From Acidobacteriota bacterium (GTDB lineage Bacteria > Acidobacteriota > Terriglobia > Terriglobales > Acidobacteriaceae): a stretch of 64,000 nt of DNA. The notes below the pieces were generated by a model. The model saw only the letters and a list, made by a program, of their open reading frames with translations. It did no database searches and was not told the DNA's origin. The stretch spans positions 620,001-684,000 of the forward strand of contig JABCZI010000001.1 in NCBI GenBank assembly GCA_013289765.1. The letters run 5' to 3'. Made by a program: the position numbers and the translations under genes. How positions within the stretch are numbered: position 1 is the stretch's first letter; every line of letters begins with the position of its first letter. Shown here one piece after another: positions 1 through 64,000 of the stretch.

Positions 1-39
1 AGGCAGCCACCGGCCATTCCTGTACGATTACGCTCTTAT

Positions 40-1107
40 CTACCCTTTGTGTTTCTTTTCGCGCGGGGCGCCTTGGTGTTGGGGCGCCGGAGCCGGTCTG
101 GGCGCGCTTTGCGGCCGTGACTGGTTCTGCGGGCGAGAGTTCTCGGTACGCGGCGCAGCCTGGCTGTGGGATGGAGAAGAAGGTGACGAATGATACGCGT
201 TGGAATGACCGCCACTCGCGGGTGAGCTCGGCCGATTGTTGCTTCCCACGCGGTTGTTATTCGACATGTTGCTCCGGTTGGACGCAGTCGACGTCGAAGC
301 CGGACGATTGGATGCGGAACCCGAAACCCGCGCTTCCCTAGGAGAGATGGCGGGCGCGTGGTAAGGCGCTCCGGCAGCTTTGGCGGCGACCACATTGTGT
401 CCGCTGAATTCGCCAGGACGCGCGGTCGCGGCGACGGCGGGTGCGCCGTGATTCGCTGACGCGAACATAGCGCGGTTTTGGCTGGCGGCATGTTCGTGCT
501 GGACCTGCGTCGAAAGCGCGGCCTGGTGTGGTTCGCGAGCCGCAGCTTCCTCGGCCGCAGTGGCGTGGGCAGCGACTCCACCCTGGCCGCCGTTGAAGGC
601 GACGTGGGACTCGTTGTTCACGATCACGGTACGGTTGACGTAAACATTAGTGACGTGGACCGTATCGACATGCATCACGGCGGTGTTGTAGAAGAACCCG
701 CCGTGGCGCCATTCTCCTCCGAAGAAGCCGACGCCGCCATAACCGAAGCCATAGTTAATGCCACCGTAAAAACCGACGTGCGGACCCCAATAACCACCAT
801 GCCAGGCGTAAAAGCCGCCGCCCCATCCCCAGTAGCCAGGAGTCCATAGCATGCCGATGGGCGCCACCACCCAGGTGCCGGGCACCCAGTAGTAGCCTCC
901 ATCATCGTTCCATGCCCAGTAGCCGGGCGTCCACAAGTAGCCGGGGCCGGGACAGATGGGCTGCGCGTAAACCGGCAGCGCCGGCGGACCAATGCGAACC
1001 GAGATGCCCACCCCGATCTGAGCAGAAGAAGGAGTAGAAAGAACCGCTGGAATAACCAGCAGTAAAAGTCCGAAGGCTAAGAAACGAACTGCACGGTCAA
1101 GTCTCAT
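40..1107 (-). CDS. secreted YxWxPGxW-repeat protein
   Basis: Secreted 355-aa protein of unknown function. An N-terminal signal peptide (about residues 1-29, ending SSAQ) is followed by a Gly/Tyr/Trp-rich region (about 50-140) with repeated LWTPGYW and YYWVPGTW units. The C-terminal half is low-complexity, rich in Ser, Asn, Pro and Ala, and ends in a basic tail. Such proteins are common in Acidobacteriota and are generally presumed to be envelope or surface proteins. The ATG is preceded by GAGGAAAAG at good spacing, which fixes the start. Nothing enzymatic is visible. Confidence 0.8.
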   Translation of the reverse strand: MRLDRAVRFLAFGLLLLVIPAVLSTPSSAQIGVGISVRIGPPALPVYAQPICPGPGYLWTPGYWAWNDDGGYYWVPGTWVVAPIGMLWTPGYWGWGGGFYAWHGGYWGPHVGFYGGINYGFGYGGVGFFGGEWRHGGFFYNTAVMHVDTVHVTNVYVNRTVIVNNESHVAFNGGQGGVAAHATAAEEAAAREPHQAALSTQVQHEHAASQNRAMFASANHGAPAVAATARPGEFSGHNVVAAKAAGAPYHAPAISPREARVSGSASNRPASTSTASNRSNMSNNNRVGSNNRPSSPASGGHSNAYHSSPSSPSHSQAAPRTENSRPQNQSRPQSAPRPAPAPQHQGAPREKKHKG

Positions 1108-1358
1108 GGTCTTTTCCTCGATGCCCGGTGCGCTTGCGCGAAAGTTCGCAGCGGCAGCGCGGACAAATTCATCGCTAAAATTGATCCTGGATCGGATGCC
1201 GATTCACAACATTTTGCCTTGAAACCAGGAACTTCGGCGATGCATGTTCCTTCTCTGTAAACACCAGAGGTCGTCGTATGTTGCTGCGCGTAGGCAACTC
1301 TTTTGGAATGTTTGGAATGGAGCCTCAGCAACTCACCTTATCGGAGAAGTGAGTTTCG

Positions 1359-1793
1359 TTAGTTGGTCCGCTTGGGACGAGCGATGCGCTCATCAATAGG
1401 CTTGCGGCCAGCGAAGCCTTCTTCCGTGCTGTGCCAGTGCGTGATTGAGGACTCACCCATTTTCCAGCACAGCAGCACGACGCGGCCTTCGACAACGCAG
1501 GGAAAATCGAGCAAGCCGGTGTCGATATCCTTGACCTGCACGCCGATGGAATCGATTTCCGCGAGAGCATCTTTGGCTCGCTGTTCGGCCTTGCCACGCT
1601 CCGCCTTGCGTCGAGCTGTCGCCACAACGTCGATATGCGTGCCCCCGTTGAGAAAGATGCGATGGGTCAGAGCCTGCATCTCGGCTTCAACTTCTTCCAT
1701 AATCTTTTTGTTGCTGATTGCACTGCGCAGCAGGGACTCGAGCACAGGCAGCAGAGAATGGGCTTCGTCAAGAGTGAAGGTTCGGTCAGACAT
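1359..1793 (-). CDS. DUF2203 family protein
   Basis: A 144-aa cytoplasmic protein with the DUF2203 pattern: the N-terminal FTLDEAHSLLPVLESLL, a charged helical middle and a C-terminal part reading LLDFPCV then CWKMGE and ITHWHSTEEGFAGR. Family members are small soluble proteins without an assigned function; the Cys, His and Glu residues near the end hint at a metal site, which is inference. No signal peptide. It stands alone between two secreted-protein genes. Confidence 0.8.
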   Translation of the reverse strand: MSDRTFTLDEAHSLLPVLESLLRSAISNKKIMEEVEAEMQALTHRIFLNGGTHIDVVATARRKAERGKAEQRAKDALAEIDSIGVQVKDIDTGLLDFPCVVEGRVVLLCWKMGESSITHWHSTEEGFAGRKPIDERIARPKRTN

Positions 1794-1843
1794 TTGGATA
1801 GTCCTATTCTAGCGCATCGAGCGTGCGGATCGTTAACTGTTAA

Positions 1844-2665
1844 TCACCGCGCTCTGCCGTGTGACGGATCAGCCGAGTTGGCCGTATTCACGTCCACATG
1901 AAGCTTTTGCGCAGCAGGAATTCCCGGCGGAAAACAGTCACCGTCGCGGCTGTAACCCGAACAGCGGGCTGCGACATCTTTGCGCTGCGGAGACTGCGCG
2001 AACTGCCAGACTTCAGCGAAACCGACACCGCTTTGCGTGGAGGTTGGCGGGTGAACTGGAAAAGTGCAGCCGGGTGCGGGCGGACAGGCATCATTAATCG
2101 CCCAGTAAACGATGTGGCGTCCGGCGGCGCTTTGGTGAATATCTTCTGCCGTAACCACGTTGCCGTCATCTTTTGCGGGGATGCCCGAGCAGTAAATTCC
2201 GACGCGGAATCCATCGGCAGTAACGGCGTCAACCCAAGCATAGATGTAGGCTTTCTGCTCGGGGAGCATGCGCCCGCCTTGCTCCTGGTCGAGGAAAATG
2301 ATGGTGTGAGCGGGAAAGCCTTCGCCGCGCGCGGCAGCGACGGCGGCTTGCGCGTCCGAGGCACCCATTTTTTTTGCGTGGGCGACTGACTTGAGTTCGG
2401 CATCGACGCGACCGTTAAAGAGAACGAGGAATCCGAAGCCGGCAGAGTCGACGGCGGCGCGATGGCCGGCCCATGTGTTCGTCCTTTCGGCAGGAGGATT
2501 GTTGAGCCAGTAGCCTGCGTAAGAGAAAGTCCGGTGCAAGGCTTGCAGGTTGGCGTCGCCAGGGTAGTCGTTGCGGTCGAAGCCGAGGTAGGAAGGGGTT
2601 TGAGCCAGCAACAATCCAGGTGTAAGACTAAGCGCCAGGATTGCCATGAGACGCGGAAGGTTCAC
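1844..2665 (-). CDS. secreted Rv2525c-like glycoside-hydrolase-like protein (DUF1906)
   Basis: A 273-aa exported protein. The signal peptide runs to about residue 22 (LLLAQ). The rest resembles the DUF1906/Rv2525c-like TIM-barrel family: YLGFDRNDYPGD at the start, then FGFLVLFNGR, IIFLDQEQGG with acidic residues on the strand end, GFRVGIYCSG and a final WQFAQSP segment. The family resembles lysozyme-like GH25 barrels and is usually linked to cell-wall or surface polysaccharides; the substrate is unknown. The chosen start is GTG because it gives a normal signal peptide. The Shine-Dalgarno is weak. Confidence 0.7.
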   Translation of the reverse strand: MNLPRLMAILALSLTPGLLLAQTPSYLGFDRNDYPGDANLQALHRTFSYAGYWLNNPPAERTNTWAGHRAAVDSAGFGFLVLFNGRVDAELKSVAHAKKMGASDAQAAVAAARGEGFPAHTIIFLDQEQGGRMLPEQKAYIYAWVDAVTADGFRVGIYCSGIPAKDDGNVVTAEDIHQSAAGRHIVYWAINDACPPAPGCTFPVHPPTSTQSGVGFAEVWQFAQSPQRKDVAARCSGYSRDGDCFPPGIPAAQKLHVDVNTANSADPSHGRAR

Positions 2666-2816
2666 ATTCTTGATCTTAAACGAAGAGGCCCTCAGTTACC
2701 GAAGCCACGTGTATCCAAGTTTTCGATCGGTACCAGTAGAGTTCCCATCCGGATCTTGTCCCGGTAATACCTCCAGAAAAGACGTGTTAAGCGACGTCTC
2801 TTGCGAAGTCCGGTGC

Positions 2817-3893
2817 TCATCCCCCGATATGCACCATCGTTCTCGATGCCGGCACGAAATCCGGTTCGCCGATGTGGTGGCGTTCTTCTTTTTTCTGCAC
2901 GACGCCGCGGATGAAACCTTCCAGTTCTTCGTCGCTGGCGCCGCGGCGCATTTGGGCGTGGAGATCGTGGTCCCACACCGAAAACAAGCAGGTACGGATC
3001 TTGCCGTCGCTGGTGATGCGGATGCGGCTGCAGTGTCCGCAGAAAGGATGCGAGACGGGCGCGATGATGCCGATTTCGCCGACGCCGTCGTCGAAGCGGT
3101 AGCGGCGAGCGGTTTCCGAGCGCTCGTGCGGAATTTCAACCAGCGGCCGGTACTCGGCCATGCGCGCCAGAATTTCGTCGAGCGGAACCACCGTTGTCGG
3201 CGACCAGGTTCGGTCCTCTTCGAGCGGCATGAATTCGATGAAGCGCACGGTGACGCCTTCTTCGCGCGCGAAATTTCCGAAGGGAATAATTTGATCTTCG
3301 TTGAAACCACGCATCAGCACGCAGTTCACTTTCAGCGGCCACAAGCTGGCGCGGCGGGCAGCGCGAATGCCGGCAAGCACGTGATCGTATCCGTTGGGCA
3401 CGCGGGTGATGCGGGCGAAACGGTCGGGATCGACAGCGTCCATGGAAACGGTAACGCGAGAGAGGCCGGCATCTTTGAGCGGCTGCGCGAGATCGGCCAG
3501 CAGATGGCCGTTGGTGGTAAGCGCAATGTCGAGCGGTTCTTCGCTGTCACACTCTGCCTTTGAGGAGCGGTTCGGGAAGGGCACGGCTTCAGCTGTGCCG
3601 TTAAGCTTGGAGGGAGCTGCGAGCTTCAGGATCTGAGGCCGTAGCGTCGCCAATTCGCGAACGAAATCAACAACGCCCTTGCGCAACAACGGCTCGCCGC
3701 CGGTGAGACGAATCTTCGTGACTCCCATCCCCACCAGCACCCGCGCCATCCGCAAATAGTCATCGAACGGCAGGTCGCCGTAGAGCGCGCCTTCGTTACC
3801 GGTGCGGCAGTAGACACACTTGTAGTTGCAGCGATCGGTGATGGAGATCCGCAGGTCGGTGATGGCTCGTCCGAATTTGTCGTGAAGAGGCAC
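2817..3893 (-). CDS. moaA: GTP 3',8-cyclase MoaA with an in-frame insertion
   Basis: Radical SAM enzyme of molybdenum cofactor synthesis; it converts GTP to 3',8-cyclo-GTP. The N-terminal CNYKCVYC carries the SAM cluster and LTGGEPLL follows. The C-terminal cluster ligands are in PFCGHCSRIR and the later CLFS. At 358 aa it is longer than usual because about 29 residues are inserted between QILKL and LDIALTTNG. The insert is encoded by a palindromic repeat (3580-3599). The start is GTG with little Shine-Dalgarno. Moco made here would serve the formate dehydrogenase at 40.9-43.8 kb. No other moa genes are nearby. Confidence 0.9.
   Translation of the reverse strand: MPLHDKFGRAITDLRISITDRCNYKCVYCRTGNEGALYGDLPFDDYLRMARVLVGMGVTKIRLTGGEPLLRKGVVDFVRELATLRPQILKLAAPSKLNGTAEAVPFPNRSSKAECDSEEPLDIALTTNGHLLADLAQPLKDAGLSRVTVSMDAVDPDRFARITRVPNGYDHVLAGIRAARRASLWPLKVNCVLMRGFNEDQIIPFGNFAREEGVTVRFIEFMPLEEDRTWSPTTVVPLDEILARMAEYRPLVEIPHERSETARRYRFDDGVGEIGIIAPVSHPFCGHCSRIRITSDGKIRTCLFSVWDHDLHAQMRRGASDEELEGFIRGVVQKKEERHHIGEPDFVPASRTMVHIGG
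3580..3599. repeat. REP-like hairpin inside moaA
   Basis: A 9-bp stem with a 2-base loop (GGCACGGCT, TC, AGCTGTGCC; one mismatch) lies inside the moaA reading frame. The surrounding bases, about 3545-3630, encode residues absent from normal MoaA. From memory, GGGCACGGCTTCAGC-type palindromes are dispersed in intergenic DNA of acidobacterial genomes; this copy is intragenic. Confidence 0.6.
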
Positions 3894-3973
3894 GTCGTTA
3901 GTCGTCAGTCGTTGGTCCCTGGCGCGTATGTCGCTGGCTTGGCCAACGACTAACGCCCAAATCGACTAACGAC
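3894..3973. repeat. nested inverted repeat upstream of moaA
   Basis: GTCGTTAGTCG at 3894-3904 pairs perfectly with CGACTAACGAC at 3963-3973. Inside it, AGTCGTTGG (3907-3915) pairs with CCAACGACT (3943-3951). The result is a long imperfect cruciform immediately 5' of the moaA start codon. It could fold in the moaA leader RNA or be a dispersed repeat. Confidence 0.6.
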
Positions 3974-4203
3974 TTTTCTGGAAGAGAGACGCAGGCGGAA
4001 ACATCCCGGCAGGCGCTTCCTTTCCAAAACGTTCCTTACGGAACGCGGGAGGCGCGGACATTTCTGCTCGCACCCTCGGGACAGAATCCTCCGGCGAACT
4101 CGCAGAGTATCTTGTCCCTCGCCGCCGCAGCCTGGGTATTCCCGAAGGCGGGGGCGGTCGGAAACTCACTCACATTATAGAGCTTGCGGCGCAAGAAAAG
4201 GTT
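3974..4203. other. intergenic, no gene seen
   Basis: Together with the inverted repeat this makes a gap of about 310 bp between the SGNH hydrolase stop and moaA. The open frames here are proline/arginine-rich and look like non-coding GC-rich sequence. I see no RNA gene. Confidence 0.5.
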
Positions 4204-4983
<780 letters not shown>

Positions 4984-5033
4984 GTTTTGTTCAATCCCTC
5001 AAGATCGAGATCTGACTTCTCGCCCGCTGAAAC

Positions 5034-6749
5034 TCACATGCCGTCGTAGTTCGGACCGCCGCCGCCTTCTGGTGGGACCCAGGTGATGATCTGATAAGGG
5101 TCAGCGATGTCGCATGTTTTGCAGTGAACGCAGTTTGATGGGTTCAGGCTGATGCGCTTGCCGCTGGGTTGAGTAGCATCGTCGACCATTTCGTAAACGT
5201 TAGCGGGACAGAAATTCTGGCACGGGCTGCCGTATTCCTTCACGCAGCGCTCGTTGCAAATATTGGTGTCGTGAATAATAAGGTGCGAGGGCTGGTCTTC
5301 TTCGTGCTTGGTCCCGGAATGATAGAGATCGGTAAGCTTGTCGAAGATCAGCTTGCCGTCGCCTTTGGCGGGGCCGAGTAAGTGCGCCTCATCGCCGCCG
5401 TCGGCGGGCAGTTCGGAGAGTTTGCGCATATGCTCGTGGCCGGCGTGCGCAGGATAACGGTTGCGTAGTCCGCGGCCACCGGTGATCATCTGCAATCCAG
5501 TGTGGAACATTCCCGCGTAAAACCCCTGCTCGAATCCCTGATGCATGTTGCGGACCTTCCAGAGTTCGTCTTTGATCCAGCTGGATTCGACTTTTTTCTG
5601 ATACGCCGCGAGAATAGCGGCTGACGAATTATCCTTCTTCAGAGCTTCGAACGCGGTCTCAGCGGCCAGCATGCCACTTTTGATCGCGAGATGAATGCCT
5701 TTAAGCCGCGCGGAATTTAAGAATCCGGCGGAGTCGCCGAGGATCATCCATCCGTTACCCGCCACCGGGGGAATAGCCCACCAGCCTCCGTAAGGCATCG
5801 ACTTCGCGCCATAGCGGATCGTCTTTCCGCCTTCGAGCAGCTTCGATACTAGAGGATGTTTTTTGAACTCCTGCAGCACGCGCTGCGGATCGAGGCGTGG
5901 ATCAGGGTAGTCGAGCCCGGTGACGAAACCGAGCGATACGATGTTGTCTTTGCCGCCGTAAATCCAGGCCCCGCCATATTCTTTCGCGGTTAGGGGCCAG
6001 CCGAGCGTATAGATAACTTCGCCAGGCGCGATGCGGCCGCCGGGAACTTCCCAGAGTTCCTTGATGCCGACGCCGTAGGTCTGCGGGTTCGCGTCTTTGG
6101 TGAGATCGAATTTCGATACGAGTTGTTTCGTTAATGATCCCCGCGGCCCTTCGGCGAGGATCACAACTTTGGCATTCAGATCATAGCCTGGCTCGAAGTT
6201 GGACTTTGGGCGGCCCTCTTTGTCCACGCCCTTGTCATCGGTGCGGACTCCAGTCACACGGTCGCCGTCATACAGCAGTTCGGCTCCGGCGAACCCGGTG
6301 AAGATGGTGATGCCAGTCTCTTCCACCTTACTGCCCATCCACTTCACGAAACGGTTAAGCGAGATCACATAGTTGCCATGATCGCGCAGTGGAGGCGGTG
6401 TAATGGGAAGTTTGAACTTACTTTTCTGGGTAAGGAAGTAGACCGCTTCTTTTGTGACTTGGGCATCAAGCGGCGCTTCTTTTTCAAATCCCGGGAGCAG
6501 TTCGCGCATGGAGCGAGGATCGAGGAGAGCGCCGGAGAGGCAGTGCTGGCCGATCTCGCGAGCTTTTTCGAGTACGTAGATGTTTTCTTTGCTGAGTTGC
6601 GAGTCTGGATTTTGCGCGTTGTGCGCCTCGATGAGCTGCGATAAACGCAGCGCGCAAGCCATGCCTGCGGGTCCTCCACCTACGATGACTACATCGGCAG
6701 GCATCTGCGGGCGCTCGACGCCTTCGATAGGTTTGCGAAAAACCAGCAT
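5034..6749 (-). CDS. electron-transfer flavoprotein:ubiquinone oxidoreductase
   Basis: ETF-QO, a membrane-associated FAD and 4Fe-4S protein that takes electrons from ETF and reduces the quinone pool. The N-terminal dinucleotide fold has VVIVGGGPAGMACAL (about 21-35). The C-terminus carries the cluster motif CVHCKTCDIADP and ends GGGGPNYDGM, typical of the family; 571 aa is normal. It starts 3 nt after the etfA stop, with GGGAAG inside etfA as Shine-Dalgarno. The order etfB-etfA-ETF-QO makes a complete branch for electrons from acyl-CoA or amino-acid dehydrogenation. Confidence 0.95.
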   Translation of the reverse strand: MLVFRKPIEGVERPQMPADVVIVGGGPAGMACALRLSQLIEAHNAQNPDSQLSKENIYVLEKAREIGQHCLSGALLDPRSMRELLPGFEKEAPLDAQVTKEAVYFLTQKSKFKLPITPPPLRDHGNYVISLNRFVKWMGSKVEETGITIFTGFAGAELLYDGDRVTGVRTDDKGVDKEGRPKSNFEPGYDLNAKVVILAEGPRGSLTKQLVSKFDLTKDANPQTYGVGIKELWEVPGGRIAPGEVIYTLGWPLTAKEYGGAWIYGGKDNIVSLGFVTGLDYPDPRLDPQRVLQEFKKHPLVSKLLEGGKTIRYGAKSMPYGGWWAIPPVAGNGWMILGDSAGFLNSARLKGIHLAIKSGMLAAETAFEALKKDNSSAAILAAYQKKVESSWIKDELWKVRNMHQGFEQGFYAGMFHTGLQMITGGRGLRNRYPAHAGHEHMRKLSELPADGGDEAHLLGPAKGDGKLIFDKLTDLYHSGTKHEEDQPSHLIIHDTNICNERCVKEYGSPCQNFCPANVYEMVDDATQPSGKRISLNPSNCVHCKTCDIADPYQIITWVPPEGGGGPNYDGM

Positions 6750-6752
6750 CAG

Positions 6753-7748
6753 CTAACTTCCCGCTTTCGCCTTCTTCACTTCCTCAGTGAGCGGTGGCAC
6801 GATGTCGAACAAATTCCCCACGATGGCGTAGTCGGCGATCTCGAAAATCGGCGCCTCGGAATCTTTGTTCACCGCGATGATGGTGCGAGCGCCCTTCATT
6901 CCAACAATGTGTTGAATGGCTCCGCTGATTCCAAGAGCGAGATAGAGTTTGGGCGCGACCGTTTGTCCAGAGGAGCCGATCTGGCGATCCATCGGCAGCC
7001 ACCCGTTGTCGCAAATGGGACGCGAGGCTGCGAGTTCGCCGCCAAGAGCTTCTGCCAGTTGCTTGGCCATCTCGATGTTTTTCTGCTCTTTGATGCCGCG
7101 GCCCACCGAGACAATGATTTCAGCCTGGGTTAAGTCGACGGCCTGCTTCGCTTCTTTAAACACATCCTGCGGCTTGTTGCGGATTACGCCGTCTGTGATT
7201 TCAACTTTCACAGTTTCGATTGGCGCCGCGCTGGCTCCGGCTTCTGCCTGATCGCCACGAAACGCTCCGTTTTGAAAAGTCGCAAACCACGGAGCCTCCG
7301 AAGCGAAGCTTACGTCGGCGGCGAGTTTGCCTTGAAACATCTGGCGAGTGAAGAGCAGGTTGCCGTTCTCGTGCTTGAAACCGATGCAGTCGCTAATGAC
7401 CGTGCGCCCCATGGCAGTGGCAAGTTTTGGGACGAAGTCGCGCACCTGGTAGGTATGCGGCATCAGCACCAGCTTGGGCTGTTTCGCCGCGATGAGCTGT
7501 TTTAGCGCGGCGGCGAAGGCATCAGGCGTGTAAGGCTCGAGTTTCGGCGATTCGACTGCGTAGACCTTCGTGACTTTTTTGGCCGCAACTTCAGCCGCAA
7601 GAGCGGACCCGTTCTCTCCAACGATAGCGGCATCGAGAGTCCAGCCGGTCGCGGCGGCAATGGCTTGACCCGCAGCTATGGTCTCCCATGAGACACGGTT
7701 GAGTTTGCCTTCGCGTTGTTCGACGACTACCAAGATGGCATCGGGCAT
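6753..7748 (-). CDS. etfA: electron transfer flavoprotein alpha subunit
   Basis: Large subunit of ETF, carrying the FAD. It begins MPDAILVVVEQREGK and has the FAD-binding C-terminal half: IVSVGRGIKEQ, then DNGWLPMDRQIGSSGQTV, LYLALGISGAIQH and INKDSEAPIF, all diagnostic. I place the start at 7748 (331 aa). The longer frame from 7793 would be read through the palindromic repeat and adds residues unlike any EtfA. It lies 75 nt downstream of etfB and 3 nt upstream of ETF-QO. Confidence 0.95.
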   Translation of the reverse strand: MPDAILVVVEQREGKLNRVSWETIAAGQAIAAATGWTLDAAIVGENGSALAAEVAAKKVTKVYAVESPKLEPYTPDAFAAALKQLIAAKQPKLVLMPHTYQVRDFVPKLATAMGRTVISDCIGFKHENGNLLFTRQMFQGKLAADVSFASEAPWFATFQNGAFRGDQAEAGASAAPIETVKVEITDGVIRNKPQDVFKEAKQAVDLTQAEIIVSVGRGIKEQKNIEMAKQLAEALGGELAASRPICDNGWLPMDRQIGSSGQTVAPKLYLALGISGAIQHIVGMKGARTIIAVNKDSEAPIFEIADYAIVGNLFDIVPPLTEEVKKAKAGS

Positions 7749-7772
7749 AAGGGCAGCTTCTGTATCCTCGCT

Positions 7773-7814
7773 GTGCGGGCGAGACGCCCGCACGACAGCC
7801 GGCGGGACGCCGGC
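7773..7814. repeat. double-hairpin palindrome between etfB and etfA
   Basis: Two adjacent perfect stems: GTGCGGGCG (7773-7781) with CGCCCGCAC (7785-7793), and GCCGGCG (7798-7804) with CGCCGGC (7808-7814), each with a 3-base loop. They lie between the etfB stop and the etfA start. The form matches a family of GC-rich double palindromes that I recall from acidobacterial intergenic regions. In the mRNA it could tune etfA relative to etfB. Confidence 0.7.
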
Positions 7815-7823
7815 GCTACTTTT

Positions 7824-8594
7824 TTACAACACACGCAGTTCGTTGCGAAGTTTATCCACCAGCTTTTTCGCTATTTCGGCTGGCGTGCCGTCGATGTGTA
7901 CGGTCTTCTTGGTTTTCTCCGGCACGTAAAGACGCTCGATTTTCTGCAGATTCTCTCCAATCGCCGATTGCACTTCCGCCAGCGCGATCTTGCGGATGGG
8001 TTTGTTCTTCGCCTGTTTGATGCCAATTAGCGTTGCGTAACGTAACTTGTTGATGCCAGATTGAATGGTCAGCACAGCAGGCAGAGGCATATCGACATAC
8101 TGGAAAAATCCGGCTTCAAGCTCGCGCTTTACGCGGATGCCGGTCTCGTTCTTTTCGATGTGCATGATGATCGTGGCATGTGGCCAGCCCAGCAGTTCCG
8201 CGAGGATCACGCCGGTCTGCGCGTAGCCGTAGTCGTCGGATTGCAATCCAGTGAAAATCAGATCAAATTTCTCGTCTTTAATGGCAGCAGCGAAGGCTTT
8301 GGCGGTGTTGAAAGCGTCCAGGCCGACGAAGGCATTGTCTTCTAGATGGATCGCCCGGTCCGCGCCCTTGGCTAAGGCTTCACGCAATACTTGCTGCGAT
8401 CGGGCCGGGCCAGAAGTGATGACCACAACTTCGCCGGTGTGCTTTTCCCTTTGACGAAGAGCTTCTTCCAGGGCAAACGCGTCCGGCTCGTTCACTTCAT
8501 ACGAGACATCTTCGCGAATCCAGGTGGCGGCGTCGTTGAGCTTAAGCGGTGCGTCTTTCTGCGGCACCTGCTTCATGCAAACCAGGATTTTCAA
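7824..8594 (-). CDS. etfB: electron transfer flavoprotein beta subunit
   Basis: Small subunit of ETF (256 aa from the chosen start), holding the AMP site and docking dehydrogenases. It begins KILVCMKQVPQKD; VNEPDAFALEEALRQ, GLQSDDYGYAQTG and the recognition-loop region TIQSGINKLRYATL are characteristic. The start is a TTG at 8594, preceded by AAGGAGT at 8601-8607 with 7-nt spacing. An in-frame upstream ATG at 8672 would add a non-homologous stretch read from repeat sequence. First gene of the etfB-etfA-ETF-QO operon. Confidence 0.95.
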   Translation of the reverse strand: MKILVCMKQVPQKDAPLKLNDAATWIREDVSYEVNEPDAFALEEALRQREKHTGEVVVITSGPARSQQVLREALAKGADRAIHLEDNAFVGLDAFNTAKAFAAAIKDEKFDLIFTGLQSDDYGYAQTGVILAELLGWPHATIIMHIEKNETGIRVKRELEAGFFQYVDMPLPAVLTIQSGINKLRYATLIGIKQAKNKPIRKIALAEVQSAIGENLQKIERLYVPEKTKKTVHIDGTPAEIAKKLVDKLRNELRVL

Positions 8595-8647
8595 AACGTT
8601 ACTCCTTACGTAAGAGTTCCGCGCGGCAAACTTGTCAGTATAAATGA

Positions 8648-8772
8648 GCAGTTGGCAATTAGCACTTGGCATTTAGCCAAGCCTGGCCTGGATGGGGAGG
8701 GAGGAAAAAGGGAGCGCTATTGCTGATATCTGCGTAAAGAGGGTCGAGCGCTAATTGCTAATTGCCAACTGC
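8648..8772. repeat. 16-bp perfect inverted repeat upstream of etfB
   Basis: GCAGTTGGCAATTAGC at 8648-8663 is the exact reverse complement of 8757-8772. A 93-bp spacer between the arms contains further TTGGCA and CTAATTG partial copies. It fills the gap between the zinc-ribbon gene and etfB and resembles dispersed AATTGCCAATTGC-type repeats known to me from acidobacteria. No gene lies in it. Confidence 0.65.
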
Positions 8773-8786
8773 TGCCGACGCGCCGG

Positions 8787-9086
8787 TCAGTCGGTGAAAA
8801 CCACCGACTGCACGCCGGAGATCTCAAACCGTTTGCGGCAGCGCATATTCTTGCAAGCCATCTGGTCGTCTTTGCGCAGCATATAGGAGCGCGCTTTGGC
8901 AAAGCGGGCACGGTCGCGCTCGTCGGCGCGTCCGCCAAGCTGGCGCTTCTTGGTGCGCACGACCCAGGTGACTTCATACTCGCCGGGCTGCTGGCAATGA
9001 GGACAGTTCAGGGTTGCCGGTTTCCGTTCGGTGCGTTCGTCGAAAAAATCTCGTTCTTCCATGGGCAATTGTTTGTCGCTGGTCAC
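8787..9086 (-). CDS. small zinc-ribbon-like protein
   Basis: A 99-aa hypothetical protein with two cysteine pairs, CPHC near residue 28 and CKNMRC near residue 78, separated by a basic helical segment rich in Arg, Lys and Glu. The arrangement suggests one structural zinc and possible nucleic-acid binding, which is inference. The start may be the GTG at 9086 or the ATG at 9062 (MEERDFF); neither has a clear Shine-Dalgarno. It lies upstream of the etf operon across the inverted repeat. Confidence 0.55.
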   Translation of the reverse strand: MTSDKQLPMEERDFFDERTERKPATLNCPHCQQPGEYEVTWVVRTKKRQLGGRADERDRARFAKARSYMLRKDDQMACKNMRCRKRFEISGVQSVVFTD

Positions 9087-9208
9087 TATCTGGCGGCAGA
9101 AGGCTCGCTTTCGCTGACCTCCATTCCGCCTTCCAACCGCGAATAATGATTATTACAGTTTTGCCCCGGACAAAGCTATGGCAAGATGAAGATCGTCGCG
9201 GGTGAACC

Positions 9209-9382
9209 ATGGCGCAGAAGAAAAAAATTAAGCGGTTTGAAGCGGTGCAGGCCGTCAAGGAACTGGCTCGGGAGCGGGTGGGCGCACCTCCGGTGGAGAA
9301 GGTGGTTCCTCACAAAAACAAAAAAGCGGATAAGCACAGGGCTACGCTGGGCAGGCTGCTCGGGGAACGCGAGACAGAGTAG
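9209..9382 (+). CDS. small basic protein, 57 aa
   Basis: A short gene reading MAQKKKIKRFEAVQAV at the start and LGRLLGERETE at the end. It is lysine/arginine-rich with one predicted amphipathic helix, then VGAPPVEKVVP and a KNKKADKH stretch. I recall similar KKKxKRFxAVxAVKxLARERVG proteins in acidobacteria, so I think it is real although no function is known. The Shine-Dalgarno is weak (GGGTGA). It is divergent from the zinc-ribbon gene. Confidence 0.55.
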   Translation: MAQKKKIKRFEAVQAVKELARERVGAPPVEKVVPHKNKKADKHRATLGRLLGERETE

Positions 9383-9403
9383 TCATGTCCTTGAGTACAA
9401 TCT

Positions 9404-10054
9404 TTAGGGATTGAAAGTAGCCGTAACAGTTAGGTTGTTTTGAAGAAAGACCGTGCAATCGACTCCGCTGGTGGAGCTGCAGCCACTCCAGCCGCCGAAG
9501 ATCGAGGTGCCGCTGGGGGAGGCTGTCAGCACCAGCGCGCTTCCGGTCGTGAATTGGTTACTGCACGACGACGGAGTCGAGCAACTGATTCCGGAACCGG
9601 TGACTGTTCCAGTTCCAGTACCGGCAAAACTGACAGTCAGGATTGGCTGAGGTCCAGGAGGAGTGCAGCCGGAGCTGGCCGGCCCCTCGACGGTGATCGG
9701 AACGGAATTGCTGACCACTTGGTTGGAGCCGTCTTTAAAGGTGGCGTAAATGTTTCCGAGGCCGCAGCCAAGATTCGGTGAAACCACGCCCGCGCCGGTA
9801 ACCTGAACTACTTGCGGATTGTCCGACTGCCACGTCACCAGAGTCGTAATGTCTTTGGTCTCCGGTGGATGAATATACGTCCCGAAAGCCTTGAAATTGA
9901 AAAACAGGCTGGGATCGGCCGCACCAAACGTGCCACCTTTCTCAGGAATGTTGATCGAGACCAGATGCTGATTGTAAGCACAGCTGGATAGGCTCAAGAA
10001 CAATGTCGCGGTCGCAATAAGGGCGAGAACGCTAAACCACTTCCGGCTCATCAA
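9404..10054 (-). CDS. lipoprotein with Ig-like and repeat domains
   Basis: A 216-aa lipoprotein. The signal peptide ends in a lipobox-like LSLSSC (Cys near residue 26). The middle (about 35-125) looks like a bacterial Ig-like (Big2-type) fold, with VTWQSDNPQVVQV and the phrase ATFKDGSNQVVSNSVPITV. The last 75 residues match the bacterial repeat seen in acidobacterial surface proteins: GTGTVTG, FGGWSGCSS and LTVTATF. It is probably outer-membrane anchored and adhesive or structural. Confidence 0.7.
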   Translation of the reverse strand: MMSRKWFSVLALIATATLFLSLSSCAYNQHLVSINIPEKGGTFGAADPSLFFNFKAFGTYIHPPETKDITTLVTWQSDNPQVVQVTGAGVVSPNLGCGLGNIYATFKDGSNQVVSNSVPITVEGPASSGCTPPGPQPILTVSFAGTGTGTVTGSGISCSTPSSCSNQFTTGSALVLTASPSGTSIFGGWSGCSSTSGVDCTVFLQNNLTVTATFNP

Positions 10055-10150
10055 CGACTCCTGGAAAGTAAGCAGCTAAAGGCTCGTATTAGAGGATGGG
10101 TCAATTTAGTCAAAAGCGGGACAAAAAGCAATCATTAAGCGCATGCTTTC

Positions 10151-11200
10151 TTAGCCCTTGACCGCCTTAGCGACCACCTCGGCAAACTTGCGGATATCGT
10201 CTTCGGTGGTGTCAAAGGAGCACATCCAGCGCACGATCGATTCCTCTTCCATCCAGGTGTAGAAGAAGTACTGCTGCTTGATTTTTTCGATGGAGTGGCG
10301 CGGGATCTGGGCAAAGACTCCGTTGGCCTCGACCTTCCAAACCACTCTGACTCCCGGGATGCGGCTGATTTCTTTCTCCAGCTGGCGGGCCATGCGGTTG
10401 GCATGTTCGGCGCTGCGCCGCCAGAGATCGTTAGTCAGTAAAGCTTCGAACTGTGCGGCGATGAAGCGCATCTTCGACGCGAGTTGCATGCCCTGCTTGC
10501 GCAGGTAGGCGAAGTCGTGGCTCCGCTCGGGACGGAAAAATACAACTGCTTCACCGCCCATGATTCCATTCTTGGTGCCGCCAAAGGAAAGCACGTCCAC
10601 GCCTAAATCACGGGTAGCCTCGCGGAGGGTTTGTCCGAGCGAGGCGGCCGCATTGGCAATGCGGGCTCCGTCCATGTGCAGGAACATTTCGTGCTCATCG
10701 GCAAAGCGGGCCAACGCCTGAATCTCTTCCGGCTGGTAGACCGTTCCCATTTCTGTGGACTGCGTGATCGAGATAACACGTGGCTGAGAGTGGTGCTCAT
10801 CGCCGATACCATGATAGGCGTGGAGCACCGAGTCCAGCGTGACTTTGCCATCCTGATGCGGCAGGGGAATTAGCTTGCAGCCGGTATGCTTTTCAGGTGC
10901 GCCGCATTCGTCGCTATAAATATGGGCGTAGGCGCTGCACAGCACTGACTGAAAAGACCGGGTCAGGGCCTGCAGGCTAAGAACATTCGCGCCGGTGCCG
11001 TTGAAGGTGAAAAAAACTGCGATGTCCGGACCAAAATGCTCCTCGAACTTCTTGATGGCAGAACGAGTGTAAGGGTCGTCGCCGTAAGCCACGACATGGC
11101 CTTGATTTACGTGTGCGATCGCCTCGATAATCTCGGCATGCACGCCGGCATTGTTGTCGCTGGCAAAGTTGCGGGCAAGCTTGTTGAGCTGTGGTGGCAT
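10151..11200 (-). CDS. ltaE: low-specificity L-threonine aldolase
   Basis: PLP enzyme of the beta-eliminating lyase/threonine aldolase family (349 aa), cleaving threonine or allo-threonine to glycine and acetaldehyde. It begins FASDNNAGVHAEI; the cofactor Asp-His region reads FLHMDGARIANA and the Schiff-base Lys is in SFGGTKNGIMGGE. The C-terminal domain includes VRWMCSFDTTEDDI. Single gene with poor Shine-Dalgarno at the ATG. Substrate preference cannot be told from sequence. Confidence 0.85.
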   Translation of the reverse strand: MPPQLNKLARNFASDNNAGVHAEIIEAIAHVNQGHVVAYGDDPYTRSAIKKFEEHFGPDIAVFFTFNGTGANVLSLQALTRSFQSVLCSAYAHIYSDECGAPEKHTGCKLIPLPHQDGKVTLDSVLHAYHGIGDEHHSQPRVISITQSTEMGTVYQPEEIQALARFADEHEMFLHMDGARIANAAASLGQTLREATRDLGVDVLSFGGTKNGIMGGEAVVFFRPERSHDFAYLRKQGMQLASKMRFIAAQFEALLTNDLWRRSAEHANRMARQLEKEISRIPGVRVVWKVEANGVFAQIPRHSIEKIKQQYFFYTWMEEESIVRWMCSFDTTEDDIRKFAEVVAKAVKG

Positions 11201-11599
11201 ATCGCATAATTTAGCAGACTCGCGGAGGCACGGATTTGAGCTAGTGTTCCGGTTCGACCTGAGGTCCTGCGTGTCAACCTAAGAACTTGACCCGTTCTTT
11301 AAAAAAATTTGTAGCCTATGTCTATTTTGGCGGTTTCCGTTCGTCTAACTTATGAAGGGGAAAAATGGGCGCAAATGGTGGCACGATTTTGGGGACGGCG
11401 GGGTTGCGATCCGGGCGGGATGCAGGTCACGCTAGCCGGGTGGTGCGCAAAAGTTTTCATGATGACGCCAATATTCTGATGAAGGCTTCTGAATCCTTTC
11501 GGCACTCCGTTCAATCAATATTTCTGATGTTTGGTGGCGCCCATCTTAAGCTGTAACAATATCCCAGTCTTTAGTAGCTGAGTACTGTCCGGAGAATCT
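11201..11599. other. intergenic, no gene seen
   Basis: About 400 bp between the threonine aldolase start and the RND adaptor start. A 63-codon frame at 11365-11556 has no Shine-Dalgarno or recognisable protein. AT-rich runs near 11300-11360 could hold promoters for both flanking genes, but I cannot assign them. Confidence 0.4.
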
Positions 11600-12730
11600 A
11601 TGGCGAAAAGAATGTTCATAGTGTTATTGCTAATGGCGGCCCTTATCGGCGGGCTCGGTTTCATAAAATACCGTCAGGTCGAAACTGCCATCGCGGCGGG
11701 CGCCAGCTTTCAGATGCCGCCCACGTCCGTGACCACCGTAGTCGCGAAGCGGGAGACGTGGCCTTCAACCTTGTCCGTCATTGGGACGGCGGCCGCGGTT
11801 CAAGGGGTTACGGTCAGCGCCGATCTTCCGGGGACCGTCGACAAGATTCACTTCGAATCCGGCCAGGCGGTGCATGAGGGGGACATCCTGGTCGAACTCG
11901 ATACTCGGCAGGAAAGAGCGCAACTCGCCAACATCGAGGCCCAGCGCGATCTGGCCCATATTCAATATGGCCGCTCGGAGGAGCTCTCCAAGGCGGGCGT
12001 CATTTCGAAGTCGGAGTACGACAACGCCGCCGCTCAGCAAAAGGCCACCGAGGCTCAGGTCAACGACGTCAAGGCTGCGATCGCTCGGAAAACCATACAC
12101 GCCCCATTCACGGGAGTTTTGGGACTTCGCCAGATCAGCCTCGGCCAGTATCTGGCGGCTGGACAGTCAATCGTTTCCCTCCAATCCATCAACCCTATTT
12201 ATGTGAACTTCGGCGTGCCGCAGCAGGATACACCGAAGATGAAAATCGGCCACAGCGTGCGCGTTACCAGCACGGACCTGCCGGGCGTTGGGTTCGCTGG
12301 CAAGATTACTGCTCTTGATTCCGTGATCAACGAGCAGACTCGCAACATCCAGATCCAGGCCACACTGGCAAATCCTGGCGGGAAGCTGCGTCCCGGCATG
12401 TACCTGCAAGTCGAGTTCCCGATGGGGGTGTCGCGCGACGTGATTCCTCTGCCGGCGTCGGCCATCAACTACGCGCCCTCCGGGGATTCCGTGTTCGTTG
12501 TCGGCGACATTAAGGACGAGAAGACGGGTAAAACTTATCGCGGTGTTCGCCAGCAGATCGTAAAGATTGACGGTAGCCGTGGCGATCAGGTCGCAATTAT
12601 CACGGGACTGAATGCTGGGGACGAAGTGGTCAGCGCTGGGGCCTTCCGGCTCCGCAACGCCGCGCCCGTCCTGGTAAACAACAGCGTACAACCGTCCAAC
12701 AGTCCCAAGCCGAATCCGGAAGAAAGCTAA
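11600..12730 (+). CDS. RND efflux periplasmic adaptor (MFP)
   Basis: Membrane-fusion protein of a tripartite RND pump, 376 aa. The N-terminal anchor or signal (MFIVLLLMAALIGGLGFI) is followed by a lipoyl half-motif (IHFESGQAVHEGDILVELD), a short alpha-hairpin, the second lipoyl half (GVLGLRQISLGQYLAAGQ), beta-barrel and membrane-proximal domains. CGGAGAATCT precedes the ATG. The transporter gene starts 45 nt later. No TolC-like gene is nearby, so the outer channel must be encoded elsewhere. Confidence 0.9.
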   Translation: MAKRMFIVLLLMAALIGGLGFIKYRQVETAIAAGASFQMPPTSVTTVVAKRETWPSTLSVIGTAAAVQGVTVSADLPGTVDKIHFESGQAVHEGDILVELDTRQERAQLANIEAQRDLAHIQYGRSEELSKAGVISKSEYDNAAAQQKATEAQVNDVKAAIARKTIHAPFTGVLGLRQISLGQYLAAGQSIVSLQSINPIYVNFGVPQQDTPKMKIGHSVRVTSTDLPGVGFAGKITALDSVINEQTRNIQIQATLANPGGKLRPGMYLQVEFPMGVSRDVIPLPASAINYAPSGDSVFVVGDIKDEKTGKTYRGVRQQIVKIDGSRGDQVAIITGLNAGDEVVSAGAFRLRNAAPVLVNNSVQPSNSPKPNPEES

Positions 12731-12775
12731 CGCAGGAGATCCAGCTCGGCCATCAGGCTGAGTAAGGAGCATGGC

Positions 12776-15700
12776 ATGAAGTTCACTGATTTATTTGTTA
12801 AGCGTCCAGTGCTGGCGATGGTGGTAAACCTCGTCATTCTGATCGCTGGTCTCCAGGCTGTGCGTTCGCTGAGTGTCCGGCAATATCCGCGCAGCGACAT
12901 TTCTATCATTCAGGTAACCACGGTCTATGTTGGCGCCAACGCTGACCTGGTGCGCGGCTTCATTACCACGCCGCTGGAGCGCGTGATCGCAAGCGCCGAC
13001 GGCATCGACTACATGGAGTCGAACAGCGCTCAGGGCCTGAGCACGATCATCGTTCACCTGAAGCTGAACTACGACACCAACGCGGCCCTTACCCAGATTC
13101 AGGCCAAGGTCGCCCAGGTCAAGAACGACTTGCCGCCCGAGTCGCAGGTGCCGGTAATCGATTTGCAAACGGCAGATCAACAGTTCGCTGCGATGTACAT
13201 CGGTTTCGCGGCAAAGGACCTCGACGAAAATCAGATTACCGACTACCTCACGCGTGTGGTGCAGCCTAAGCTGAGCGCAGTCAGCGGCGTGCAGCGCGCC
13301 GACATTCTCGGTAATCGCACGTTTGCCATGCGCATCTGGCTGAAGCCCGACCAGATGGCGGCCCGTGGCGTCTCGCCCTCTGACGTGCGCGACGTGCTTT
13401 CCAAGAACAACTATCTGTCAGCGCTCGGCAGCACCAAGGGTTCCATGGTTTCCGTGAACCTGGTCGCCAACACCGACCTGCGCACGCCCGATGATTTCAA
13501 GCAGATGGTCATCAAGCAGGCAAACGGTGTGGTCGTTCGCCTGGGAGAAATCGCCGACGTCCAACTGGGTGCCGAAAACTACGATCAGGATGTCCGCTTC
13601 AACGGCGAAACCGCTACGTTCATGGGAATCTGGGTTCTTCCCACGGCCAATTCGCTGGACGTCATCAAAGAAGTGCGCAAGCAACTTCCCGCAATTCAGG
13701 CGCAGTTGCCGGCGGGCATGACGGCAGGCATTCCTTACGACTCCACCGCCTACATTCAAGACGCAATCAACGAGGTGTTGCATACACTCGTTGAAACGCT
13801 GCTGATTGTCGTCGTTGTCATCTTCCTCTTCCTGGGATCATTCCGTTCGGTACTGATTCCGATCGTTGCGATTCCAGTCTCGCTGATCGGCGCCGTCTTC
13901 CTGATGCTGGTAGCGGGATTCACCATCAACCTTCTGACGCTACTCGCGATCGTGCTTTCTGTAGGTCTGGTGGTCGACGATGCGATTGTGATGGTGGAAA
14001 ACGTCGAACGCCACCTGCAGATGGGCAAGACGCCTTTCCGCGCCGCGGAAGACGCAGCCCGCGAGCTGGTCGGGCCAATCATCTCGATGACGATTACCCT
14101 GGCCGCGGTATACGCGCCGATCGGTATTCAAGGCGGCCTGACGGGAGCGCTCTTCCGCGAATTCGCTTTCACGCTCGCAGGCGCGGTTACCGTCTCCGGC
14201 ATCGTCGCCCTAACACTTTCTCCCATGATGGGTTCGAAGTTACTGCGGGCGGGGGATTCCGAGCGAGGATTCGCCGGCATCGTCAATCGCCAATTCGAAC
14301 GCGTACGACATCTGTACACTCGTACGCTGACCGGCACGCTGAACTATCGCCCGGTAGTGCTGACCGTCTGGGTGATTGTCGCGGTGCTTGCGGTCCCGTT
14401 TTACATGTTCTCGTCGCGTGAACTGGCGCCGCAAGAAGATCAGGGAGTGGTTTTCGGCGTGATTCAAGCTTCCGCCAACTCAACGCTCGACCAGACCAAC
14501 CTGTTCACCAATGAGGTCTACAACGTCTATCACTCGTTCCCCGAGAGCGACAGTCTGTTTCAGATCACGAATCCCGGCGGTGGTTTCGGAGGCATGGTCG
14601 TCAAACCTTGGAGCCAGCGCAAGAAAACTACGCAGCAACTGCTTGTTGAATCCTCGGGCAAGCTATCGAAGATAGCCGGCATTCGCGTGATTCCTCTGAC
14701 CCCCCCGCCGTTGCCCGGCGGCGGCAACTTCCCCGTCGACTTTGTGATCGCGTCGGCCGCCGAGCCTGAGCAAGTCAGCCAGCTCGCCGAAAAGCTGGTG
14801 CAGAAGGCCATGATGAGCGGCATGTTCATCTATGCCGACACCGATGTGAAGTTCGACCAGCCGCAGACCGAAGTTGTTTTCGATCGCGACAAGCTGCGCT
14901 CACAAGGCGTAGATCTAAGCCAAGCCGGCCAGGATCTCTCGACGATGCTGGGCGGGAATTACGTGAACCGCTTCAGCATTCAAGGCCGCAGCTACAAAGT
15001 GATCCCGCAGGTGCAACGCGTTGAGCGCTTGACGCCCGAGCAGCTTTCGCACATTTATGTAAAAGGATCGGCCGACAAACTCGTTCCTCTTTCGACGTTT
15101 GCCACGCTGAAAACCACTACCGAACCGCGCTCTCTGAATAAATTTCAGCAGTTGAATGCGGTGCGCGTTCAGGGCGTCATCCCCCCGAATGTGCCGCTCG
15201 ATAAAGCGCTGACGTTCCTGGAAGATCAAGCCAAGCAAATCCTGCCGCAGGGGTTCACGGTGGATTACGCCGGTGAATCGCGACAGCTGCGGGTTGAAGG
15301 CAGCAAGTTTCTGGGCACGTTTATGCTCTCGGCGATCCTGATCTACCTGGTGCTCGCTGCCCAGTTCGAGAGCTTCCGTGATCCTTTCATCATTCTCGCC
15401 GGATCGGTACCATTGGCGCTCTCCGGCGCACTGATGTTCTCGTTCCTCGGCTTCACTACGCTCAACATCTACAGCCAGGTCGGATTAATCACTCTCGTCG
15501 GCCTGATCGCCAAGAACGGAATTCTGATTGTGGAGTTCGCCAACCACTTGCAGGAAACCGGGCTAAGCAAGCTGCAGGCGATCACCGGCGCGGCCAATAC
15601 CCGTTTGCGTCCGATCCTGATGACCACTGCGGCCACCGTCTTCGGCCACTTCCCGCTGGTCTTAGCGAGGGGCCCCGGCGCCGGAGCTCGAAACAGCATC

Positions 15701-15856
15701 GGCATCATGCTGGTAAGCGGCATGATTATTGGCACAATCTTCACCCTGTTTGTGGTGCCGTCGATTTACATGCTGGTCGCCAAGACCCACACCGCGTTCA
15801 AGGAAGAAGCTGAAGAAAAGGTGACAATGCAAGAGCCGGTTGGAGCAGGCGTCTAA
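12776..15856 (+). CDS. RND multidrug efflux transporter (HAE1 family)
   Basis: Inner-membrane proton-driven pump, 1026 aa, the usual AcrB/MexB-family length. It begins MKFTDLFVKRPVLAMVVN. TM4 carries the proton-relay pair in VGLVVDDAIVMVENV, followed by a large hydrophobic block, and the second half ends with the TM10-12 block GLIAKNGILIVEFANHLQ. Duplicated porter domains flank the membrane blocks. AAGGAG precedes the start. It forms an operon with the adaptor at 11600. The substrate is unknown; drugs, solvents or plant phenolics are plausible. Confidence 0.92.
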   Translation: MKFTDLFVKRPVLAMVVNLVILIAGLQAVRSLSVRQYPRSDISIIQVTTVYVGANADLVRGFITTPLERVIASADGIDYMESNSAQGLSTIIVHLKLNYDTNAALTQIQAKVAQVKNDLPPESQVPVIDLQTADQQFAAMYIGFAAKDLDENQITDYLTRVVQPKLSAVSGVQRADILGNRTFAMRIWLKPDQMAARGVSPSDVRDVLSKNNYLSALGSTKGSMVSVNLVANTDLRTPDDFKQMVIKQANGVVVRLGEIADVQLGAENYDQDVRFNGETATFMGIWVLPTANSLDVIKEVRKQLPAIQAQLPAGMTAGIPYDSTAYIQDAINEVLHTLVETLLIVVVVIFLFLGSFRSVLIPIVAIPVSLIGAVFLMLVAGFTINLLTLLAIVLSVGLVVDDAIVMVENVERHLQMGKTPFRAAEDAARELVGPIISMTITLAAVYAPIGIQGGLTGALFREFAFTLAGAVTVSGIVALTLSPMMGSKLLRAGDSERGFAGIVNRQFERVRHLYTRTLTGTLNYRPVVLTVWVIVAVLAVPFYMFSSRELAPQEDQGVVFGVIQASANSTLDQTNLFTNEVYNVYHSFPESDSLFQITNPGGGFGGMVVKPWSQRKKTTQQLLVESSGKLSKIAGIRVIPLTPPPLPGGGNFPVDFVIASAAEPEQVSQLAEKLVQKAMMSGMFIYADTDVKFDQPQTEVVFDRDKLRSQGVDLSQAGQDLSTMLGGNYVNRFSIQGRSYKVIPQVQRVERLTPEQLSHIYVKGSADKLVPLSTFATLKTTTEPRSLNKFQQLNAVRVQGVIPPNVPLDKALTFLEDQAKQILPQGFTVDYAGESRQLRVEGSKFLGTFMLSAILIYLVLAAQFESFRDPFIILAGSVPLALSGALMFSFLGFTTLNIYSQVGLITLVGLIAKNGILIVEFANHLQETGLSKLQAITGAANTRLRPILMTTAATVFGHFPLVLARGPGAGARNSIGIMLVSGMIIGTIFTLFVVPSIYMLVAKTHTAFKEEAEEKVTMQEPVGAGV

Positions 15857-15971
15857 CGAACAGCCGGTCGTCCGTGTGTTTGAGCCGCGAAGCGCCAAAA
15901 GAATGCAGCACACAGCTTGCCCTGAGTCTGCGAAGGGGCGCAAGCCGTGGGTAGGACGGGAGCAGGAACTA

Positions 15972-15984
15972 GCCCCGAAGGGGC
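15972..15984. repeat. short GCCCC-GAA-GGGGC palindrome
   Basis: A perfect 5-bp stem with 3-base loop inside AGCCCCGAAGGGGCGAAAGA. It lies between the convergent RND gene and SET-domain gene. The wider sequence (15895-15990) has further short palindromic pieces such as GCTTGCCCTGAG...AAGGGGCGCAAGC. It resembles a dispersed acidobacterial repeat. Confidence 0.5.
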
Positions 15985-15997
15985 GAAAGACAACTTC

Positions 15998-16471
15998 TCA
16001 CGCTGACTGTGGCTCACTTTGTTTCTTGCTTTTGGCCTTCTTCTTCGCGGCCTTGCGCCGCAGCTTGGCCATCCATTCGCGCGAGTACATGGTGCCCCGG
16101 CATTTGGGCGAGCCGCAGTGGCAGGGAGCGGGATCGTCATCGTCGTATAGGTTGTAATCCCAGAGCAGTTCCTCTCCGGCCCCGATGTCGCGCAAGGCAA
16201 AGATAAACGCGCGGTTTTTAATCTCATCAACTTCGCAGTTTGGATCACAGGAATGGTTCAGGTAGGCGCCGATTCCATGCCCGTCAATCACCGTCTTGCC
16301 GTCGTCTAAACCGTACAGATAGGTGCGGGGTGCGCCCGTATAGAGCCTGTCGGCCTCCTCGGGGGTGATGCGCGGACCACAATACTCGACAATGCGGGTA
16401 CCTTTACGAACCGGCGTCGTAGTGAACACACCGGCGGCATGAATGCGCGAAGGACGGACAACCAGAGCCAT
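15998..16471 (-). CDS. SET-domain lysine methyltransferase-like protein
   Basis: A 157-aa stand-alone SET protein using SAM to methylate lysine. It has the N-terminal GVFTTTPVRKGTRIVEYCG, the catalytic-core YLNHSCDPNC (NHSCxPN) and GEELLWDYN with the active-site Tyr. A post-SET zinc motif, CHCGSPKCRG, follows. The last about 25 residues are a Lys/Ala tail (RRKAAKKKAKSKK) that could bind nucleic acid. The ATG at 16471 is preferred over a TTG at 16492. The target is unknown. Such genes are scattered in soil bacteria. Confidence 0.85.
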   Translation of the reverse strand: MALVVRPSRIHAAGVFTTTPVRKGTRIVEYCGPRITPEEADRLYTGAPRTYLYGLDDGKTVIDGHGIGAYLNHSCDPNCEVDEIKNRAFIFALRDIGAGEELLWDYNLYDDDDPAPCHCGSPKCRGTMYSREWMAKLRRKAAKKKAKSKKQSEPQSA

Positions 16472-16727
16472 AGAACTAATCTCGCACGCCAAGGCGTTTC
16501 ATGGAAGATGGGAATGCGAAAAGAAAACAAATTTATGTCAGACCTTAGGGGTAAACGGCGCTACGAAGCCACCAGTCGGCTCTCTTGCGTGGCAATCGTT
16601 GCGGGCGGCAAATCCTCAACCGGAATCGGTATCCCCGAAGAAACCGGGAGGGGAACGGCTCATCCGTGATAGACTTCCCCGGCTCATGAACAAAGCATTG
16701 AAGCGAGCTTCTAAGAGGGGAATTCAG

Positions 16728-17333
16728 ATGCGCATAACCAGAGATGCTATTGGAATCGCAATCCTAGTGCTGTGTGGAACCGTGTTCAGCGCGACTGCGC
16801 AAACGGCGAAAGGAACCAGTACTTTGCCCGCCGCGTCGAAGGCCCAAGCGTATTGCGCAAGCACGGGCGGAAATGTGGAGACCCGTATTCCGGTCTACGG
16901 CACCAACGGCCCCGTCCAGAGCTGGCTTCGACTTGCGGGAGTTGAGTACTTCTGTCAGTACACGTCGACTTCCGACGGCTCGCGGATTCACGTGTCCCTT
17001 CGTACGCTTGTAGCCACAAAACCTTCCCTGGCGGCGCTGGCGTATTATGCTCAAATTCCGTGGAACGGCGTTGGACAAGGCAGTCCCGCCTCGTTCTATT
17101 GTTCGCAACTTGGCGGGTCGGATTTGTTTGGCGGCGTCAACGCCGCGGGGGGCGGTTGGGTGAAATTCAATACCACTGATGTTTCGCTTGACGCCTGCAT
17201 CTTCCCGGACAATTCCACCATCGATTCATGGGGATTGTTCTATCACTCCGCAGGCATTATTCGCGGTGCGGACCTCTCCACCGTTCTGAGATATTCGAAT
17301 CCCTACACCGCAACAAAGACCGGCACTCAGTAG
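16728..17333 (+). CDS. secreted protein with two DUF333-like cysteine modules
   Basis: A 201-aa secreted protein I do not firmly recognise. The signal peptide ends VFSATAQ. Two similar modules follow: AQAYCASTGGNVETR...EYFCQY, and ASFYCSQLGGSD...DACIFPDNSTIDSWGLFYHS. The spacing YC-x(2)-GG ... CxFPDxSxIDxW recalls DUF333/hemolysin-like small lipoproteins, so I infer a tandem of such units. The start at 16728 has AGAGGGG 7 nt upstream; the frame is open further 5' but lacks signals. Confidence 0.65.
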   Translation: MRITRDAIGIAILVLCGTVFSATAQTAKGTSTLPAASKAQAYCASTGGNVETRIPVYGTNGPVQSWLRLAGVEYFCQYTSTSDGSRIHVSLRTLVATKPSLAALAYYAQIPWNGVGQGSPASFYCSQLGGSDLFGGVNAAGGGWVKFNTTDVSLDACIFPDNSTIDSWGLFYHSAGIIRGADLSTVLRYSNPYTATKTGTQ

Positions 17334-17359
17334 CGTCTTCTGAGCCTCCGGGCGAAAAA

Positions 17360-17394
17360 ATGCCGCCTCAGCTAAAGGAAAGCAGAGGCGGCAT
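17360..17394 (-). terminator. intrinsic terminator between convergent genes
   Basis: A perfect 10-bp stem, ATGCCGCCTC (17360-17369) with GAGGCGGCAT (17385-17394), and a 15-base loop. On the minus strand it is followed by a run of T residues (17355-17360 are A on the plus strand), as for a Rho-independent terminator of the gene ending at 17416. On the plus strand only a weak T-rich tail follows. Confidence 0.8.
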
Positions 17395-17415
17395 CACTCT
17401 TTTGGTATCTCGCAG

Positions 17416-17958
17416 CTACGGATCGTATATCGAACTGCCATATCCCTGCTTGCGGGCGGCGTCCTGCATCTGCTCCAAACTTCTCTTCTGCTCCTCCAAT
17501 TGGCCTTGCATCCTCTCCACCTGCTGCTGCTTGCTTCTCTGCCGCTCGTTTCGCACAACGCAATTGGCGCCGCAGTCGACCGATGAGAAGCGGATAGAAC
17601 CATTAATTTCGTCCATCCTTCTTTGCAAGGTAGCGATCTGGCCTTCTTGCTCCTGTATCCGGGACTTCCAGTATTGGGCAGTTTGCTTTGCTCCTTTGAA
17701 ACCTGGAGATCGCACAACCTCGCGTTTGCTGTTCTTGGAAACGGGCCCGGCCTTATCCTCTGTGTGCTCTGGAATTTCTTCGTTCGTGATTACCTTGGAT
17801 CCAAGGGCATCGTTGCCCAGGGCGCCCGCCTTCTGTTCCTTTTGCAAACGTTGCTGGCGCACAACTTCTCCGAGTGACTGCGAATCCTGAGCAGTCGCGG
17901 TGACACAAACTAAGAAAGCTGCCGTCAGTACAGCTAAATGTCCGCATCTCGTGTTCAT
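17416..17958 (-). CDS. secreted coiled-coil protein
   Basis: A 180-aa exported protein of unknown role. The signal peptide ends VTATAQ. SLGEVVRQQRLQKEQ and KVITNEEIPEH follow, a pattern I recall from acidobacterial secreted proteins. Residues about 95-170 are mostly helical with heptads rich in Gln, Glu, Lys and Arg, interrupted by a Cys pair (VDCGANCVV). It probably oligomerises in the periplasm. AAGGG lies 6 nt before the ATG. It is downstream of the 18.1-24.3 kb operon by 164 nt and has its own terminator. Confidence 0.7.
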   Translation of the reverse strand: MNTRCGHLAVLTAAFLVCVTATAQDSQSLGEVVRQQRLQKEQKAGALGNDALGSKVITNEEIPEHTEDKAGPVSKNSKREVVRSPGFKGAKQTAQYWKSRIQEQEGQIATLQRRMDEINGSIRFSSVDCGANCVVRNERQRSKQQQVERMQGQLEEQKRSLEQMQDAARKQGYGSSIYDP

Positions 17959-18122
17959 GCAAAGCCCTTCCTATAACCTGTGCGAAGACCAAGATCGTCA
18001 TCCAAATGCTATGCGCGAAAGGCGGTCGCAGCAGCGTTACGAACGGGATGTGTACTCGAAGCCGAGAGCGCGGCCACAGGGATATTAAGACTCAGCCGAT
18101 GACTTCCGGAGTTTTGGCCGTC

Positions 18123-19184
18123 TTAGTCTTTTGATCGCGAAGAGGGTGTCGTGTAATGAAAGATGAGAGCGTCGAGTTTCGCCAGAAGCGCGCTGTTCCC
18201 TTGCCGGGGATAGCCAATAAGTTTTTCCCGATAGACGGGCAAGTTGTAGAGGAAAGATTCGACACGCTCTTTATTCAAATCTTCCCAGTAGGCTCCGTAG
18301 CCAGTTTTCTGCAACCAGTAAGCATTGAAGATCTGCTCGAACTGGTGCTCCACAGGAATCGCCAGGTACGGCTTGCCTAGATGTAACGCTTCGGTGACCA
18401 GCGAGAATCCGGAATTCGCAATGATCGCTTTGGCACCAGCGAGATCACGCAGGAATCCCTCGAGCGACGGTTTCTTGTAAAGGATGTTTCCTTCCTCTCC
18501 TTCGCGGCCGAAACCATAGGCAATAAAACGACCGCGAACCGCACTCAGTGTCTTGGCCAACAAAGGGGCGGGAGACGTTACGTATACAAGAATATGTTCC
18601 CCCTCTGTGACGACAACTTTAAGAATTTCCTCGCGTAGCAGTGGCGGAAAAAGAAAAGTATTTTGCTTCTTCACCGGTGCCGTGAAAAAAGAAATGACCA
18701 GATAAGCGTCGGCGTGGGGAGTCATCAGCCGCGTCACCAGCTTCGTGGCGGCAGCGTCGCGCCGGTACTGCTTGGGATAGGAGACGACTGCATTGGTGAG
18801 GCAATGCTGATTATCGATGGAAACAACCGGCAGACCCATCCCGTGCGCGACGTGACAGGTGAGCGGCTCGAAGTCGGTGATGACAAGATTGATCTGCCAG
18901 GTGGCGATCAGTTCCTTGAGCCGTTTCACGCTCTTTGCCGCCTGCGGCATTGTCATCAGGTTTCTGGCGATAGTGCGTTTATAGCGCACCCGATTATTCA
19001 CGTAGGCGATGCGGAAGCCGAAGATTTCTGTGACATCAAAATCGGAGCTGAGATTCCGTAGTCCGCGGTCGAATGACGCCACGTGCAGGGTGTGCCCTTG
19101 ATCTCGCAGATGGGTGAGGACTTCTTTCGCGCGCGTGGAATGACCGGCGCCCTCGCCATTCACTCCGTAGAGAATGTTCGCCAT
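18123..19184 (-). CDS. MurG-like glycosyltransferase
   Basis: A 353-aa GT-B glycosyltransferase. It starts MANILYGVNGEGAGHSTRA, with the Gly-rich nucleotide-sugar loop of the GT28/Glyco_trans_1_3 type. The C-terminal donor domain has AKAIIANSGFSLVTEALHLGKPYLAIPVEHQFEQ, matching the MurG-type donor site. The open frame extends upstream to 19298, but 19184 gives the normal start. It lies 43 nt after the radical SAM gene, last in the peptide-modification operon, and may glycosylate the product or a cell-surface carrier; this is inference. Confidence 0.8.
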   Translation of the reverse strand: MANILYGVNGEGAGHSTRAKEVLTHLRDQGHTLHVASFDRGLRNLSSDFDVTEIFGFRIAYVNNRVRYKRTIARNLMTMPQAAKSVKRLKELIATWQINLVITDFEPLTCHVAHGMGLPVVSIDNQHCLTNAVVSYPKQYRRDAAATKLVTRLMTPHADAYLVISFFTAPVKKQNTFLFPPLLREEILKVVVTEGEHILVYVTSPAPLLAKTLSAVRGRFIAYGFGREGEEGNILYKKPSLEGFLRDLAGAKAIIANSGFSLVTEALHLGKPYLAIPVEHQFEQIFNAYWLQKTGYGAYWEDLNKERVESFLYNLPVYREKLIGYPRQGNSALLAKLDALIFHYTTPSSRSKD

Positions 19185-19227
19185 ACGTCGAAGCAGTATA
19201 CGGCAGTAGTTGAAAGGAGCGAATGGG

Positions 19228-20406
19228 CTAGGATGCGATCGCCGAAACAGCTCCGCCGCCCATTTCCGCGAGCCTGCGGCCAGTGATCGCCGGAACAAGC
19301 TGGATTTGCACCAGGCGCGGTGGAGAATCCTGATCTTTATCTTTGTCTTTGTCTTGCTCTTGCTTCTTCGACAGCAGGTTCAGCGACGGAATGCCCGTGC
19401 GTGCGAAGGATTTCTCGCAATCTTGAGTAGAAGGACCGCGCATATTTCCTTCCATAAAAGCCAGCCCAGGGCACCGGGTGCAGGACCCGCCATGCGCACA
19501 TTTGGAACAACTGGACAAATCACGAAGACGGATCGACCGAACTTCTTTCAACCGCTCAGAGTGGCGCCAGATATCGATGAAACGCTGCTCACGCACATTG
19601 CCACAGGACAGGGGAAATTGAACACAAGGATAAAACTCGCCATAGGGAGAAACGTAACAGGAAGTGTGGCCGGCGCTGCAAGGCAAAGAGTTCAGGTCGT
19701 CTTCGTTCGCAGCACGCGGAGGGGCACAGAATTCGTCGACGTTGCCGATCAAATTTTCGTCGCGAAAAACGTTCCGGAGGTCAGACTCGCCAACGTTCAA
19801 CTCCAGGACGGTACGACCGCCATCCATCATCGGCGTGACGGTAGGATCCATCGTGTATTCTGCGCCAATTTCATTGGCTAGCGCTTGGGTACCGCGATAG
19901 TCGTGCATGTTCTCCGTCATCAGAACGTTCGCCATGACGACTCGGAGGCCTTGCGATTTGAGAAAGCGGATGGCCTTGAGCGATCGCTTCAACGAACCTG
20001 GAACTTTTGTGATGGCGTCGTGCACCTCCGGCCGGTGCGAATAAATGCTGACCTGGATCGATTGGACGCCGAGATCGCGCAGCCGCGCAGCCTGCGCTTC
20101 ACGGATCAGTACGGCGTTGGTTTTCAGCTTGATGCAGAAAGTAAGGTCGCGAGCGTATTCGAGAATCTCGAAGAAGTCCTTGCGCAGGAAAATCTCGCCG
20201 CCGCTAAGAGTCAGAATAAAGACACCGGAATCAGCCATCTCCTTCAACAGATGCTTGATTTCGGCAGTGGTCATCTCGCCGTGATCATCGTGATCGAGAT
20301 AGCAGTGAACGCACTGTTCGTTGCAGCGGTAAGTTAGATCAAGATGCACGCTGAAGGGAACGCCCAGTCGCAGCGCCCGCTCGCCCATCTCATGCATCAA
20401 GCTCAT
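19228..20406 (-). CDS. radical SAM/SPASM peptide-maturase-like enzyme
   Basis: A 392-aa radical SAM protein. CNEQCVHC (Cys 28, 32, 35) binds the SAM cluster and LSGGEIFLRKDF follows. The SPASM-like C-terminal part (about 250-345) is Cys-rich: LPCSAGHTSC, YPCVQFPLSCG, SSCSKCAHGGSCTRCPG. This layout is shared with PqqE, AlbA and other RiPP maturases. A repetitive KDKDKDQD linker precedes a short C-terminal tail. The start codon overlaps the PqqD-like stop as ATGA. With PqqD and a small Cys peptide in the same operon, peptide modification is the likely job. Confidence 0.9.
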   Translation of the reverse strand: MSLMHEMGERALRLGVPFSVHLDLTYRCNEQCVHCYLDHDDHGEMTTAEIKHLLKEMADSGVFILTLSGGEIFLRKDFFEILEYARDLTFCIKLKTNAVLIREAQAARLRDLGVQSIQVSIYSHRPEVHDAITKVPGSLKRSLKAIRFLKSQGLRVVMANVLMTENMHDYRGTQALANEIGAEYTMDPTVTPMMDGGRTVLELNVGESDLRNVFRDENLIGNVDEFCAPPRAANEDDLNSLPCSAGHTSCYVSPYGEFYPCVQFPLSCGNVREQRFIDIWRHSERLKEVRSIRLRDLSSCSKCAHGGSCTRCPGLAFMEGNMRGPSTQDCEKSFARTGIPSLNLLSKKQEQDKDKDKDQDSPPRLVQIQLVPAITGRRLAEMGGGAVSAIAS

Positions 20407-20729
20407 CGATATTGCTCCTGAACGGTCAGGTTTCTGGTGGAGGAGATCGGTTTCTCCGAAATCAGAAGGATGCCGTGCCTGGCCAAATCCTCGGCCAGCG
20501 CCTCGGCGTCACGGATAGCCTGTTCAGCCTCAACTTCGAACTCTGAACATATGTGGCGCTCGACAATTGCATCGAGTGCCGTGATACCATCCGCAGCCTG
20601 CCACAGAACGGTCGCGGTTGGATTCAGTGTAAACAACGTCGATCCCTGAGCGGACATGACCAGCGTTTCTTCACCCAGCTTACGGGCTGCGATTCGCGGA
20701 CTGCGCGCGACGTAGAGTTTCTTTTTCAT
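20403..20729 (-). CDS. PqqD-like peptide-carrier protein
   Basis: A 108-aa PqqD-family (RiPP recognition element) protein, begun at MKKKLYVARSP. Features are RKLGEETLVMSAQGSTLFTLNPTATVLWQAADG, then a helical C-terminal part ending in DLARHGILLI. PqqD domains bind the leader of a precursor peptide and present it to the radical SAM enzyme. The start overlaps the kinase-like gene's stop (ATGA) and its own stop overlaps the radical SAM start (ATGA), so all three should be co-translated. A TTG at 20744 is a less likely start. Confidence 0.88.
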   Translation of the reverse strand: MKKKLYVARSPRIAARKLGEETLVMSAQGSTLFTLNPTATVLWQAADGITALDAIVERHICSEFEVEAEQAIRDAEALAEDLARHGILLISEKPISSTRNLTVQEQYR

Positions 20730-21541
20730 CCAATCATCTCCCAAACTCTTGCATCCGGCAGAAAGGTGAGCCTCTGCACGGGAACGCGGTCAACAAAATC
20801 ACAGGCGGCCTTAAAGGCACACTGAACCAATTCATGATCTTCGGCAAAGAAAAGCATATTGGCCAGCAGTCCGCGAGCGGCATCCGAGGTAGTGATCGGA
20901 TCGATGCGATTCTCCGGCCCTTGAGCTAATAGATAGAGCGCTTCCACCGGTGCCGAACAGTTCTCTCCGATCTTGGCCAGTTCGCCGGTGAAGGGCGTGC
21001 CGAAAGCAACATAACCCTGTTCCAGTTTGCGCACGTAGGAGATCTCATCGGTCAGAAGAGTCGCATCAGATGGAGCGAGCCGGGAAATCGTTGTCTTCCC
21101 CGCTCCAGACACACCGGCAAACAAAAACGCCTTTCCATTGCGGATGGCGCTGGCAGAATGCAAAAGAAATCCGCCTTGTTTTGCCAGCACTAGCGTGTGC
21201 ACGATGCGCAGAACGGCATCAATTGAGTAGGGATTAGCAGTCTGGCGAATGCTGCCGTGGCGCGTGGCAGGTTCCCACTCGGCGCGAAAATCGCCTCGAT
21301 CCAGCAGCCATCGTCCAGAACGCTGGGTAACACTGAGATCCGCATCCGGACCGCGGAACGCTGGAGGCAGGAGGTCGACATCCAAATCGAATTCCGCATG
21401 CGCCTCCGCACTCACGAACCCATCGTAGCGCTGGTGCAGCATCTCCAGAAAATCCGCATCGATGGTGTTCAACCGGATGGCGACATCGCCAATGGCGATC
21501 ACTACGCTGAAGCGTTCGATTTGTGCGGCTACCCCTGGCAC
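20726..21541 (-). CDS. HPr kinase-like protein
   Basis: A 271-aa protein related to the C-terminal domain of HPr(Ser) kinase/phosphorylase. LLHSASAIRNGKAFLFAG leads into the Walker A GVSGAGKTT (about 143-151), then TLLTDEISYV resembling the Walker B/catalytic region. The first 110 residues are family-specific. Kinases of this kind accompany PqqD-like proteins in peptide clusters of several phyla (HprK-related families, from memory). What is phosphorylated is unknown. GTG start; it overlaps the S26 peptidase gene by 13 nt. Confidence 0.85.
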   Translation of the reverse strand: MPGVAAQIERFSVVIAIGDVAIRLNTIDADFLEMLHQRYDGFVSAEAHAEFDLDVDLLPPAFRGPDADLSVTQRSGRWLLDRGDFRAEWEPATRHGSIRQTANPYSIDAVLRIVHTLVLAKQGGFLLHSASAIRNGKAFLFAGVSGAGKTTISRLAPSDATLLTDEISYVRKLEQGYVAFGTPFTGELAKIGENCSAPVEALYLLAQGPENRIDPITTSDAARGLLANMLFFAEDHELVQCAFKAACDFVDRVPVQRLTFLPDARVWEMIG

Positions 21542-22029
21542 GGAAGCCTCGATTCCCTTTGAGTTCGAAACTTGCTGATCATGTAGACGAAAACGCGCGC
21601 CGCAAACGCTGACCGTCGAGTAATCTGCGCGGCGAGGCGTTCGATCGCGCTCAATTTTGCGGAAACCGCCATACTTTTCCCCGACCGAACAAGCTCAGTT
21701 ACGCGCCCCAACAGCTCACTCTCAATTACTGGCCGATCTGGCGTTGCCATCGCATCGCCCTGTGTGATCCAGAATCGATCGCCGGAACTTCGCCCCAGAG
21801 AGACAACGCGGTGAGCACACAGCCTGCCCTCGCGCCCTACCAGCGCGATGTCTCCCACCCGAAAACGATCGGAACTCACGCGTTCCACCACCAGCGTGTC
21901 CCCGGACCAAACAGTTGGAAACATGCTCCAACCCGTTGCAGCAAAACGGAGGCTGTCAAACGAGCGCAGAACCTCGCCCGCAAGTTCGCACTTTGCACTG
22001 GCGGCCAAATCATTGCTATGTGGTCTCAT
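21529..22029 (-). CDS. S26-type signal-peptidase-like protein
   Basis: A 166-aa S24/S26-fold peptidase. The nucleophile is in ATGWSMFPT (Ser 35), followed by SGDTLVVERV and VGDIALVGREG. The second catalytic position reads CAHRVV, a His as in archaeal/ER-type S26B enzymes instead of the bacterial Lys. A hydrophobic C-terminal stretch (FAARVFVYMISKF) may touch the membrane. The ATG at 22029 overlaps the stop of the 55-aa peptide gene as ATGA, which decides the start. Likely role: trimming that peptide (inference). Confidence 0.8.
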   Translation of the reverse strand: MRPHSNDLAASAKCELAGEVLRSFDSLRFAATGWSMFPTVWSGDTLVVERVSSDRFRVGDIALVGREGRLCAHRVVSLGRSSGDRFWITQGDAMATPDRPVIESELLGRVTELVRSGKSMAVSAKLSAIERLAAQITRRSAFAARVFVYMISKFRTQRESRLPCQG

Positions 22030-22193
22030 GACGAACTTGCCGGTAACAAATTGAAGCAAGTTTGTGTAAGAGGTTGCTTGGCGCAGGTAAGGGCGGACGT
22101 CACAAAAACCTCCTCATAGCGAAAGTTCGGCCTCTCATAGGTTTTCTTCGCCGCGCCTTCCTGCCCTTCACTGGACGAATGATTGATGACCAT
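22026..22193 (-). CDS. putative 55-aa RiPP-type precursor peptide
   Basis: A short gene with an excellent Shine-Dalgarno, GAGAGGAAG, 6 nt before the ATG. The peptide starts MVINHSSSEGQEGAAKK; a charged leader-like part has TYERPNFRYEEVF; the C-terminal half is Thr/Ser/Cys-rich (VTSALTCAKQPLTQTC, then FNLLPASSS) with two Cys and no charged residue after Lys39. It sits 18 nt after the 696-aa gene and its stop overlaps the peptidase start (ATGA). Size, leader/core contrast and the neighbouring PqqD, radical SAM and peptidase genes all point to a modified-peptide precursor. No homology test was possible. Confidence 0.75.
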   Translation of the reverse strand: MVINHSSSEGQEGAAKKTYERPNFRYEEVFVTSALTCAKQPLTQTCFNLLPASSS

Positions 22194-22211
22194 ATTTGAC
22201 TTCCTCTCAAC

Positions 22212-24302
22212 CTACTTTAGTGCTGCCTGAGACGCCTGCATTGCGCAGCCGCCATTGGTACCTGACGTTGCGCAAGTTTGATTACTCAAAGTCGAAAAAT
22301 ACACTTGAGAGGCACCCAATAACGTGCCCGAGCCTACGATATTGTCGATGATTATGCCGCTGGTACCACCGGCGGAAGGCAGGCCAAACGCGGAAACCGG
22401 CCCCTCATTCGTCCAAGTCAAGGTGGAGTCCGCAGTTGTACTCCCCGCTACGGTACTCCAAGTCGGCTGGGTGCCCCCGGAATTGCCGCCTCCGTGAGAC
22501 GTGGTAACAGTTTCCAGGTTGTTGTTGCTATCCAGGATTGTGCTGCCCACCGGATAGTGGGTAAGACGGACCCAGACTCCTGTCGCGATCTGGGTCGTAG
22601 GCCCTTGGTTGAACCACGTAACCGTGCCGTCGGTCGTGGAAGTTCCCGCGCCGCCCCAAACAGGCTGGGTGGTTCCAGACGTACCCGCAGCCGTGACCAC
22701 TTGGATTTTGAAGTTGCTATCCAGCACTTCCTGGCCGAGGGCATATACAGTGGACTTTTGCCAAGGCGTGTTCTTAAAGTTGTAGACGCATCCCGCGGCG
22801 CACCCCATTGCGATCCCGTTGGCGTCCGCACTAACAAATAACCACTCCGCAGGACCTCCTGCAGCGTTGGGATTCCGGATGTCGGTTACGGGGGAACACG
22901 GCGTAGTACTCGTTGATAGAACCGGTCCAGTAGTTACAGTCCCGAGAGCGCCGGCCACCACCGCGACTTTATACAATGTGGGGGGACCGCCGGTGTTGCC
23001 GCAAACATACAAATTTCCCGTGGCGGTCGCTGAGTTCAGGAAGGTACTGTCAAAGCCGCCAATATACATTGGGTTTGGCGTCGTCCCGGTGGACGTGCTA
23101 ATGCCGACGGCCTTCTTCACTCCTTTGTTGCCGGCCACGAAGTTGGAGGCTAGGACGTAGACAGCGCTGCAGTTGGCACCGCCGGTGCAAGCGCCGGAGC
23201 CGTCGCTCGATGCGAAAACAAAAACCACCCCCGCGCTCACATCCACAATTGGCCCTTGCACGAAGCCAGTGCCATAATCCAGTTGGCCCGAGGCAGTCAC
23301 GGTTCCGCTGGAACTCACTCGATAAAAAAATCCGCCGGCATCTCCCACAAAAGTATTTCCCGACGACCGATCGTGAACGGCCACACTGAGAGCCTTCGAT
23401 GTGGCATTCACTTGCACAGGCCATCCTCCGGTTCTCACTTCGGCAGGCGTTCCCTTGAACACTCCGGTAAACTGATGCAGCCAACCCGAACTATCCCCTA
23501 CATACGCGGCATCCTGGCTGTACACATAGAAGACCGGAGAGAGCGTGTCGTCATGAACGGTGCCGACCGAATCGGTGAGGGTGATGGATGCCATGCACGG
23601 AGCTGTACAGGTCGGATAAGCTGCGTTCGTCACCGCCGTTGGAGTGCCCGGACTGGTCACAGTCTGCGTAGTTGAGGCCACCCACTTCAACATGACGAAC
23701 CTCGCGTTCCCTGCAAGCGTTTGCACAAAAGCAACTTGCTTTCCATCAAATGAGATGGCCACGGAGGATGCGATCTTGGCGCCGGTGTTGTACGCCCAGT
23801 AAGTTGTGGGCACGGTCCCTGTACAACCCGAATAAAGATTGTCGTAAGCAACAATGCTGGCTTTTGTTGGCGACCCGGTGAGGCCCGTGTTGAAGACAGT
23901 GAAATCGGGCTGAGTGGCGCTGCTGCAGTTGGCCGTTGTAAGCGAAAATGAATACTTAGCAGGATAATTTCCCGCGCCCACAGTGGCGCCGGTACCCATG
24001 TTCTCGGCCCAATCGTGCCCTAGATGGATGTTTTCGCTGGATCCAGGCTCCTCCGCCGGTGAGGGCATCGTCATTTCGCGACGGTACAGTTGCTGCCAAT
24101 AGCGAACGTCCTGCTGGACCCGGCTGATTTGATCCTGCGTAGAGGGCTTGGAGAAGATGAGATGTTGATGGCTGAAATCTGTAGTTAGCGGAACGGATTC
24201 CTGCGAGTCAGCGGAAGCTTGCCCTTGCGAAATGGCGGAAAAGCTCAGCACTCCAACGACTAAAATGATCAGCCATAATAAAACACGCAGACTCGTTCTC
24301 AT
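22212..24302 (-). CDS. large secreted protein with two tail-type repeats
   Basis: A 696-aa exported protein, first gene of the peptide operon. The signal peptide ends ISQGQA. Residues about 110-520 are Thr/Ser/Gly-rich beta-strand sequence resembling a propeller or surface protein (VAISFDGKQVAFVQ, AAYVGDSSGWLHQF, GNTFVGDAGGFFYRV), with several Cys pairs. Residues about 540-665 hold two 60-residue repeats of the type W...YALGQEVLDSN...TSGTTQPVWGG...DGTVTWFNQGP. The Shine-Dalgarno GGGGGAGG is strong. It may be the surface partner or target of the modification system; I do not know the function. Confidence 0.75.
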   Translation of the reverse strand: MRTSLRVLLWLIILVVGVLSFSAISQGQASADSQESVPLTTDFSHQHLIFSKPSTQDQISRVQQDVRYWQQLYRREMTMPSPAEEPGSSENIHLGHDWAENMGTGATVGAGNYPAKYSFSLTTANCSSATQPDFTVFNTGLTGSPTKASIVAYDNLYSGCTGTVPTTYWAYNTGAKIASSVAISFDGKQVAFVQTLAGNARFVMLKWVASTTQTVTSPGTPTAVTNAAYPTCTAPCMASITLTDSVGTVHDDTLSPVFYVYSQDAAYVGDSSGWLHQFTGVFKGTPAEVRTGGWPVQVNATSKALSVAVHDRSSGNTFVGDAGGFFYRVSSSGTVTASGQLDYGTGFVQGPIVDVSAGVVFVFASSDGSGACTGGANCSAVYVLASNFVAGNKGVKKAVGISTSTGTTPNPMYIGGFDSTFLNSATATGNLYVCGNTGGPPTLYKVAVVAGALGTVTTGPVLSTSTTPCSPVTDIRNPNAAGGPAEWLFVSADANGIAMGCAAGCVYNFKNTPWQKSTVYALGQEVLDSNFKIQVVTAAGTSGTTQPVWGGAGTSTTDGTVTWFNQGPTTQIATGVWVRLTHYPVGSTILDSNNNLETVTTSHGGGNSGGTQPTWSTVAGSTTADSTLTWTNEGPVSAFGLPSAGGTSGIIIDNIVGSGTLLGASQVYFSTLSNQTCATSGTNGGCAMQASQAALK

Positions 24303-24541
24303 ATTCCTCCCCCAAGAACACGAGCGATGAAAATTAGTTTTGCACTGCCTGCAGGCCTACTGACTGCAGTCGTCCGCACTTAGAACTTAGGCTGGCTGGT
24401 TGGACCCGATCATACACCCGCATGTTTACCGCTGCGCTCAAAATTGTAGGGAATGAGGAAAGTTTTCCACAAGTACCTCGGCGGCGTCTGTATCAAGACA
24501 ACCTTATGATGCAACCGAGCTCTCGTCGGACCCCCGACAAA

Positions 24542-25513
24542 TCAGCTTGGAAGCGGGGAGGTAGGAATCTGCTGTGCCCGGGTGCGAAGCTCCTCGAAAA
24601 GTATCGTGCTCAGGTAGCGCTCTCCAAACGACGGCAGAACCACAACAATCAGCTTTCCTTTATTTTCGGAGCGGCGCGCCACTTGCAATGCCGCAGTCAC
24701 GGCGGCGCCCGAAGAAATTCCCACGAGCAGTCCCTCTTCGAGAGGAAGTCGCCGCGCCATGCGAATCGCCTCATCGTTGGTGACAGTAATTATTTCGTCG
24801 ATGAGATCCCTGCGAAGGATGCTGGGAACAAATCCGGCGCCGATCCCTTGAATTTTGTGCGGCGCAGGCTTTCCGCCAGAAAGCACTGCACTATCCGCCG
24901 GCTCAACCGCTACGGCTTTGAACGAAGGATTCTTGGGTTTGATGTACTCGCAGACCCCGGTGATGGTTCCGCCTGTGCCGACTCCAGAGACAAGAAAATC
25001 CACGCGGCCGTCGGTGTCATTCCAGATCTCCGGCCCGGTGGTCTCGAAATGAATCTTAGGGTTGGCGGCGTTATCGAACTGCTGCAGCATGTAACTGTTG
25101 GGAGTATTCGCTAGCAGTTCCTGCGCTTTGGCGATCGCGCCCTTCATTCCGTTCGGACCTGGCGTAAGAATGATTTCGGCGCCGAAGGCCAGCAGGAGGA
25201 CGCGTCGCTCCATACTCATTGTTTCCGGCATCGTCAAGATCAGCTTGTACCCCTTCACCGCAGCGACGAAGGCCAAGCCGATACCCGTATTGCCGCTGGT
25301 GGGTTCGATCAGCACCGTTTTTCCTGCATGAATCTTTCCCGCTCGCTCCGCCTCGCTGATCATGCTGACGCCAATGCGGTCTTTCACACTGCCGACTGGA
25401 TTCTGACTTTCCAGTTTGGCGACCACCTCGGCCACGCAGCCTTCGGTCACCTTGTTCAGCCGCACCAGCGGCGTGTGACCGATCAGTTCCGTAATATCCT
25501 TGGCGATTTTCAT
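24542..25513 (-). CDS. cysK: cysteine synthase A (O-acetylserine sulfhydrylase)
   Basis: PLP enzyme making cysteine from O-acetylserine and sulfide; 323 aa, normal length. [12 protein letters not shown] leads to the Schiff-base Lys in [11 protein letters not shown]. The substrate loop is [13 protein letters not shown], the phosphate-binding loop [10 protein letters not shown], and the C-terminal Ser site GISSGAA. Single gene; a 240-bp gap separates it from the start of the 696-aa gene, so it is not part of the peptide operon. Confidence 0.95.
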
Positions 25514-25731
25514 AGCTCAGCTGTCCTTGGCGAAATCGGCCACAATATTTGGCCACAACAACTTTCTCAGATGCCGCTCGCGACTCCCAACAAACTCTAA
25601 TATTGGCGGGAGCAAGTGAGGGCTCGGAACCGACCCCCACGCAATACAATAACTTAGATCGCGGCAGATGGCATCTTACGCTGCTAAGTCCGCAAAGTTC
25701 GGAGTTAACGGCACGGGGGACTCGCCCGCCC

Positions 25732-26004
25732 TCAGCCCATGCAGTTGAGCAGCTTTTGTCCTCTGGGAGTTATGAACGTTGGGCGCAACTCTTGCGTCTT
25801 GGCGGAACCCACACTGGACGTTTCAATAAGCCCCGCGCACAAAAGACGATTGATAGTCGGTTGCTGTTGGGCGAGCGTGGTATACGTCTGTTCTTGCGTT
25901 AGCTTTACGCCTTGAATGAAGAAGTTCCTCAACGCGTCTATGTCCCCCGCGAAAAGCCCCCTGCTGAGATTACTTATGAGCCGTTCTGCCGTGTCTCCAC
26001 GCAT
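25732..26004 (-). CDS. small winged-helix-like protein
   Basis: A 90-aa protein from the ATG at 26004, which has AGAGGA 6 nt upstream. ERLISNLSRGLFAGDIDALRNF is followed by TYTTLAQQQPTINRLLCAGLIETSS and a basic strand LRPTFITPRGQKLLN. The middle reads like the helix-turn-helix and the end like the wing of a MarR/PadR-type fold, so a small DNA-binding protein is possible but unproven. Not in an obvious operon. Confidence 0.55.
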   Translation of the reverse strand: MRGDTAERLISNLSRGLFAGDIDALRNFFIQGVKLTQEQTYTTLAQQQPTINRLLCAGLIETSSVGSAKTQELRPTFITPRGQKLLNCMG

Positions 26005-26061
26005 CTTGATTCCTCTTCTCTGGGGGAGTGGCCAATGACATAGGGGCAGTCGAGTGGCCAA

Positions 26062-26721
26062 ACCAAACAGGTGGCAACCTTAGACACTTAGCCCTGTTCT
26101 TGTTCCTAATGAGTGTAAATTCTCTCTACCTGGCGGCCCCGCGGCCGCGCATGCACGCTGTTTCTAGCTGTGGCCTCCGCCACCTGCATGGCCGCGTCCA
26201 TCCCGCGTTTCGTTTCCGTAGAAACGATTGAAGGCCTTATCTCCACGCTCCGGATGTGGACCAACATAGCCGTGATGTGGATCGAAGCGGTTATCAACGT
26301 GGCCTTGGAGTGCTCAGCAACGTGGTAGGGATCAGAGTAGGAAGGGCAAGAAATTTTGAATGGCGAACGTAACACACACGCCTAGGACGTCCTTGTTTCG
26401 GAATGACTGCGGGCCGACGAGTGTCGACGGAGGGACGCAAGCTCTAGATGGGACGCAGGCGTATCCGGACCTGATTTCGATCGCGGCCATCCTGATTTTT
26501 CCTACATTCAATCTCTTGCCGCGATCTCGTGCTCCGCTCAAGTTTGGCATTCCTAATGCATCTCTTGTTATGGGTGCGGCATTCTCGGTCAGAATGGCAA
26601 GCCCAGACGCGAGCGAAAACGTAGCAAGGTCCGAAGGCCAGGCAATACGTGGAATTCCATGGCCTGCAGAAGTTCAGCGGAGACACTGCCCGGTTTGCAA
26701 AGAAGTGATTACGGGGAGCTG
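26062..26721. other. long gene-poor stretch
   Basis: About 660 bp without a convincing gene. A short plus-strand frame from 26188 reads MAASIPRFVSVETIEGLIS and ends CSATW before a stop, and a 120-codon frame from 26360 overlaps it in part; both lack ribosome sites and look like decayed sequence. A possible sigma-54 promoter lies at 26545-26560. Confidence 0.4.
26545..26560 (+). promoter_or_regulatory. possible -24/-12 (sigma-54) promoter
   Basis: TGGCATTCCTAATGCA fits TGGCACG-N4-TTGCW at 9 of 12 informative positions with the required GG-N10-GC. It is 160 nt upstream of the OpgC-like gene. Weaker than those at 38-61 kb. Confidence 0.35.
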
Positions 26722-27948
26722 ATGCCACAGCGAATAGAAGAACTCGATGCCCTGCGCGGCCTGATGCTGGTGTGGATCACCTGCACTCACTTACCAACAA
26801 TCCTAAGCACGTACGTCAACCAGCCGCTTGGATTTTTCGCCGCTACAGAGGGCTTCATTTTTCTTTCAGCTCTGTTTACAGGCCGTATCTATTTCCGGAT
26901 TGCCGAACGAGATGGCTACGGCGTGATGTGGCGGAAGTTAGGGACGCGAACAGGAAAGCTTTACTGCTATCAACTGCTTCTGCTGGCGTTTGCCTTCGTT
27001 ATAGAAGCCCCGATTGCGGCGCGCGGCAACACACCTGCGGTGCATAATCTTCTCGACTTCTACTTTGCTGTGGGTCGCACACGGGCTTTCATCGATGCGG
27101 CATTGATGCTGTACAGACCGCCACTGCTGGATATCCTGCCGATTTACATCGTACTGCTGGCGCTGACTCCCATCGCACTAATCGTGGGGAAGCGATTTGG
27201 ATGGAAGTATGCCCTCGCTGGGGGCTTCACGCTCTGGCTGTTCGCACAGTTCGGATTCCGAAGTTTCGTATACCACGTGCAGGGCCGCGCATTCGGCCTG
27301 CAGATCCCGTTGAACGAGATGGGCGCATTTGATCTCTGGGCATGGCAGCTTTGGTGGTTAGTCGGCCTGTGGCTGGGCGTGCGTTGGGCCAAGGGAAACT
27401 TACGTCTCGGCTGGGTGAAACACATGGCAGCTCCGGCGGCGATAATAGCGGCCTTGTTTCTACTATTGCGGTATGCGCAAGTAGCCGGGATCGTTACATT
27501 CGGCAAGTCCGGCTTGCTGCTCGATAAGTGGGATTTTGGCGTAGGCCGGATGATCGATTTCACCGCCGTCGCAGTCTTGGCGATCAGGTTTCGCTCTACA
27601 TTGAGTTCCCTTGCGATCCGACCCCTGGTGATGCTTGGCCAGGCCTCGCTCCCGGTGTTCTGTGTGCACCTGTTGTGCGTCTTCTTCGCGCTCACCATTA
27701 TGGGGAACGATCCGATCCTAAGCGGCTGGAAAGCAATCCTCATAATCCTCGCAAGCTTGTTAGCGCTGTTGCTCACCGCCAAAATTGCCACCACCCGGCG
27801 CGAGCGCGCCGGGGGAAATCGCGCTCCCGCCCCCAAACTCCCGGCTCCGCCTGCTGCCGGTTACGAACTGGAGGCCGCGACGCAGAATGTTGTGAGCGGC
27901 TCCTATTTTCGCTTCCCTCTGAAATCCAGCAACCACGCTTCCAGCTAA
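26722..27948 (+). CDS. OpgC-like membrane protein
   Basis: A 408-aa integral membrane protein with about ten hydrophobic segments. It begins RIEELDALRGLMLVWITCTHLPT, the start typical of OpgC and related acyltransferase-3-like proteins, and includes GFIFLSALFTGRIY. OpgC succinylates osmoregulated periplasmic glucans in proteobacteria; here the acceptor is unknown. The C-terminal about 50 residues are Pro/Ala-rich and probably cytoplasmic. The ATG at 26722 is preceded by GGGGAG; it is chosen over an upstream in-frame ATG. Confidence 0.75.
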   Translation: MPQRIEELDALRGLMLVWITCTHLPTILSTYVNQPLGFFAATEGFIFLSALFTGRIYFRIAERDGYGVMWRKLGTRTGKLYCYQLLLLAFAFVIEAPIAARGNTPAVHNLLDFYFAVGRTRAFIDAALMLYRPPLLDILPIYIVLLALTPIALIVGKRFGWKYALAGGFTLWLFAQFGFRSFVYHVQGRAFGLQIPLNEMGAFDLWAWQLWWLVGLWLGVRWAKGNLRLGWVKHMAAPAAIIAALFLLLRYAQVAGIVTFGKSGLLLDKWDFGVGRMIDFTAVAVLAIRFRSTLSSLAIRPLVMLGQASLPVFCVHLLCVFFALTIMGNDPILSGWKAILIILASLLALLLTAKIATTRRERAGGNRAPAPKLPAPPAAGYELEAATQNVVSGSYFRFPLKSSNHASS

Positions 27949-28125
27949 GGCATCCAGAAAGTGCTTTTCGAAGCCAGATCTCGAGGCAAATCGTGCAAGA
28001 CTCCGCAAGCGCAGGCATTTCCCTCCGGCAATTTGGACGTGCTGACGCCAAAGTTTCCATTGTTGGCTTCGGCGCTTTGCCCGGGGGTAACCGTTAGCAG
28101 CAAATTCGATGGTCCAAATCTCGGC

Positions 28126-28578
28126 TCATCGATCAGGGTGAAAGGGCATACCTGGATGCCCAGCACTGGCGGGTTCTGGTGTTTGCAAGTCAAGATTCAC
28201 GACGACCGGCTCCTGGCCATTCCTCACGACTACGGCCTCGCACTCCTCATTGGGATCAGCATTAATTTCCTGGTGCGGCACATACGGGGGAACGTAAATA
28301 AAATCTCCGGCTCGGGCTTCGTCCCTGAGTTCCAATCGATCACCCCAGCGCATCCGCACTCGTCCTTTCACCACGTACAGGACGGTTTCCAACTCTCCAT
28401 GGTGGTGCGGCCCCGTCTTCGCATCAGGTTGGACGACCATGGTCCCAGCCCACAACGTGGCAGCTCCGGCTTTCGCATGAGTAATGGCGGCGGCCCGCGT
28501 CATACCAGAAGTCTGTGGTGTATTCATGTCTAGTTCGTCGGCATGTACGATTTTGACTCCGTTCTTGCTCCAGTCCAT
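28126..28578 (-). CDS. cupin-domain protein
   Basis: A 150-aa single-cupin protein. Motif 1 reads GPHHHGELETVLYVVKG (metal His/His/Glu) and motif 2 GDFIYVPPYVPHQEIN (His). Such proteins bind Fe, Mn or Zn and may be dioxygenases, isomerases or sensors; the substrate is not evident. AGGAGAAGG precedes the ATG. It is last in a minus-strand run starting at 30522, 106 nt behind the DsrE-like gene, and converges with the OpgC-like gene. Confidence 0.8.
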   Translation of the reverse strand: MDWSKNGVKIVHADELDMNTPQTSGMTRAAAITHAKAGAATLWAGTMVVQPDAKTGPHHHGELETVLYVVKGRVRMRWGDRLELRDEARAGDFIYVPPYVPHQEINADPNEECEAVVVRNGQEPVVVNLDLQTPEPASAGHPGMPFHPDR

Positions 28579-28684
28579 ATGAACCCTTCTCCTGAATATC
28601 AGCGAAACTCACGCAGCAACGGACGCCTCAGTTGCTCGTGATCGACACGGCGAACAGTTGCATCGCATTCTCTTAGTTTTCGGG

Positions 28685-29398
28685 TCATACCGTGATGTAG
28701 CTGTAATGACCTTCTGTCTGCAGCAGGGCGATTGCTGCCACCATCGCCGCCACAACCAGCACTTCCGGCAGGGTGTGCGCCAGCATCTCTTTCACGATCT
28801 CTTCCGGTTGCTGTGTCAGGCTGTTGTGTGCGATCAGCGCCCGCGCCTGCTCTTCGGTTGCCGTATGGCAAGCGAGCACCTTCACTCCCCGATGCTGCAG
28901 CGCCTGGATACTGGTGTCCTGGTAGAGCGATTCGGGACTGTCCGGATTTTCTGAACTATACTGCAGCGCTTTCCCGGCCTTGCTTAGATAGAAGGGATTC
29001 TTTACCGCCGGCTGGCCCGTCGACGGATCAGTGACCTTCAACCATGATCCAATCTGATACTTGTTCCATATGAAGTCATCGAAGTTCAACATGACCGCAG
29101 GCCCATGTAGCCCGGCAGCAATTTTGATTTGCTCATTCGGTACGCCGAAACCGAAGTACAGTCCATTCAGCGAGTTCTTGATATTGTTCAGGAAGCCGCC
29201 TTCTGCAATCCGGGTAACGTCGTACACCTGTTTCACCTGCGCTGGGTTCTTCGCCAACCGGTTGAACTCGCTTAGTTTCCAGTCAGACTTGGTGTACACC
29301 AGTTGGCCTTCGGCGCTGTTTACGGTTCCCATCGCTGCCAGGACCGCGACGCCTGTCGCAGCGGTGCTTACAAACGATCTTCGACTTATTCTGTTCAT
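28685..29398 (-). CDS. Tat-exported DsrE-like protein
   Basis: A 237-aa protein from MNRISRRSFVSTAAT, a twin-arginine signal. The body has AAGLHGPAVMLNFDDFIW, GVKVLACHTATEEQARALI and LPEVLVVAAMVAAIALLQTEGHYSYI, matching the fold order of DsrE/DsrF-like sulfur-handling proteins, including a conserved Cys. A periplasmic location with a Tat signal is less common for this fold. Partner and substrate are unknown. It lies between a secreted protein and a cupin, likely co-transcribed. Confidence 0.7.
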   Translation of the reverse strand: MNRISRRSFVSTAATGVAVLAAMGTVNSAEGQLVYTKSDWKLSEFNRLAKNPAQVKQVYDVTRIAEGGFLNNIKNSLNGLYFGFGVPNEQIKIAAGLHGPAVMLNFDDFIWNKYQIGSWLKVTDPSTGQPAVKNPFYLSKAGKALQYSSENPDSPESLYQDTSIQALQHRGVKVLACHTATEEQARALIAHNSLTQQPEEIVKEMLAHTLPEVLVVAAMVAAIALLQTEGHYSYITV

Positions 29399-29463
29399 AA
29401 TTTCCATCGGTGGAAATATGCCGGCCGCGGTTAGACCGCGGACCGGTCGAGCATACTCAGGTG

Positions 29464-29919
29464 CTAGTTTCCCTGGTGGCGTGCCGCCACGTGTTCCTGG
29501 GCTCCCGCGGTCGCTTTGTCGATCCGCTTTTCGTAGCGCGACTCGATCACCGCGCTGCCGTTCGAGTTGCTTTCGTCAAACACCTTGGCAAGGAAATAGC
29601 GACTCCCGTATTTATTGAAGATCAATTCGTTCTTGGCCGGTGCGGAGTTGGCCTCAGCATCCCGGACGTCGAAGAGAGCGGACATCTTGCCGTCCGCGCT
29701 GCTTATTTCCATGATCGTCAGATCGGAGTTGTCCTGCATGTGGATGACGTACTTACCAGGCGGAAATTTGGCGTTCCCCGCCTGAAACTGAAATGGGATG
29801 TCGGCTTCAAGGTTCCCAATAATCTGGGCCCGTGATTTGGTCGGATACATCGTTAGGGCAAGAACCGAAGCAATAAACAACCACAGCAATTGGTGTCTTC
29901 TGGTCTTTTGCAGTTTCAT
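29464..29919 (-). CDS. small secreted beta-rich protein
   Basis: A 151-aa exported protein from the ATG at 29919, with AAGGAG 6 nt upstream. The signal peptide ends PTKSRAQ. The mature part begins GNLEADIPFQFQAGNAKFPPGKYVI and continues with short beta-strand repeats. The pattern (F..G...P.G.Y......D......I...DG) is shared with the protein at 47258-47734. Common in acidobacteria; function unknown. It is 57 nt behind the DUF4136 gene. Confidence 0.7.
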   Translation of the reverse strand: MKLQKTRRHQLLWLFIASVLALTMYPTKSRAQIIGNLEADIPFQFQAGNAKFPPGKYVIHMQDNSDLTIMEISSADGKMSALFDVRDAEANSAPAKNELIFNKYGSRYFLAKVFDESNSNGSAVIESRYEKRIDKATAGAQEHVAARHQGN

Positions 29920-29976
29920 AGTTTCTCCTTTTAGATTCGGAAACATTTCTCACCCGATCCGGCGTGAGCCTCATGC

Positions 29977-30522
29977 TTAGCTCTTCTCCGAGTTGGGGGG
30001 GAATTTTTTGAACATCTTCGCCACGCCCTTGTCGAGGTTTTTTTCATTTTTGTCCTCCTTGGTGGAGAGTGTGTCCTCGGCACTGCCGCGCCAAATCAAC
30101 TGTTTGGATTTTGCGTCATACATGTCGACGACCAGCGTTCCCTCTTTGTAGTCCTGCTCGGTTGTCGTCGCCTCACCGAACCCTCCGCCCCCGAATCTTC
30201 GCCAGCCCCATCCGCCACCCATGCCGTCATAAAAGGTCTGAAGTGATCTCTGAGTCTGGGTAGTCTTTATCGCCACGATGGCCACATCGCCACCGCTGTC
30301 CACCTGAGTCCAACCCTTGGCTGCCAATTGGGCATCCACTGCACTTTTGATTCGGGCGTCCCAGAGGGAATTTGCTGGCGTGATTGCCTGCCAGGAATAG
30401 GTTTTGTACTGAGAGAAATTGGCTTGGTGATCGAAATCGGTTTTGACTTGCTGCGCAAATGCGGAACCAAGCGCAACCAGGAAAAGCACGGTGCAAACTG
30501 CTGTACGGCCTATGGGCTTCAT
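29977..30522 (-). CDS. DUF4136 secreted protein
   Basis: A 181-aa exported protein. The signal peptide ends GSAFAQ. The DUF4136 core reads VKTDFDHQANFSQYKTYSW, then AVDAQLAAKGWTQVDSGGDVAI, a Gly/Trp/Arg-rich loop and GTLVVDMYDAKSKQLIWRGSAEDTL. Members are predicted outer-membrane-associated lipoprotein-like proteins of unknown role. The start at 30522 has AAAAGGAGG; upstream in-frame codons are not used. It heads a minus-strand unit with the next three genes. A weak -24/-12 match (8 of 12) lies near 30648-30663. Confidence 0.8.
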   Translation of the reverse strand: MKPIGRTAVCTVLFLVALGSAFAQQVKTDFDHQANFSQYKTYSWQAITPANSLWDARIKSAVDAQLAAKGWTQVDSGGDVAIVAIKTTQTQRSLQTFYDGMGGGWGWRRFGGGGFGEATTTEQDYKEGTLVVDMYDAKSKQLIWRGSAEDTLSTKEDKNEKNLDKGVAKMFKKFPPNSEKS

Positions 30523-30707
30523 ATGAGCCTCCTTTTCAGATGTGAGGAATGCATTTGCATTTCCAAACACTCTTCGCACTTAGAACAAACCACTTGAGGT
30601 TCTGGCGCAGAGCTTTGTGAGTTCGTCCTGCTGAGGATTCAGTTGGTAAGCAAGGCTGGCACCGTCGGCTAGCTGACTTACTGTCCGCATGTGGACGCTG
30701 CGACCGT

Positions 30708-31637
30708 TCATTCCCCTGGGCTGTAGTGATTTTCAGCCAGGGAAACCTTGGGCCGGTTGTCTAATTGACGTCTTGGCCTGTTTGCTATTCGTTGCCGGCC
30801 TGATTGCATGGCTGCTTGCGATTCCGCAGCCGGGGGCGAGAGAATTTGCACGGTGATAGCCACCGCAGGAATCAGATACGCAAACGTTACCCAGACCCAC
30901 ATTAGGGCGGCCGCACATTCCTGGTCTTGCAGAGGAGCCATACTAAACAACTGTCGTGTGGACAGGTAAAACGGGTATACAAGTCGGTTACTGAACACGA
31001 GGAATGCGGAAAGAATGTCACAAGGCAGTGTGGCAAGGAAGAGGTAGAAAACCATGGACCACCGCGGCGACCGCGTCGCACCCGGCGAAGGCTGCACAAT
31101 AGGCCACCAGAACAAGAGGCCAGCGATTAGAAAAGATACGTCCTCCAAGTCATGCACCCCGTGAGAGCGCATGCCCAACTGAAATGCAACGGGAAGATGC
31201 CATCCGATTACTGCAGCCGTGCTCGCCAGCCAACACAACTCAGAATGCATAAGAAAGCGATTGAGCCACTGTGCGGGCAAACCGCTGAAGGATGGATGGC
31301 TCTTAATGAAGAGCTTCGGGAGCCCGCAGGCGAGCGTAAACACGGGCGCCCCTGCGAGAATCAACGGAGCAGCAACCGTCATCAACAGAAGGTGCTTCAT
31401 CATGTGGATCGTGAGGGACCGATGATCGAGGGTAGCAAGACGAGACGCGAGGGCAACCCACACTGAAAAAAATCCACTCATAAATGAAGCCAGGCGCCAG
31501 CTAGGGATCAGGTTTGGGAAGGCACTCCGGAGAGAAAGCCAGCCGCGCAAATAAATCAACGCCGTGGTCACCAGGATCGCGGATATGATGGCGGGCAGAA
31601 CTGGCCACGACTGCAGATGGGCGTGGGACTCGGACAT
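30708..31637 (-). CDS. ctaG: cytochrome c oxidase assembly protein, CtaG (Caa3) type
   Basis: A 309-aa polytopic membrane protein of the Caa3_CtaG family used in assembling caa3 oxidases, probably CuB insertion. Conserved segments are LTIHMMKHLLLMTVAAPLILAGAP, LCWLASTAAVIGWHLPVAFQ, HDLEDVSFLIAGLLFWWPI and the late Gln/Asp region near LQDQECAAALMWVW. It ends the oxidase operon, 8 nt after the cytochrome b-c gene, which fits the job. Confidence 0.88.
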   Translation of the reverse strand: MSESHAHLQSWPVLPAIISAILVTTALIYLRGWLSLRSAFPNLIPSWRLASFMSGFFSVWVALASRLATLDHRSLTIHMMKHLLLMTVAAPLILAGAPVFTLACGLPKLFIKSHPSFSGLPAQWLNRFLMHSELCWLASTAAVIGWHLPVAFQLGMRSHGVHDLEDVSFLIAGLLFWWPIVQPSPGATRSPRWSMVFYLFLATLPCDILSAFLVFSNRLVYPFYLSTRQLFSMAPLQDQECAAALMWVWVTFAYLIPAVAITVQILSPPAAESQAAMQSGRQRIANRPRRQLDNRPKVSLAENHYSPGE

Positions 31638-31645
31638 AGCGAGGT

Positions 31646-33118
31646 TTACCGTGGCGAGGCCTCGTTTGCGCCCAGGGCCATTTGAGAAGCATTGCGTGCT
31701 GGCTTTTGATTTGCCGGATGCAGTGTTTCCAGGAACGCCACCAGCGCCGTGGTTTCGGCCGGACTGAGATTTTTTCCGTAGGCCGGCATATTTCCCCCTC
31801 CCTGGATCACTTGGCGAATAAGTTGATCTTCAGTAAGGCTAAGAGCAACACCGTCGAGCTCCGGCCCGCGCTGACCTCCTTTACCATCCAGCGAATGACA
31901 GTTGTGACATTGCTTGGCTTGGAAAACCAGAGCACCGTGGCGCTCCAGGGCCGTCCGGCCATGCAGGAATTCAGGCGGAATCGGCTGACTGCTCCAGGCA
32001 TCCATCACCGGGCTCCAGGGTGTGTGCTCAGCTAGATGAGTCAACGTGCCAAGGCCGACGGCGACCAGCAAAATCGTGAGCACAGCAATGGGCCTGCGCC
32101 TCCAGCTCTTCTCACCTTCGCCTGCTACAAACGGAAGCGCCAGCAACACGATGATTCCGATGACGGGACCAATCAACAAGATGGGCGTCTCCGCTGATGG
32201 GGGCAGGAACGAGAGCAGAGCATATAGCCACAAAAAAAAGAAGTCGGGGCGTGGTGCAGTCTGAATAATCGTCGGATCCGGTTGGCCGCTTGGTCCAAAG
32301 GGACCGAAATGAACTGCGCAAACGGCAATCGCCAGAAGAATAAACCCGGAGAAGAAAATATCTTTCCACACCGCCTGAGGCACGAAAGGTATGCCTTGCT
32401 TATGAGTGAGTTCGTGATATTCCTGCATGTAGGTCGCGCGCCGGACGATGCGCCCCGGCATCGGCCATTCATTGATTCCCAACTTCAGCACCATTAACAG
32501 GTGCACGCCGACGAAACCAATCAACAGTCCCGGGATGACAAAAACATGCAGCGCGAAGAATCGCGAAAGCGTCGCGCCAGCAATGATTGGGCCGCCGAGC
32601 ATTAAGTTGACCGCCCAAGGACCGATCACTGGTACGCGGCTCGCGATCGAGGCCCCGATGCCTAATCCCCAGTAAGCGTCCTGATCAAATCGCAGTACTT
32701 GGCCTGTAAAGGCCATGCCGAGCGTCACGAGCAAAAGAAAGACGCCAACAATCCACGTCAGTTCTCTTGGAAATTTGTAGGCTCCGAACAGAAAGACTTG
32801 CACCATGTGGATCAAGACGATTGCCACCATGAAGTTCGAACCCCAGCCGTGCAGCGCTCTTATGAACCAACCTAAAGAGACGCCGTGATTGAGCGTCTGC
32901 AGGCTGTTCCACGCTTCCCCCGCGGAAGGAACGTAGATCAGCGCCAGCAATATGCCCGTAACAATCTGGAGCATGAAACACGTCAGTGCGGCGCTGCCGA
33001 AAACATAGAACCAGCTTGCGGTATCGCGCGGAACCGGGTGCGCAGCGGTTTCGCGAATGGACTCGCCTAACTGAAGCCGCAGATCGAACCACTCGCCGAT
33101 TTTTTGGATCAGGCGCAC
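31646..33118 (-). CDS. cytochrome b fused to a C-terminal cytochrome c
   Basis: A 490-aa quinol-oxidising cytochrome b. The bis-His heme helices are in FIRALHGWGSNFMVAIVLIHM and FFALHVFVIPGLLIGFVGVHL. After the subunit-IV-like segments (about 250-370) a periplasmic mono-heme domain follows, with CHNCH near residue 415 and MPAYGKNLS supplying Met. The fused heme lets one chain pass electrons towards the oxidase. GTG start, overlapping the Rieske stop by 10 nt. Part of the combined bc/aa3 operon. Confidence 0.92.
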   Translation of the reverse strand: MRLIQKIGEWFDLRLQLGESIRETAAHPVPRDTASWFYVFGSAALTCFMLQIVTGILLALIYVPSAGEAWNSLQTLNHGVSLGWFIRALHGWGSNFMVAIVLIHMVQVFLFGAYKFPRELTWIVGVFLLLVTLGMAFTGQVLRFDQDAYWGLGIGASIASRVPVIGPWAVNLMLGGPIIAGATLSRFFALHVFVIPGLLIGFVGVHLLMVLKLGINEWPMPGRIVRRATYMQEYHELTHKQGIPFVPQAVWKDIFFSGFILLAIAVCAVHFGPFGPSGQPDPTIIQTAPRPDFFFLWLYALLSFLPPSAETPILLIGPVIGIIVLLALPFVAGEGEKSWRRRPIAVLTILLVAVGLGTLTHLAEHTPWSPVMDAWSSQPIPPEFLHGRTALERHGALVFQAKQCHNCHSLDGKGGQRGPELDGVALSLTEDQLIRQVIQGGGNMPAYGKNLSPAETTALVAFLETLHPANQKPARNASQMALGANEASPR

Positions 33119-33654
33119 GTCGTCCTCTCTGCCGCCTTCTTCGCAACGGGCTGGCCAGGGGTTGGCATCTCGCCAGCCTTAATGAGAAGTTTTCCGTCCT
33201 CGATCTTGTAACCGTACTGGAATAATCCGCGCTCCGGGGGACCGGAGGCTCGCGAACCATCCTGGTAGTAAGCGCCGCCATGGCACGGGCACATGAAAAG
33301 ATTCGACTGAGCAAACCAGCGAACCGGACATCCAAGGTGCGCGCAGTTGATGGCAAAGACCTGGAACTTTTGACCGTCCACGTTTCGAACCCAGCACGCG
33401 ATGTCGCCGGTCTCGCCGTCCCACGCATTGACCACAGGATTCTTGTATGTGGCGAGACGAGTCTGACCGGCGGGAAACTGTTCCAGGCCGCCTAGAGAAA
33501 GCCACGACTCATAACCGGTCTTTTTTTCGCGAGTCACGGGCGAGAGCAGATAACGCACGATCGGCACAGCCAAAAAAATCCCCACGATACCGTTAAGAAG
33601 TAAGCCCAGTTTCATGAGAGCTGCGCGTCTGGAAATTCCGTTTTCTGTACTCAT
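33109..33654 (-). CDS. Rieske iron-sulfur protein
   Basis: A 181-aa bc-complex subunit. The N-terminal region has an RRAALMKLG pre-anchor and one membrane helix (about 18-38). The 2Fe-2S ligands are in CAHLGCPV and CPCHGGAYY. The product passes electrons from quinol to cytochrome c. The start ATG overlaps the stop of the di-heme cytochrome gene (ATGA) and has GGAG upstream. The end overlaps the cytochrome b gene, so translation is coupled. Confidence 0.92.
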   Translation of the reverse strand: MSTENGISRRAALMKLGLLLNGIVGIFLAVPIVRYLLSPVTREKKTGYESWLSLGGLEQFPAGQTRLATYKNPVVNAWDGETGDIACWVRNVDGQKFQVFAINCAHLGCPVRWFAQSNLFMCPCHGGAYYQDGSRASGPPERGLFQYGYKIEDGKLLIKAGEMPTPGQPVAKKAAERTTCA

Positions 33655-34391
33655 CGAGATTCTCCATGGGCTGGGTTGGTTGACGCAGTGGTGTACGGCT
33701 GCCCCGGGAACTTTGGCCGTTGGCTTGACAGCCACGCCACCACATCAGAAATATCCTGCTGGGACATCGGTCGACCTTCCAGATCGTGGCGCCAATCCGG
33801 CGCATCCAACTCGGGCCGGCCTGCAATCACAATGGTTCGAAGTTGTTGGTCGCTCACCAGAGCAAGATAAGAACCATCAACAATCGAACTGGCCTTACCG
33901 CCTCCGCGGCCGTCCGCTCCATGACACGCAGAGCAGTAGGTTCGATATGCATCGGCGCCACGTTGCGGATCGCCGGGAGACTGTGCTGCATAAGGCGGCG
34001 CACTCGTGTCGCGGAGCGCATCTGGCTTCTCCCAGGATCGAATCCCTCGCACCAGAGCATCGATCTGTTCGTCGGTGAGCATTCCACCTGCGCTCTGCGC
34101 AAAGGCGGGCATGGGCGTGCCGGGCACTCCGTTGGCGGCAATACGGCGTATGACGTTGTCGTCTGCAATGGCGAGAAAAGTCGGATTGGCCAAGGACATG
34201 GCTGCTCCGCCGCTGCCTTCCACGCCGTGGCATCCTGCGCAGTTCTGGGCATAGAGCACGCTAAAGCTCACAATCTGAGCGGGAGAAATAGCGGCTGAGT
34301 CTTGCGCAGGTCGGCCGGATGAACCGCTGCACGCGACACACAATGCAACCGCAAACATCGCGAACATGGAGCCGATGATTTGACAGTTCAT
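33651..34391 (-). CDS. di-heme cytochrome c lipoprotein
   Basis: A 246-aa protein. The lipobox lies in FAVALCVACSG, so it is probably membrane-anchored. Two class-I cytochrome c domains follow, with CAGCH (near 64) and CSACH (near 164), each with a downstream Met region (GTPMPAFAQ and GRPMSQQD). It likely bridges the cytochrome b-c/Rieske unit and the oxidase. The start is the ATG at 34391, sharing one base with the stop of the upstream gene. The frame is open to 34550 but without signals. Confidence 0.88.
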   Translation of the reverse strand: MNCQIIGSMFAMFAVALCVACSGSSGRPAQDSAAISPAQIVSFSVLYAQNCAGCHGVEGSGGAAMSLANPTFLAIADDNVIRRIAANGVPGTPMPAFAQSAGGMLTDEQIDALVRGIRSWEKPDALRDTSAPPYAAQSPGDPQRGADAYRTYCSACHGADGRGGGKASSIVDGSYLALVSDQQLRTIVIAGRPELDAPDWRHDLEGRPMSQQDISDVVAWLSSQRPKFPGQPYTTASTNPAHGESR

Positions 34392-35260
34392 CACCGGGGC
34401 TCCCCTCCATCTTTCTTGTCGATACGTGCGAGCACTTCGAATCCCGCGCGGACAGCGAAAGGAAGGTGCTGCCGGGTTGGCACGCGCTGTTGTCGGGAAA
34501 CTACTATGCCGGCGACGATGCCAAATCCGACCTGGGAAAGAGCGAACCACAGCCAGTCGATCTGCTGGTTAAGAAGTGGATCGATGAGTTCAATAAAGCT
34601 ATGGACTAAACCCGACCACAAGATGGGTGCAACCAAGCCACCAAGAAGAATCGGGTGCCGCGGAAGCATGGGTAGTGTCGCACCGTAGAGAAGTCCAACG
34701 CTTAAAGAAACGAGCAAGTGCAGGACGCTGGCGATCAGCAGGGAGTCCCATTGAAACGTCCCAATCTGCGCCAGCGCGTGCCTGCCGGGGAAAAATCCAG
34801 CGGCGAGAACGTTGATTGCATACCACATGCCGCGCCCGCTGATAATCCCATACATGACCGCCAGAAAAGCCATTGCGACGCTTCCTGCCATGCCACCTTT
34901 TACGCCCGCTCTGATTGGGTAGACCTCCAGCGGCAATCGCGCCCGGTGCAGTTCTTCCGTCATCCACTCGACTGCCGCTACTCGTGGACGACTGGTGCTG
35001 ACGGGACTAATTGTCTTGATCGCGGACACAGATTCGTGCTTCTCGTGTGGCAACACATCGCGGAACCATCCGACAGCCCCGCTCATGGCCAGGATCGCTC
35101 CGAGCAAACTCACTGACGAACTGGTGACTAAGCCGGCAAAAACCAAAGTCAGGCCGAAGGCCAATATGATCGGCCAGGCTGTAGGCGCCGGCATTTCGAT
35201 CGTCTTTTTTGTTTGCCCGTCAGGTCGCGCGAGTGTGTCCATGCTCATTTTGTTTTCCAT
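34391..35260 (-). CDS. oxidase-operon membrane protein (subunit IV-like start)
   Basis: A 289-aa membrane protein I do not firmly name. The first 75 residues (PTAWPIILAFGLTLVFAGLVTSS) look like the two-helix start of oxidase subunit-IV-like proteins. The rest has about four more helices, with GVKGGMAGSVAMAFLAVMYGII and LVHSFIELIDPLL. It is 1 nt after coxC and 1 nt overlapping the cytochrome c gene, so it surely belongs to the oxidase operon; a structural or assembly role is inferred. Confidence 0.65.
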   Translation of the reverse strand: MENKMSMDTLARPDGQTKKTIEMPAPTAWPIILAFGLTLVFAGLVTSSSVSLLGAILAMSGAVGWFRDVLPHEKHESVSAIKTISPVSTSRPRVAAVEWMTEELHRARLPLEVYPIRAGVKGGMAGSVAMAFLAVMYGIISGRGMWYAINVLAAGFFPGRHALAQIGTFQWDSLLIASVLHLLVSLSVGLLYGATLPMLPRHPILLGGLVAPILWSGLVHSFIELIDPLLNQQIDWLWFALSQVGFGIVAGIVVSRQQRVPTRQHLPFAVRAGFEVLARIDKKDGGEPR

Positions 35261-35857
35261 TCAGCGGCCGATGATGTAAACGACGGTGAAGACCACAATC
35301 CAAACTGCGTCCACAAAGTGCCAATAGAGAGACAGCACGTCGATGCGCTCGGCGTGCTCTTGCTTCACCGTCCCGAAAAGTGTGAACACCATCACGGTGG
35401 TCAGGCCTAACAGACCCACGATCACGTGAAATCCGTGCAGCCCGACTAGTGAGTAATAGGTGGTTCCGAACAAATTGGTAGTGATCGTCAGTCCGTCTTC
35501 ATAAATCAGGCGGTGCCATTCTGAAGCCGTTCCGTAAAGGAAGATCGCGCCGAGGATGATCGTCAGAAGCCACCACGCACCAAAACTTCTCACGTTAGCG
35601 GAACGAATCCTCTTGGCTGCGAAGTGAATCGTCAGGCTGCTGGAAAGTAGGCAAATCGTATAGAGGAAGGGTGGCGAAAGAACTTCCGCGGGCAGTGGAC
35701 CGGACAAGCTCTTGCCGATATAAAAGAGATAAGCCACAACAAAGATGCTGAAGATCGCAGCCTCGGCCGCGATCAGAGCGAACATTGCCACCCTTCCGCG
35801 CTCGGGAAGCTCCCACTCGAGTTCTGCCGGTCGTAGCGTCGTCGATATCGCATTCAT
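35261..35857 (-). CDS. coxC: cytochrome c oxidase subunit III
   Basis: A 198-aa, five-helix subunit III of a heme-copper oxidase. RGRVAMFALIAAEAAIFSIFVVAYLFY carries the conserved Glu, and GLHGFHVIVGLLGL and YWHFVDAVWIVVFTVVYI are diagnostic. The short form is typical of caa3 and quinol oxidases. It lies 13 nt behind coxA. Confidence 0.93.
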   Translation of the reverse strand: MNAISTTLRPAELEWELPERGRVAMFALIAAEAAIFSIFVVAYLFYIGKSLSGPLPAEVLSPPFLYTICLLSSSLTIHFAAKRIRSANVRSFGAWWLLTIILGAIFLYGTASEWHRLIYEDGLTITTNLFGTTYYSLVGLHGFHVIVGLLGLTTVMVFTLFGTVKQEHAERIDVLSLYWHFVDAVWIVVFTVVYIIGR

Positions 35858-35870
35858 CGCGCTTGCTCCT

Positions 35871-37544
35871 TTACTCGTACTCCCAATCAGGATCGTCCGG
35901 ATGCTTAAGGTCCCAGAGAGGGCGGCGGCTCTTTACTTCTGGAATAGAAGCGAAGTTATAAACAGGCGGCGGCGAATTGGTGGACCATTCAAGAGTCCAC
36001 GCATCCCAGGGATCGTTTCCGGCGACTTTGCCGCGGAAATAAGACCAGATCAGGTTTCCCAGAAAGACCAAAATCCCGGCGGCCTGGAAGAAAACTCCGA
36101 TGGTTACGATGAGGTTCCACGTATCCCAACCGCGTCCCGGCTCGTAGGTGTAGATTCTCCGCGGCATGCCCAGCAGTCCTGGAATATGCATAAAGTCGAA
36201 GGTCAGATGGAAGCCGATCAGGAAAAGCCAGAAGTGCAGCTTGCCAAGCGTTTCGCTGTACATCTTCCCCGACATCTTCGGGAACCAGTAGTAAAAGGCG
36301 CCGAAAAAACAGAAGAGAATCCCGCCCACGATTACGTAATGAAAATGCGCCACTACGAAATACGAGTTCCCCAAGTGCCAGTCGAAGGGGGCCGCACCCT
36401 GCATGATCCCTGTGAGACCGGCGACCAGGAACTGGAAAAGAAAAGCAATGCAGAACAGCATCGGAGTCTTGAACTCGATTTTTCCACCCCACATGGTTGC
36501 CAGCCAGTTGAAGATCTTGATACCGGTCGGAACAGCGATGGCCATGGTCGAGATCACGAAAAAGTTATTGGCAGCTGAGCTCATACCCACGGTAAACATG
36601 TGATGCGCCCATACGCTCATGCTGATGAAGCCGATCGCGACGGTCGCGCCTACCATCACTGGATAACCAAAGATCGGTTTGCGGGAGAACACCGGGATGA
36701 TTTCTGAGGCGAAGGCGAAGGCTGGCAAAACAAGGACGTAGACTTCGGGGTGTCCGAAAACCCAGAAGAAGTGCATCCAGATAACCGCTGAACCTCCCGC
36801 CTGGGTGTCGAAGAAATGCCCACCGAGATAACGGTCGATCACCAGCATCATTTGCGCCGCCGTCAGCGGGCTGACACAAAGGATCACTAATCCGGCCATT
36901 ACGAGGTTGAGCCATGCGAACAATGGCATTTTGGCCAACGTCATTCCCGGGCAGCGCAGGCAGAGCACGGTAGCGATGATGTTGACCGCTGTGCCGATGC
37001 TGCCAACGCCGGAGACCAGCAGCGCCAGCGTCCAGAAGTCTGTGCTGTGACCAATCGAAAATGTCCGTGAGGTCAATGGTGCGTAGGCAAACCAGCCAAC
37101 GTCGGGAGCGTTTCCCGCTCCATACAGTCCGTTGGCACCCACCACGCTGAAGTAGAGAAGCAGACCGCCAAAAGCAGTCATCCAGAAACTGAAAGCATTC
37201 AGGCGTGGAAAAGCCATGTCGCGGGCGCCAATCATGAGCGGCATCAGATAGTTTGCAAATCCGAACAAAAAAGGCATGATCACGAAGAAGATCATCGTGG
37301 TTCCGTGCATGGTGAAGAGCCGGTTGAAGACCTGGGGAGAAACGAAATCATTGTGTGGACGGATAAGCTGGATGCGGATGACAGTCGCCTCGATGCCGGC
37401 GATCATCAGAAACACGAGCGCATAAATCATGTAGAGAATGCCCAGTCGCTTGTGATCGACCGTAGCAATCCATTCGTGCAGCCGATCGACGAACGAACGA
37501 GACTCCACGGGCGTGCTCGGCCATGCGATGGACTCAGTCGACAT
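35871..37544 (-). CDS. coxA: cytochrome c oxidase subunit I
   Basis: Catalytic subunit, 557 aa, with heme a, heme a3 and CuB. FTMHGTTMIFF (low-spin His), WMHFFWVFGHPEVYVLVLPAF (CuB His and cross-linked Tyr), WAHHMFTVGM (CuB His pair) and VVAHFHYVIVGG (heme ligands) are complete. The D-channel Asn/Asp region (LMIGARDMAFPRLNAFSFW) is present, so it is an A-type proton-pumping oxidase. It follows coxB by 20 nt. Confidence 0.95.
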   Translation of the reverse strand: MSTESIAWPSTPVESRSFVDRLHEWIATVDHKRLGILYMIYALVFLMIAGIEATVIRIQLIRPHNDFVSPQVFNRLFTMHGTTMIFFVIMPFLFGFANYLMPLMIGARDMAFPRLNAFSFWMTAFGGLLLYFSVVGANGLYGAGNAPDVGWFAYAPLTSRTFSIGHSTDFWTLALLVSGVGSIGTAVNIIATVLCLRCPGMTLAKMPLFAWLNLVMAGLVILCVSPLTAAQMMLVIDRYLGGHFFDTQAGGSAVIWMHFFWVFGHPEVYVLVLPAFAFASEIIPVFSRKPIFGYPVMVGATVAIGFISMSVWAHHMFTVGMSSAANNFFVISTMAIAVPTGIKIFNWLATMWGGKIEFKTPMLFCIAFLFQFLVAGLTGIMQGAAPFDWHLGNSYFVVAHFHYVIVGGILFCFFGAFYYWFPKMSGKMYSETLGKLHFWLFLIGFHLTFDFMHIPGLLGMPRRIYTYEPGRGWDTWNLIVTIGVFFQAAGILVFLGNLIWSYFRGKVAGNDPWDAWTLEWSTNSPPPVYNFASIPEVKSRRPLWDLKHPDDPDWEYE

Positions 37545-37564
37545 TGGAAGTTCTCCTCATTCTG

Positions 37565-38614
37565 TTAACGAAGCGTCTCCAAATAGGCGGTGAGCGCGTT
37601 CAGATCCTGATCGCTTAACTGCATTGCTGGCATCAGGGAGCCGGGTTTGATGGCGTCAGGATTTGTAATCCATTGCTGGAGGTTTTCTGGCGTGTTCATC
37701 GCTGCGCCCGCTGCGATGGTGTCTCGACTCATCAGGTGCGTAAGGTCGGGGCCGAAGTGACCGTTGGCTACAGTCCCCGCCACGGTGTGACAGTTAATGC
37801 AGGCGGTTGTTTCAAATATTCGTTGCCCTTGTGAAACGGCATTACTCACGGTTGCCGGTTGGCGTTGTTGCTGAATCCAGCCATCGAATTCAGCACGCTG
37901 CTGCACGTAGACGCGCAGCAGCATTTTGGCGTGCTGCGTGCCGCAATACTGCGCGCACTGGCCCAGATAAATTCCCGGCTCATGGGGATCGATCCACATG
38001 CTGTTCGGGTGGTTGGGAATCAAATCGGTCTTGCCCGCCAGGCGCGGGACCCAGAAGCTGTGGTCCGTATCCGCCGAGAGCAGCTTGATGAAGGTCGGCG
38101 CCGGGTGATCGTCATTGCTAACTGGCACGTGCAGTTCATTCGCGGTCACGACTCCGAGTGCCGGATAGCGGTATTCCCACCAAAACTGATGTCCGATGGC
38201 AACCACTTCGATCGCGTTGTCGGGTCGCGCAGCCTTCTGCACGCTGGCGATCACTCGCGCCGTGGCCATGAACAATGCCACGACAATCAGGATCGGAATA
38301 ATCGTCCATGCCAATTCCACCTGATTACTGCCGTATACCTGGGGAGGTTCGCGTCCATCGTCGCTCTTTCGCTTTCTAAACTTCACGACGGAGTAAAGCA
38401 GCAAGCTGAACACGACGAGAAAGATCACTCCTGTCACCGCGAGTACAAACAGAGACAGTCCGAAGATCGCTTTGGCAGGGGTCGAAGCGGGAGCGAAGAT
38501 ATTCGTCGGGCTAAAGGGAGGGGCAGCGTCCGCAAAAGCAGCCGATGCAGACCACACGAAAACCAGAATCTGCGAACCCAGGAAGCGCCATTTGTTTGAG
38601 CCACGTAATCGCAA
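37565..38614 (-). CDS. coxB: cytochrome c oxidase subunit II with fused cytochrome c
   Basis: A 349-aa caa3-type subunit II. It has a signal/anchor, two membrane helices, and a cupredoxin domain with the CuA site CAQYCGTQHAKM (Gln where Glu is common) and an upstream His in GHQFWWEYRYP. The C-terminal cytochrome c domain has CINCH and GSLMPAMQLS. The TTG start at 38614 has AAGGCG 6 nt upstream. First gene of the eight-gene operon; a strong -24/-12 promoter lies at 38749-38764. Confidence 0.93.
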   Translation of the reverse strand: MRLRGSNKWRFLGSQILVFVWSASAAFADAAPPFSPTNIFAPASTPAKAIFGLSLFVLAVTGVIFLVVFSLLLYSVVKFRKRKSDDGREPPQVYGSNQVELAWTIIPILIVVALFMATARVIASVQKAARPDNAIEVVAIGHQFWWEYRYPALGVVTANELHVPVSNDDHPAPTFIKLLSADTDHSFWVPRLAGKTDLIPNHPNSMWIDPHEPGIYLGQCAQYCGTQHAKMLLRVYVQQRAEFDGWIQQQRQPATVSNAVSQGQRIFETTACINCHTVAGTVANGHFGPDLTHLMSRDTIAAGAAMNTPENLQQWITNPDAIKPGSLMPAMQLSDQDLNALTAYLETLR

Positions 38615-38748
38615 TTGGTTCGCCTTAGTTCGGATTGAGGGACGTCGGGCCGAATTTCAAAATCTCAGTTTTTTCATCAACTTCCACATCCCCATAACTG
38701 ATCACAGGCCACCTGTATTCGGTGACCGCGAGTCCCGATCGAACTCTA

Positions 38749-38764
38749 AGCAAAGCGCTTGCCA
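38749..38764 (-). promoter_or_regulatory. sigma-54 promoter of the oxidase operon
   Basis: TGGCAAGCGCTTTGCT on the minus strand matches TGGCACG-N4-TTGCW at 11 of 12 informative positions, with exact GG-N10-GC. It is about 135 nt upstream of coxB. The 445-bp region 38615-39059 has no gene; it is the divergent control region of coxB and yceI. Confidence 0.75.
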
Positions 38765-38858
38765 AAGTACGGCCCAGGGGGAGAAACGGGGAGTGTACTG
38801 ATTCCGCGGAAACTGAGACCGGTGAGATCGCAACTTCAACGCTGCTGCTGGAAACCAA

Positions 38859-38874
38859 TGTCCGCTGTCCGACA
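38859..38874. promoter_or_regulatory. putative activator site TGTC-N8-GACA
   Basis: TGTCCGCTGTCCGACA has exact palindromic ends. It lies 95 nt upstream of the coxB sigma-54 promoter and 127 nt upstream of the yceI one, so one site could serve both. An identical-format site is at 45256-45271. Confidence 0.5.
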
Positions 38875-39000
38875 CTTGTCGTCCCGTGGTCACAGCGTCC
38901 GCGGGAATCGAACGGGCCACAGCATTCCTGCGGGATGCTTCCTGGCACCTCGAGTGTCCTTAACGCGCTAAAAGGAGAATTCAGTCCACATAGTTCCTTT

Positions 39001-39016
39001 TGGCACGTCTCGTGCA
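39001..39016 (+). promoter_or_regulatory. sigma-54 promoter of yceI
   Basis: TGGCACGTCTCGTGCA matches the -24/-12 consensus at 11 of 12 informative positions (perfect -24 half). It is 44 nt upstream of the ATG at 39060. Confidence 0.75.
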
Positions 39017-39059
39017 TTAACAGAGCAAGATGTACACAAACAGCAACGGAGTAAACGAA

Positions 39060-40000
39060 ATGAAATCACTCATTATTCATATAGTTGGCCTGGCAAAGAG
39101 GAGGCCTCTAGCAATCTTGACCATAGTTATGTTCGGAGTCGTCTCGCAGCTTGCGTTTGCCGATGGTGGTACATGGGCCCTTGATTCCACTACTTCCAGT
39201 GCGCGGTTGTTTCAGGGCTCCGCGTCGAATCCAGATTCAGTAATACCGGTGTCGCGCGTGTCAACGGGAAAGTGAAGCTGGACACAAACGACCTGGGCCA
39301 CTCGGTCTTCGATCTTACAATTTACCCGGCAGATGAACAGTGGGGGCACTCACTCACTCCTGAAGGTACTTTGCCAGCCGGCTACGTTCCCGACACAACC
39401 GATCACACCCTGCTTACGTTCCACTCCAAGCGCATTCTGATGAGAGGGAACGGCAGATTGGAAGTGATCGGGGATCTAACAATGACGCGCGTGGAGCGCA
39501 GCATGACACTCACGCCGAGTGAAGCCTATGCTGGACCGGTCTACGGCGATCCTGTCGTTCATACCGAAACTCGCGAAGTGCGGTTTCTGTTCCCGAGTTT
39601 GAACGCTGCACTGGCATCAGGACGTTTGACTCCAGTAGGCCTGCAGGAAAGAGCGGCCCTCGACCTTTCGGGATCAGCCCGCGTCGGCCATGAGGATTTT
39701 CCGGAACTCTTAAACGCCATACAAGATACCAATTGGCCAGCCGTCGTAAAGAATGAACGGTGTCAGATGCCTTCCACCGTTGGTGAGGATTACCACGGGG
39801 CCACGTGTACCGGAACTGTGATCGCGGCCACTCAAGAGGACAACTGTCGTATGCCAGCTACGGTCGGGGACGACTACAGCGGTCCCATATGCACACCGCC
39901 TTCCGGGAACCAAACGACAATCGTACTGGACCTGAAAATGCTTCGCACAAGGTCGGACTCGGTAGCGGCAATGCGGTCCGGGAATACTGTTACTCGATAA
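39060..40000 (+). pseudogene. YceI-family protein, frameshifted, with C-terminal repeat
   Basis: YceI proteins are periplasmic lipocalin-like isoprenoid binders. The first frame gives a signal peptide ending LAFADGG and TWALDSTTSSARLFQGSASNPDSV, then reads out of frame to a stop at 39275. The second frame continues with NTGVARVNGKVKLDTNDLGHSVFDLTIYP. Deletion of one base near 39240-39242 (after GATTCAGT) explains this. The C-terminus has two tandem units, CQMPSTVGEDYHGATCTG and CRMPATVGDDYSGPICTP. It is either a recent pseudogene or a sequencing error; the strong promoter favours recent loss or error. Confidence 0.75.
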
Positions 40001-40376
40001 GTATCAGCCTGCGGGGGTACGAAGTGTCGGCCCGTCGACACTCGTATCCCTTGCCCTCTGGAATTCACATTTGGTTCCCACGAGGTACAAGATGCTCAGA
40101 TATTGGTTAGATGTAATTCTTTTGGCTGTCATTTGCTCGATCCCGTATTTCGTTTCTTCCCTGCGGTTGCGCAGCAGGCGTTCGAGGGAAGCAATGTACG
40201 ACTCGGCAGAGGACACCACTGGAATGCCGAAAAGACTGAGCTGATCTCCAATTACTTCCCAAAGGGAGACTGCAAAGCTTTGGTCCGTAGACACGGCTAA
40301 GGGAAGACCTCTTGCAGGCTGAGTATCCGGTCTCCAATTGCGACGGTTATCTAATCGCGCGGAGGCAAACTCTGGC
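40001..40376. other. intergenic, no clear gene
   Basis: 376 bp between the convergent yceI and DUF1641 genes. A minus-strand frame at 40004-40414 overlaps the end of the DUF1641 gene in another frame and has no ribosome site. No terminator hairpin was obvious. Confidence 0.4.
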
Positions 40377-40835
40377 CTAACGAAGGTTGCGTCCAAAGGC
40401 TTGCAAGAAATCAACGGCTGCGGCTAGACCGCGGAGACTGTCTTTGCTAGTAAGCCGTCGGAGCAAACCGAAGAGGCTGACCGGTTGGTCGCGCTCCGCT
40501 GTTACCTGGGCGATCCCGTCGGGAATCGCCCGAGAGACAGCTTTGAACAATTCCGGCTCTATGCTGCCGAGAATGCCCTGCAAGAGGAAAAGATTCCTGA
40601 TGGCCCGGATGGCTTCAGGCGTTTTGGCATTATCAACTACTCTTTGCAGAAGTTCGTCGCTTGCTGCCAAGCCGCCGCGCATAATCTCCAGCACGCCGCG
40701 ATTGTGCAACTCCTGCAACACTTCGTAAGCCGCCAGCACGGCTTCGGCATGTTCTTCAGGAGCATTCTCTAAGCGAGATTGCAACTCTGCACGCGGATTG
40801 CGCGGCGGAATTTCCAGAGGAATCGGTTGGGCCAT
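40377..40835 (-). CDS. DUF1641 protein, formate dehydrogenase partner
   Basis: A 152-aa helical protein. AAYEVLQELHNRGVLEIMRGGLAASDELLQRVVDNAKTP and FLLQGILGSIEPELFKAV fit DUF1641, small proteins encoded beside FdhA-like formate dehydrogenases (as yrhD with yrhE in Bacillus). It starts 15 nt after the dehydrogenase stop, with GAGGAGAA as Shine-Dalgarno. It is probably a subunit or maturation factor; the biochemical role is unknown. Confidence 0.85.
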   Translation of the reverse strand: MAQPIPLEIPPRNPRAELQSRLENAPEEHAEAVLAAYEVLQELHNRGVLEIMRGGLAASDELLQRVVDNAKTPEAIRAIRNLFLLQGILGSIEPELFKAVSRAIPDGIAQVTAERDQPVSLFGLLRRLTSKDSLRGLAAAVDFLQAFGRNLR

Positions 40836-40850
40836 TCGGTTCTCCTCGCG

Positions 40851-43814
40851 TCACTTCTTCGTTTGCAATTGCAGTGTCTGCAATTGCACTAGACCATTTC
40901 CTGGAGGGGCGTAGTCCGGTCGCTTCCACTTACGTTCGACTTCCACTCCGTTCTGCGGCGTCGGATGACCGAAGCGAGGGTTGATGCGGGGCAATGGGCT
41001 CTCTCCAACTTCGGGCAACACGTTCAAATGAACACTGTTTTCTTTGTAGGCGGGCGTGTTGGTCACAGGATCCGTGTGGCTACTGGTCAACCGGTTCACG
41101 GGACTCTCAACAGAGTTCATCGGCATGTAGAGCTCGCGCCCCTGAACCCGGTCCGTCACCAGCGCACGCACCCGCACCTGGCCATATCGTGAGACTAGTT
41201 GCACCCAGGTTCCGCTTTGAATACCACGTTCTTCGGCTAGCTCGGGAGAAACCTCCACAAACACGTCGGGCGTTTTCTCTCGAATTCCTTCAGTGCGATA
41301 AGTCAGATTGCCCTCGTGGAAATGTTCAAGAAGCCGCCCATTGTTTAAGTGCAAGTCAAATTTAGCGTCTGGTTGATCCGTGGGGCCAATCCACGAGACA
41401 GGAAACAGCCTCGCCTTTCCGTCGGGGAAGGCAAAGCGTTTGGCATAAAGCAGTGGCTCATCGGTGCCATCGGCGGCGACCGGCCATTGCAGAGATTTGT
41501 AACCCTCCAACCTCTCGTAGTTGACGCCGGCGAACATCGGAGTAAGAGAAGCAATTTCATCCATGATCTCTGACGGATGTTGGTAGTGCCAACCCGCGCC
41601 CAACCGATTGGCAACTTCCTGAGTAATCTTCCAATCCGGCCAGCAACCTTCGAGCGGTTTTAGAACTTCGTAGAGTCGCTGGATGCGCCTCTCGGTGCTG
41701 GTAAAAGTGCCTTCCTTTTCTAAACTCGGTGCGCCGGGCAATACAACGTCGGCGTAGCGGCAGGTGTTGCTGAAAAAAATGTCCTGCACGACGAAGAAGT
41801 CGAGCTTGGCGAACGCGCCTCCGACGTAGTTGGCGTTGGAATCCACAATGCTCATTTCCTCGCCGATGAGATACATCGCCTTGACCTTGCCTTCGTGAAT
41901 CGCTTCCACCATCTGGTGGTTATCCAATCCCTTGGTCGAAGGCAGTTTAACCTTCCAACCAGTTTCAAATCGGCTGCGCACTTCAGGATCGTCTACTGAC
42001 TGGTAACCCGGCAGCGCGTTCGGCATGGCCCCGTGATCGCTGGCGCCCTGCACGTTGTTGTGGCCGCGCAGAGGATAAGCGCCGGTTCCCGGTCGCATAT
42101 AGTTGCCGGTCACAAGCAGCAGATTCGAGATGGCGGTCGAAATATCGGAACCCTGGCTGTGCTGCGTCACTCCCATCGCCCAGAGAATGCACATCCCCTT
42201 CGCCTCGGCGATCATGTGCGCTACGGTCTTGATGGTCGCTTCAGGAAGGCCGGTGGCTTGCGCCGCGGCTTCGATGGTGAAAGGTTCCAGGCTCTTTCGG
42301 AATTCCTCCAGCCCATTCACCCACTGGTCCAGAAACTTAGTGTGCGCTAGGCTGTTGTCCAGGAGGTAGCGAGAGACTGCGTTTATCCAAAAGAGATCGG
42401 TCGCTGGCTTCGGATGCAGGAAGATATCTGCTCGCCTTGCCATCTCATGTTCGCGCAAGTCGGAAACAATGAGCTTCTGGCCGTCAAGTTTGTGAGAACT
42501 CTTCACTCGCGTAGCAATCACGGGATGGCTCTCCGCGGTATTGCTACCAATGATGAGCACAAGGTCTGCCTTCTCCATGTCGGTGATGGAACCCGAATCT
42601 CCGCCATAGCCCACCGTTCGGAACAAACCTTGGGTCGCCGGAGACTGGCAGTAGCGAGAACAATTGTCGACGTTGTTCGTGCCAATGACGGCTCTCGCCA
42701 ACTTTTGCATCAAGTAGCTTTCTTCGTTGGTGCATTTGGACGAGGAGATGAACGCCATTGAATCCGGACCACTCTTCGTCTTAAGTTCCGACAGTTTGCT
42801 CGCAACCAGGGTGAGAGCTTCGTCCCAGCTGGCTTGGCGAAACTTGCCCTCCTCTCGAATCAACGGCGTGGTGAGGCGATCTTCATTATTGATGTGGCCC
42901 CAACCGAACTTTCCCTTTACACAAGTGGAAATACCGTTGGCGGGTCCATGCTCGGGCGCCACTTTGAGAATGTGGCGGTCTTTGGTCCAGACGTCGAAGC
43001 TGCATCCCACACCGCAATAGGTGCAAACTGTTTTCGTCTTGCGGACGCGGTGAGACCGCATCGCCGATTCCGCCTCGGAGACTTGAAGAATGCTTCCGTA
43101 TCCGGTCTCCGGTTCCACTCCTTTGACGATATCGATCATGCCGCTTAAAGCAGACTTCTTCAAAGCGGTCAGAAATCCGGCATGACCCAGCATGGTTTTT
43201 TCCATCAGCGCATTGCACGGACAAACGGTTACGCAATGGCCGCATGACACACAGCTCGACTCTCCGATGGTCGAGCCCCCGTCCCAGAGCACGCGGGGAT
43301 TCGGATCTTCCCAGTTGATGGAAAGCGTTTCATTGACTTCAACATTCTGACAAGCCTCTACGCAGCGGCCACAGAGAATGCATTGATCGGGATCGTAGCG
43401 ATAGAACGGATTCGTGTTATCTACTTCGTAAGGCTTCGGTCGAAACGGAATTTTCTGGTGCTCAATGGCCAGCAACTTCGTCGTGTTATGGACGGCGCAA
43501 TTGCCATTGTTGTTGTCGCAGACTGTGCAGTAAAGAAGGTGATTGCTGAGGATGCGATCAAAGGCTTCCACCTGGGCGGCCGCCGCCTTCGCTGACTTGG
43601 TGGCGATATGCATCCCCTCGGCGACTGTGGTCGCGCAGGCCCGGACGAGGCGGCCGTTAGCTTCCACCATGCATGTGTCACACGTCTGAACCGGGCCGAG
43701 TTGAGGGTGGTAGCAGACTTGGGGAACCGCACCGCCAGCGCGGTTGAGCAGATCAATGAGGAGTTCGTGCGGTTGAGCCTCGCGAACGATACCGTCGATT
43801 TCAATCTTGACCAC
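40851..43814 (-). CDS. fdhA: molybdenum formate dehydrogenase, catalytic subunit
   Basis: A 987-aa FdhA/FdsA-type enzyme oxidising formate to CO2. An N-terminal 2Fe-2S domain (VCYHPQLGPVQTCDTC) and NuoG-like cluster (HLLYCTVCDNNNGNC) precede two 4Fe-4S motifs (CILCGRCVEAC, CVSCGHCVTVCPC). The molybdopterin domain starts with CTYCGVGCSF, and the Mo ligand is Cys in NCSRYCQSPAT, not Sec. GTG start with GAGGAGAGA. No diaphorase subunits are nearby, only DUF1641, so the electron acceptor is open. Confidence 0.93.
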   Translation of the reverse strand: MVKIEIDGIVREAQPHELLIDLLNRAGGAVPQVCYHPQLGPVQTCDTCMVEANGRLVRACATTVAEGMHIATKSAKAAAAQVEAFDRILSNHLLYCTVCDNNNGNCAVHNTTKLLAIEHQKIPFRPKPYEVDNTNPFYRYDPDQCILCGRCVEACQNVEVNETLSINWEDPNPRVLWDGGSTIGESSCVSCGHCVTVCPCNALMEKTMLGHAGFLTALKKSALSGMIDIVKGVEPETGYGSILQVSEAESAMRSHRVRKTKTVCTYCGVGCSFDVWTKDRHILKVAPEHGPANGISTCVKGKFGWGHINNEDRLTTPLIREEGKFRQASWDEALTLVASKLSELKTKSGPDSMAFISSSKCTNEESYLMQKLARAVIGTNNVDNCSRYCQSPATQGLFRTVGYGGDSGSITDMEKADLVLIIGSNTAESHPVIATRVKSSHKLDGQKLIVSDLREHEMARRADIFLHPKPATDLFWINAVSRYLLDNSLAHTKFLDQWVNGLEEFRKSLEPFTIEAAAQATGLPEATIKTVAHMIAEAKGMCILWAMGVTQHSQGSDISTAISNLLLVTGNYMRPGTGAYPLRGHNNVQGASDHGAMPNALPGYQSVDDPEVRSRFETGWKVKLPSTKGLDNHQMVEAIHEGKVKAMYLIGEEMSIVDSNANYVGGAFAKLDFFVVQDIFFSNTCRYADVVLPGAPSLEKEGTFTSTERRIQRLYEVLKPLEGCWPDWKITQEVANRLGAGWHYQHPSEIMDEIASLTPMFAGVNYERLEGYKSLQWPVAADGTDEPLLYAKRFAFPDGKARLFPVSWIGPTDQPDAKFDLHLNNGRLLEHFHEGNLTYRTEGIREKTPDVFVEVSPELAEERGIQSGTWVQLVSRYGQVRVRALVTDRVQGRELYMPMNSVESPVNRLTSSHTDPVTNTPAYKENSVHLNVLPEVGESPLPRINPRFGHPTPQNGVEVERKWKRPDYAPPGNGLVQLQTLQLQTKK

Positions 43815-43836
43815 AGTCTCTCTCCTCGGTTTTCAT

Positions 43837-43852
43837 AGCAAGTTCGGTTCCA
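43837..43852 (-). promoter_or_regulatory. sigma-54 promoter of the formate dehydrogenase operon
   Basis: TGGAACCGAACTTGCT fits the -24/-12 consensus at 10 of 12 positions with GG-N10-GC, only about 25 nt before the GTG. TGTC and GACA half-sites with longer spacing lie at 43972-43995. Confidence 0.65.
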
Positions 43853-44014
43853 GTCATGCTCCGGAACGAGTCGCTACCTGAAAACGCCCGGTCTGGTTCT
43901 GGGGCGGGTCGAGAGCACGCCGCGCGTGATCGACCAGTTCAGCCGAGAAGTGGCGGTCTATCGACACGGTCTGTCCGGATACGGTCGTCGCGACAGTTCA
44001 ATGCTCAGCGCCGA

Positions 44015-44305
44015 TTAGCGGCCAGAGCTCGAACGAGTGACCAGGTCTGCCAGAGATTGCGAATTATCCCGCGCGTCCATCCGCCTACCACTAAATCGGT
44101 CTGAGCGGCTTTTTGAGGGCGCACTGACTTGATCGGAAAGCATTCGCTCCCAGATAAAACGCCAATCCGTCAAACATTCGCCTTGGCACTTAAACTCCTC
44201 GCCACGTCCCCCCATTCTTCCGCCGCACTCAGGGCAAACCCAATTGAGAATGCCGGATATTACATCTGAATTCCCGACGATTGCAGTCCTGCTCGTTAAC
44301 GGCAT
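44015..44305 (-). CDS. small zinc-ribbon protein
   Basis: A 96-aa hypothetical protein begun at MPLTSRTAIVGN. WVCPECGGRMGGRGEEFKC and CLTDWRFIWERML give a CPEC...C...C zinc-ribbon-like knuckle. The C-terminal about 45 residues are Ser/Arg-rich and unstructured. GAGG lies 5 nt before the ATG, and a good -24/-12 promoter is at 44341-44356, which together argue for a real gene. Function unknown. Confidence 0.5.
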   Translation of the reverse strand: MPLTSRTAIVGNSDVISGILNWVCPECGGRMGGRGEEFKCQGECLTDWRFIWERMLSDQVSAPSKSRSDRFSGRRMDARDNSQSLADLVTRSSSGR

Positions 44306-44340
44306 ATGCACCTCGCGAAAAAGCATTGCAAAATGCTGAA

Positions 44341-44356
44341 TGCATTTCCTGTTCCA
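44341..44356 (-). promoter_or_regulatory. sigma-54 promoter of the zinc-ribbon gene
   Basis: TGGAACAGGAAATGCA matches at 9 of 12 informative positions with exact GG-N10-GC. It is 35 nt upstream of the start at 44305. Confidence 0.5.
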
Positions 44357-44726
44357 AAGTGCGAGGGGAGAGATGTGCAGTTTGCATTCAATGACGGAAT
44401 GCCGATTACATTAACGCAACGAAGTTCTGCACCACGGCATCACTGCGATATGTGGCAATGTGCCAAGCGACAGTCGCCTTCGCAGTCCCGCCTACTCCGT
44501 TTCATCATTCCGCTGCGAAGGCGGCTCATGCTCGCTGAAACAGACAATCGTATTTATTATTCTTGATTATTCTTTCGTGTCTGGCAGTTTCAGCAATCTT
44601 CAGGATTCACGCCAGCATTCTGCCGAGGCAGAAAAAGGGAAGCGTTCGCGGAAGCGTCGCTCGGTCAGACTTTCTACCACACAAGCCGGTTTGTAAGAGC
44701 TTGAGTACGGCGCTCGGTGATCGACT
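44357..44726. other. intergenic, no gene seen
   Basis: 370 bp, less GC-rich than its surroundings. Several short frames on both strands have no ribosome site and no recognisable protein. It separates the zinc-ribbon promoter from the end of the next minus-strand gene. Confidence 0.4.
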
Positions 44727-45101
44727 TTATGCGTGCGCACGCCCGACTTGAAGCGGCGACTTTTCCCAAACCATCCGCCAGGTACGGCCAAGAAAGACCA
44801 ACAACTTTCCGTTCCGGCCGAAAACAGCCAATAGCGTCCGCGCGAGCCTGCAAGGAACACTCACGACGAATGCGGAAATTCGTTGTTCACTCACGTCACG
44901 CGCAGGTGTTTCTCCACGACAAAACTCCTCAGCACGCGCCCGGGTAGTGCACCCGCTAGCCACGATGGAAGGTGCGGCCAATAAGTCTCTCAATGCCTGT
45001 TCGGAGGTGTATGAGATCACAAAACGCTCCGCAGGCCCATCAGGGCAACGGGCCTGAATCGCTGCGTAGAGCGTGCGAGATTCGTTACTCATCGTTTTCA
45101 T
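44727..45101 (-). CDS. hypothetical protein behind a strong sigma-54 promoter
   Basis: A 124-aa protein, from MKTMSNESRTLYAAIQARCP or the Met three codons later. The first half (GPAERFVISYTSEQALRDLLAAPSIVASG) looks folded. The second half (RISAFVVSVPCRLARTLLAVFG) is hydrophobic and basic. I do not recognise a family. The main support is the near-perfect -24/-12 element at 45151-45166 about 50 nt upstream, with a palindromic activator site further up. Confidence 0.45.
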   Translation of the reverse strand: MKTMSNESRTLYAAIQARCPDGPAERFVISYTSEQALRDLLAAPSIVASGCTTRARAEEFCRGETPARDVSEQRISAFVVSVPCRLARTLLAVFGRNGKLLVFLGRTWRMVWEKSPLQVGRAHA

Positions 45102-45150
45102 AGTTTCAAATCCAGTTCGAAAAGATTGATGCACGCACGCCTTCCAAGAA

Positions 45151-45166
45151 AGCAAGTTCCGTACCA
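45151..45166 (-). promoter_or_regulatory. sigma-54 promoter, near-consensus
   Basis: TGGTACGGAACTTGCT matches TGGCACG-N4-TTGCW at 11 of 12 positions. It shares AACTTGCT with the fdhA promoter. The gene-free region 45102-45477 (376 bp) also contains the activator-type site at 45256-45271 and no other visible feature. Confidence 0.75.
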
Positions 45167-45255
45167 AACTTATTTCCAGTACGCCCCTGGAGCGGCCCGC
45201 GTTCATTGGGAATCGATGCTTGGATTTGACGATACCCGTCCTAATGCCGTGGTCC

Positions 45256-45271
45256 TGTCAATCTGCGGACA
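45256..45271. promoter_or_regulatory. putative activator site TGTC-N8-GACA
   Basis: TGTCAATCTGCGGACA has exact TGTC and GACA ends at the same 8-base spacing as the site at 38859-38874. It lies 90 nt upstream of the sigma-54 promoter, the usual position for an enhancer-binding protein site. Confidence 0.5.
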
Positions 45272-45477
45272 AAACTCGCCACATACTGCAAGCAATAGAT
45301 TCCGCGCGGGAAGAATGTGTGAACCTCTTGAAAGTGGCTTGGGCTGCACGTTTGCGAGCAGGAATCAGTGGAAGGAATAAGAAATTAATATGAACGCCAC
45401 ATGCGGATGGAGAATCGGCTAACGGAACGCCCGAAAGATGTATTGGCGGAGCAATAATTGAGTTAGCTCAATCGGCG

Positions 45478-46530
<1,053 letters not shown>

Positions 46531-46566
46531 GGAGAACCTCCTTGCATGTACTCCCTGCTTATCACG

Positions 46567-46920
46567 TTAATTTTCCAGAGCCGCTCGAATGCTCTCGAGC
46601 AAGACTCCATCATCAAACGGTTTCGCCATGAACTCCACTGCCCCAGCTCGTAGCGCCTGCATCCGCATTCTTGCATCGCCATGTGCCGTGATGAAGATGG
46701 TCGGAATCATGCAATGTTCAGCATTGAGTTTGGCCTGCAATTCCAGACCGGACATTCCCGTCATGCAAATATCAGCGATCAGGCATGCAGTTTGCTGGTG
46801 CTGGCCCGACTTTAGGAATTCCTCCGCCGACGCAAACGCTTGTGACGGCAATCCGACCGATTTCAACATTCCCTGCAATGCGCTTCGCATTAAGTCATCA
46901 TCATCGACAATCGCGACCAT
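46567..46920 (-). CDS. stand-alone response-regulator receiver
   Basis: A 117-aa CheY-like receiver, begun at MVAIVDDDDLMRSAL with GGAGAAGG 5 nt upstream. The acidic pair DDD, the phospho-acceptor Asp in LIADICMTGMSG, the Thr in TIFITAHGD and the Lys in MAKPFDD are all present, as in FixJ-type receivers. No output domain. Its position directly before the receiver-less activator suggests it controls that protein. The frame is open to 47115, without signals. Confidence 0.85.
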   Translation of the reverse strand: MVAIVDDDDLMRSALQGMLKSVGLPSQAFASAEEFLKSGQHQQTACLIADICMTGMSGLELQAKLNAEHCMIPTIFITAHGDARMRMQALRAGAVEFMAKPFDDGVLLESIRAALEN

Positions 46921-47257
46921 TTTCACCTTCTCCTGCGTACCCATAGCTGCAACATATCGTTTCGCAAACGACGGCGCAATCATGCCTTGGTATGAGTCCT
47001 GTAATACGGCCTGAAAATTGTGCGGGCGGATGCGGACATCAGCACGTTGCATTGGTTTTGATGGGTGGGTTAGGTTAACGCTGGGACCGCTGGATGAGAT
47101 TTCGGAAGCCTGCAAACGCCCGCTATCACGGGCGTTGTGTACGGCAAGGCGATTGTTTCAGTTGGGCCGTTTGGTTCACACCCGCTTGTCGATCGACCTG
47201 TTTCGCACGCGGGCCCCCTCGGACCAGGGCCCTGACGTGCGAAATTCAGGCTCATTT
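46921..47257. other. intergenic, no gene seen
   Basis: About 340 bp between the receiver gene start and the end of the 158-aa secreted-protein gene. Frames on both strands are Arg-rich and lack signals. I found no convincing sigma-54 site here; the receiver-activator unit may use a housekeeping promoter. Confidence 0.4.
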
Positions 47258-47734
47258 TCAGTTGCCACCTCCTATGGCATCTGAATTTGATACTGTCGGG
47301 CGGTTGGCCACAGCAGTCTGTTGCTTGTCTTGACCTAATTCTTTCTCTTTCTGTTTGGGATATAGGAATTCATTCCCGGTTTCGCGGCCAGGATAGAACC
47401 ACGTCATCAGGGCATCCGGTTGTCCGGTTCCCTGCTCCGCCAGTGTGACCACGGTATGGCCGGTTGGCTCCGGACGGTCAGTTGGGATCGTCTGAAGCGT
47501 TGCATACAGAACAGTCCTGTCCGCATTGAAGATCTGAACAACATTTAGATCATCAGGGTTCTCCAACTTGAATAGATAGGTTCCGGCGGGTAATACCTGC
47601 CCCGGGATCTGGATCGGTTGGCTGAAAGTGATTGTGGTGGCTTCGTCGGACTCGTCAGCATGAGCAGCGAGCCCGAAGAAGAGGGAGAAAGCGATGATCA
47701 AACCGACTGCGATATAACGATTGTTGATTTTCAT
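47258..47734 (-). CDS. small secreted protein, related to 29464-29919
   Basis: A 158-aa exported protein. The signal peptide ends FGLAAHADE. The mature part has ITFSQPIQIPGQVLPAGTYLFKLE and VVQIFNADRTVLYATLQTIP, the same P-G-Y / D-G pattern as the protein at 29464. A low-complexity Gln/Asn/Gly tail follows. Function unknown. AAGGAGATG precedes the ATG, and a sigma-54-type promoter is at 47875-47890, giving a leader of about 130 nt. Confidence 0.75.
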   Translation of the reverse strand: MKINNRYIAVGLIIAFSLFFGLAAHADESDEATTITFSQPIQIPGQVLPAGTYLFKLENPDDLNVVQIFNADRTVLYATLQTIPTDRPEPTGHTVVTLAEQGTGQPDALMTWFYPGRETGNEFLYPKQKEKELGQDKQQTAVANRPTVSNSDAIGGGN

Positions 47735-47874
47735 TTTGGTTCATCTCCTTGAAATAATGTTGTTATTTTCAACTTCGTTAAAAAAGGAACATGACGATAG
47801 TTTTTCCTGGCAGAACTGAGTTTCAGCAAGCCACGCATCAACGTCGTGTCTTTCTTTTTCACACTTTGGATAAA

Positions 47875-47890
47875 GGCAAGGCGAATGCCA
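47875..47890 (-). promoter_or_regulatory. sigma-54 promoter of the 158-aa secreted protein
   Basis: TGGCATTCGCCTTGCC: good -24 (TGGCA) and -12 (TTGC) halves, 9 of 12 positions. It lies between the activator stop (47925) and the target gene. TGTCGG half-sites at 47981 and 47990 and CCGACA at 48014, inside the activator reading frame, could be upstream sites. Confidence 0.55.
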
Positions 47891-47924
47891 AACCTGCAGC
47901 GGATGAAGCTCTCGTGCAAAGACC

Positions 47925-50021
47925 TTATTTAGAAGAATTTAAGTCGAGTGGTGAGTCTTGCGTACTCGGTACATTGGAGGTGTCGGAAGTGTCGGTGCTG
48001 TCCACTTTGCGTTCCGACACTTGGATGGGGTCGATACCAAGCTTCTTCATCCGCGTGATGAACGTAGTCCGTTTAAGTCCAAGGCGGGCAGCGGCGCCAT
48101 CTCGTCCGCCAACACGTCCACCCGCTTCTTGAAGGGCCTGTACCATTTGATTGCGATCAACTTCCGCGAGAATACTCCGGACGGGCCTGCGTTTCGTAGA
48201 CTCGGATGTTGGATCTTCGCTGACTGGCATTGAGAGAGAGTGCAGTTCAGCGACGGGCACTTTTAAGCTTGGCCCGGACGATAAGATAACCGCCCGCTCA
48301 ATTACATTCTGCAGCTCTCGAATGTTGCCGGGCCAAGCGTATTGGCAAAGAGCATTCATCGTCTCTGAAGCTATTGTTTCCGTTCTCCTGTTCATGCGAC
48401 GGGAAAACTCTTCCGCAAAATGCCGAACCAGGAGTGGGATGTCTTCAGAGCGTTCCCGCAATGGAGGAGCTTCGATGGGAAATACATTCAACCGAAAGAA
48501 AAGATCAGAACGAAACTTCTGACTTTCAACCATGGCGGCCAGGTCACGATTAGTTGCCGCAATCAAACGCACATCGGTCTGAATAGTCCGCGTGCTTCCT
48601 AATCGCTCAAATTCACGTTCCTGCAGGATGCGCAGAAGCTTCGGTTGGAGCTCAAGTGGAATCTCCCCGACCTCATCCAAGAACAACGTGCCATGGTTTG
48701 CAAGTTCGAGGCGTCCGACGCGCTGTGCGACGGCGCCTGTGAACGCGCCTTTTTCGTGGCCAAACAGTTCGCTCTCAAGTAATCCAGCGGGCAGAGCCGC
48801 ACAATTCAGCTTGACGAAGGTTTTCGAGCTGCGCGAACTCAGGTCGTGGATAGCGCGAGCGATCAATTCCTTACCGGTGCCCGTCTCGCCGCTAATCAAC
48901 ACGGTGGATCCCGTCGGCGCGACAGTCTCCACCAGCTTTAGCATTCGGTGCAGCGCTTGGCTCGTACCGACGATCTCTTTAAAATTAGCCTCGGTACGAA
49001 TCTCGTCTTCAAGGTAAAGCTTTTCCTGAGCGAGCTTGTCCGTAAGTTCCGATATCCGGCCGTAGGCTAGCGCGTTTTCCACCGCGATAGCCACCTGACT
49101 CGCAACTTGCATGAGAAAGTGAACATCATCCTGGGAAAAGGGATTTGCCGCAAGCCGCGAGAGTCCCAAAACGCCTAACCGGCGGTCATGGCTGATCAAT
49201 GGTAGCCAACAGGAAGATTGCAGACCTTCGTCGTAGTACAGGTTGAAGTCGGCCTCCAGATTGGGCGTCGCTTCGCTACCAAGGCTGAACGTCGAAGGTT
49301 GCCCTGTGCTGAACACTCTGGCGGGAGGTGAGTCAGGCGGGTGTGACATTCCTTCGCGGAGGAATCCCTTCGCCCCGGGAAAATCGAGGGCATACAGTTT
49401 CAGTTCCCCGGTTTCGGGATCCGGCAGATTGACGCCCACCGAGTCGCATAGCATCACGCGTCGCACACTTGCGGAAATGACACGAAGGAGATCGCGAAGC
49501 TCCAGCTTCGAGACCATGCTGTTGTTCAAATCCAGGAGCAATTTCAGCCGATCCTTCTCGCCTCGCAGTTCGGCTTGGGTGCTCTGCAACTGTTCGTTTG
49601 TTCTTGTCAGTTCACCCGTTCGCTCGGCGACGCGAACTTCGAGACTGTCGCGCGCTTCGGTGAGCAATCTCTCGGCTCGGCGGCGTGAAGCGCTAAACCA
49701 GTTCACCAGGAAACCGAATATTCCATAAATAACAATGTAGGATTCCGAAGAAGGGTTCCTGAGCCTGATAGGAACGAAGAAATCGCTCATCGCCAAACAG
49801 GAGAGTAAGAGAGCAAGCAGACCTGGTCCAGTCCCGCAGTACCAAAAAGTGATGGCAATTGCCGCGAAAGAGAAGGACGTGAACGGATGCGGCAAATTCT
49901 CGTGGCGCAGGACCAGGGCTGTCCCAAGCGCTACCGCAACCAAAAGAATAGCTGCTCCATAACGCAGCGCCACGGCCGATTCCGGCCGCGCAGCGAACCT
50001 CGAGATGCGGAAAGAGGCCAT
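47925..50021 (-). CDS. membrane-linked GAF sigma-54 activator
   Basis: A 698-aa enhancer-binding protein. Residues about 20-115 are four hydrophobic segments like the KdpD/DUF4118 membrane region (FAAIAITFWYCGTGPGLLALLLS). A coiled coil (about 118-165) leads to a GAF domain (about 165-320), then AAA+ with GETGTGKE, GAFTGA and FLDEVGEI, and a Fis-type helix-turn-helix (AAARLGLKRTTFITRMKKLGI). FhlA-like activators also pair GAF with this core. The C-terminal Ser/Asp/Thr tail is odd. It probably senses a signal at the membrane or a bound small molecule. Confidence 0.9.
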   Translation of the reverse strand: MASFRISRFAARPESAVALRYGAAILLVAVALGTALVLRHENLPHPFTSFSFAAIAITFWYCGTGPGLLALLLSCLAMSDFFVPIRLRNPSSESYIVIYGIFGFLVNWFSASRRRAERLLTEARDSLEVRVAERTGELTRTNEQLQSTQAELRGEKDRLKLLLDLNNSMVSKLELRDLLRVISASVRRVMLCDSVGVNLPDPETGELKLYALDFPGAKGFLREGMSHPPDSPPARVFSTGQPSTFSLGSEATPNLEADFNLYYDEGLQSSCWLPLISHDRRLGVLGLSRLAANPFSQDDVHFLMQVASQVAIAVENALAYGRISELTDKLAQEKLYLEDEIRTEANFKEIVGTSQALHRMLKLVETVAPTGSTVLISGETGTGKELIARAIHDLSSRSSKTFVKLNCAALPAGLLESELFGHEKGAFTGAVAQRVGRLELANHGTLFLDEVGEIPLELQPKLLRILQEREFERLGSTRTIQTDVRLIAATNRDLAAMVESQKFRSDLFFRLNVFPIEAPPLRERSEDIPLLVRHFAEEFSRRMNRRTETIASETMNALCQYAWPGNIRELQNVIERAVILSSGPSLKVPVAELHSLSMPVSEDPTSESTKRRPVRSILAEVDRNQMVQALQEAGGRVGGRDGAAARLGLKRTTFITRMKKLGIDPIQVSERKVDSTDTSDTSNVPSTQDSPLDLNSSK

Positions 50022-50140
50022 ACGTCAAGTCATCACGCACTTCGGGTAGGACTTGTGAAGTGGGCCGTCTGAGCAATGCAATCCAGACCCAAGGGCAGCA
50101 TCATCGTGCTTCAAGAGATACTCAGCAGCTAATTCACCGT

Positions 50141-51601
50141 TCATTCCATCTCGAAGGCGAGATATTGCAATTTGCCGTTGCGTTCGACTTGCAGCACGAC
50201 CGGATCACCAGATCTGAGATTGCGAACCAGCGTCTCGAACTGTGACGTCGTCTGCAGCGCTGTGCGATCGACTGCGCGAATGATGTCGCCCGTCTCCAGC
50301 CCGGTATCCACCGCATTCGACCCGCTGGTCACGGCCACCACGGCGACTCCAGTGTCGCTGCGCGTGCTATGCAGCAGCGGCTCTATCTTGCCGCCCATGT
50401 CACTGACAAAAACGTTCAGCTTGCGGACCAAGGTCTTCTGCAGATCCGGAATGTCTGCCAAATCACCTATGTTGTCGTGGTACACCTTAACCGGGACATT
50501 GAAGGAACTCCTCTTCAAGCCTCGCAGCACATCGATCTTCATTACCTGATCAGCGGGATGAAGGTAGAGGGCGGTCATGAAGTCAGGAAGACCGAGGATT
50601 GGCCTGTCGTCGACCGCAAGGACGATGTCGTCTACCTGCAGCCCGGCCGCTTCTGCTGCACCTCCAGCGAGGACGTCGGAAATGATTGCCCCCCAACTTC
50701 TTGCCAGGCCCAGCCCTGCCGCGAGTGTAGGCGTGATGTTCTGTGTTCTCGCGCCAATCGCGACGCGTTGCACGTGGCCGGACTTGCGAAGATTCCGATA
50801 GTCAAAATTGACGATCGCTGCAGGAATGGCAAAACCCAGCCCTTCGCTTCCACCGCCTTCGCTTAATATCAAAGTGTTAATACCGACAACGTCGCCGTCG
50901 ATATCTACCAGCGGCCCCCCGCTGTTTCCCGGATTGAGCGCCGCATCAGTCTGGATGTACACCATGGGATTATCCGGATCGAGTTGTCTGGAGACTGAGC
51001 TGACTACTCCCATGGTTACCGTATCCCGCAGTCCCTCGGGGCTGCCGATTGCAAAAACCAATTCGCCCGGGCGCACTCGCACATCATTACGCAGATGAAC
51101 AGTCGGCAAGTCCGTCGCCTGCACTTTCAGAAGCGCCAAATCGGATTGTTTGTGTGTCCCTAATACCTTGGCCTCCAATATCTGGTTGGCGTGGATAGGC
51201 TGAAGTGCAAGCGAAGATTCCGTCGTCGCCGGCGAGGGCAGGATGACTCGCACGCGTTGCTGTCCTTCCACCACGTGGGCATTTGTGATGATGTAACCGT
51301 CAGGGTCAACGATAATCCCTGTGCCAATAGCATGCTGGCGGACGATTTTCGCGGTGGTGTGTCCATGCTCTTCCGCGGGACCATACCCATTGACTACAAT
51401 CTGCACCACCGCCGGTGAAACTTTCGAGATAACGGCTTCGAGAGAGCTGTTGAAAGCTCGCAGTAAGTTCGATGATGCGGGCGCTTTTGAGACAAGGGCC
51501 GATGCATCGTGAGCCGTTCGAAGGGCTGTTGATTGGGCGGGCGCACACGTGGCTACAAGCAGACAAGCCATGGCGTATTTCATCCACTGCAATTTCGTCA
51601 T
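50141..51601 (-). CDS. periplasmic HtrA/DegP-type serine protease
   Basis: A 486-aa envelope protease. The signal peptide ends ATCAPAQS. The triad is His in TNAHVVEGQ, Asp in KQSDLALLKV and Ser in NPGNSGGPLVD. Two PDZ domains follow (about 290-380 and 395-486; the second with VVAVTSGSNAVDTGLETGDII). It handles misfolded periplasmic protein. The start at 51601 is chosen because a sigma-54 promoter at 51630-51645 would overlap the upstream GTG at 51634. Confidence 0.92.
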   Translation of the reverse strand: MTKLQWMKYAMACLLVATCAPAQSTALRTAHDASALVSKAPASSNLLRAFNSSLEAVISKVSPAVVQIVVNGYGPAEEHGHTTAKIVRQHAIGTGIIVDPDGYIITNAHVVEGQQRVRVILPSPATTESSLALQPIHANQILEAKVLGTHKQSDLALLKVQATDLPTVHLRNDVRVRPGELVFAIGSPEGLRDTVTMGVVSSVSRQLDPDNPMVYIQTDAALNPGNSGGPLVDIDGDVVGINTLILSEGGGSEGLGFAIPAAIVNFDYRNLRKSGHVQRVAIGARTQNITPTLAAGLGLARSWGAIISDVLAGGAAEAAGLQVDDIVLAVDDRPILGLPDFMTALYLHPADQVMKIDVLRGLKRSSFNVPVKVYHDNIGDLADIPDLQKTLVRKLNVFVSDMGGKIEPLLHSTRSDTGVAVVAVTSGSNAVDTGLETGDIIRAVDRTALQTTSQFETLVRNLRSGDPVVLQVERNGKLQYLAFEME

Positions 51602-51629
51602 AGTGTGAAGCTCTTTTCTGAGATTGGAG

Positions 51630-51645
51630 TGCACGTTGTGTTCCA
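51630..51645 (-). promoter_or_regulatory. sigma-54 promoter of the HtrA gene
   Basis: TGGAACACAACGTGCA has GG-N10-GC and 9 of 12 informative positions. It is about 30 nt before the ATG at 51601. The region 51602-51993 has no gene. Confidence 0.5.
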
Positions 51646-51772
51646 GTCACAAGCCAGTCAAAGGAAAGAAAGTCAGAGAGCTGACAGGGCAATAGATCCA
51701 TTCACTTAAAGACCTGGGGTCCTCTGCTAGCTCGAGCATCCACCACCGTCGGGAAGGCGGCAACCTCGAGAC

Positions 51773-51788
51773 CGTCCAAATACCGACG
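51773..51788. promoter_or_regulatory. possible activator site, CGTC-N8-GACG
   Basis: CGTCCAAATACCGACG keeps GTC-N8-GAC with symmetric end changes. It is 128 nt upstream of the HtrA promoter. Weaker than the exact sites. Confidence 0.3.
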
Positions 51789-51993
51789 CACTATCGGCCT
51801 GCCGACATTTGAGACTTCACGGTGTCCTATCCTGCTAAACCTAAAACCTTGAAAAGTGTCGCGCTAGAGCGAGGCGAGGTTTGGAGATCTGCATGCAACC
51901 AGTCGAGATGACATAGATACAGCAAAGCGGCTACGTCAAGAATCGCAATGCTGTCGTCATCGAAGAAATGAAACTGAAAAGAAGGAATCATAA

Positions 51994-52191
51994 ATGGCAA
52001 ATAAAAAGATGAGAAAGTGCGCGCACATACCGTGCCTGTGCGATGTACCAAGTGGAGAAGAATACTGCGGAGAAACGTGCCGCGACGCTGGAAGCGATGA
52101 CGTGGAAATCGCGTGTCAATGCGATCATCCGGCGTGTCCGCTCACACTTCGGCGGTTTTCGCCTCGCAGTGCTGCTGGCTTAGCCGGCTGA
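51994..52191 (+). CDS. metallothionein-like protein
   Basis: A 65-aa Cys/His-rich protein. KCAHIPCLCDVPSGEEYC, GETC, CQCDHPAC reproduces the spacing of bacterial SmtA/BmtA metallothioneins (C-x-H/C...CLC...YC..xC...C.C...C) with eight Cys and two His. It should bind Cu, Zn or Cd in the cytoplasm. AAGGA precedes the ATG. The multicopper oxidase gene starts 9 nt later, so the pair is probably a copper-handling operon. The last about 15 residues are not metallothionein-like. Confidence 0.75.
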   Translation: MANKKMRKCAHIPCLCDVPSGEEYCGETCRDAGSDDVEIACQCDHPACPLTLRRFSPRSAAGLAG

Positions 52192-52200
52192 TAACACCAG

Positions 52201-53787
52201 ATGGGGGGGACGATGCGGAACCAGAAGCAGCCGAGGATGTTTCCTTTTTGGGTTGAGGATCGGGGACTTAGTCTCTTCCTCGCGCTTCTGCTGCTCATCA
52301 CTATTCTCGTTCCAATCGATCACCTGTGCGCCCAGACGGTGGCGTTGGCAGAGCCTCCGCAGGTGCAAGCGAAGAATCATGTTGTATCCCTCACGCTGCG
52401 TGCAGTGAATGACAACGGCCGGGACGCTTTCGCTTTCGACGGTGAGAATGTGGCACCGGTGATCCGCGCATCCCCAGGTGACGTCCTCAAAATCACGTAC
52501 AGCAACGATCTTCCCGCCAAGCCCCCGGAGACCTGTGCGATCAACCCGTGCATGGACATGACGAACTTGCATTTTCATGGGCTCACTGTTTCCCCGAACT
52601 CTCCCCAGGATGACGTAATCGGAATGATGGCGAGGCCGGGCCAGACTTTGCACTACTCGGTTGAGATTCCGCGCGATCATCCTCCGGGCCTGTTCTGGTA
52701 CCACACTCATCCCCACGGCGAGAGTCACCGCCAAGTATTGGACGGAATGTCGGGAGCCATCATCATCGAAGGAATGGAGCGTTATGTCCCTGAAGTAAAA
52801 GGACTCCGCGAGAGAGTGCTCGTTCTGCGTGGCCGCTCCATCGAGCATGATCCCAATGCGGTCGCACTCATGCGCACTGTTGACATCCCACCTAAGGGAT
52901 GCGGGTCAGAAGCCGAGCGAGTCGAGGAAATCTTTACTGTGAACGGAGTAGTTCGCCCGCGAATCGAACTCGCACCCAACGAACGGCAGTTCTGGCGCGT
53001 TGTGAACGCTTCGGCGGATCGCTATTTGGATCTGCAGTTGGATGGACAGACATTTCAAATCATGGCGCTCGACGGGATGCCGCTCGCATACCACGATCCG
53101 GAACATCCGACGAGGGCGGTCGATCACTTGTTGGTTGCGCCTGCGGGTCGCCTCGAAGCCATCGTCACCGGTCCGCCGGCTGGCATACATCGTGCTCTGC
53201 GCACGCTTTGCGTAGATACGGGTCCCGCCGGGGATCCCAATCCTGCGATGGTCCTGGCTGATCTGGTGCAACCCAGTTCAGCTCGATCTAGTGCAGAACA
53301 GACTGGTCCAGATCGGCGGCCAGATCAGCCTGTTGCACCACAACGCCAACAAGCTCATGTTCTCCATAACCGACCGCCAATTTATAAGCCTATCGACGTA
53401 GAGCCGCTGAAGAAAGCTGAACCGGCGTTCACCGTCATCTTCACCGAGGACGAGAATGGCTTCTACATCAATGGCCGCAAGTATGCGCCGGACGCGAGTG
53501 CGATGACGACCGCCCGCGTGGGTAGTTATCAGCATTGGCGCATCCTCAATCGAACCGCAGAACTACATCCTTTCCACATACATCAGGTTCACTTCCTGGC
53601 CTATGCAGAAAACGATGCGCCTCTCGCACATGCGGAGTGGCTCGATACCGTGAACATTCCGGTTGGCGGCTCTGCTGACGTCATTTTGGATTTTACCAAT
53701 CCCATCATCAAAGGGATGTCGGTGTTTCATTGTCATCTGCTGAATCACGAAGACAAGGGAATGATGGCGAAGATTCTCTTCAAGTAA
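52201..53787 (+). CDS. multicopper oxidase
   Basis: A 528-aa exported laccase/CueO-like oxidase. The signal region reaches about residue 45 (DHLCAQ). Copper motifs are HFHG (124-127), HTHPHG (168-173), HPFHIH near 470 and HCHLLNHEDKGMM near 510, with Met as T1 axial ligand. All four coppers should be bound. It may oxidise Cu(I), phenolics or metals in the periplasm. A second ATG at 52213 lies behind a G-rich stretch and could be the true start. Likely co-transcribed with the metallothionein-like gene. Confidence 0.92.
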   Translation: MGGTMRNQKQPRMFPFWVEDRGLSLFLALLLLITILVPIDHLCAQTVALAEPPQVQAKNHVVSLTLRAVNDNGRDAFAFDGENVAPVIRASPGDVLKITYSNDLPAKPPETCAINPCMDMTNLHFHGLTVSPNSPQDDVIGMMARPGQTLHYSVEIPRDHPPGLFWYHTHPHGESHRQVLDGMSGAIIIEGMERYVPEVKGLRERVLVLRGRSIEHDPNAVALMRTVDIPPKGCGSEAERVEEIFTVNGVVRPRIELAPNERQFWRVVNASADRYLDLQLDGQTFQIMALDGMPLAYHDPEHPTRAVDHLLVAPAGRLEAIVTGPPAGIHRALRTLCVDTGPAGDPNPAMVLADLVQPSSARSSAEQTGPDRRPDQPVAPQRQQAHVLHNRPPIYKPIDVEPLKKAEPAFTVIFTEDENGFYINGRKYAPDASAMTTARVGSYQHWRILNRTAELHPFHIHQVHFLAYAENDAPLAHAEWLDTVNIPVGGSADVILDFTNPIIKGMSVFHCHLLNHEDKGMMAKILFK

Positions 53788-53887
53788 GCAGCCAAGCGAG
53801 CCTGGCAGCATCGATTGCAGCTGAGATGGAGGAGCCAAGTGCCTCAGCAGACTCTGTGACGGCGCGAGATCGCGATGACCGGGAGAC

Positions 53888-53903
53888 TGTCGATATTTGG
53901 ACG
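53888..53903. promoter_or_regulatory. possible activator site, TGTC-N8-GACG
   Basis: TGTCGATATTTGGACG differs from TGTC-N8-GACA by one base. It sits about 50-65 nt upstream of the sigma-54 promoter at 53953-53968, within the 256-bp gap after the multicopper oxidase. Confidence 0.4.
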
Positions 53904-53952
53904 TTGCGATTCGACAAAATCGAGTGCAGACACTTCTTGGACAGGCTGGCGT

Positions 53953-53968
53953 TGGCAGTTGAATTGCA
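53953..53968 (+). promoter_or_regulatory. sigma-54 promoter before the oxalate decarboxylase group
   Basis: TGGCAGTTGAATTGCA: TGGCA and TTGCA halves at exact spacing, 10 of 12 positions. It is 75 nt upstream of the 72-aa gene at 54044, followed on the same strand by the 39-aa gene, oxalate decarboxylase and tatA. Confidence 0.7.
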
Positions 53969-54043
53969 TTCGAGGATGGTAGCAGTCGTTCCGACGAAGT
54001 GCAGGAATGCTAATCGCGCAAACGCTGATTGGGGGAGCCCAAG

Positions 54044-54262
54044 ATGGACAGCAATTATGTGTACCTTTGCGGAGTGATTTGGTGCAAGTTCGGACAGCAT
54101 GACGCTGGCAAAGAATTACTTAGGGCTGCCAATGCTGAGGATCCAGATATGCAAGCCTTGGCTTGGGCGATGTTTTCCAAAGGTTTGCGTCGCTTGAAAG
54201 AGTCGAAAAAAGTGGCGCAACCCTCCTCCAGCACGATCGTTAGGGGAGAACTATGGGGATGA
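54044..54262 (+). CDS. small hypothetical protein, 72 aa
   Basis: It begins MDSNYVYLCGVIWCKFGQHDAGKELLRAAN and continues DPDMQALAWAMFSKGLRR, probably two or three helices, with a basic C-terminus. I recall similar short acidobacterial proteins of unknown role. GGGGGAG lies 6 nt before the ATG, and a clear sigma-54 promoter lies upstream. First gene of the group leading to oxalate decarboxylase. Confidence 0.65.
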   Translation: MDSNYVYLCGVIWCKFGQHDAGKELLRAANAEDPDMQALAWAMFSKGLRRLKESKKVAQPSSSTIVRGELWG

Positions 54263-54378
54263 GATCATGCGCTGTTTCTAAGGCACTCTTGCATAAGCTC
54301 AGGTTGCGCATTGCCGCGCGTGGTCGATACGGATGGATTGGTAGGGCTATTGGAATTCGAGAGATCAAGGAGGTCATC

Positions 54379-54498
54379 ATGGCAAAGGTGATCGAGTTCT
54401 ACATACCGACGCGCTTCCGCAGACCGTTGAAGGCGGCACCTCAGGTGCAATTCGGAAAACTCGTCGAGTTTTGTCTGCCGACGAAGAAATCAGCCTAG
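54379..54498 (+). CDS. 39-aa conserved small protein
   Basis: It starts MAKVIEFYIPTRFRRPLK and ends GKLVEFCLPTKKSA; the two (K)VIEFY/LVEFC halves look like an internal duplication. AAGGAGGTCATC directly before the ATG is an ideal ribosome site. I recall closely similar short proteins across acidobacteria, function unknown. The longer frame from 54253 is probably not used. Confidence 0.7.
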   Translation: MAKVIEFYIPTRFRRPLKAAPQVQFGKLVEFCLPTKKSA

Positions 54499-54615
54499 CG
54501 TCACAGCAATCGTACAACGTTCAATCAGCTTGTAAGCACGGTGAGGGTTGTATTTGCTCTTGTTCTTGGGTACAGACCACGAATTGGTTCGAATTCACGG
54601 ATGAGGAAAAATGCG

Positions 54616-55884
54616 ATGAGTGATCAGAAGACAGACAAGATGCTGCAGGACGGAGTTTCCAGAAGGAGTGTCCTGGGAATCGGCTCCGCTGCTTTGGCCG
54701 CGGCTGCATTCGCAGGATTAAGTGCCCACGCACAAACGCGGGAAGGCGCGCAAAAAGCAGAAGGCGACCATTCCTCGAGCAATCCTGGACAGGAGAATAA
54801 GCCCCTTCTAGCCGAGAATCCCAACTCAAACACACCTCCACCGACGGATTTTGGGGATGTCGGTCCCATTTGGTACTCCTACGATCTGACGAAGAGGCGA
54901 GTTCAAGAGGGCGGCTGGACGCATCAGGTGACGCAGCGCGAACTACCGTCCTCCACGGACTTAGCGGGCGTCAACATGCGCTTGACCGCCGGCAGCTTCC
55001 GAGAACTGCATTGGCACACAGCTGATGAGTGGGCCATTATGCTATACGGAAATGCCCGAGTCACGCTGCTGAATCCCGATGGGACGATCTTTATCGACGA
55101 CGTAAGCAAGGGCGATCTCTGGTATTTCCCGGCCGGCTTTCCTCATTCTATTCAAGGCCTGGGGCCAGACGGATGCGAGTTCCTCCTGGTCTTCGATCAA
55201 GGCATGTTTTCGGAAGACGGCACATTTCTCCTCTCGGAATTCGTGGCGCATACGCCTCCTGAAGTGTTGGCGAAGAATTTTGGACTGCCCGAGAGCGCTC
55301 TCGCTAATTTTCCGACTGGTCCTCTTTACATTTTTCCCGCAGACTTGCCAAAGTCGTTGGAAGAAGATAGAGCAGCAGTTGGCGGAGAGAAAGTCCGGTC
55401 TTCCATCCAGTACACCTTCAAAATGGAAGGGATGGCACCCACCAAGCGAACTACCGGGGGCGAAATACGTATCGTCGACTCGCATAACTTTCCTGTCTCG
55501 AAGAATGTCGCTGTTGCCATAAACACGATCAAGCCCGGAGGGATGCGCGAGCTGCATTGGCATCCCAACGCCTCTGAGTGGCAGTTCTGGATGGCCGGAA
55601 AGGGACGAATGACGGTGTTTATGCCCGTCGGCTCGGCACGTACCGCGGACTTCAATGCCAACGATGTAGGTTTCGTTCCGTTCAATGCTGGTCATTACGT
55701 GGAAAACACCGGCGATACTGACTTGGTGTTTCTGGAGCTGTTCAAGGCGAGCGAAGTCTTGGACGTCTCTCTCAACCAATGGATCCGGCGGCTTCCTCCC
55801 GAGATGGTGCATTCGCATTTGAAGCTTGATAAGAATGCGATCCAAACCATTCCCGCAGAAAAGCTGGAGATTGTGCCGCGATAG
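54616..55884 (+). CDS. oxdC: Tat-exported oxalate decarboxylase (bicupin)
   Basis: A 422-aa bicupin converting oxalate to formate and CO2 with Mn. The signal has SRRSVLGIGSAALAAAAF, a twin-arginine motif. Cupin 1 has RELHWHTADEWAIML and FPAGFPHSIQG; cupin 2 has RELHWHPNASEWQFW and VPFNAGHYVENTG, giving complete His/His/Glu/His sets. The lid reads FSEDGTF against SENST in Bacillus OxdC, keeping the key Glu of a decarboxylase. The start at 54616 has GAGG upstream. A dedicated tatA follows 104 nt later. Confidence 0.92.
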   Translation: MSDQKTDKMLQDGVSRRSVLGIGSAALAAAAFAGLSAHAQTREGAQKAEGDHSSSNPGQENKPLLAENPNSNTPPPTDFGDVGPIWYSYDLTKRRVQEGGWTHQVTQRELPSSTDLAGVNMRLTAGSFRELHWHTADEWAIMLYGNARVTLLNPDGTIFIDDVSKGDLWYFPAGFPHSIQGLGPDGCEFLLVFDQGMFSEDGTFLLSEFVAHTPPEVLAKNFGLPESALANFPTGPLYIFPADLPKSLEEDRAAVGGEKVRSSIQYTFKMEGMAPTKRTTGGEIRIVDSHNFPVSKNVAVAINTIKPGGMRELHWHPNASEWQFWMAGKGRMTVFMPVGSARTADFNANDVGFVPFNAGHYVENTGDTDLVFLELFKASEVLDVSLNQWIRRLPPEMVHSHLKLDKNAIQTIPAEKLEIVPR

Positions 55885-55988
55885 CTCTTCGCTGGCAAGC
55901 ACTGCGGAGCGAAGGCGCTGTTCTCCAAACACGGAAGCAGCGCCTGCTTTACAGCGATGTTCTGTAACTCTGACCTAAAGGAGGATTC

Positions 55989-56186
55989 ATGTTAGAAGGA
56001 CTGTTGCAACCTACGCATCTCTTGATGATCTTTGGAATTGCCGTGCTCGTGTTCGGTCCTAAGAAGCTTCCCGAGCTGGGCAAAGGCCTCGGAGAAAGCA
56101 TCCGCGGTTTCAAGTCGGCGATGAAAGAGCACGTGGATGCCTCCGACAAAACCACTCTCGTCGATCGTGACTCTAGCCCTCGATAA
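55989..56186 (+). CDS. tatA: TatA/E-type twin-arginine translocase subunit
   Basis: A 65-aa TatA. One N-terminal membrane helix (HLLMIFGIAVLVFGPKKLPELGKGLGESI) carries the FGPKKLP hinge and an amphipathic helix. AAGGAGG precedes the ATG. TatA pores export folded proteins; here it sits just behind the Tat-exported oxalate decarboxylase and near a Tat-exported reductase, without tatB or tatC, so it supplements a Tat system encoded elsewhere. Confidence 0.9.
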   Translation: MLEGLLQPTHLLMIFGIAVLVFGPKKLPELGKGLGESIRGFKSAMKEHVDASDKTTLVDRDSSPR

Positions 56187-56222
56187 CGTGATTCTCTTGC
56201 TCCGCGAGAGTCATGTGGCTAG

Positions 56223-57206
56223 CTAGCGATTCGTATTGCGGCTGGCAATCAGACTAGTGAATACCATTCGTACAAAAACATCGGCGGGTACGTAACCACT
56301 TCCCCATCTAGCATCGAAGTCTTTAGTCGGCGCTGCGGCCACTGCTTCGCGTATGGTTTTGCCACTCGCAACTAAAACCTTGATGCGCTGCCGAACCTGC
56401 GCCAGCATGTCGCGGTACTCCTGTAGTTCTGAGCGGGTGGCCACCGGTCCATGGCCTGGCACGATCTTTGTCTGCTGGTCAGTTTGTGCCAGAATTTGAT
56501 CGAGAGAATGGATCATGCCATCGATGGACCCTCCTGACGCTACATCGATGATGGGATAGAAGTGATTCGAGAAAATATCTCCGACCACGGCAACATTCGC
56601 CGGCGCGATGTAGATAATTGTGTCTCCATCCGTGTGCGCAGGACCGTAGTTGACCAATGTCAGCTTTTCGCCGCCCTGGTTCACGGTCATGCTGTTGGAG
56701 TAAGTCACTGTAGGTAACGCCTGGGTTGGATACCGGCCGTCGCGCAAGCCAATGAGCGGCACGTTCTGCTCCGACGATAACTGCTTCTTTACATTTTCCT
56801 GGGCTATGATCGTTACGCCTTCGGAGCCGAAGTACACGTTTCCCCCCGTGTGATCAAAGTGGCAATGCGTATTTACCAGCCGCGTGACGGGGCGCGACGT
56901 TGCTTTGAAGCTCGCGGCGTTCAGTTCGGAAACCCGCGAGTCCACTCCGCTATCGATCAGTAAAGTGCTGCCTTCAGCCACGATCGCTGCAACGTTTCCT
57001 CCGTCTCCAGACAACATCCATATGTCTTTGTCCAGGGCGGTAGTTTTCAGGGGGCTGCTCTCAAACTGTTCAATGGCCTTCTGTATAACCGTCTCGCCTG
57101 TTCCCGCCTGTCCCGTTGCTCGGAAAGCCGTTCCCGATATCACGACGGCACAAACAAGCGCCCCAATAAAGACAAGTGACCCCCTCGCATTCCGAAGAAT
57201 TCTCAT
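56223..57206 (-). CDS. secreted metallo-beta-lactamase-fold hydrolase
   Basis: A 327-aa exported MBL-fold protein. The signal peptide ends FRATGQA. Zinc ligands are HCHFDHTGG, His in GPAHTDGDTIIY, Asp in VVGDIFSNH and His in IVPGHGPV, so a binuclear site is complete. The closest recognisable types are SoxH/quinoprotein-associated hydrolases; the substrate is unknown. A weak -24/-12 match is at 57248-57263. Convergent with tatA. Confidence 0.85.
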   Translation of the reverse strand: MRILRNARGSLVFIGALVCAVVISGTAFRATGQAGTGETVIQKAIEQFESSPLKTTALDKDIWMLSGDGGNVAAIVAEGSTLLIDSGVDSRVSELNAASFKATSRPVTRLVNTHCHFDHTGGNVYFGSEGVTIIAQENVKKQLSSEQNVPLIGLRDGRYPTQALPTVTYSNSMTVNQGGEKLTLVNYGPAHTDGDTIIYIAPANVAVVGDIFSNHFYPIIDVASGGSIDGMIHSLDQILAQTDQQTKIVPGHGPVATRSELQEYRDMLAQVRQRIKVLVASGKTIREAVAAAPTKDFDARWGSGYVPADVFVRMVFTSLIASRNTNR

Positions 57207-57247
57207 TCTGCTGCTCCTCTTGACTAAGAAGTTGACCTATTTTTCAT

Positions 57248-57263
57248 AGCAGTTGAAGGCCCA
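57248..57263 (-). promoter_or_regulatory. weak -24/-12 candidate
   Basis: TGGGCCTTCAACTGCT keeps GG-N10-GC and TGCT, 8 of 12 positions, 42 nt before the MBL-fold gene. Such matches arise by chance; listed only because neighbours have better ones. Confidence 0.25.
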
Positions 57264-57325
57264 TTACATGGGTTCGGTTTCTACACATCTAACACCGCAC
57301 TCCCACCATGTTTATTTACGGCTGT

Positions 57326-58477
57326 TCAGGCAGGGGTTGGTGCCTCTTGCTCGATCAACTTCTGAGCTTTCAGCTCAGCCCAGAATTCCGCCGGAATCTT
57401 AGTTTGCATTGAGGTATAGTCTGCGAGGATCTGCTGTTCACTGCTAGCGCCGACGATCAAAGCCGCGGCCACGTCAGGTGATGCCGAGAACTGAAGCGCC
57501 GCTGTGCGGAGGTCTACTCCGTGATTCGCCGCCACTTCACGCAACTTTTTTCGTTTTTCCAGGAATTCGGCGGGGATCTTGTAGGAGTCTTTTCCATAGT
57601 TGTAGCGAGGACTCCCCGAGATGAATCCGGCGTTCAGTGAGGAACCAACCACCAGAGAAGCATTCTTTTTTCGGACCGCGGGAAAAAGCTGGTTCAGCGC
57701 ATCCTTATGATCAATCAAGGAATACTGCGAAGCCATCAGACAGACGTCAGGATCGGCATCCCTTAACACTCGCAGAATCGGTTCAGGGGTATTCACGCCG
57801 ATCCCCCAGCCTTTGATCAATCCTTCTTCCCGCATACGCGTCAGTTCAGGAAAAGCGCCTTTCGCGGCGATGTCGAATTGTTCCTGCCAGCTCGTTGGCA
57901 ACAACTTGTTATCCGAAGAAATGTCATGCACAAAAACGATGTCAAGGCTATCGATGCCAAGTCTTTGCAGACTATCTTCGATCGAACGCCTCACGCCGGA
58001 CGCCGTGTAATCGAAAATTACGTCGTTGGGCGATGGTGAGAAAGGAAACAGTTCGTGGTTCTTGGCTGTCTTCGATGCCTTTAGCAGTTTGCCCACTTTG
58101 GACGAGATGACATAATCGCTTCTTTTCTTGTTATGAAGAAAGCTGCCATACCTTCTCTCGGCGAGACCGAGACCATACCAGGGAGAAACATCATAGTAGC
58201 GAACGCCCGCGATCCACGCGGCTTCCAGGATCGCGTACGCGTCCTTATCAGTCACCACCGCGAATTCATTTCCCAGGGGAACGCCTCCCAGGCCGAATTT
58301 GATCGGCGGCTTGTAGCGGACAGAACTGCCACTGTTCGTGTCATTTTTCATGTTGTTCATCCTCCTGCTATCGCCTGCGTTGCCCTGCGCCGACGCATTC
58401 CCTGGCAGAAGGGCCGCGGCCGCGGTCACGGCCGATCCTTTAACGGCGAGATTAAGAAAGTCTCTTCTAGTCCTCAT
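57326..58477 (-). CDS. Tat-exported aldo/keto reductase
   Basis: A 383-aa NAD(P)-dependent reductase, begun at MRTRRDFLNLAVKG, a twin-arginine signal ending NASAQG. AKR landmarks are GVRYYDVSPWYGLGLAERRYG (Asp and Tyr of the active site), DYVISSKVGKLL (Lys), IDSLDIVFVHDI (His) and C-terminal VAAALIVGASS for cofactor. It is closest in pattern to aldose/fucose dehydrogenases. A folded cofactor enzyme exported by Tat fits. A strong sigma-54 site lies at 58535-58550. Confidence 0.88.
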   Translation of the reverse strand: MRTRRDFLNLAVKGSAVTAAAALLPGNASAQGNAGDSRRMNNMKNDTNSGSSVRYKPPIKFGLGGVPLGNEFAVVTDKDAYAILEAAWIAGVRYYDVSPWYGLGLAERRYGSFLHNKKRSDYVISSKVGKLLKASKTAKNHELFPFSPSPNDVIFDYTASGVRRSIEDSLQRLGIDSLDIVFVHDISSDNKLLPTSWQEQFDIAAKGAFPELTRMREEGLIKGWGIGVNTPEPILRVLRDADPDVCLMASQYSLIDHKDALNQLFPAVRKKNASLVVGSSLNAGFISGSPRYNYGKDSYKIPAEFLEKRKKLREVAANHGVDLRTAALQFSASPDVAAALIVGASSEQQILADYTSMQTKIPAEFWAELKAQKLIEQEAPTPA

Positions 58478-58534
58478 ACTTATAGCCAAGCCAATGCCGT
58501 TTCAACCAACGCTTGCGGCGGCATACCTCGCACA

Positions 58535-58550
58535 TGCAAAAAGTGGGCCA
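58535..58550 (-). promoter_or_regulatory. sigma-54 promoter of the aldo/keto reductase
   Basis: TGGCCCACTTTTTGCA matches at 10 of 12 positions with a perfect TTGCA -12 half. It is about 58 nt upstream of the start at 58477. Confidence 0.65.
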
Positions 58551-58588
58551 TACCCTCCTCTGCAAATACCGCATTTGCGCGGTGAAAT

Positions 58589-59035
58589 CTATTTCTCCGC
58601 ACTCATCCGATTGGCTGGTCGCGTGGTGAACTGGTTCACAGCGCTCGTTACTGGATCGGAAATACCGCCAGCCTGTTCCGACGACACTTTGTAGTAATAC
58701 GTAGTCCCAGGCTTCAGATTAGCCACACGCACTCGAAAGACCATCTCACTGTGGCCGGGGTTGATTCTGGTCGGAGACTCTGCCGTCAAGTTCAGGTTAT
58801 TGGGATCTTTGCCGTAGCGCACGACGGCATAGTGCAGGATTGTTCCCCCCGGATTCTGTGTGGTCCACCTTATGAAGGCTAACGTGTCGCTAACGGATTC
58901 GATCACCGGTGTGGCGCTGGCTAGTCTAGTGCTCGAACTCTCGCCTGCGAATGCCAGTCGTGGTTGGACAAACAATAAGCTCAAGGCCATGGTGCTGATC
59001 GCGATCGCGAGGCGTAATCTATTTAGCCTGGTCAT
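58589..59035 (-). CDS. secreted fibronectin type III protein
   Basis: A 148-aa exported single-domain protein. The signal peptide ends RLAFAGE. The FN3 fold is recognisable: TPVIESVSDTLAFIRWTTQNPG, LHYAVVRYG, VRVANLKPGTTYYYKVSSEQ. GGAGG precedes the ATG. The domain usually mediates binding on surfaces or in enzyme complexes; the partner is unknown. It lies between the di-heme protein and the aldo/keto reductase genes on the same strand. Confidence 0.8.
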   Translation of the reverse strand: MTRLNRLRLAIAISTMALSLLFVQPRLAFAGESSSTRLASATPVIESVSDTLAFIRWTTQNPGGTILHYAVVRYGKDPNNLNLTAESPTRINPGHSEMVFRVRVANLKPGTTYYYKVSSEQAGGISDPVTSAVNQFTTRPANRMSAEK

Positions 59036-59172
59036 ATTTAACCTCCATTAAAGTGTTGAGAGATGCAGTTCGTTCGTTGAATGAAGCGTTAAAAAATGAA
59101 GCGTTAAAATCGGGGCGAACCATCCATCGGTCCGCCCCACGTCTTATTAGCGAACCTTGGCTACGGCTGAGC

Positions 59173-60819
59173 TCACGGCTTGTAGCCATCCACGAGCGTC
59201 CTCAAGTAGGCGACGATGTCGTCTTCTTCCTCAGACGTCAGGCCAAGCTTGCCGATGGTTGTGTTTTCGTTGTTAGGATCTTCCGGCATCGGCCAACAGG
59301 TCACCTTCTCGACGGTTCCCGATGGACAATGGCCAGACAACACGGGGAAAGGATAAACATCTCGCGTGTTATAGAAGTGAACCACCTCTTTCAAACTCAA
59401 GAGGTAGCCGTTGTGCATGTACGCTTTCACGAAGCCAGGGTAAGGCGCCATTGCCGCGTTGCGCGCCGTCGAGGTTTGGAATTTTCCTTCGAACTGCGGC
59501 AACTGAACTCCCCAATCCAAATCAGGAGGAGCGCCGTAGTAGCCGTCGAGGAATAATCCCATGCCCTCATCGGTGAAACCAAAGCCGAGCGGGTTGCCGG
59601 TAAATCCCCACTGGTCCGGAGTGTCCTCCGAATACCAGGGAAGCCTTACATTCTTGGGGAGACCGAGGTTGTTGTAGGTTGTGTCGGTGAACAAAGGCTG
59701 AAGGCTCGCGGCCTGGCCGGTATCGCTTCCGCCCAGTTGAGTGCTCGATCTGCCATCCAGATGGCAGGTGTTGCAGCTGCCTTTGCCGCGGAACAAGTCA
59801 TAGCCGTTTTGTTCTTGTGGGGTGAGCGTTGCCTTGCCCGCAAGAACGTAATCGAATTTCGACGTGAAGGGACTGACGCTGTCGGACGACTCATAAGCGG
59901 CAATCGCTTGCGCGAACTCGTCGAAGTCTTTGTTGGAGAGCGTGCGATCCGAAGTGCTGAGCTGAACCGGAGTGGGATTTCCACCCAGCGAAGCCGCGCC
60001 CTTCGGAGTGCTGCACACGGTCGCGACGTCGGAAGGCCAATTAATTTCCAGCGAGCCGACGCCAAAGACCACTTCAAAGAAAAACTTGTAGTTGCTCTGC
60101 GAGAGCTTCCACACCACGCAAGCGGAATCTGGATTGGCCATTTCTTCAGGATCCAATGGCGGGTCTTGCGCTTGCTCCGCCGCGGAATTCTGAAGTTTGT
60201 ATCCGGTCGCCCGGCCATCCCAGAAATTGCCGCCGTAGAAATCGGCTTGACTCTGGTTGTAGTGGAGAGGCGGGAAGTAACTTGCGTAAGTGTAACTTTG
60301 TGGGTTGCGCTTAGCAATTCGGTTATTAGGATAGGCCCCCGGTACCGTGATGGGAACGGATCCCAGGCTTGATCCGCCCGTGAACACGCTCAAGATCGAG
60401 ACACCGTTTCCGTAACCAGCCGCCGGATCATGGCAATAGCTGCAGGCGACGTTTTTATTCACAGACAGATTGGGGTCGAAGATCTCAAGCTTGCCGAGAT
60501 TCTCGACTTGATGGTAGGGATCCAGCTTGCCTGACTTCGCCGCAGCCAGAGCCTGAGCTTCGAGCTTGGCTTCTTCCGCGATGATTCTCTTCACGTCCGG
60601 ATCGTTCGCTAAGATGCATTGCAGGTTAAGTCTTTCTCCCGGCAGGATGCATTGTTGATCGGCCGGCGGAATCTGAAAACCAGCCGGAAGCAGAAAATTA
60701 AGTTGCGGTGGGGGAGTGCCCTGTGCTGACGCATCAGGAACGGCCATTAGCATAGCGAGCGCAGTTAAGCCCGCTATCGAAAGCAATGAAAATGTTTCAG
60801 AACACTTCATGCGAGTCAC
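59173..60819 (-). CDS. MauG/cytochrome c peroxidase-like di-heme protein
   Basis: A 548-aa exported di-heme protein. The signal peptide ends DASAQG. Heme sites are CSYCH (near 132) and CNTCH (near 350), with KNVACSYCHDPAAGYG and GKGSCNTCHLDGRSS in context; a late EVVHFYNTRD segment fits the MauG/CCP family. It is longer than classic peroxidases (about 330 aa), with insertions between hemes. It may detoxify peroxide or oxidise a protein or polymer. A -24/-12 site is at 60868-60883. Confidence 0.85.
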   Translation of the reverse strand: MTRMKCSETFSLLSIAGLTALAMLMAVPDASAQGTPPPQLNFLLPAGFQIPPADQQCILPGERLNLQCILANDPDVKRIIAEEAKLEAQALAAAKSGKLDPYHQVENLGKLEIFDPNLSVNKNVACSYCHDPAAGYGNGVSILSVFTGGSSLGSVPITVPGAYPNNRIAKRNPQSYTYASYFPPLHYNQSQADFYGGNFWDGRATGYKLQNSAAEQAQDPPLDPEEMANPDSACVVWKLSQSNYKFFFEVVFGVGSLEINWPSDVATVCSTPKGAASLGGNPTPVQLSTSDRTLSNKDFDEFAQAIAAYESSDSVSPFTSKFDYVLAGKATLTPQEQNGYDLFRGKGSCNTCHLDGRSSTQLGGSDTGQAASLQPLFTDTTYNNLGLPKNVRLPWYSEDTPDQWGFTGNPLGFGFTDEGMGLFLDGYYGAPPDLDWGVQLPQFEGKFQTSTARNAAMAPYPGFVKAYMHNGYLLSLKEVVHFYNTRDVYPFPVLSGHCPSGTVEKVTCWPMPEDPNNENTTIGKLGLTSEEEDDIVAYLRTLVDGYKP

Positions 60820-60867
60820 GTTTCCTCCTTACTTCATGTTCGCGGTGTTTCGCGGTGCCTGATTAAC

Positions 60868-60883
60868 AGCACGCTAAGTTCCA
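60868..60883 (-). promoter_or_regulatory. sigma-54 promoter of the di-heme protein
   Basis: TGGAACTTAGCGTGCT: GG-N10-GC, 9 of 12 positions, 49 nt before the ATG. TGTCCCCTCTTTGCCA at 60982-60997, 99 nt further up, is one base off TGTC-N8-GACA. The rest of 60820-61268 shows no gene. Confidence 0.5.
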
Positions 60884-61268
60884 CGTGTTCCATGTTTTTT
60901 CCCCCCGCCATTGTTGGCCGCACCTCTGCGCCTCTCACTTCGGCAGGCGCGTGATCGCGCAGAACACTCTGCGTGCATGGTTGTCCCCTCTTTGCCAGGA
61001 ACTCAATTGTCGATTTGTTTAAAGAAGCGGGTAGTGGGGCCAAATGGTAAAAGGCGCGCGCGAACTTCCACCCGCTTAATACGTGATGAGATGTCACTGG
61101 CCTAACCGATCCAGTGCGCACAACGGGACACAAAGACCTACAGATAATCCACGAAATTAATACTGGTCTTACCCGATTAACAGAGTTTAAAGCGATGAAA
61201 AAAGCCAAATGTCTGAAGGTGGCGGCTGCGAGACGAATCGCAGCCGCAATTTAATTTCGATACGGAAT

Positions 61269-61403
61269 TCACTGTACGATACCGAACGATCCATAAATGC
61301 TCACTCCTATCACCGTCAGGATCAGCCCCATCACTATAGTGATTGCTGCCCAACTAATAACTTCGATCATATCGATGGCGCGCCCAGCGATTCTTGTATC
61401 CAT
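61269..61403 (-). CDS. 44-aa single-helix membrane peptide
   Basis: It starts MDTRIAGRAIDMIEVIS; a hydrophobic helix (WAAITIVMGLILTVIGVSI) spans about residues 18-36, and it ends YGSFGIVQ. GGGGAGGGA lies 4 nt before the ATG. A -24/-12 candidate lies at 61429-61444. It is divergent from the acetamidase gene. It could be a small regulatory or stabilising subunit of a membrane complex; function unknown. Confidence 0.5.
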   Translation of the reverse strand: MDTRIAGRAIDMIEVISWAAITIVMGLILTVIGVSIYGSFGIVQ

Positions 61404-61801
61404 TGGGTCCCTCCCCTGTCCGCGGAGAAGCACTTTTGAGGCCATGGGGAGACATGAATTTGCTGATCATCGAGTTAAATAGCGTCGGTGAACTGACCGC
61501 CAATTGACAGACACGTCGAAATGGTGACCTTCGCTGACGCAATGCGAGAGGGCTCGAATATCAATGAATTGAAAAATAATAAAGACTCCGCTTAAAACAA
61601 TTTTGCCTCAAAGTAGTGAAGACGATCACGGTTCCATCAGGCTTGTCTTCGAGAGCAGAACGCGGAAGCTAATCCCTTCCGGGGCCCCGGTTCACTCACC
61701 AGAGCGATTTCAAGAACTGCCATCTTGTGGTACATTGGGCAACATAAGTGACAAGAGACACTTCTCGTGGCTCCGAAAAATCGGCCGCCCATCAGGGTCC
61801 T
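61404..61801. other. intergenic, about 400 bp
   Basis: Holds the candidate promoter of the 44-aa gene near its left edge. It is AT-richer around 61550-61610, probably promoter DNA for the acetamidase gene. No further gene seen. Confidence 0.4.
61429..61444 (-). promoter_or_regulatory. weak sigma-54 candidate before the 44-aa gene
   Basis: TGGCCTCAAAAGTGCT: GG-N10-GC, 8 of 12 positions. It is about 26 nt upstream of the ATG at 61403, with the Shine-Dalgarno in between. Confidence 0.35.
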
Positions 61802-62800
61802 GTGATCGCCCGTCTTCTCACTCTCGTCCTACTCGCCGGTTCAGCGCTGGCCCAGAACGTCGTTCACTACACCACCACTATCGACAACGTGAAGTACCTC
61901 TTTGCGACCGCGGAGCCGGTAGCGCGATTGAAGCCGGGGGATATTCTCGACACTAATACGCTGGACTGCTTTGGCAATGTCTTGCGCAAGCCGGGCGACA
62001 CGATGAGCATGGTCAAAGGCGATAATCCGCTCGCCGGACCGTTTTACATTGAGGGAGCCGAACCCGGCGATACGCTCGCGGTGAAAATTCTCGATCTACA
62101 GGTGGATGGCGATACGGGAGTGGGAGCGTACTCTCCTGGCTTCGGCGCGCTCAGCGGTTCGCACTATACTCCGGTGCTCGAGCCGCCGCTGAAAGAGCGC
62201 GTGTGGTTTTATCACATTGATCATGCCAACAATACAGGCACGTACAAGGCTCTCGATTCAGATTTTTCTGTGAAGATTCCATTGCATCCTTTCTTCGGAT
62301 GCATCGGTGTGGCTCCCGCGAATGGCGAGGCTCGCAGTTCGATCGTGCCAGCGGAGTTTGGCGGAAACATGGATTCTCCAGAAGCTAGCGTGGGCAACAC
62401 TGTGTACTTCCCGGTAAACGTGAAGGGGGGACTCTTCTACATTGGTGATGGACACGCCGCGATGGGGGACGGGGAAGTTGCCGGGTCGGCGATCGAGGTT
62501 CCGCTAAAAGCGCGTGTTCAATTCAGCGTGATTAAAGGGCGCACCATCGAGTGGCCGCAATTTGAGAACGACGAAGCGATCATGACCGTCGGCGCATATC
62601 GCCCCGTCGACGACGCGGTGCGTATCGCTTTTACTGAACTGGTGCATTGGATTCATCGTGACTACGGACTCTCCGATCTGGATGCGTACGAGTTGTTGTC
62701 GAAAGTCGCGAAGGTTCATTTCAATGAAATGGTGGATCCAAATTACGTTATCGTGGCTTCGATCGAAAAGAAATACCTGCCCCCGAAGAAGAAACCGTAG
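61802..62800 (+). CDS. exported acetamidase/formamidase-family protein
   Basis: A 332-aa member of the FmdA/AmdA family, which hydrolyses short amides to ammonia and formate or acetate. Landmarks are LKPGDILDTNTLDCFG, GPFYIEGAEPGDTLAVKILD, HPFFGCIGVAP and GDGHAAMGDGEVAGSAIEV. The GTG at 61802 gives a normal signal peptide (ARLLTLVLLAGSALAQ); an upstream GTG at 61748 is the alternative. Periplasmic location differs from the usual cytoplasmic enzymes. Formate from formamide would again feed formate dehydrogenase. Confidence 0.82.
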   Translation: MIARLLTLVLLAGSALAQNVVHYTTTIDNVKYLFATAEPVARLKPGDILDTNTLDCFGNVLRKPGDTMSMVKGDNPLAGPFYIEGAEPGDTLAVKILDLQVDGDTGVGAYSPGFGALSGSHYTPVLEPPLKERVWFYHIDHANNTGTYKALDSDFSVKIPLHPFFGCIGVAPANGEARSSIVPAEFGGNMDSPEASVGNTVYFPVNVKGGLFYIGDGHAAMGDGEVAGSAIEVPLKARVQFSVIKGRTIEWPQFENDEAIMTVGAYRPVDDAVRIAFTELVHWIHRDYGLSDLDAYELLSKVAKVHFNEMVDPNYVIVASIEKKYLPPKKKP

Positions 62801-62880
62801 AGTCGACCGCAGAGTCGTAAGATAAATCCTAAGGCGTTTCCTGCGGCTGCGGTCTCGTTGCTTTGGGCAAGGCGGTAAAT

Positions 62881-63215
62881 ATGGCCAAGCCTGCGCCAAT
62901 CACGATACCCACCGAGCCAATCGGCAGTATCCCAAGACCGGTCGATCTGATCGAGCGAGTCTCAACGGCGAGAATGAGGATCCTAGCCGGAAACCTGACC
63001 AGCGAGTTTCTGTGGCAGCCCCCTCCAGTTGACCTCCAAAGTGAGACTCCGGAAGAAGTGCGAGACCTCGTACCGGAGCGGCCGAGTATATTCCGATCCA
63101 GCAACGCGGTACTTGCCGACGACTCCGGATTCTCCCCTTCAGAGATGACACCTCCACGCGCCGTGACACTTCCTTGGCCAACATCCAGGCGCTTGTGCTC
63201 GGCAATGCGAGGTAA
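62881..63215 (+). pseudogene. decayed MetE-like (methionine synthase II family) gene
   Basis: It begins MAKPAPITIPTEPIGSIPRP, the family's N-terminus, but soon jumps to the C-terminal region: ETPEEVRDLVPE and DDSGFSPS. A frameshift near 63138-63144 follows, after which another frame reads RDDTSTRRDTSLANIQALVL to a TAA at 63213-63215, the expected family end. Roughly 270 residues in the middle are missing. It is a remnant with an internal deletion and at least one frameshift, not a functional gene. Confidence 0.7.
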
Positions 63216-63218
63216 CCA

Positions 63219-64000
63219 GTGACTGTGAAGGGCCATGACAACGAGCTTCTGCGGTCGGTGGCTCGGCAGAGTGCAACCAGCATTATTCCCGCGCGTCATC
63301 GCGCCGAGCAGCGAAGCGAAGTGTACTGGACTGAAGCGCAAAGGCTCAGTCATACGGGCAGCTTCGGCTGGAAGCTATCCACGGGCGAGAGAATCTGGTC
63401 AGAAGAAACCTTCCGTATATTCCAATACGACCGAGCCATCACACCGACCTTAGAACTGGTCCTGCAACGGGTTCACCCGGAAGACGCGGCCCTCGTGCAA
63501 CAGACCCTCGAGAGCGCGGCGCACGATGGGAAGGATTTTGACCATGAATATCGCTTGCTGATGCCGGATGGTTCTATCAAATATGTCCATGCTGTGGCTC
63601 GCGCCCTGATTGATGAATCGGGAAGCATCGAGTTCGCGGGAGCGGTGACGGACGTCACCGAGCGCAAGCGGGCGGAAGGGGCGTTGCGCCTGAGCGAGAA
63701 CTATCTCGCGGAAGCGCAGAGGCTCAGCCACACAGGCAGTTGGGCTGGAGCTCCGGGACCGGGAGAGCTCAGGTACTGGTCCGAGGAATGCTACCGCCTG
63801 TTGGGTTTTGATCCGCGGGACGAGCTGCCGCGAATCGAAACATTCTTTCAACGCATTCACCCCGATGATCAAACCAGGACCATGAAGCAGTTCGAAAACG
63901 CAAGCCGAGAAAAGACAGGATTCGAGTTTGATTACCGAATCGTTCATCCCGGCGGCGAGGTCAGGGAGATCCAAACGGTAGGCCACCCAGTCTTCAGTCC
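63219..64000 (+). CDS. multi-PAS sensor protein, 5' part
   Basis: A gene running off the right edge. A short N-terminal helix (RAEQRSEVYWTEAQRL) leads into PAS 1: LSHTGSFGWKLSTGERIWSE, HPEDAALVQQTLE, YRLLMPDGSIKYVHAVA, GAVTDVTERKRAE. A second PAS begins with almost the same words (LAEAQRLSHTGSW) and continues HPDDQTRTMKQFE. Tandem PAS of this type usually precede a histidine kinase or sigma activator. The start is probably the GTG at 63219, 3 nt after the pseudogene stop; uncertain. Confidence 0.75.
   Translation, partial: MTVKGHDNELLRSVARQSATSIIPARHRAEQRSEVYWTEAQRLSHTGSFGWKLSTGERIWSEETFRIFQYDRAITPTLELVLQRVHPEDAALVQQTLESAAHDGKDFDHEYRLLMPDGSIKYVHAVARALIDESGSIEFAGAVTDVTERKRAEGALRLSENYLAEAQRLSHTGSWAGAPGPGELRYWSEECYRLLGFDPRDELPRIETFFQRIHPDDQTRTMKQFENASREKTGFEFDYRIVHPGGEVREIQTVGHPVFS

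Follow-up and report, generated by a model that had tools for sequence, protein, structure and literature searches.

Here we report a compact five-gene cassette from a soil acidobacterium (Acidobacteriaceae) that probably directs the biosynthesis of a family of RiPPs unmatched to any named class, acting on a 55-aa precursor by the steps proposed below. All positions refer to the window, i.e. the whole stretch of 64,000 nt that was analysed (GCA_013289765.1, contig JABCZI010000001.1, positions 620,001-684,000 of the forward strand). Five overlapping genes on its minus strand (22193-19228) encode the peptide, an S26-type peptidase, a P-loop kinase, a PqqD-like RRE and a radical SAM/SPASM enzyme, and come after the gene of an exported beta-propeller protein on the same strand (Table 1). 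The sequence AGAGGAAG stands upstream of the peptide gene (22193-22026), whose stop overlaps an S26 ATG as ATGA (22029); the S26 and kinase genes overlap by 13 bases (21541/21529), and ATGA overlaps recur at the kinase/PqqD (20729) and PqqD/radical SAM (20406) junctions. The S26 ORF opens with a TTG at 22059, its ATG being 22029. Re-reading of the sequence returned the gene positions given in an earlier note on this DNA, including the 55-codon gene and the ATGA and other overlaps. The cassette is frequent in Acidobacteriota: 89 of the 398 genomes of the window's family match the kinase at 1e-45 or better, and a second, diverged peptide family is matched in 50 of 396 genomes of the phylum.

Table 1. 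Genes of the cassette and its neighbours, in window positions.
Feature	Position	Strand	Evidence
Exported beta-propeller protein (696 aa), recurrent partner	22212..24302	-	predicted fold, neighbourhood counts
55-aa precursor peptide	22026..22193	-	conserved family, coding signature
S26-type peptidase	21529..22029	-	Ser45/His83 (numbered from TTG 22059), SEC11 profile match, hydropathy
P-loop kinase, PEPCK/HPrK fold	20726..21541	-	conserved motif, fold
PqqD-like RRE, lasso B1 type	20403..20729	-	PF05402 50 bits (Pfam), TbiB1 profile match
Radical SAM/SPASM enzyme	19228..20406	-	Radical_SAM 82.6 bits, SPASM 42.8 bits (Pfam)
Glycosyltransferase, MJ1255 type (PF13528), lineage-specific neighbour outside conserved set	18123..19184	-	PF13528 437 bits (Pfam)

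Key to this proposal is the peptide, in which a leader (Y19-x-x-P22-x-F24) is followed by a two-cysteine core (T36-C37-A-K39-x6-C46-x8-S55). The expectation that relatives would hold a conserved short gene was borne out: of 66 related loci, 54 carry a strong copy, and in a peptide-first scan, which kept the best 80 among 132 confirmed relatives, 63 of the 80 loci have a kinase or radical SAM gene. Six genomes whose loci have no strong local copy carry the peptide elsewhere, and for 5 of the 66 loci no copy was detected, either on site or in the rest of the genome. Cys37, Gly38 and Lys39 are invariant in the 80 loci because the scan pattern, F[VE]TxALxCGK, demanded them, the second Cys and terminal Ser lying outside it; the CAK of the window's own peptide would miss this pattern. 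Differences among 30 relatives over leader residues 17-36 amount to 0.197, 0.212 and 0.563 at codon positions 1, 2 and 3, and this bias, together with conservation in relatives, argues that the gene is translated, beyond what chance would give. Nine of the peptides gave no match in NCBIfam.

To describe the family, profile matches of at least 50 bits were pooled from three sets into 103 distinct peptides, whose loci are not all independent since one genome may recur in two of the sets; copies that score lower, are split or have degenerated (L128, and the second ones of L131 and L207) are left out of this count. All 103 carry a YxxPx[FYLV] leader motif, the two core cysteines and C-x-K, and 101 of them a T/V/A-x-A-L-x-C boundary. 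A lipobox reading of T-x-A-L-x-C was dropped, the preceding hydrophobic stretch being missing by eye. The core is of fixed length, spaced as x-C-x-K, mostly x7, C, mostly x6 and S, with variable residues between the fixed positions and often several Ser/Thr. Its description in the earlier note as uncharged holds for the window copy, but many relatives have R/K-rich tails such as NRKTS. The geometry of the precursor is very regular, and the pairing with a propeller described below makes the role of the product testable.

Because the peptide is conserved, adjoins the enzymes and carries the leader motif of lasso-type RREs, it is the likely substrate of the cassette, as the earlier note had proposed from the sequence. 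A short conserved precursor gene next to the genes of an RRE and of a modifying enzyme is the arrangement of an RRE-dependent RiPP, and the universal leader motif accompanies an RRE whose profile is nearest to those of lasso systems (TbiB1, 2.3e-7, and also TfuB1; PqqD of PQQ synthesis only 0.018), although against two NCBIfam lasso chaperone models it scores 25.1 of 70 and 19.2 of 80 bits, far under the cut-offs. TbiB1 and TfuB1 read a YxxPxL leader (PMC10368454). The PqqD-like RRE would bind the YxxPxF leader and hand the precursor to the enzymes. The radical SAM enzyme, encoded as an ORF of at least 90 aa in 65 of 81 loci, has C28, C32 and C35 together with eight more conserved cysteines, all SPASM cysteines included, and may introduce a radical modification into the Cys core, with a thioether or a comparable cross-link as the likeliest outcome. 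The S26 protein matches SEC11 at 5.2e-8, has Ser45 and His83 in 47 of 47 sequences, and is soluble by hydropathy (no 19-residue stretch above 1.6 in any of 24 sequences); it would cleave off the leader at the T-x-A/L-x-C boundary and leave a core of ~20 residues. By the signal-peptidase rule the cut would fall behind Ala34. The lasso register, with Tyr at -17 (PMC10368454), would place it behind Leu35 instead. It was seen at 3 of 14 distant cassette loci, many distant cassettes having no detected S26.

Just upstream lies a recurrent partner overlooked in the earlier note, the beta-propeller. Its model (pLDDT 78) has Cake8 as best fold match (Z 31.4 over 314 residues) in VIA-align comparisons, which cover Foldseek's top chains and are read for the presence of folds; Pfam gives no match, and the gene is single-copy in its own genome. 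Among loci from the best 80 of 132 relatives, 42 of the 63 with a cassette have a propeller gene within 6 kb of the peptide and the other 21 do not, and a propeller gene also stands beside 11 of 19 cassette-free peptide copies at 10 loci; six of these 10 share a recR-like neighbour, so that the cassette-free loci represent few independent events. Across 20 genomes, 16 of the 25 peptides have one of the few propeller genes no more than ~4 kb away. A record of Granulicella mallensis (L201), a cultured relative, combines the peptide with S26, kinase, RRE, radical SAM and propeller genes. The exported propeller would be the likely site of action. Genes for ABC-2 exporters (near 13 of 63 cassette loci from the same best 80 of 132) and for PF14907 proteins also recur beside cassettes; in these relatives the former may move the product outside and the latter may decorate a phosphoserine. 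A conserved propeller C-terminal tail (CAVQASQSALQ-like) was considered as a tag and dropped, the predicted structure placing it in the closing strand. The adjacent glycosyltransferase, previously counted among the system's members, drops out: only 2 of 160 other loci match it in full, and L087 adds a piece of 17 residues where its contig ends. Its start is more likely the ATG at 19184, 43 bases past the radical SAM stop, than the TTG at 19298.

A realistic possibility is that the product is instead a secreted sactipeptide-like antimicrobial or signal, with the propeller a mere frequent neighbour or an immunity or receptor protein. The nearest solved relative of the radical SAM enzyme is SkfB (profile match, 2.6e-22), the product of which is a secreted killing factor, and the variable residues between fixed core positions as well as the recurrent ABC-2 exporter fit such a role. 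The persistence of propellers next to cassette-free peptides, and the proximity of most peptides to a propeller gene in the 20 genomes, speak against this reading. It is conceivable though unlikely that a mini-peptide cross-linked by radical chemistry and C-terminally phosphorylated is exported and built into the propeller as a removable prosthetic subunit, several propellers per genome having their own peptide genes and sharing one enzyme set in trans.

The earlier note called the kinase HPr-kinase-like, a description that its fold and motif uphold; however, the window kinase has no HPr-kinase match in Pfam, its predicted structure is closer to PEPCK than to HPrK, and it reaches only 23 and 19.8 of 200 bits for HprK-related kinases A and B (TIGR04352/TIGR04355). 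Seven residues (H128, G143, G148, K149, T150, D165 and E166) are identical in 61 of 61 kinases. Compared with the BsfK motif H-G-G-G-K-S-D-D, most positions are kept, T replacing S and the final Asp becoming Glu, while G146, the fourth glycine, is less than 95% conserved. PadeK, ThcoK and SyanK phosphorylate the C-terminal Ser of lasso precursors (PMC9266682), and by analogy the kinase is predicted to phosphorylate the near-invariant C-terminal Ser found here, which ends 102 of the 103 distinct peptides as compared with 92 of 877 neighbouring ORFs. Before the 50-bit filter, 80 of 82 peptides in the peptide-first set (best 80 of 132 relatives) ended in Ser, the exceptions being the degenerate L207 copy and L215.

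It is rather unlikely that, with the peptide otherwise modified as proposed, the target of the kinase is a Ser/Thr within the core or a different protein, the terminal Ser being kept for the sake of cleavage, export or binding. There is precedent in BsfK, a lasso-cluster kinase whose target is Ser3 of the core (PMC10368454), the cores of this family frequently offer several Ser/Thr, and the terminal Ser is kept in 17 of 19 cassette-free copies (best 80 of 132 relatives), on which enzymes may nevertheless act in trans. However, of the hydroxyl residues in the aligned cores, just the terminal Ser is near-invariant; all 34 peptides of the diverged family keep it or, in 2 cases, have Thr in its place; and BsfA, phosphorylated elsewhere by BsfK, ends in Asp. 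Phosphorylation of the terminal Ser is accordingly kept as the preferred prediction.

In the open-licence literature surveyed (including PMC9266682, PMC10368454, PMC7470986 and PMC12710340), no earlier description of this combination was found; searches of open-licence literature likewise returned no PqqD/radical SAM/HPr-kinase RiPP, no acidobacterial radical SAM/RRE/precursor/kinase set, and no paper on SynChlorMet. SynChlorMet (NCBIfam ScmC-ScmF) shares a kinase-like ScmC, the best NCBIfam match of our kinase, a PqqD-like ScmD and radical SAM/SPASM proteins, while GeoRSP was a further candidate. Both were rejected because scores fall under the NCBIfam cut-offs (ScmC 44.3/125, ScmD 20.5/100 and ScmE 102.2/400 bits; GeoRSP PqqD 24.7/100 and radical SAM 103.8/400 bits). 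In PQQ synthesis and in the maturation of quinohemoprotein amine dehydrogenase, a radical SAM/SPASM enzyme, a peptide and a beta-propeller as place of use form a trio that resembles the cassette. Identity with PQQ was rejected since PqqD (14.1/46 bits) and PqqE (100.1/381.35 bits) lie under their cut-offs and a separate pqq-like operon, its genes recognised by eye, is present in the same genome (L145); the window core also lacks the Glu and Tyr of PqqA. Sactipeptide maturases such as SkfB have a related radical SAM enzyme, and the cassette differs from them by its separate RRE, S26 peptidase and kinase.

RRE-Finder counted ~300 lasso-type RREs beside radical SAM enzymes and regarded them as wrongly picked up by its lasso model (PMC7470986); their RRE type and enzyme pairing are those of the cassette, although in the main text the words kinase, S26 and propeller are absent, and no description of a terminal-Ser precursor or further partners was found there. 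Kinase-bearing lasso clusters (paeninodin/PadeK, ThcoK, SyanK, pseudomycoidin PsmK/PsmN and BsfK) have in common with the cassette a YxxPx(L/F) leader, a discrete B1-type RRE, a P-loop kinase with an H-G-G-K-S/T-D motif and a C-terminal Ser on the precursor, and their PF14907 nucleotidyltransferase and ABC transporter are also present in many cassette relatives. Despite these shared traits, an intact or decayed lasso pathway with peptidase and cyclase in trans and the radical SAM enzyme as an accessory is very improbable: PF13471, the lasso peptidase family whose lack of a match in the window's own genome is the ground on which the class was rejected, has no match in 16 of 20 genomes searched and in the other 4 never lies on a cassette contig, while the prevalence of the radical SAM gene and the fixed-length core argue in the same direction. 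In place of PF13471, the cassette has a radical SAM/SPASM enzyme and an S26 peptidase, and its peptides have a fixed two-Cys core; it joins two RiPP toolkits that are usually apart, the lasso-type leader, RRE and predicted C-terminal-Ser kinase on the one hand and radical SAM/SPASM chemistry predicted on a two-Cys core on the other.

The 55-codon gene, which the earlier note had taken to be a precursor and had proposed to look for in relatives, proved to be real and conserved: of the 66 close loci collected with the kinase as query, 54 hold a strong peptide match. These and 14 distant loci form a subset of all kinase matches, which a first search found at 1e-5 or better in 117 of 396 genomes of the phylum and in 106 of 398 of the family. 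In the close loci the peptide usually lies immediately upstream of the S26 gene; at one locus (L131) a propeller gene intervenes, and another (L128) holds one further copy broken across frames. No local peptide was found in 11 of the 66, where six of the genomes carry a copy on a different contig and five showed none locally or elsewhere in the genome. Differences in the leader block fall mainly at third codon positions. In the window, which comes from an acidobacterial genome, overlaps, three of them ATGA, chain the last five genes of the run, from the peptide to the radical SAM/SPASM enzyme (rSAM), and the glycosyltransferase starts 43 bases past the rSAM gene. For a small protein with a SET-domain look by eye, 10 of 81 loci show a relative close to the cassette.

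Features of the window around the peptide cassette
Feature	Position	Strand	Content
Six-gene run	24302 to 19228	minus	propeller (696 aa, exported), 55-aa peptide, S26-type peptidase, P-loop kinase, PqqD-like, radical SAM/SPASM
Propeller	22212-24302	minus	predicted beta-propeller
Repeated modules in propeller	22300-22830	minus	GTSG..P.W....DGTVTW, two copies
Glycosyltransferase	18123-19184	minus	PF13528
Small protein	15998-16492	minus	SET-domain look (by eye)

All 103 distinct tails carry YxxPx[FYLV], exactly two core cysteines and C-x-K, although in the loci collected with the peptide as query the search pattern, F[VE]TxALxCGK, itself fixes Cys37, Gly38 and Lys39. Serine ends 102 of the 103 tails versus 92 of 877 neighbouring ORFs, the cysteines are spaced by nine residues in 85, and the second lies seven positions from the end in 83. 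Thirty aligned peptides have in common Y19, P22, F30, A34, L35, C37, K39, C46 and S55 (window numbering). Signal peptidases cut after small-x-Ala, a rule that would put the cut after Ala34. By analogy with the lasso leader register, with Tyr at -17, Pro at -14 and Leu at -12 (PMC10368454), the core would start at residue 36, directly before Cys37, and the two sites are one residue apart. The S26-type peptidase, with SEC11 as its nearest match, has Ser45 and His83 invariant (47 of 47); hydropathy gives it no transmembrane segment, and it may therefore act in the cytosol.

Distant loci, with a kinase about 30% identical, hold other peptides: a candidate was recognised in eight of 14 (L041-L047, L053), all ending in Ser, and none was seen in six. 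A second-family profile built from five peptides matched 50 of the 396 phylum genomes. At the 30 loci read, the last residue of the 34 peptides (the five seeds included, two being identical) is Ser in 32 and Thr in 2, and the first Cys is part of C-x-K or C-x-R in 30; this family supports the terminal-Ser rule. Within 1.5-kb flanks, an rSAM match turned up at 19 of the 30 loci and none showed the kinase, which adjoins the peptide at four second-family loci in wider cuts (L042, L045, L046, L047). The pattern KKxYEKP...EARA...CxK...C...S of this family was seen in other acidobacterial families (L247-L276), beside PqqD and rSAM genes and in some cases as two tandem copies.

The predicted kinase model (pLDDT 87.7) has a PEPCK/HPrK fold, with structural matches to PEPCK (Z 15.8 across 235 residues) and HPrK (~1e-4). 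Residues H128, G143, G148, K149, T150, D165 and E166, kept in 61 of 61 sequences, parallel the BsfK motif H148-G163-G166-G168-K169-S170-D186-D187 (PMC10368454), except that G146, the counterpart of BsfK G166, is conserved in less than 95%; a BsfK G166A mutant is reported to have retained activity (PMC10368454). The reported target of BsfK is Ser3 (PMC10368454) and that of PadeK the C-terminal Ser of its precursor, a residue on which ThcoK and SyanK can place several phosphates (PMC9266682). The profile of the PqqD-like RRE matched the lasso RREs TbiB1 (2.3e-7) and TfuB1 (1e-5), versus 0.018 for PqqD of PQQ. A second PqqD match in the window's genome is explained by a pqqB, pqqC, pqqD and pqqE-like run, read by eye on contig C1 at ~435-438 kb (L145:5086-8215). 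In the rSAM, whose closest solved relative is SkfB, the three SAM-cluster cysteines occur in 55 of 55 sequences and eight further cysteines in 55 or 56 of 56.

Among the best 80 of 132 peptide-first loci, 63 contain a kinase or rSAM gene; a few peptide-first records are titled, as given, as other phyla (Binatus, Burkholderiales, Nevskia, Proteobacteria). These 63 cassette loci have the propeller within 6 kb of the peptide in 42 cases, a PF14907 gene at any position in 34, an ABC-2 permease in 13, and one or more of the three in 53. PF14907 also occurs in 36 of 81 kinase-first loci. In 15 of the 63 it lies directly 3' of the rSAM gene, the slot of the glycosyltransferase in the window, whose genome has a single PF14907 gene above cut-off (215.8 bits; L142 and L144), on another contig (C9) and far from the cassette. 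In pseudomycoidin, the nucleotidyltransferase homologue PsmN has been tied to hexoses on phosphorylated Ser (PMC9266682).

The window's exported protein is predicted from its model to be a propeller, with Cake8, eight-bladed to judge from its name, as best structural match. Its two repeated modules are inserted in propellers of the window's genus and are missing from more distant ones in the alignment. Of 25 peptides (E under 1e-8) in 20 genomes, 16 have a propeller match no more than ~4 kb away, such matches numbering 0 to 9 per genome, pieces counted. Within the best 80 of 132, the propeller also adjoins 11 of 19 cassette-free peptide copies, at ten loci. Six of these (L200, L205, L207, L217, L221, L223) share a recR-like neighbour, identified by eye, and are a conserved cassette-free peptide and propeller site of one lineage; independent peptide-propeller events without the cassette are therefore few. 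An ABC-2 exporter adjoins two in-trans peptides (L238, L239). The data show gene order, conservation, motifs and association; each proposed reaction, the reaction order, export and function are inferred.

No description of the cassette was found in the literature searched (open-licence papers, mostly titles and abstract openings); RRE-Finder reports ~300 lasso-type RREs adjoining rSAM enzymes, counted there as false positives (PMC7470986). Membership of the lasso peptides failed on the lasso peptidase family PF13471, which has no match in the window's genome, and tests for SynChlorMet, GeoRSP and PQQ also failed. The cassette shares traits of recognition and phosphorylation with kinase-bearing lasso clusters, and its radical enzyme is like that of SkfB-like systems; should its modification prove new, it would define a new RiPP class.
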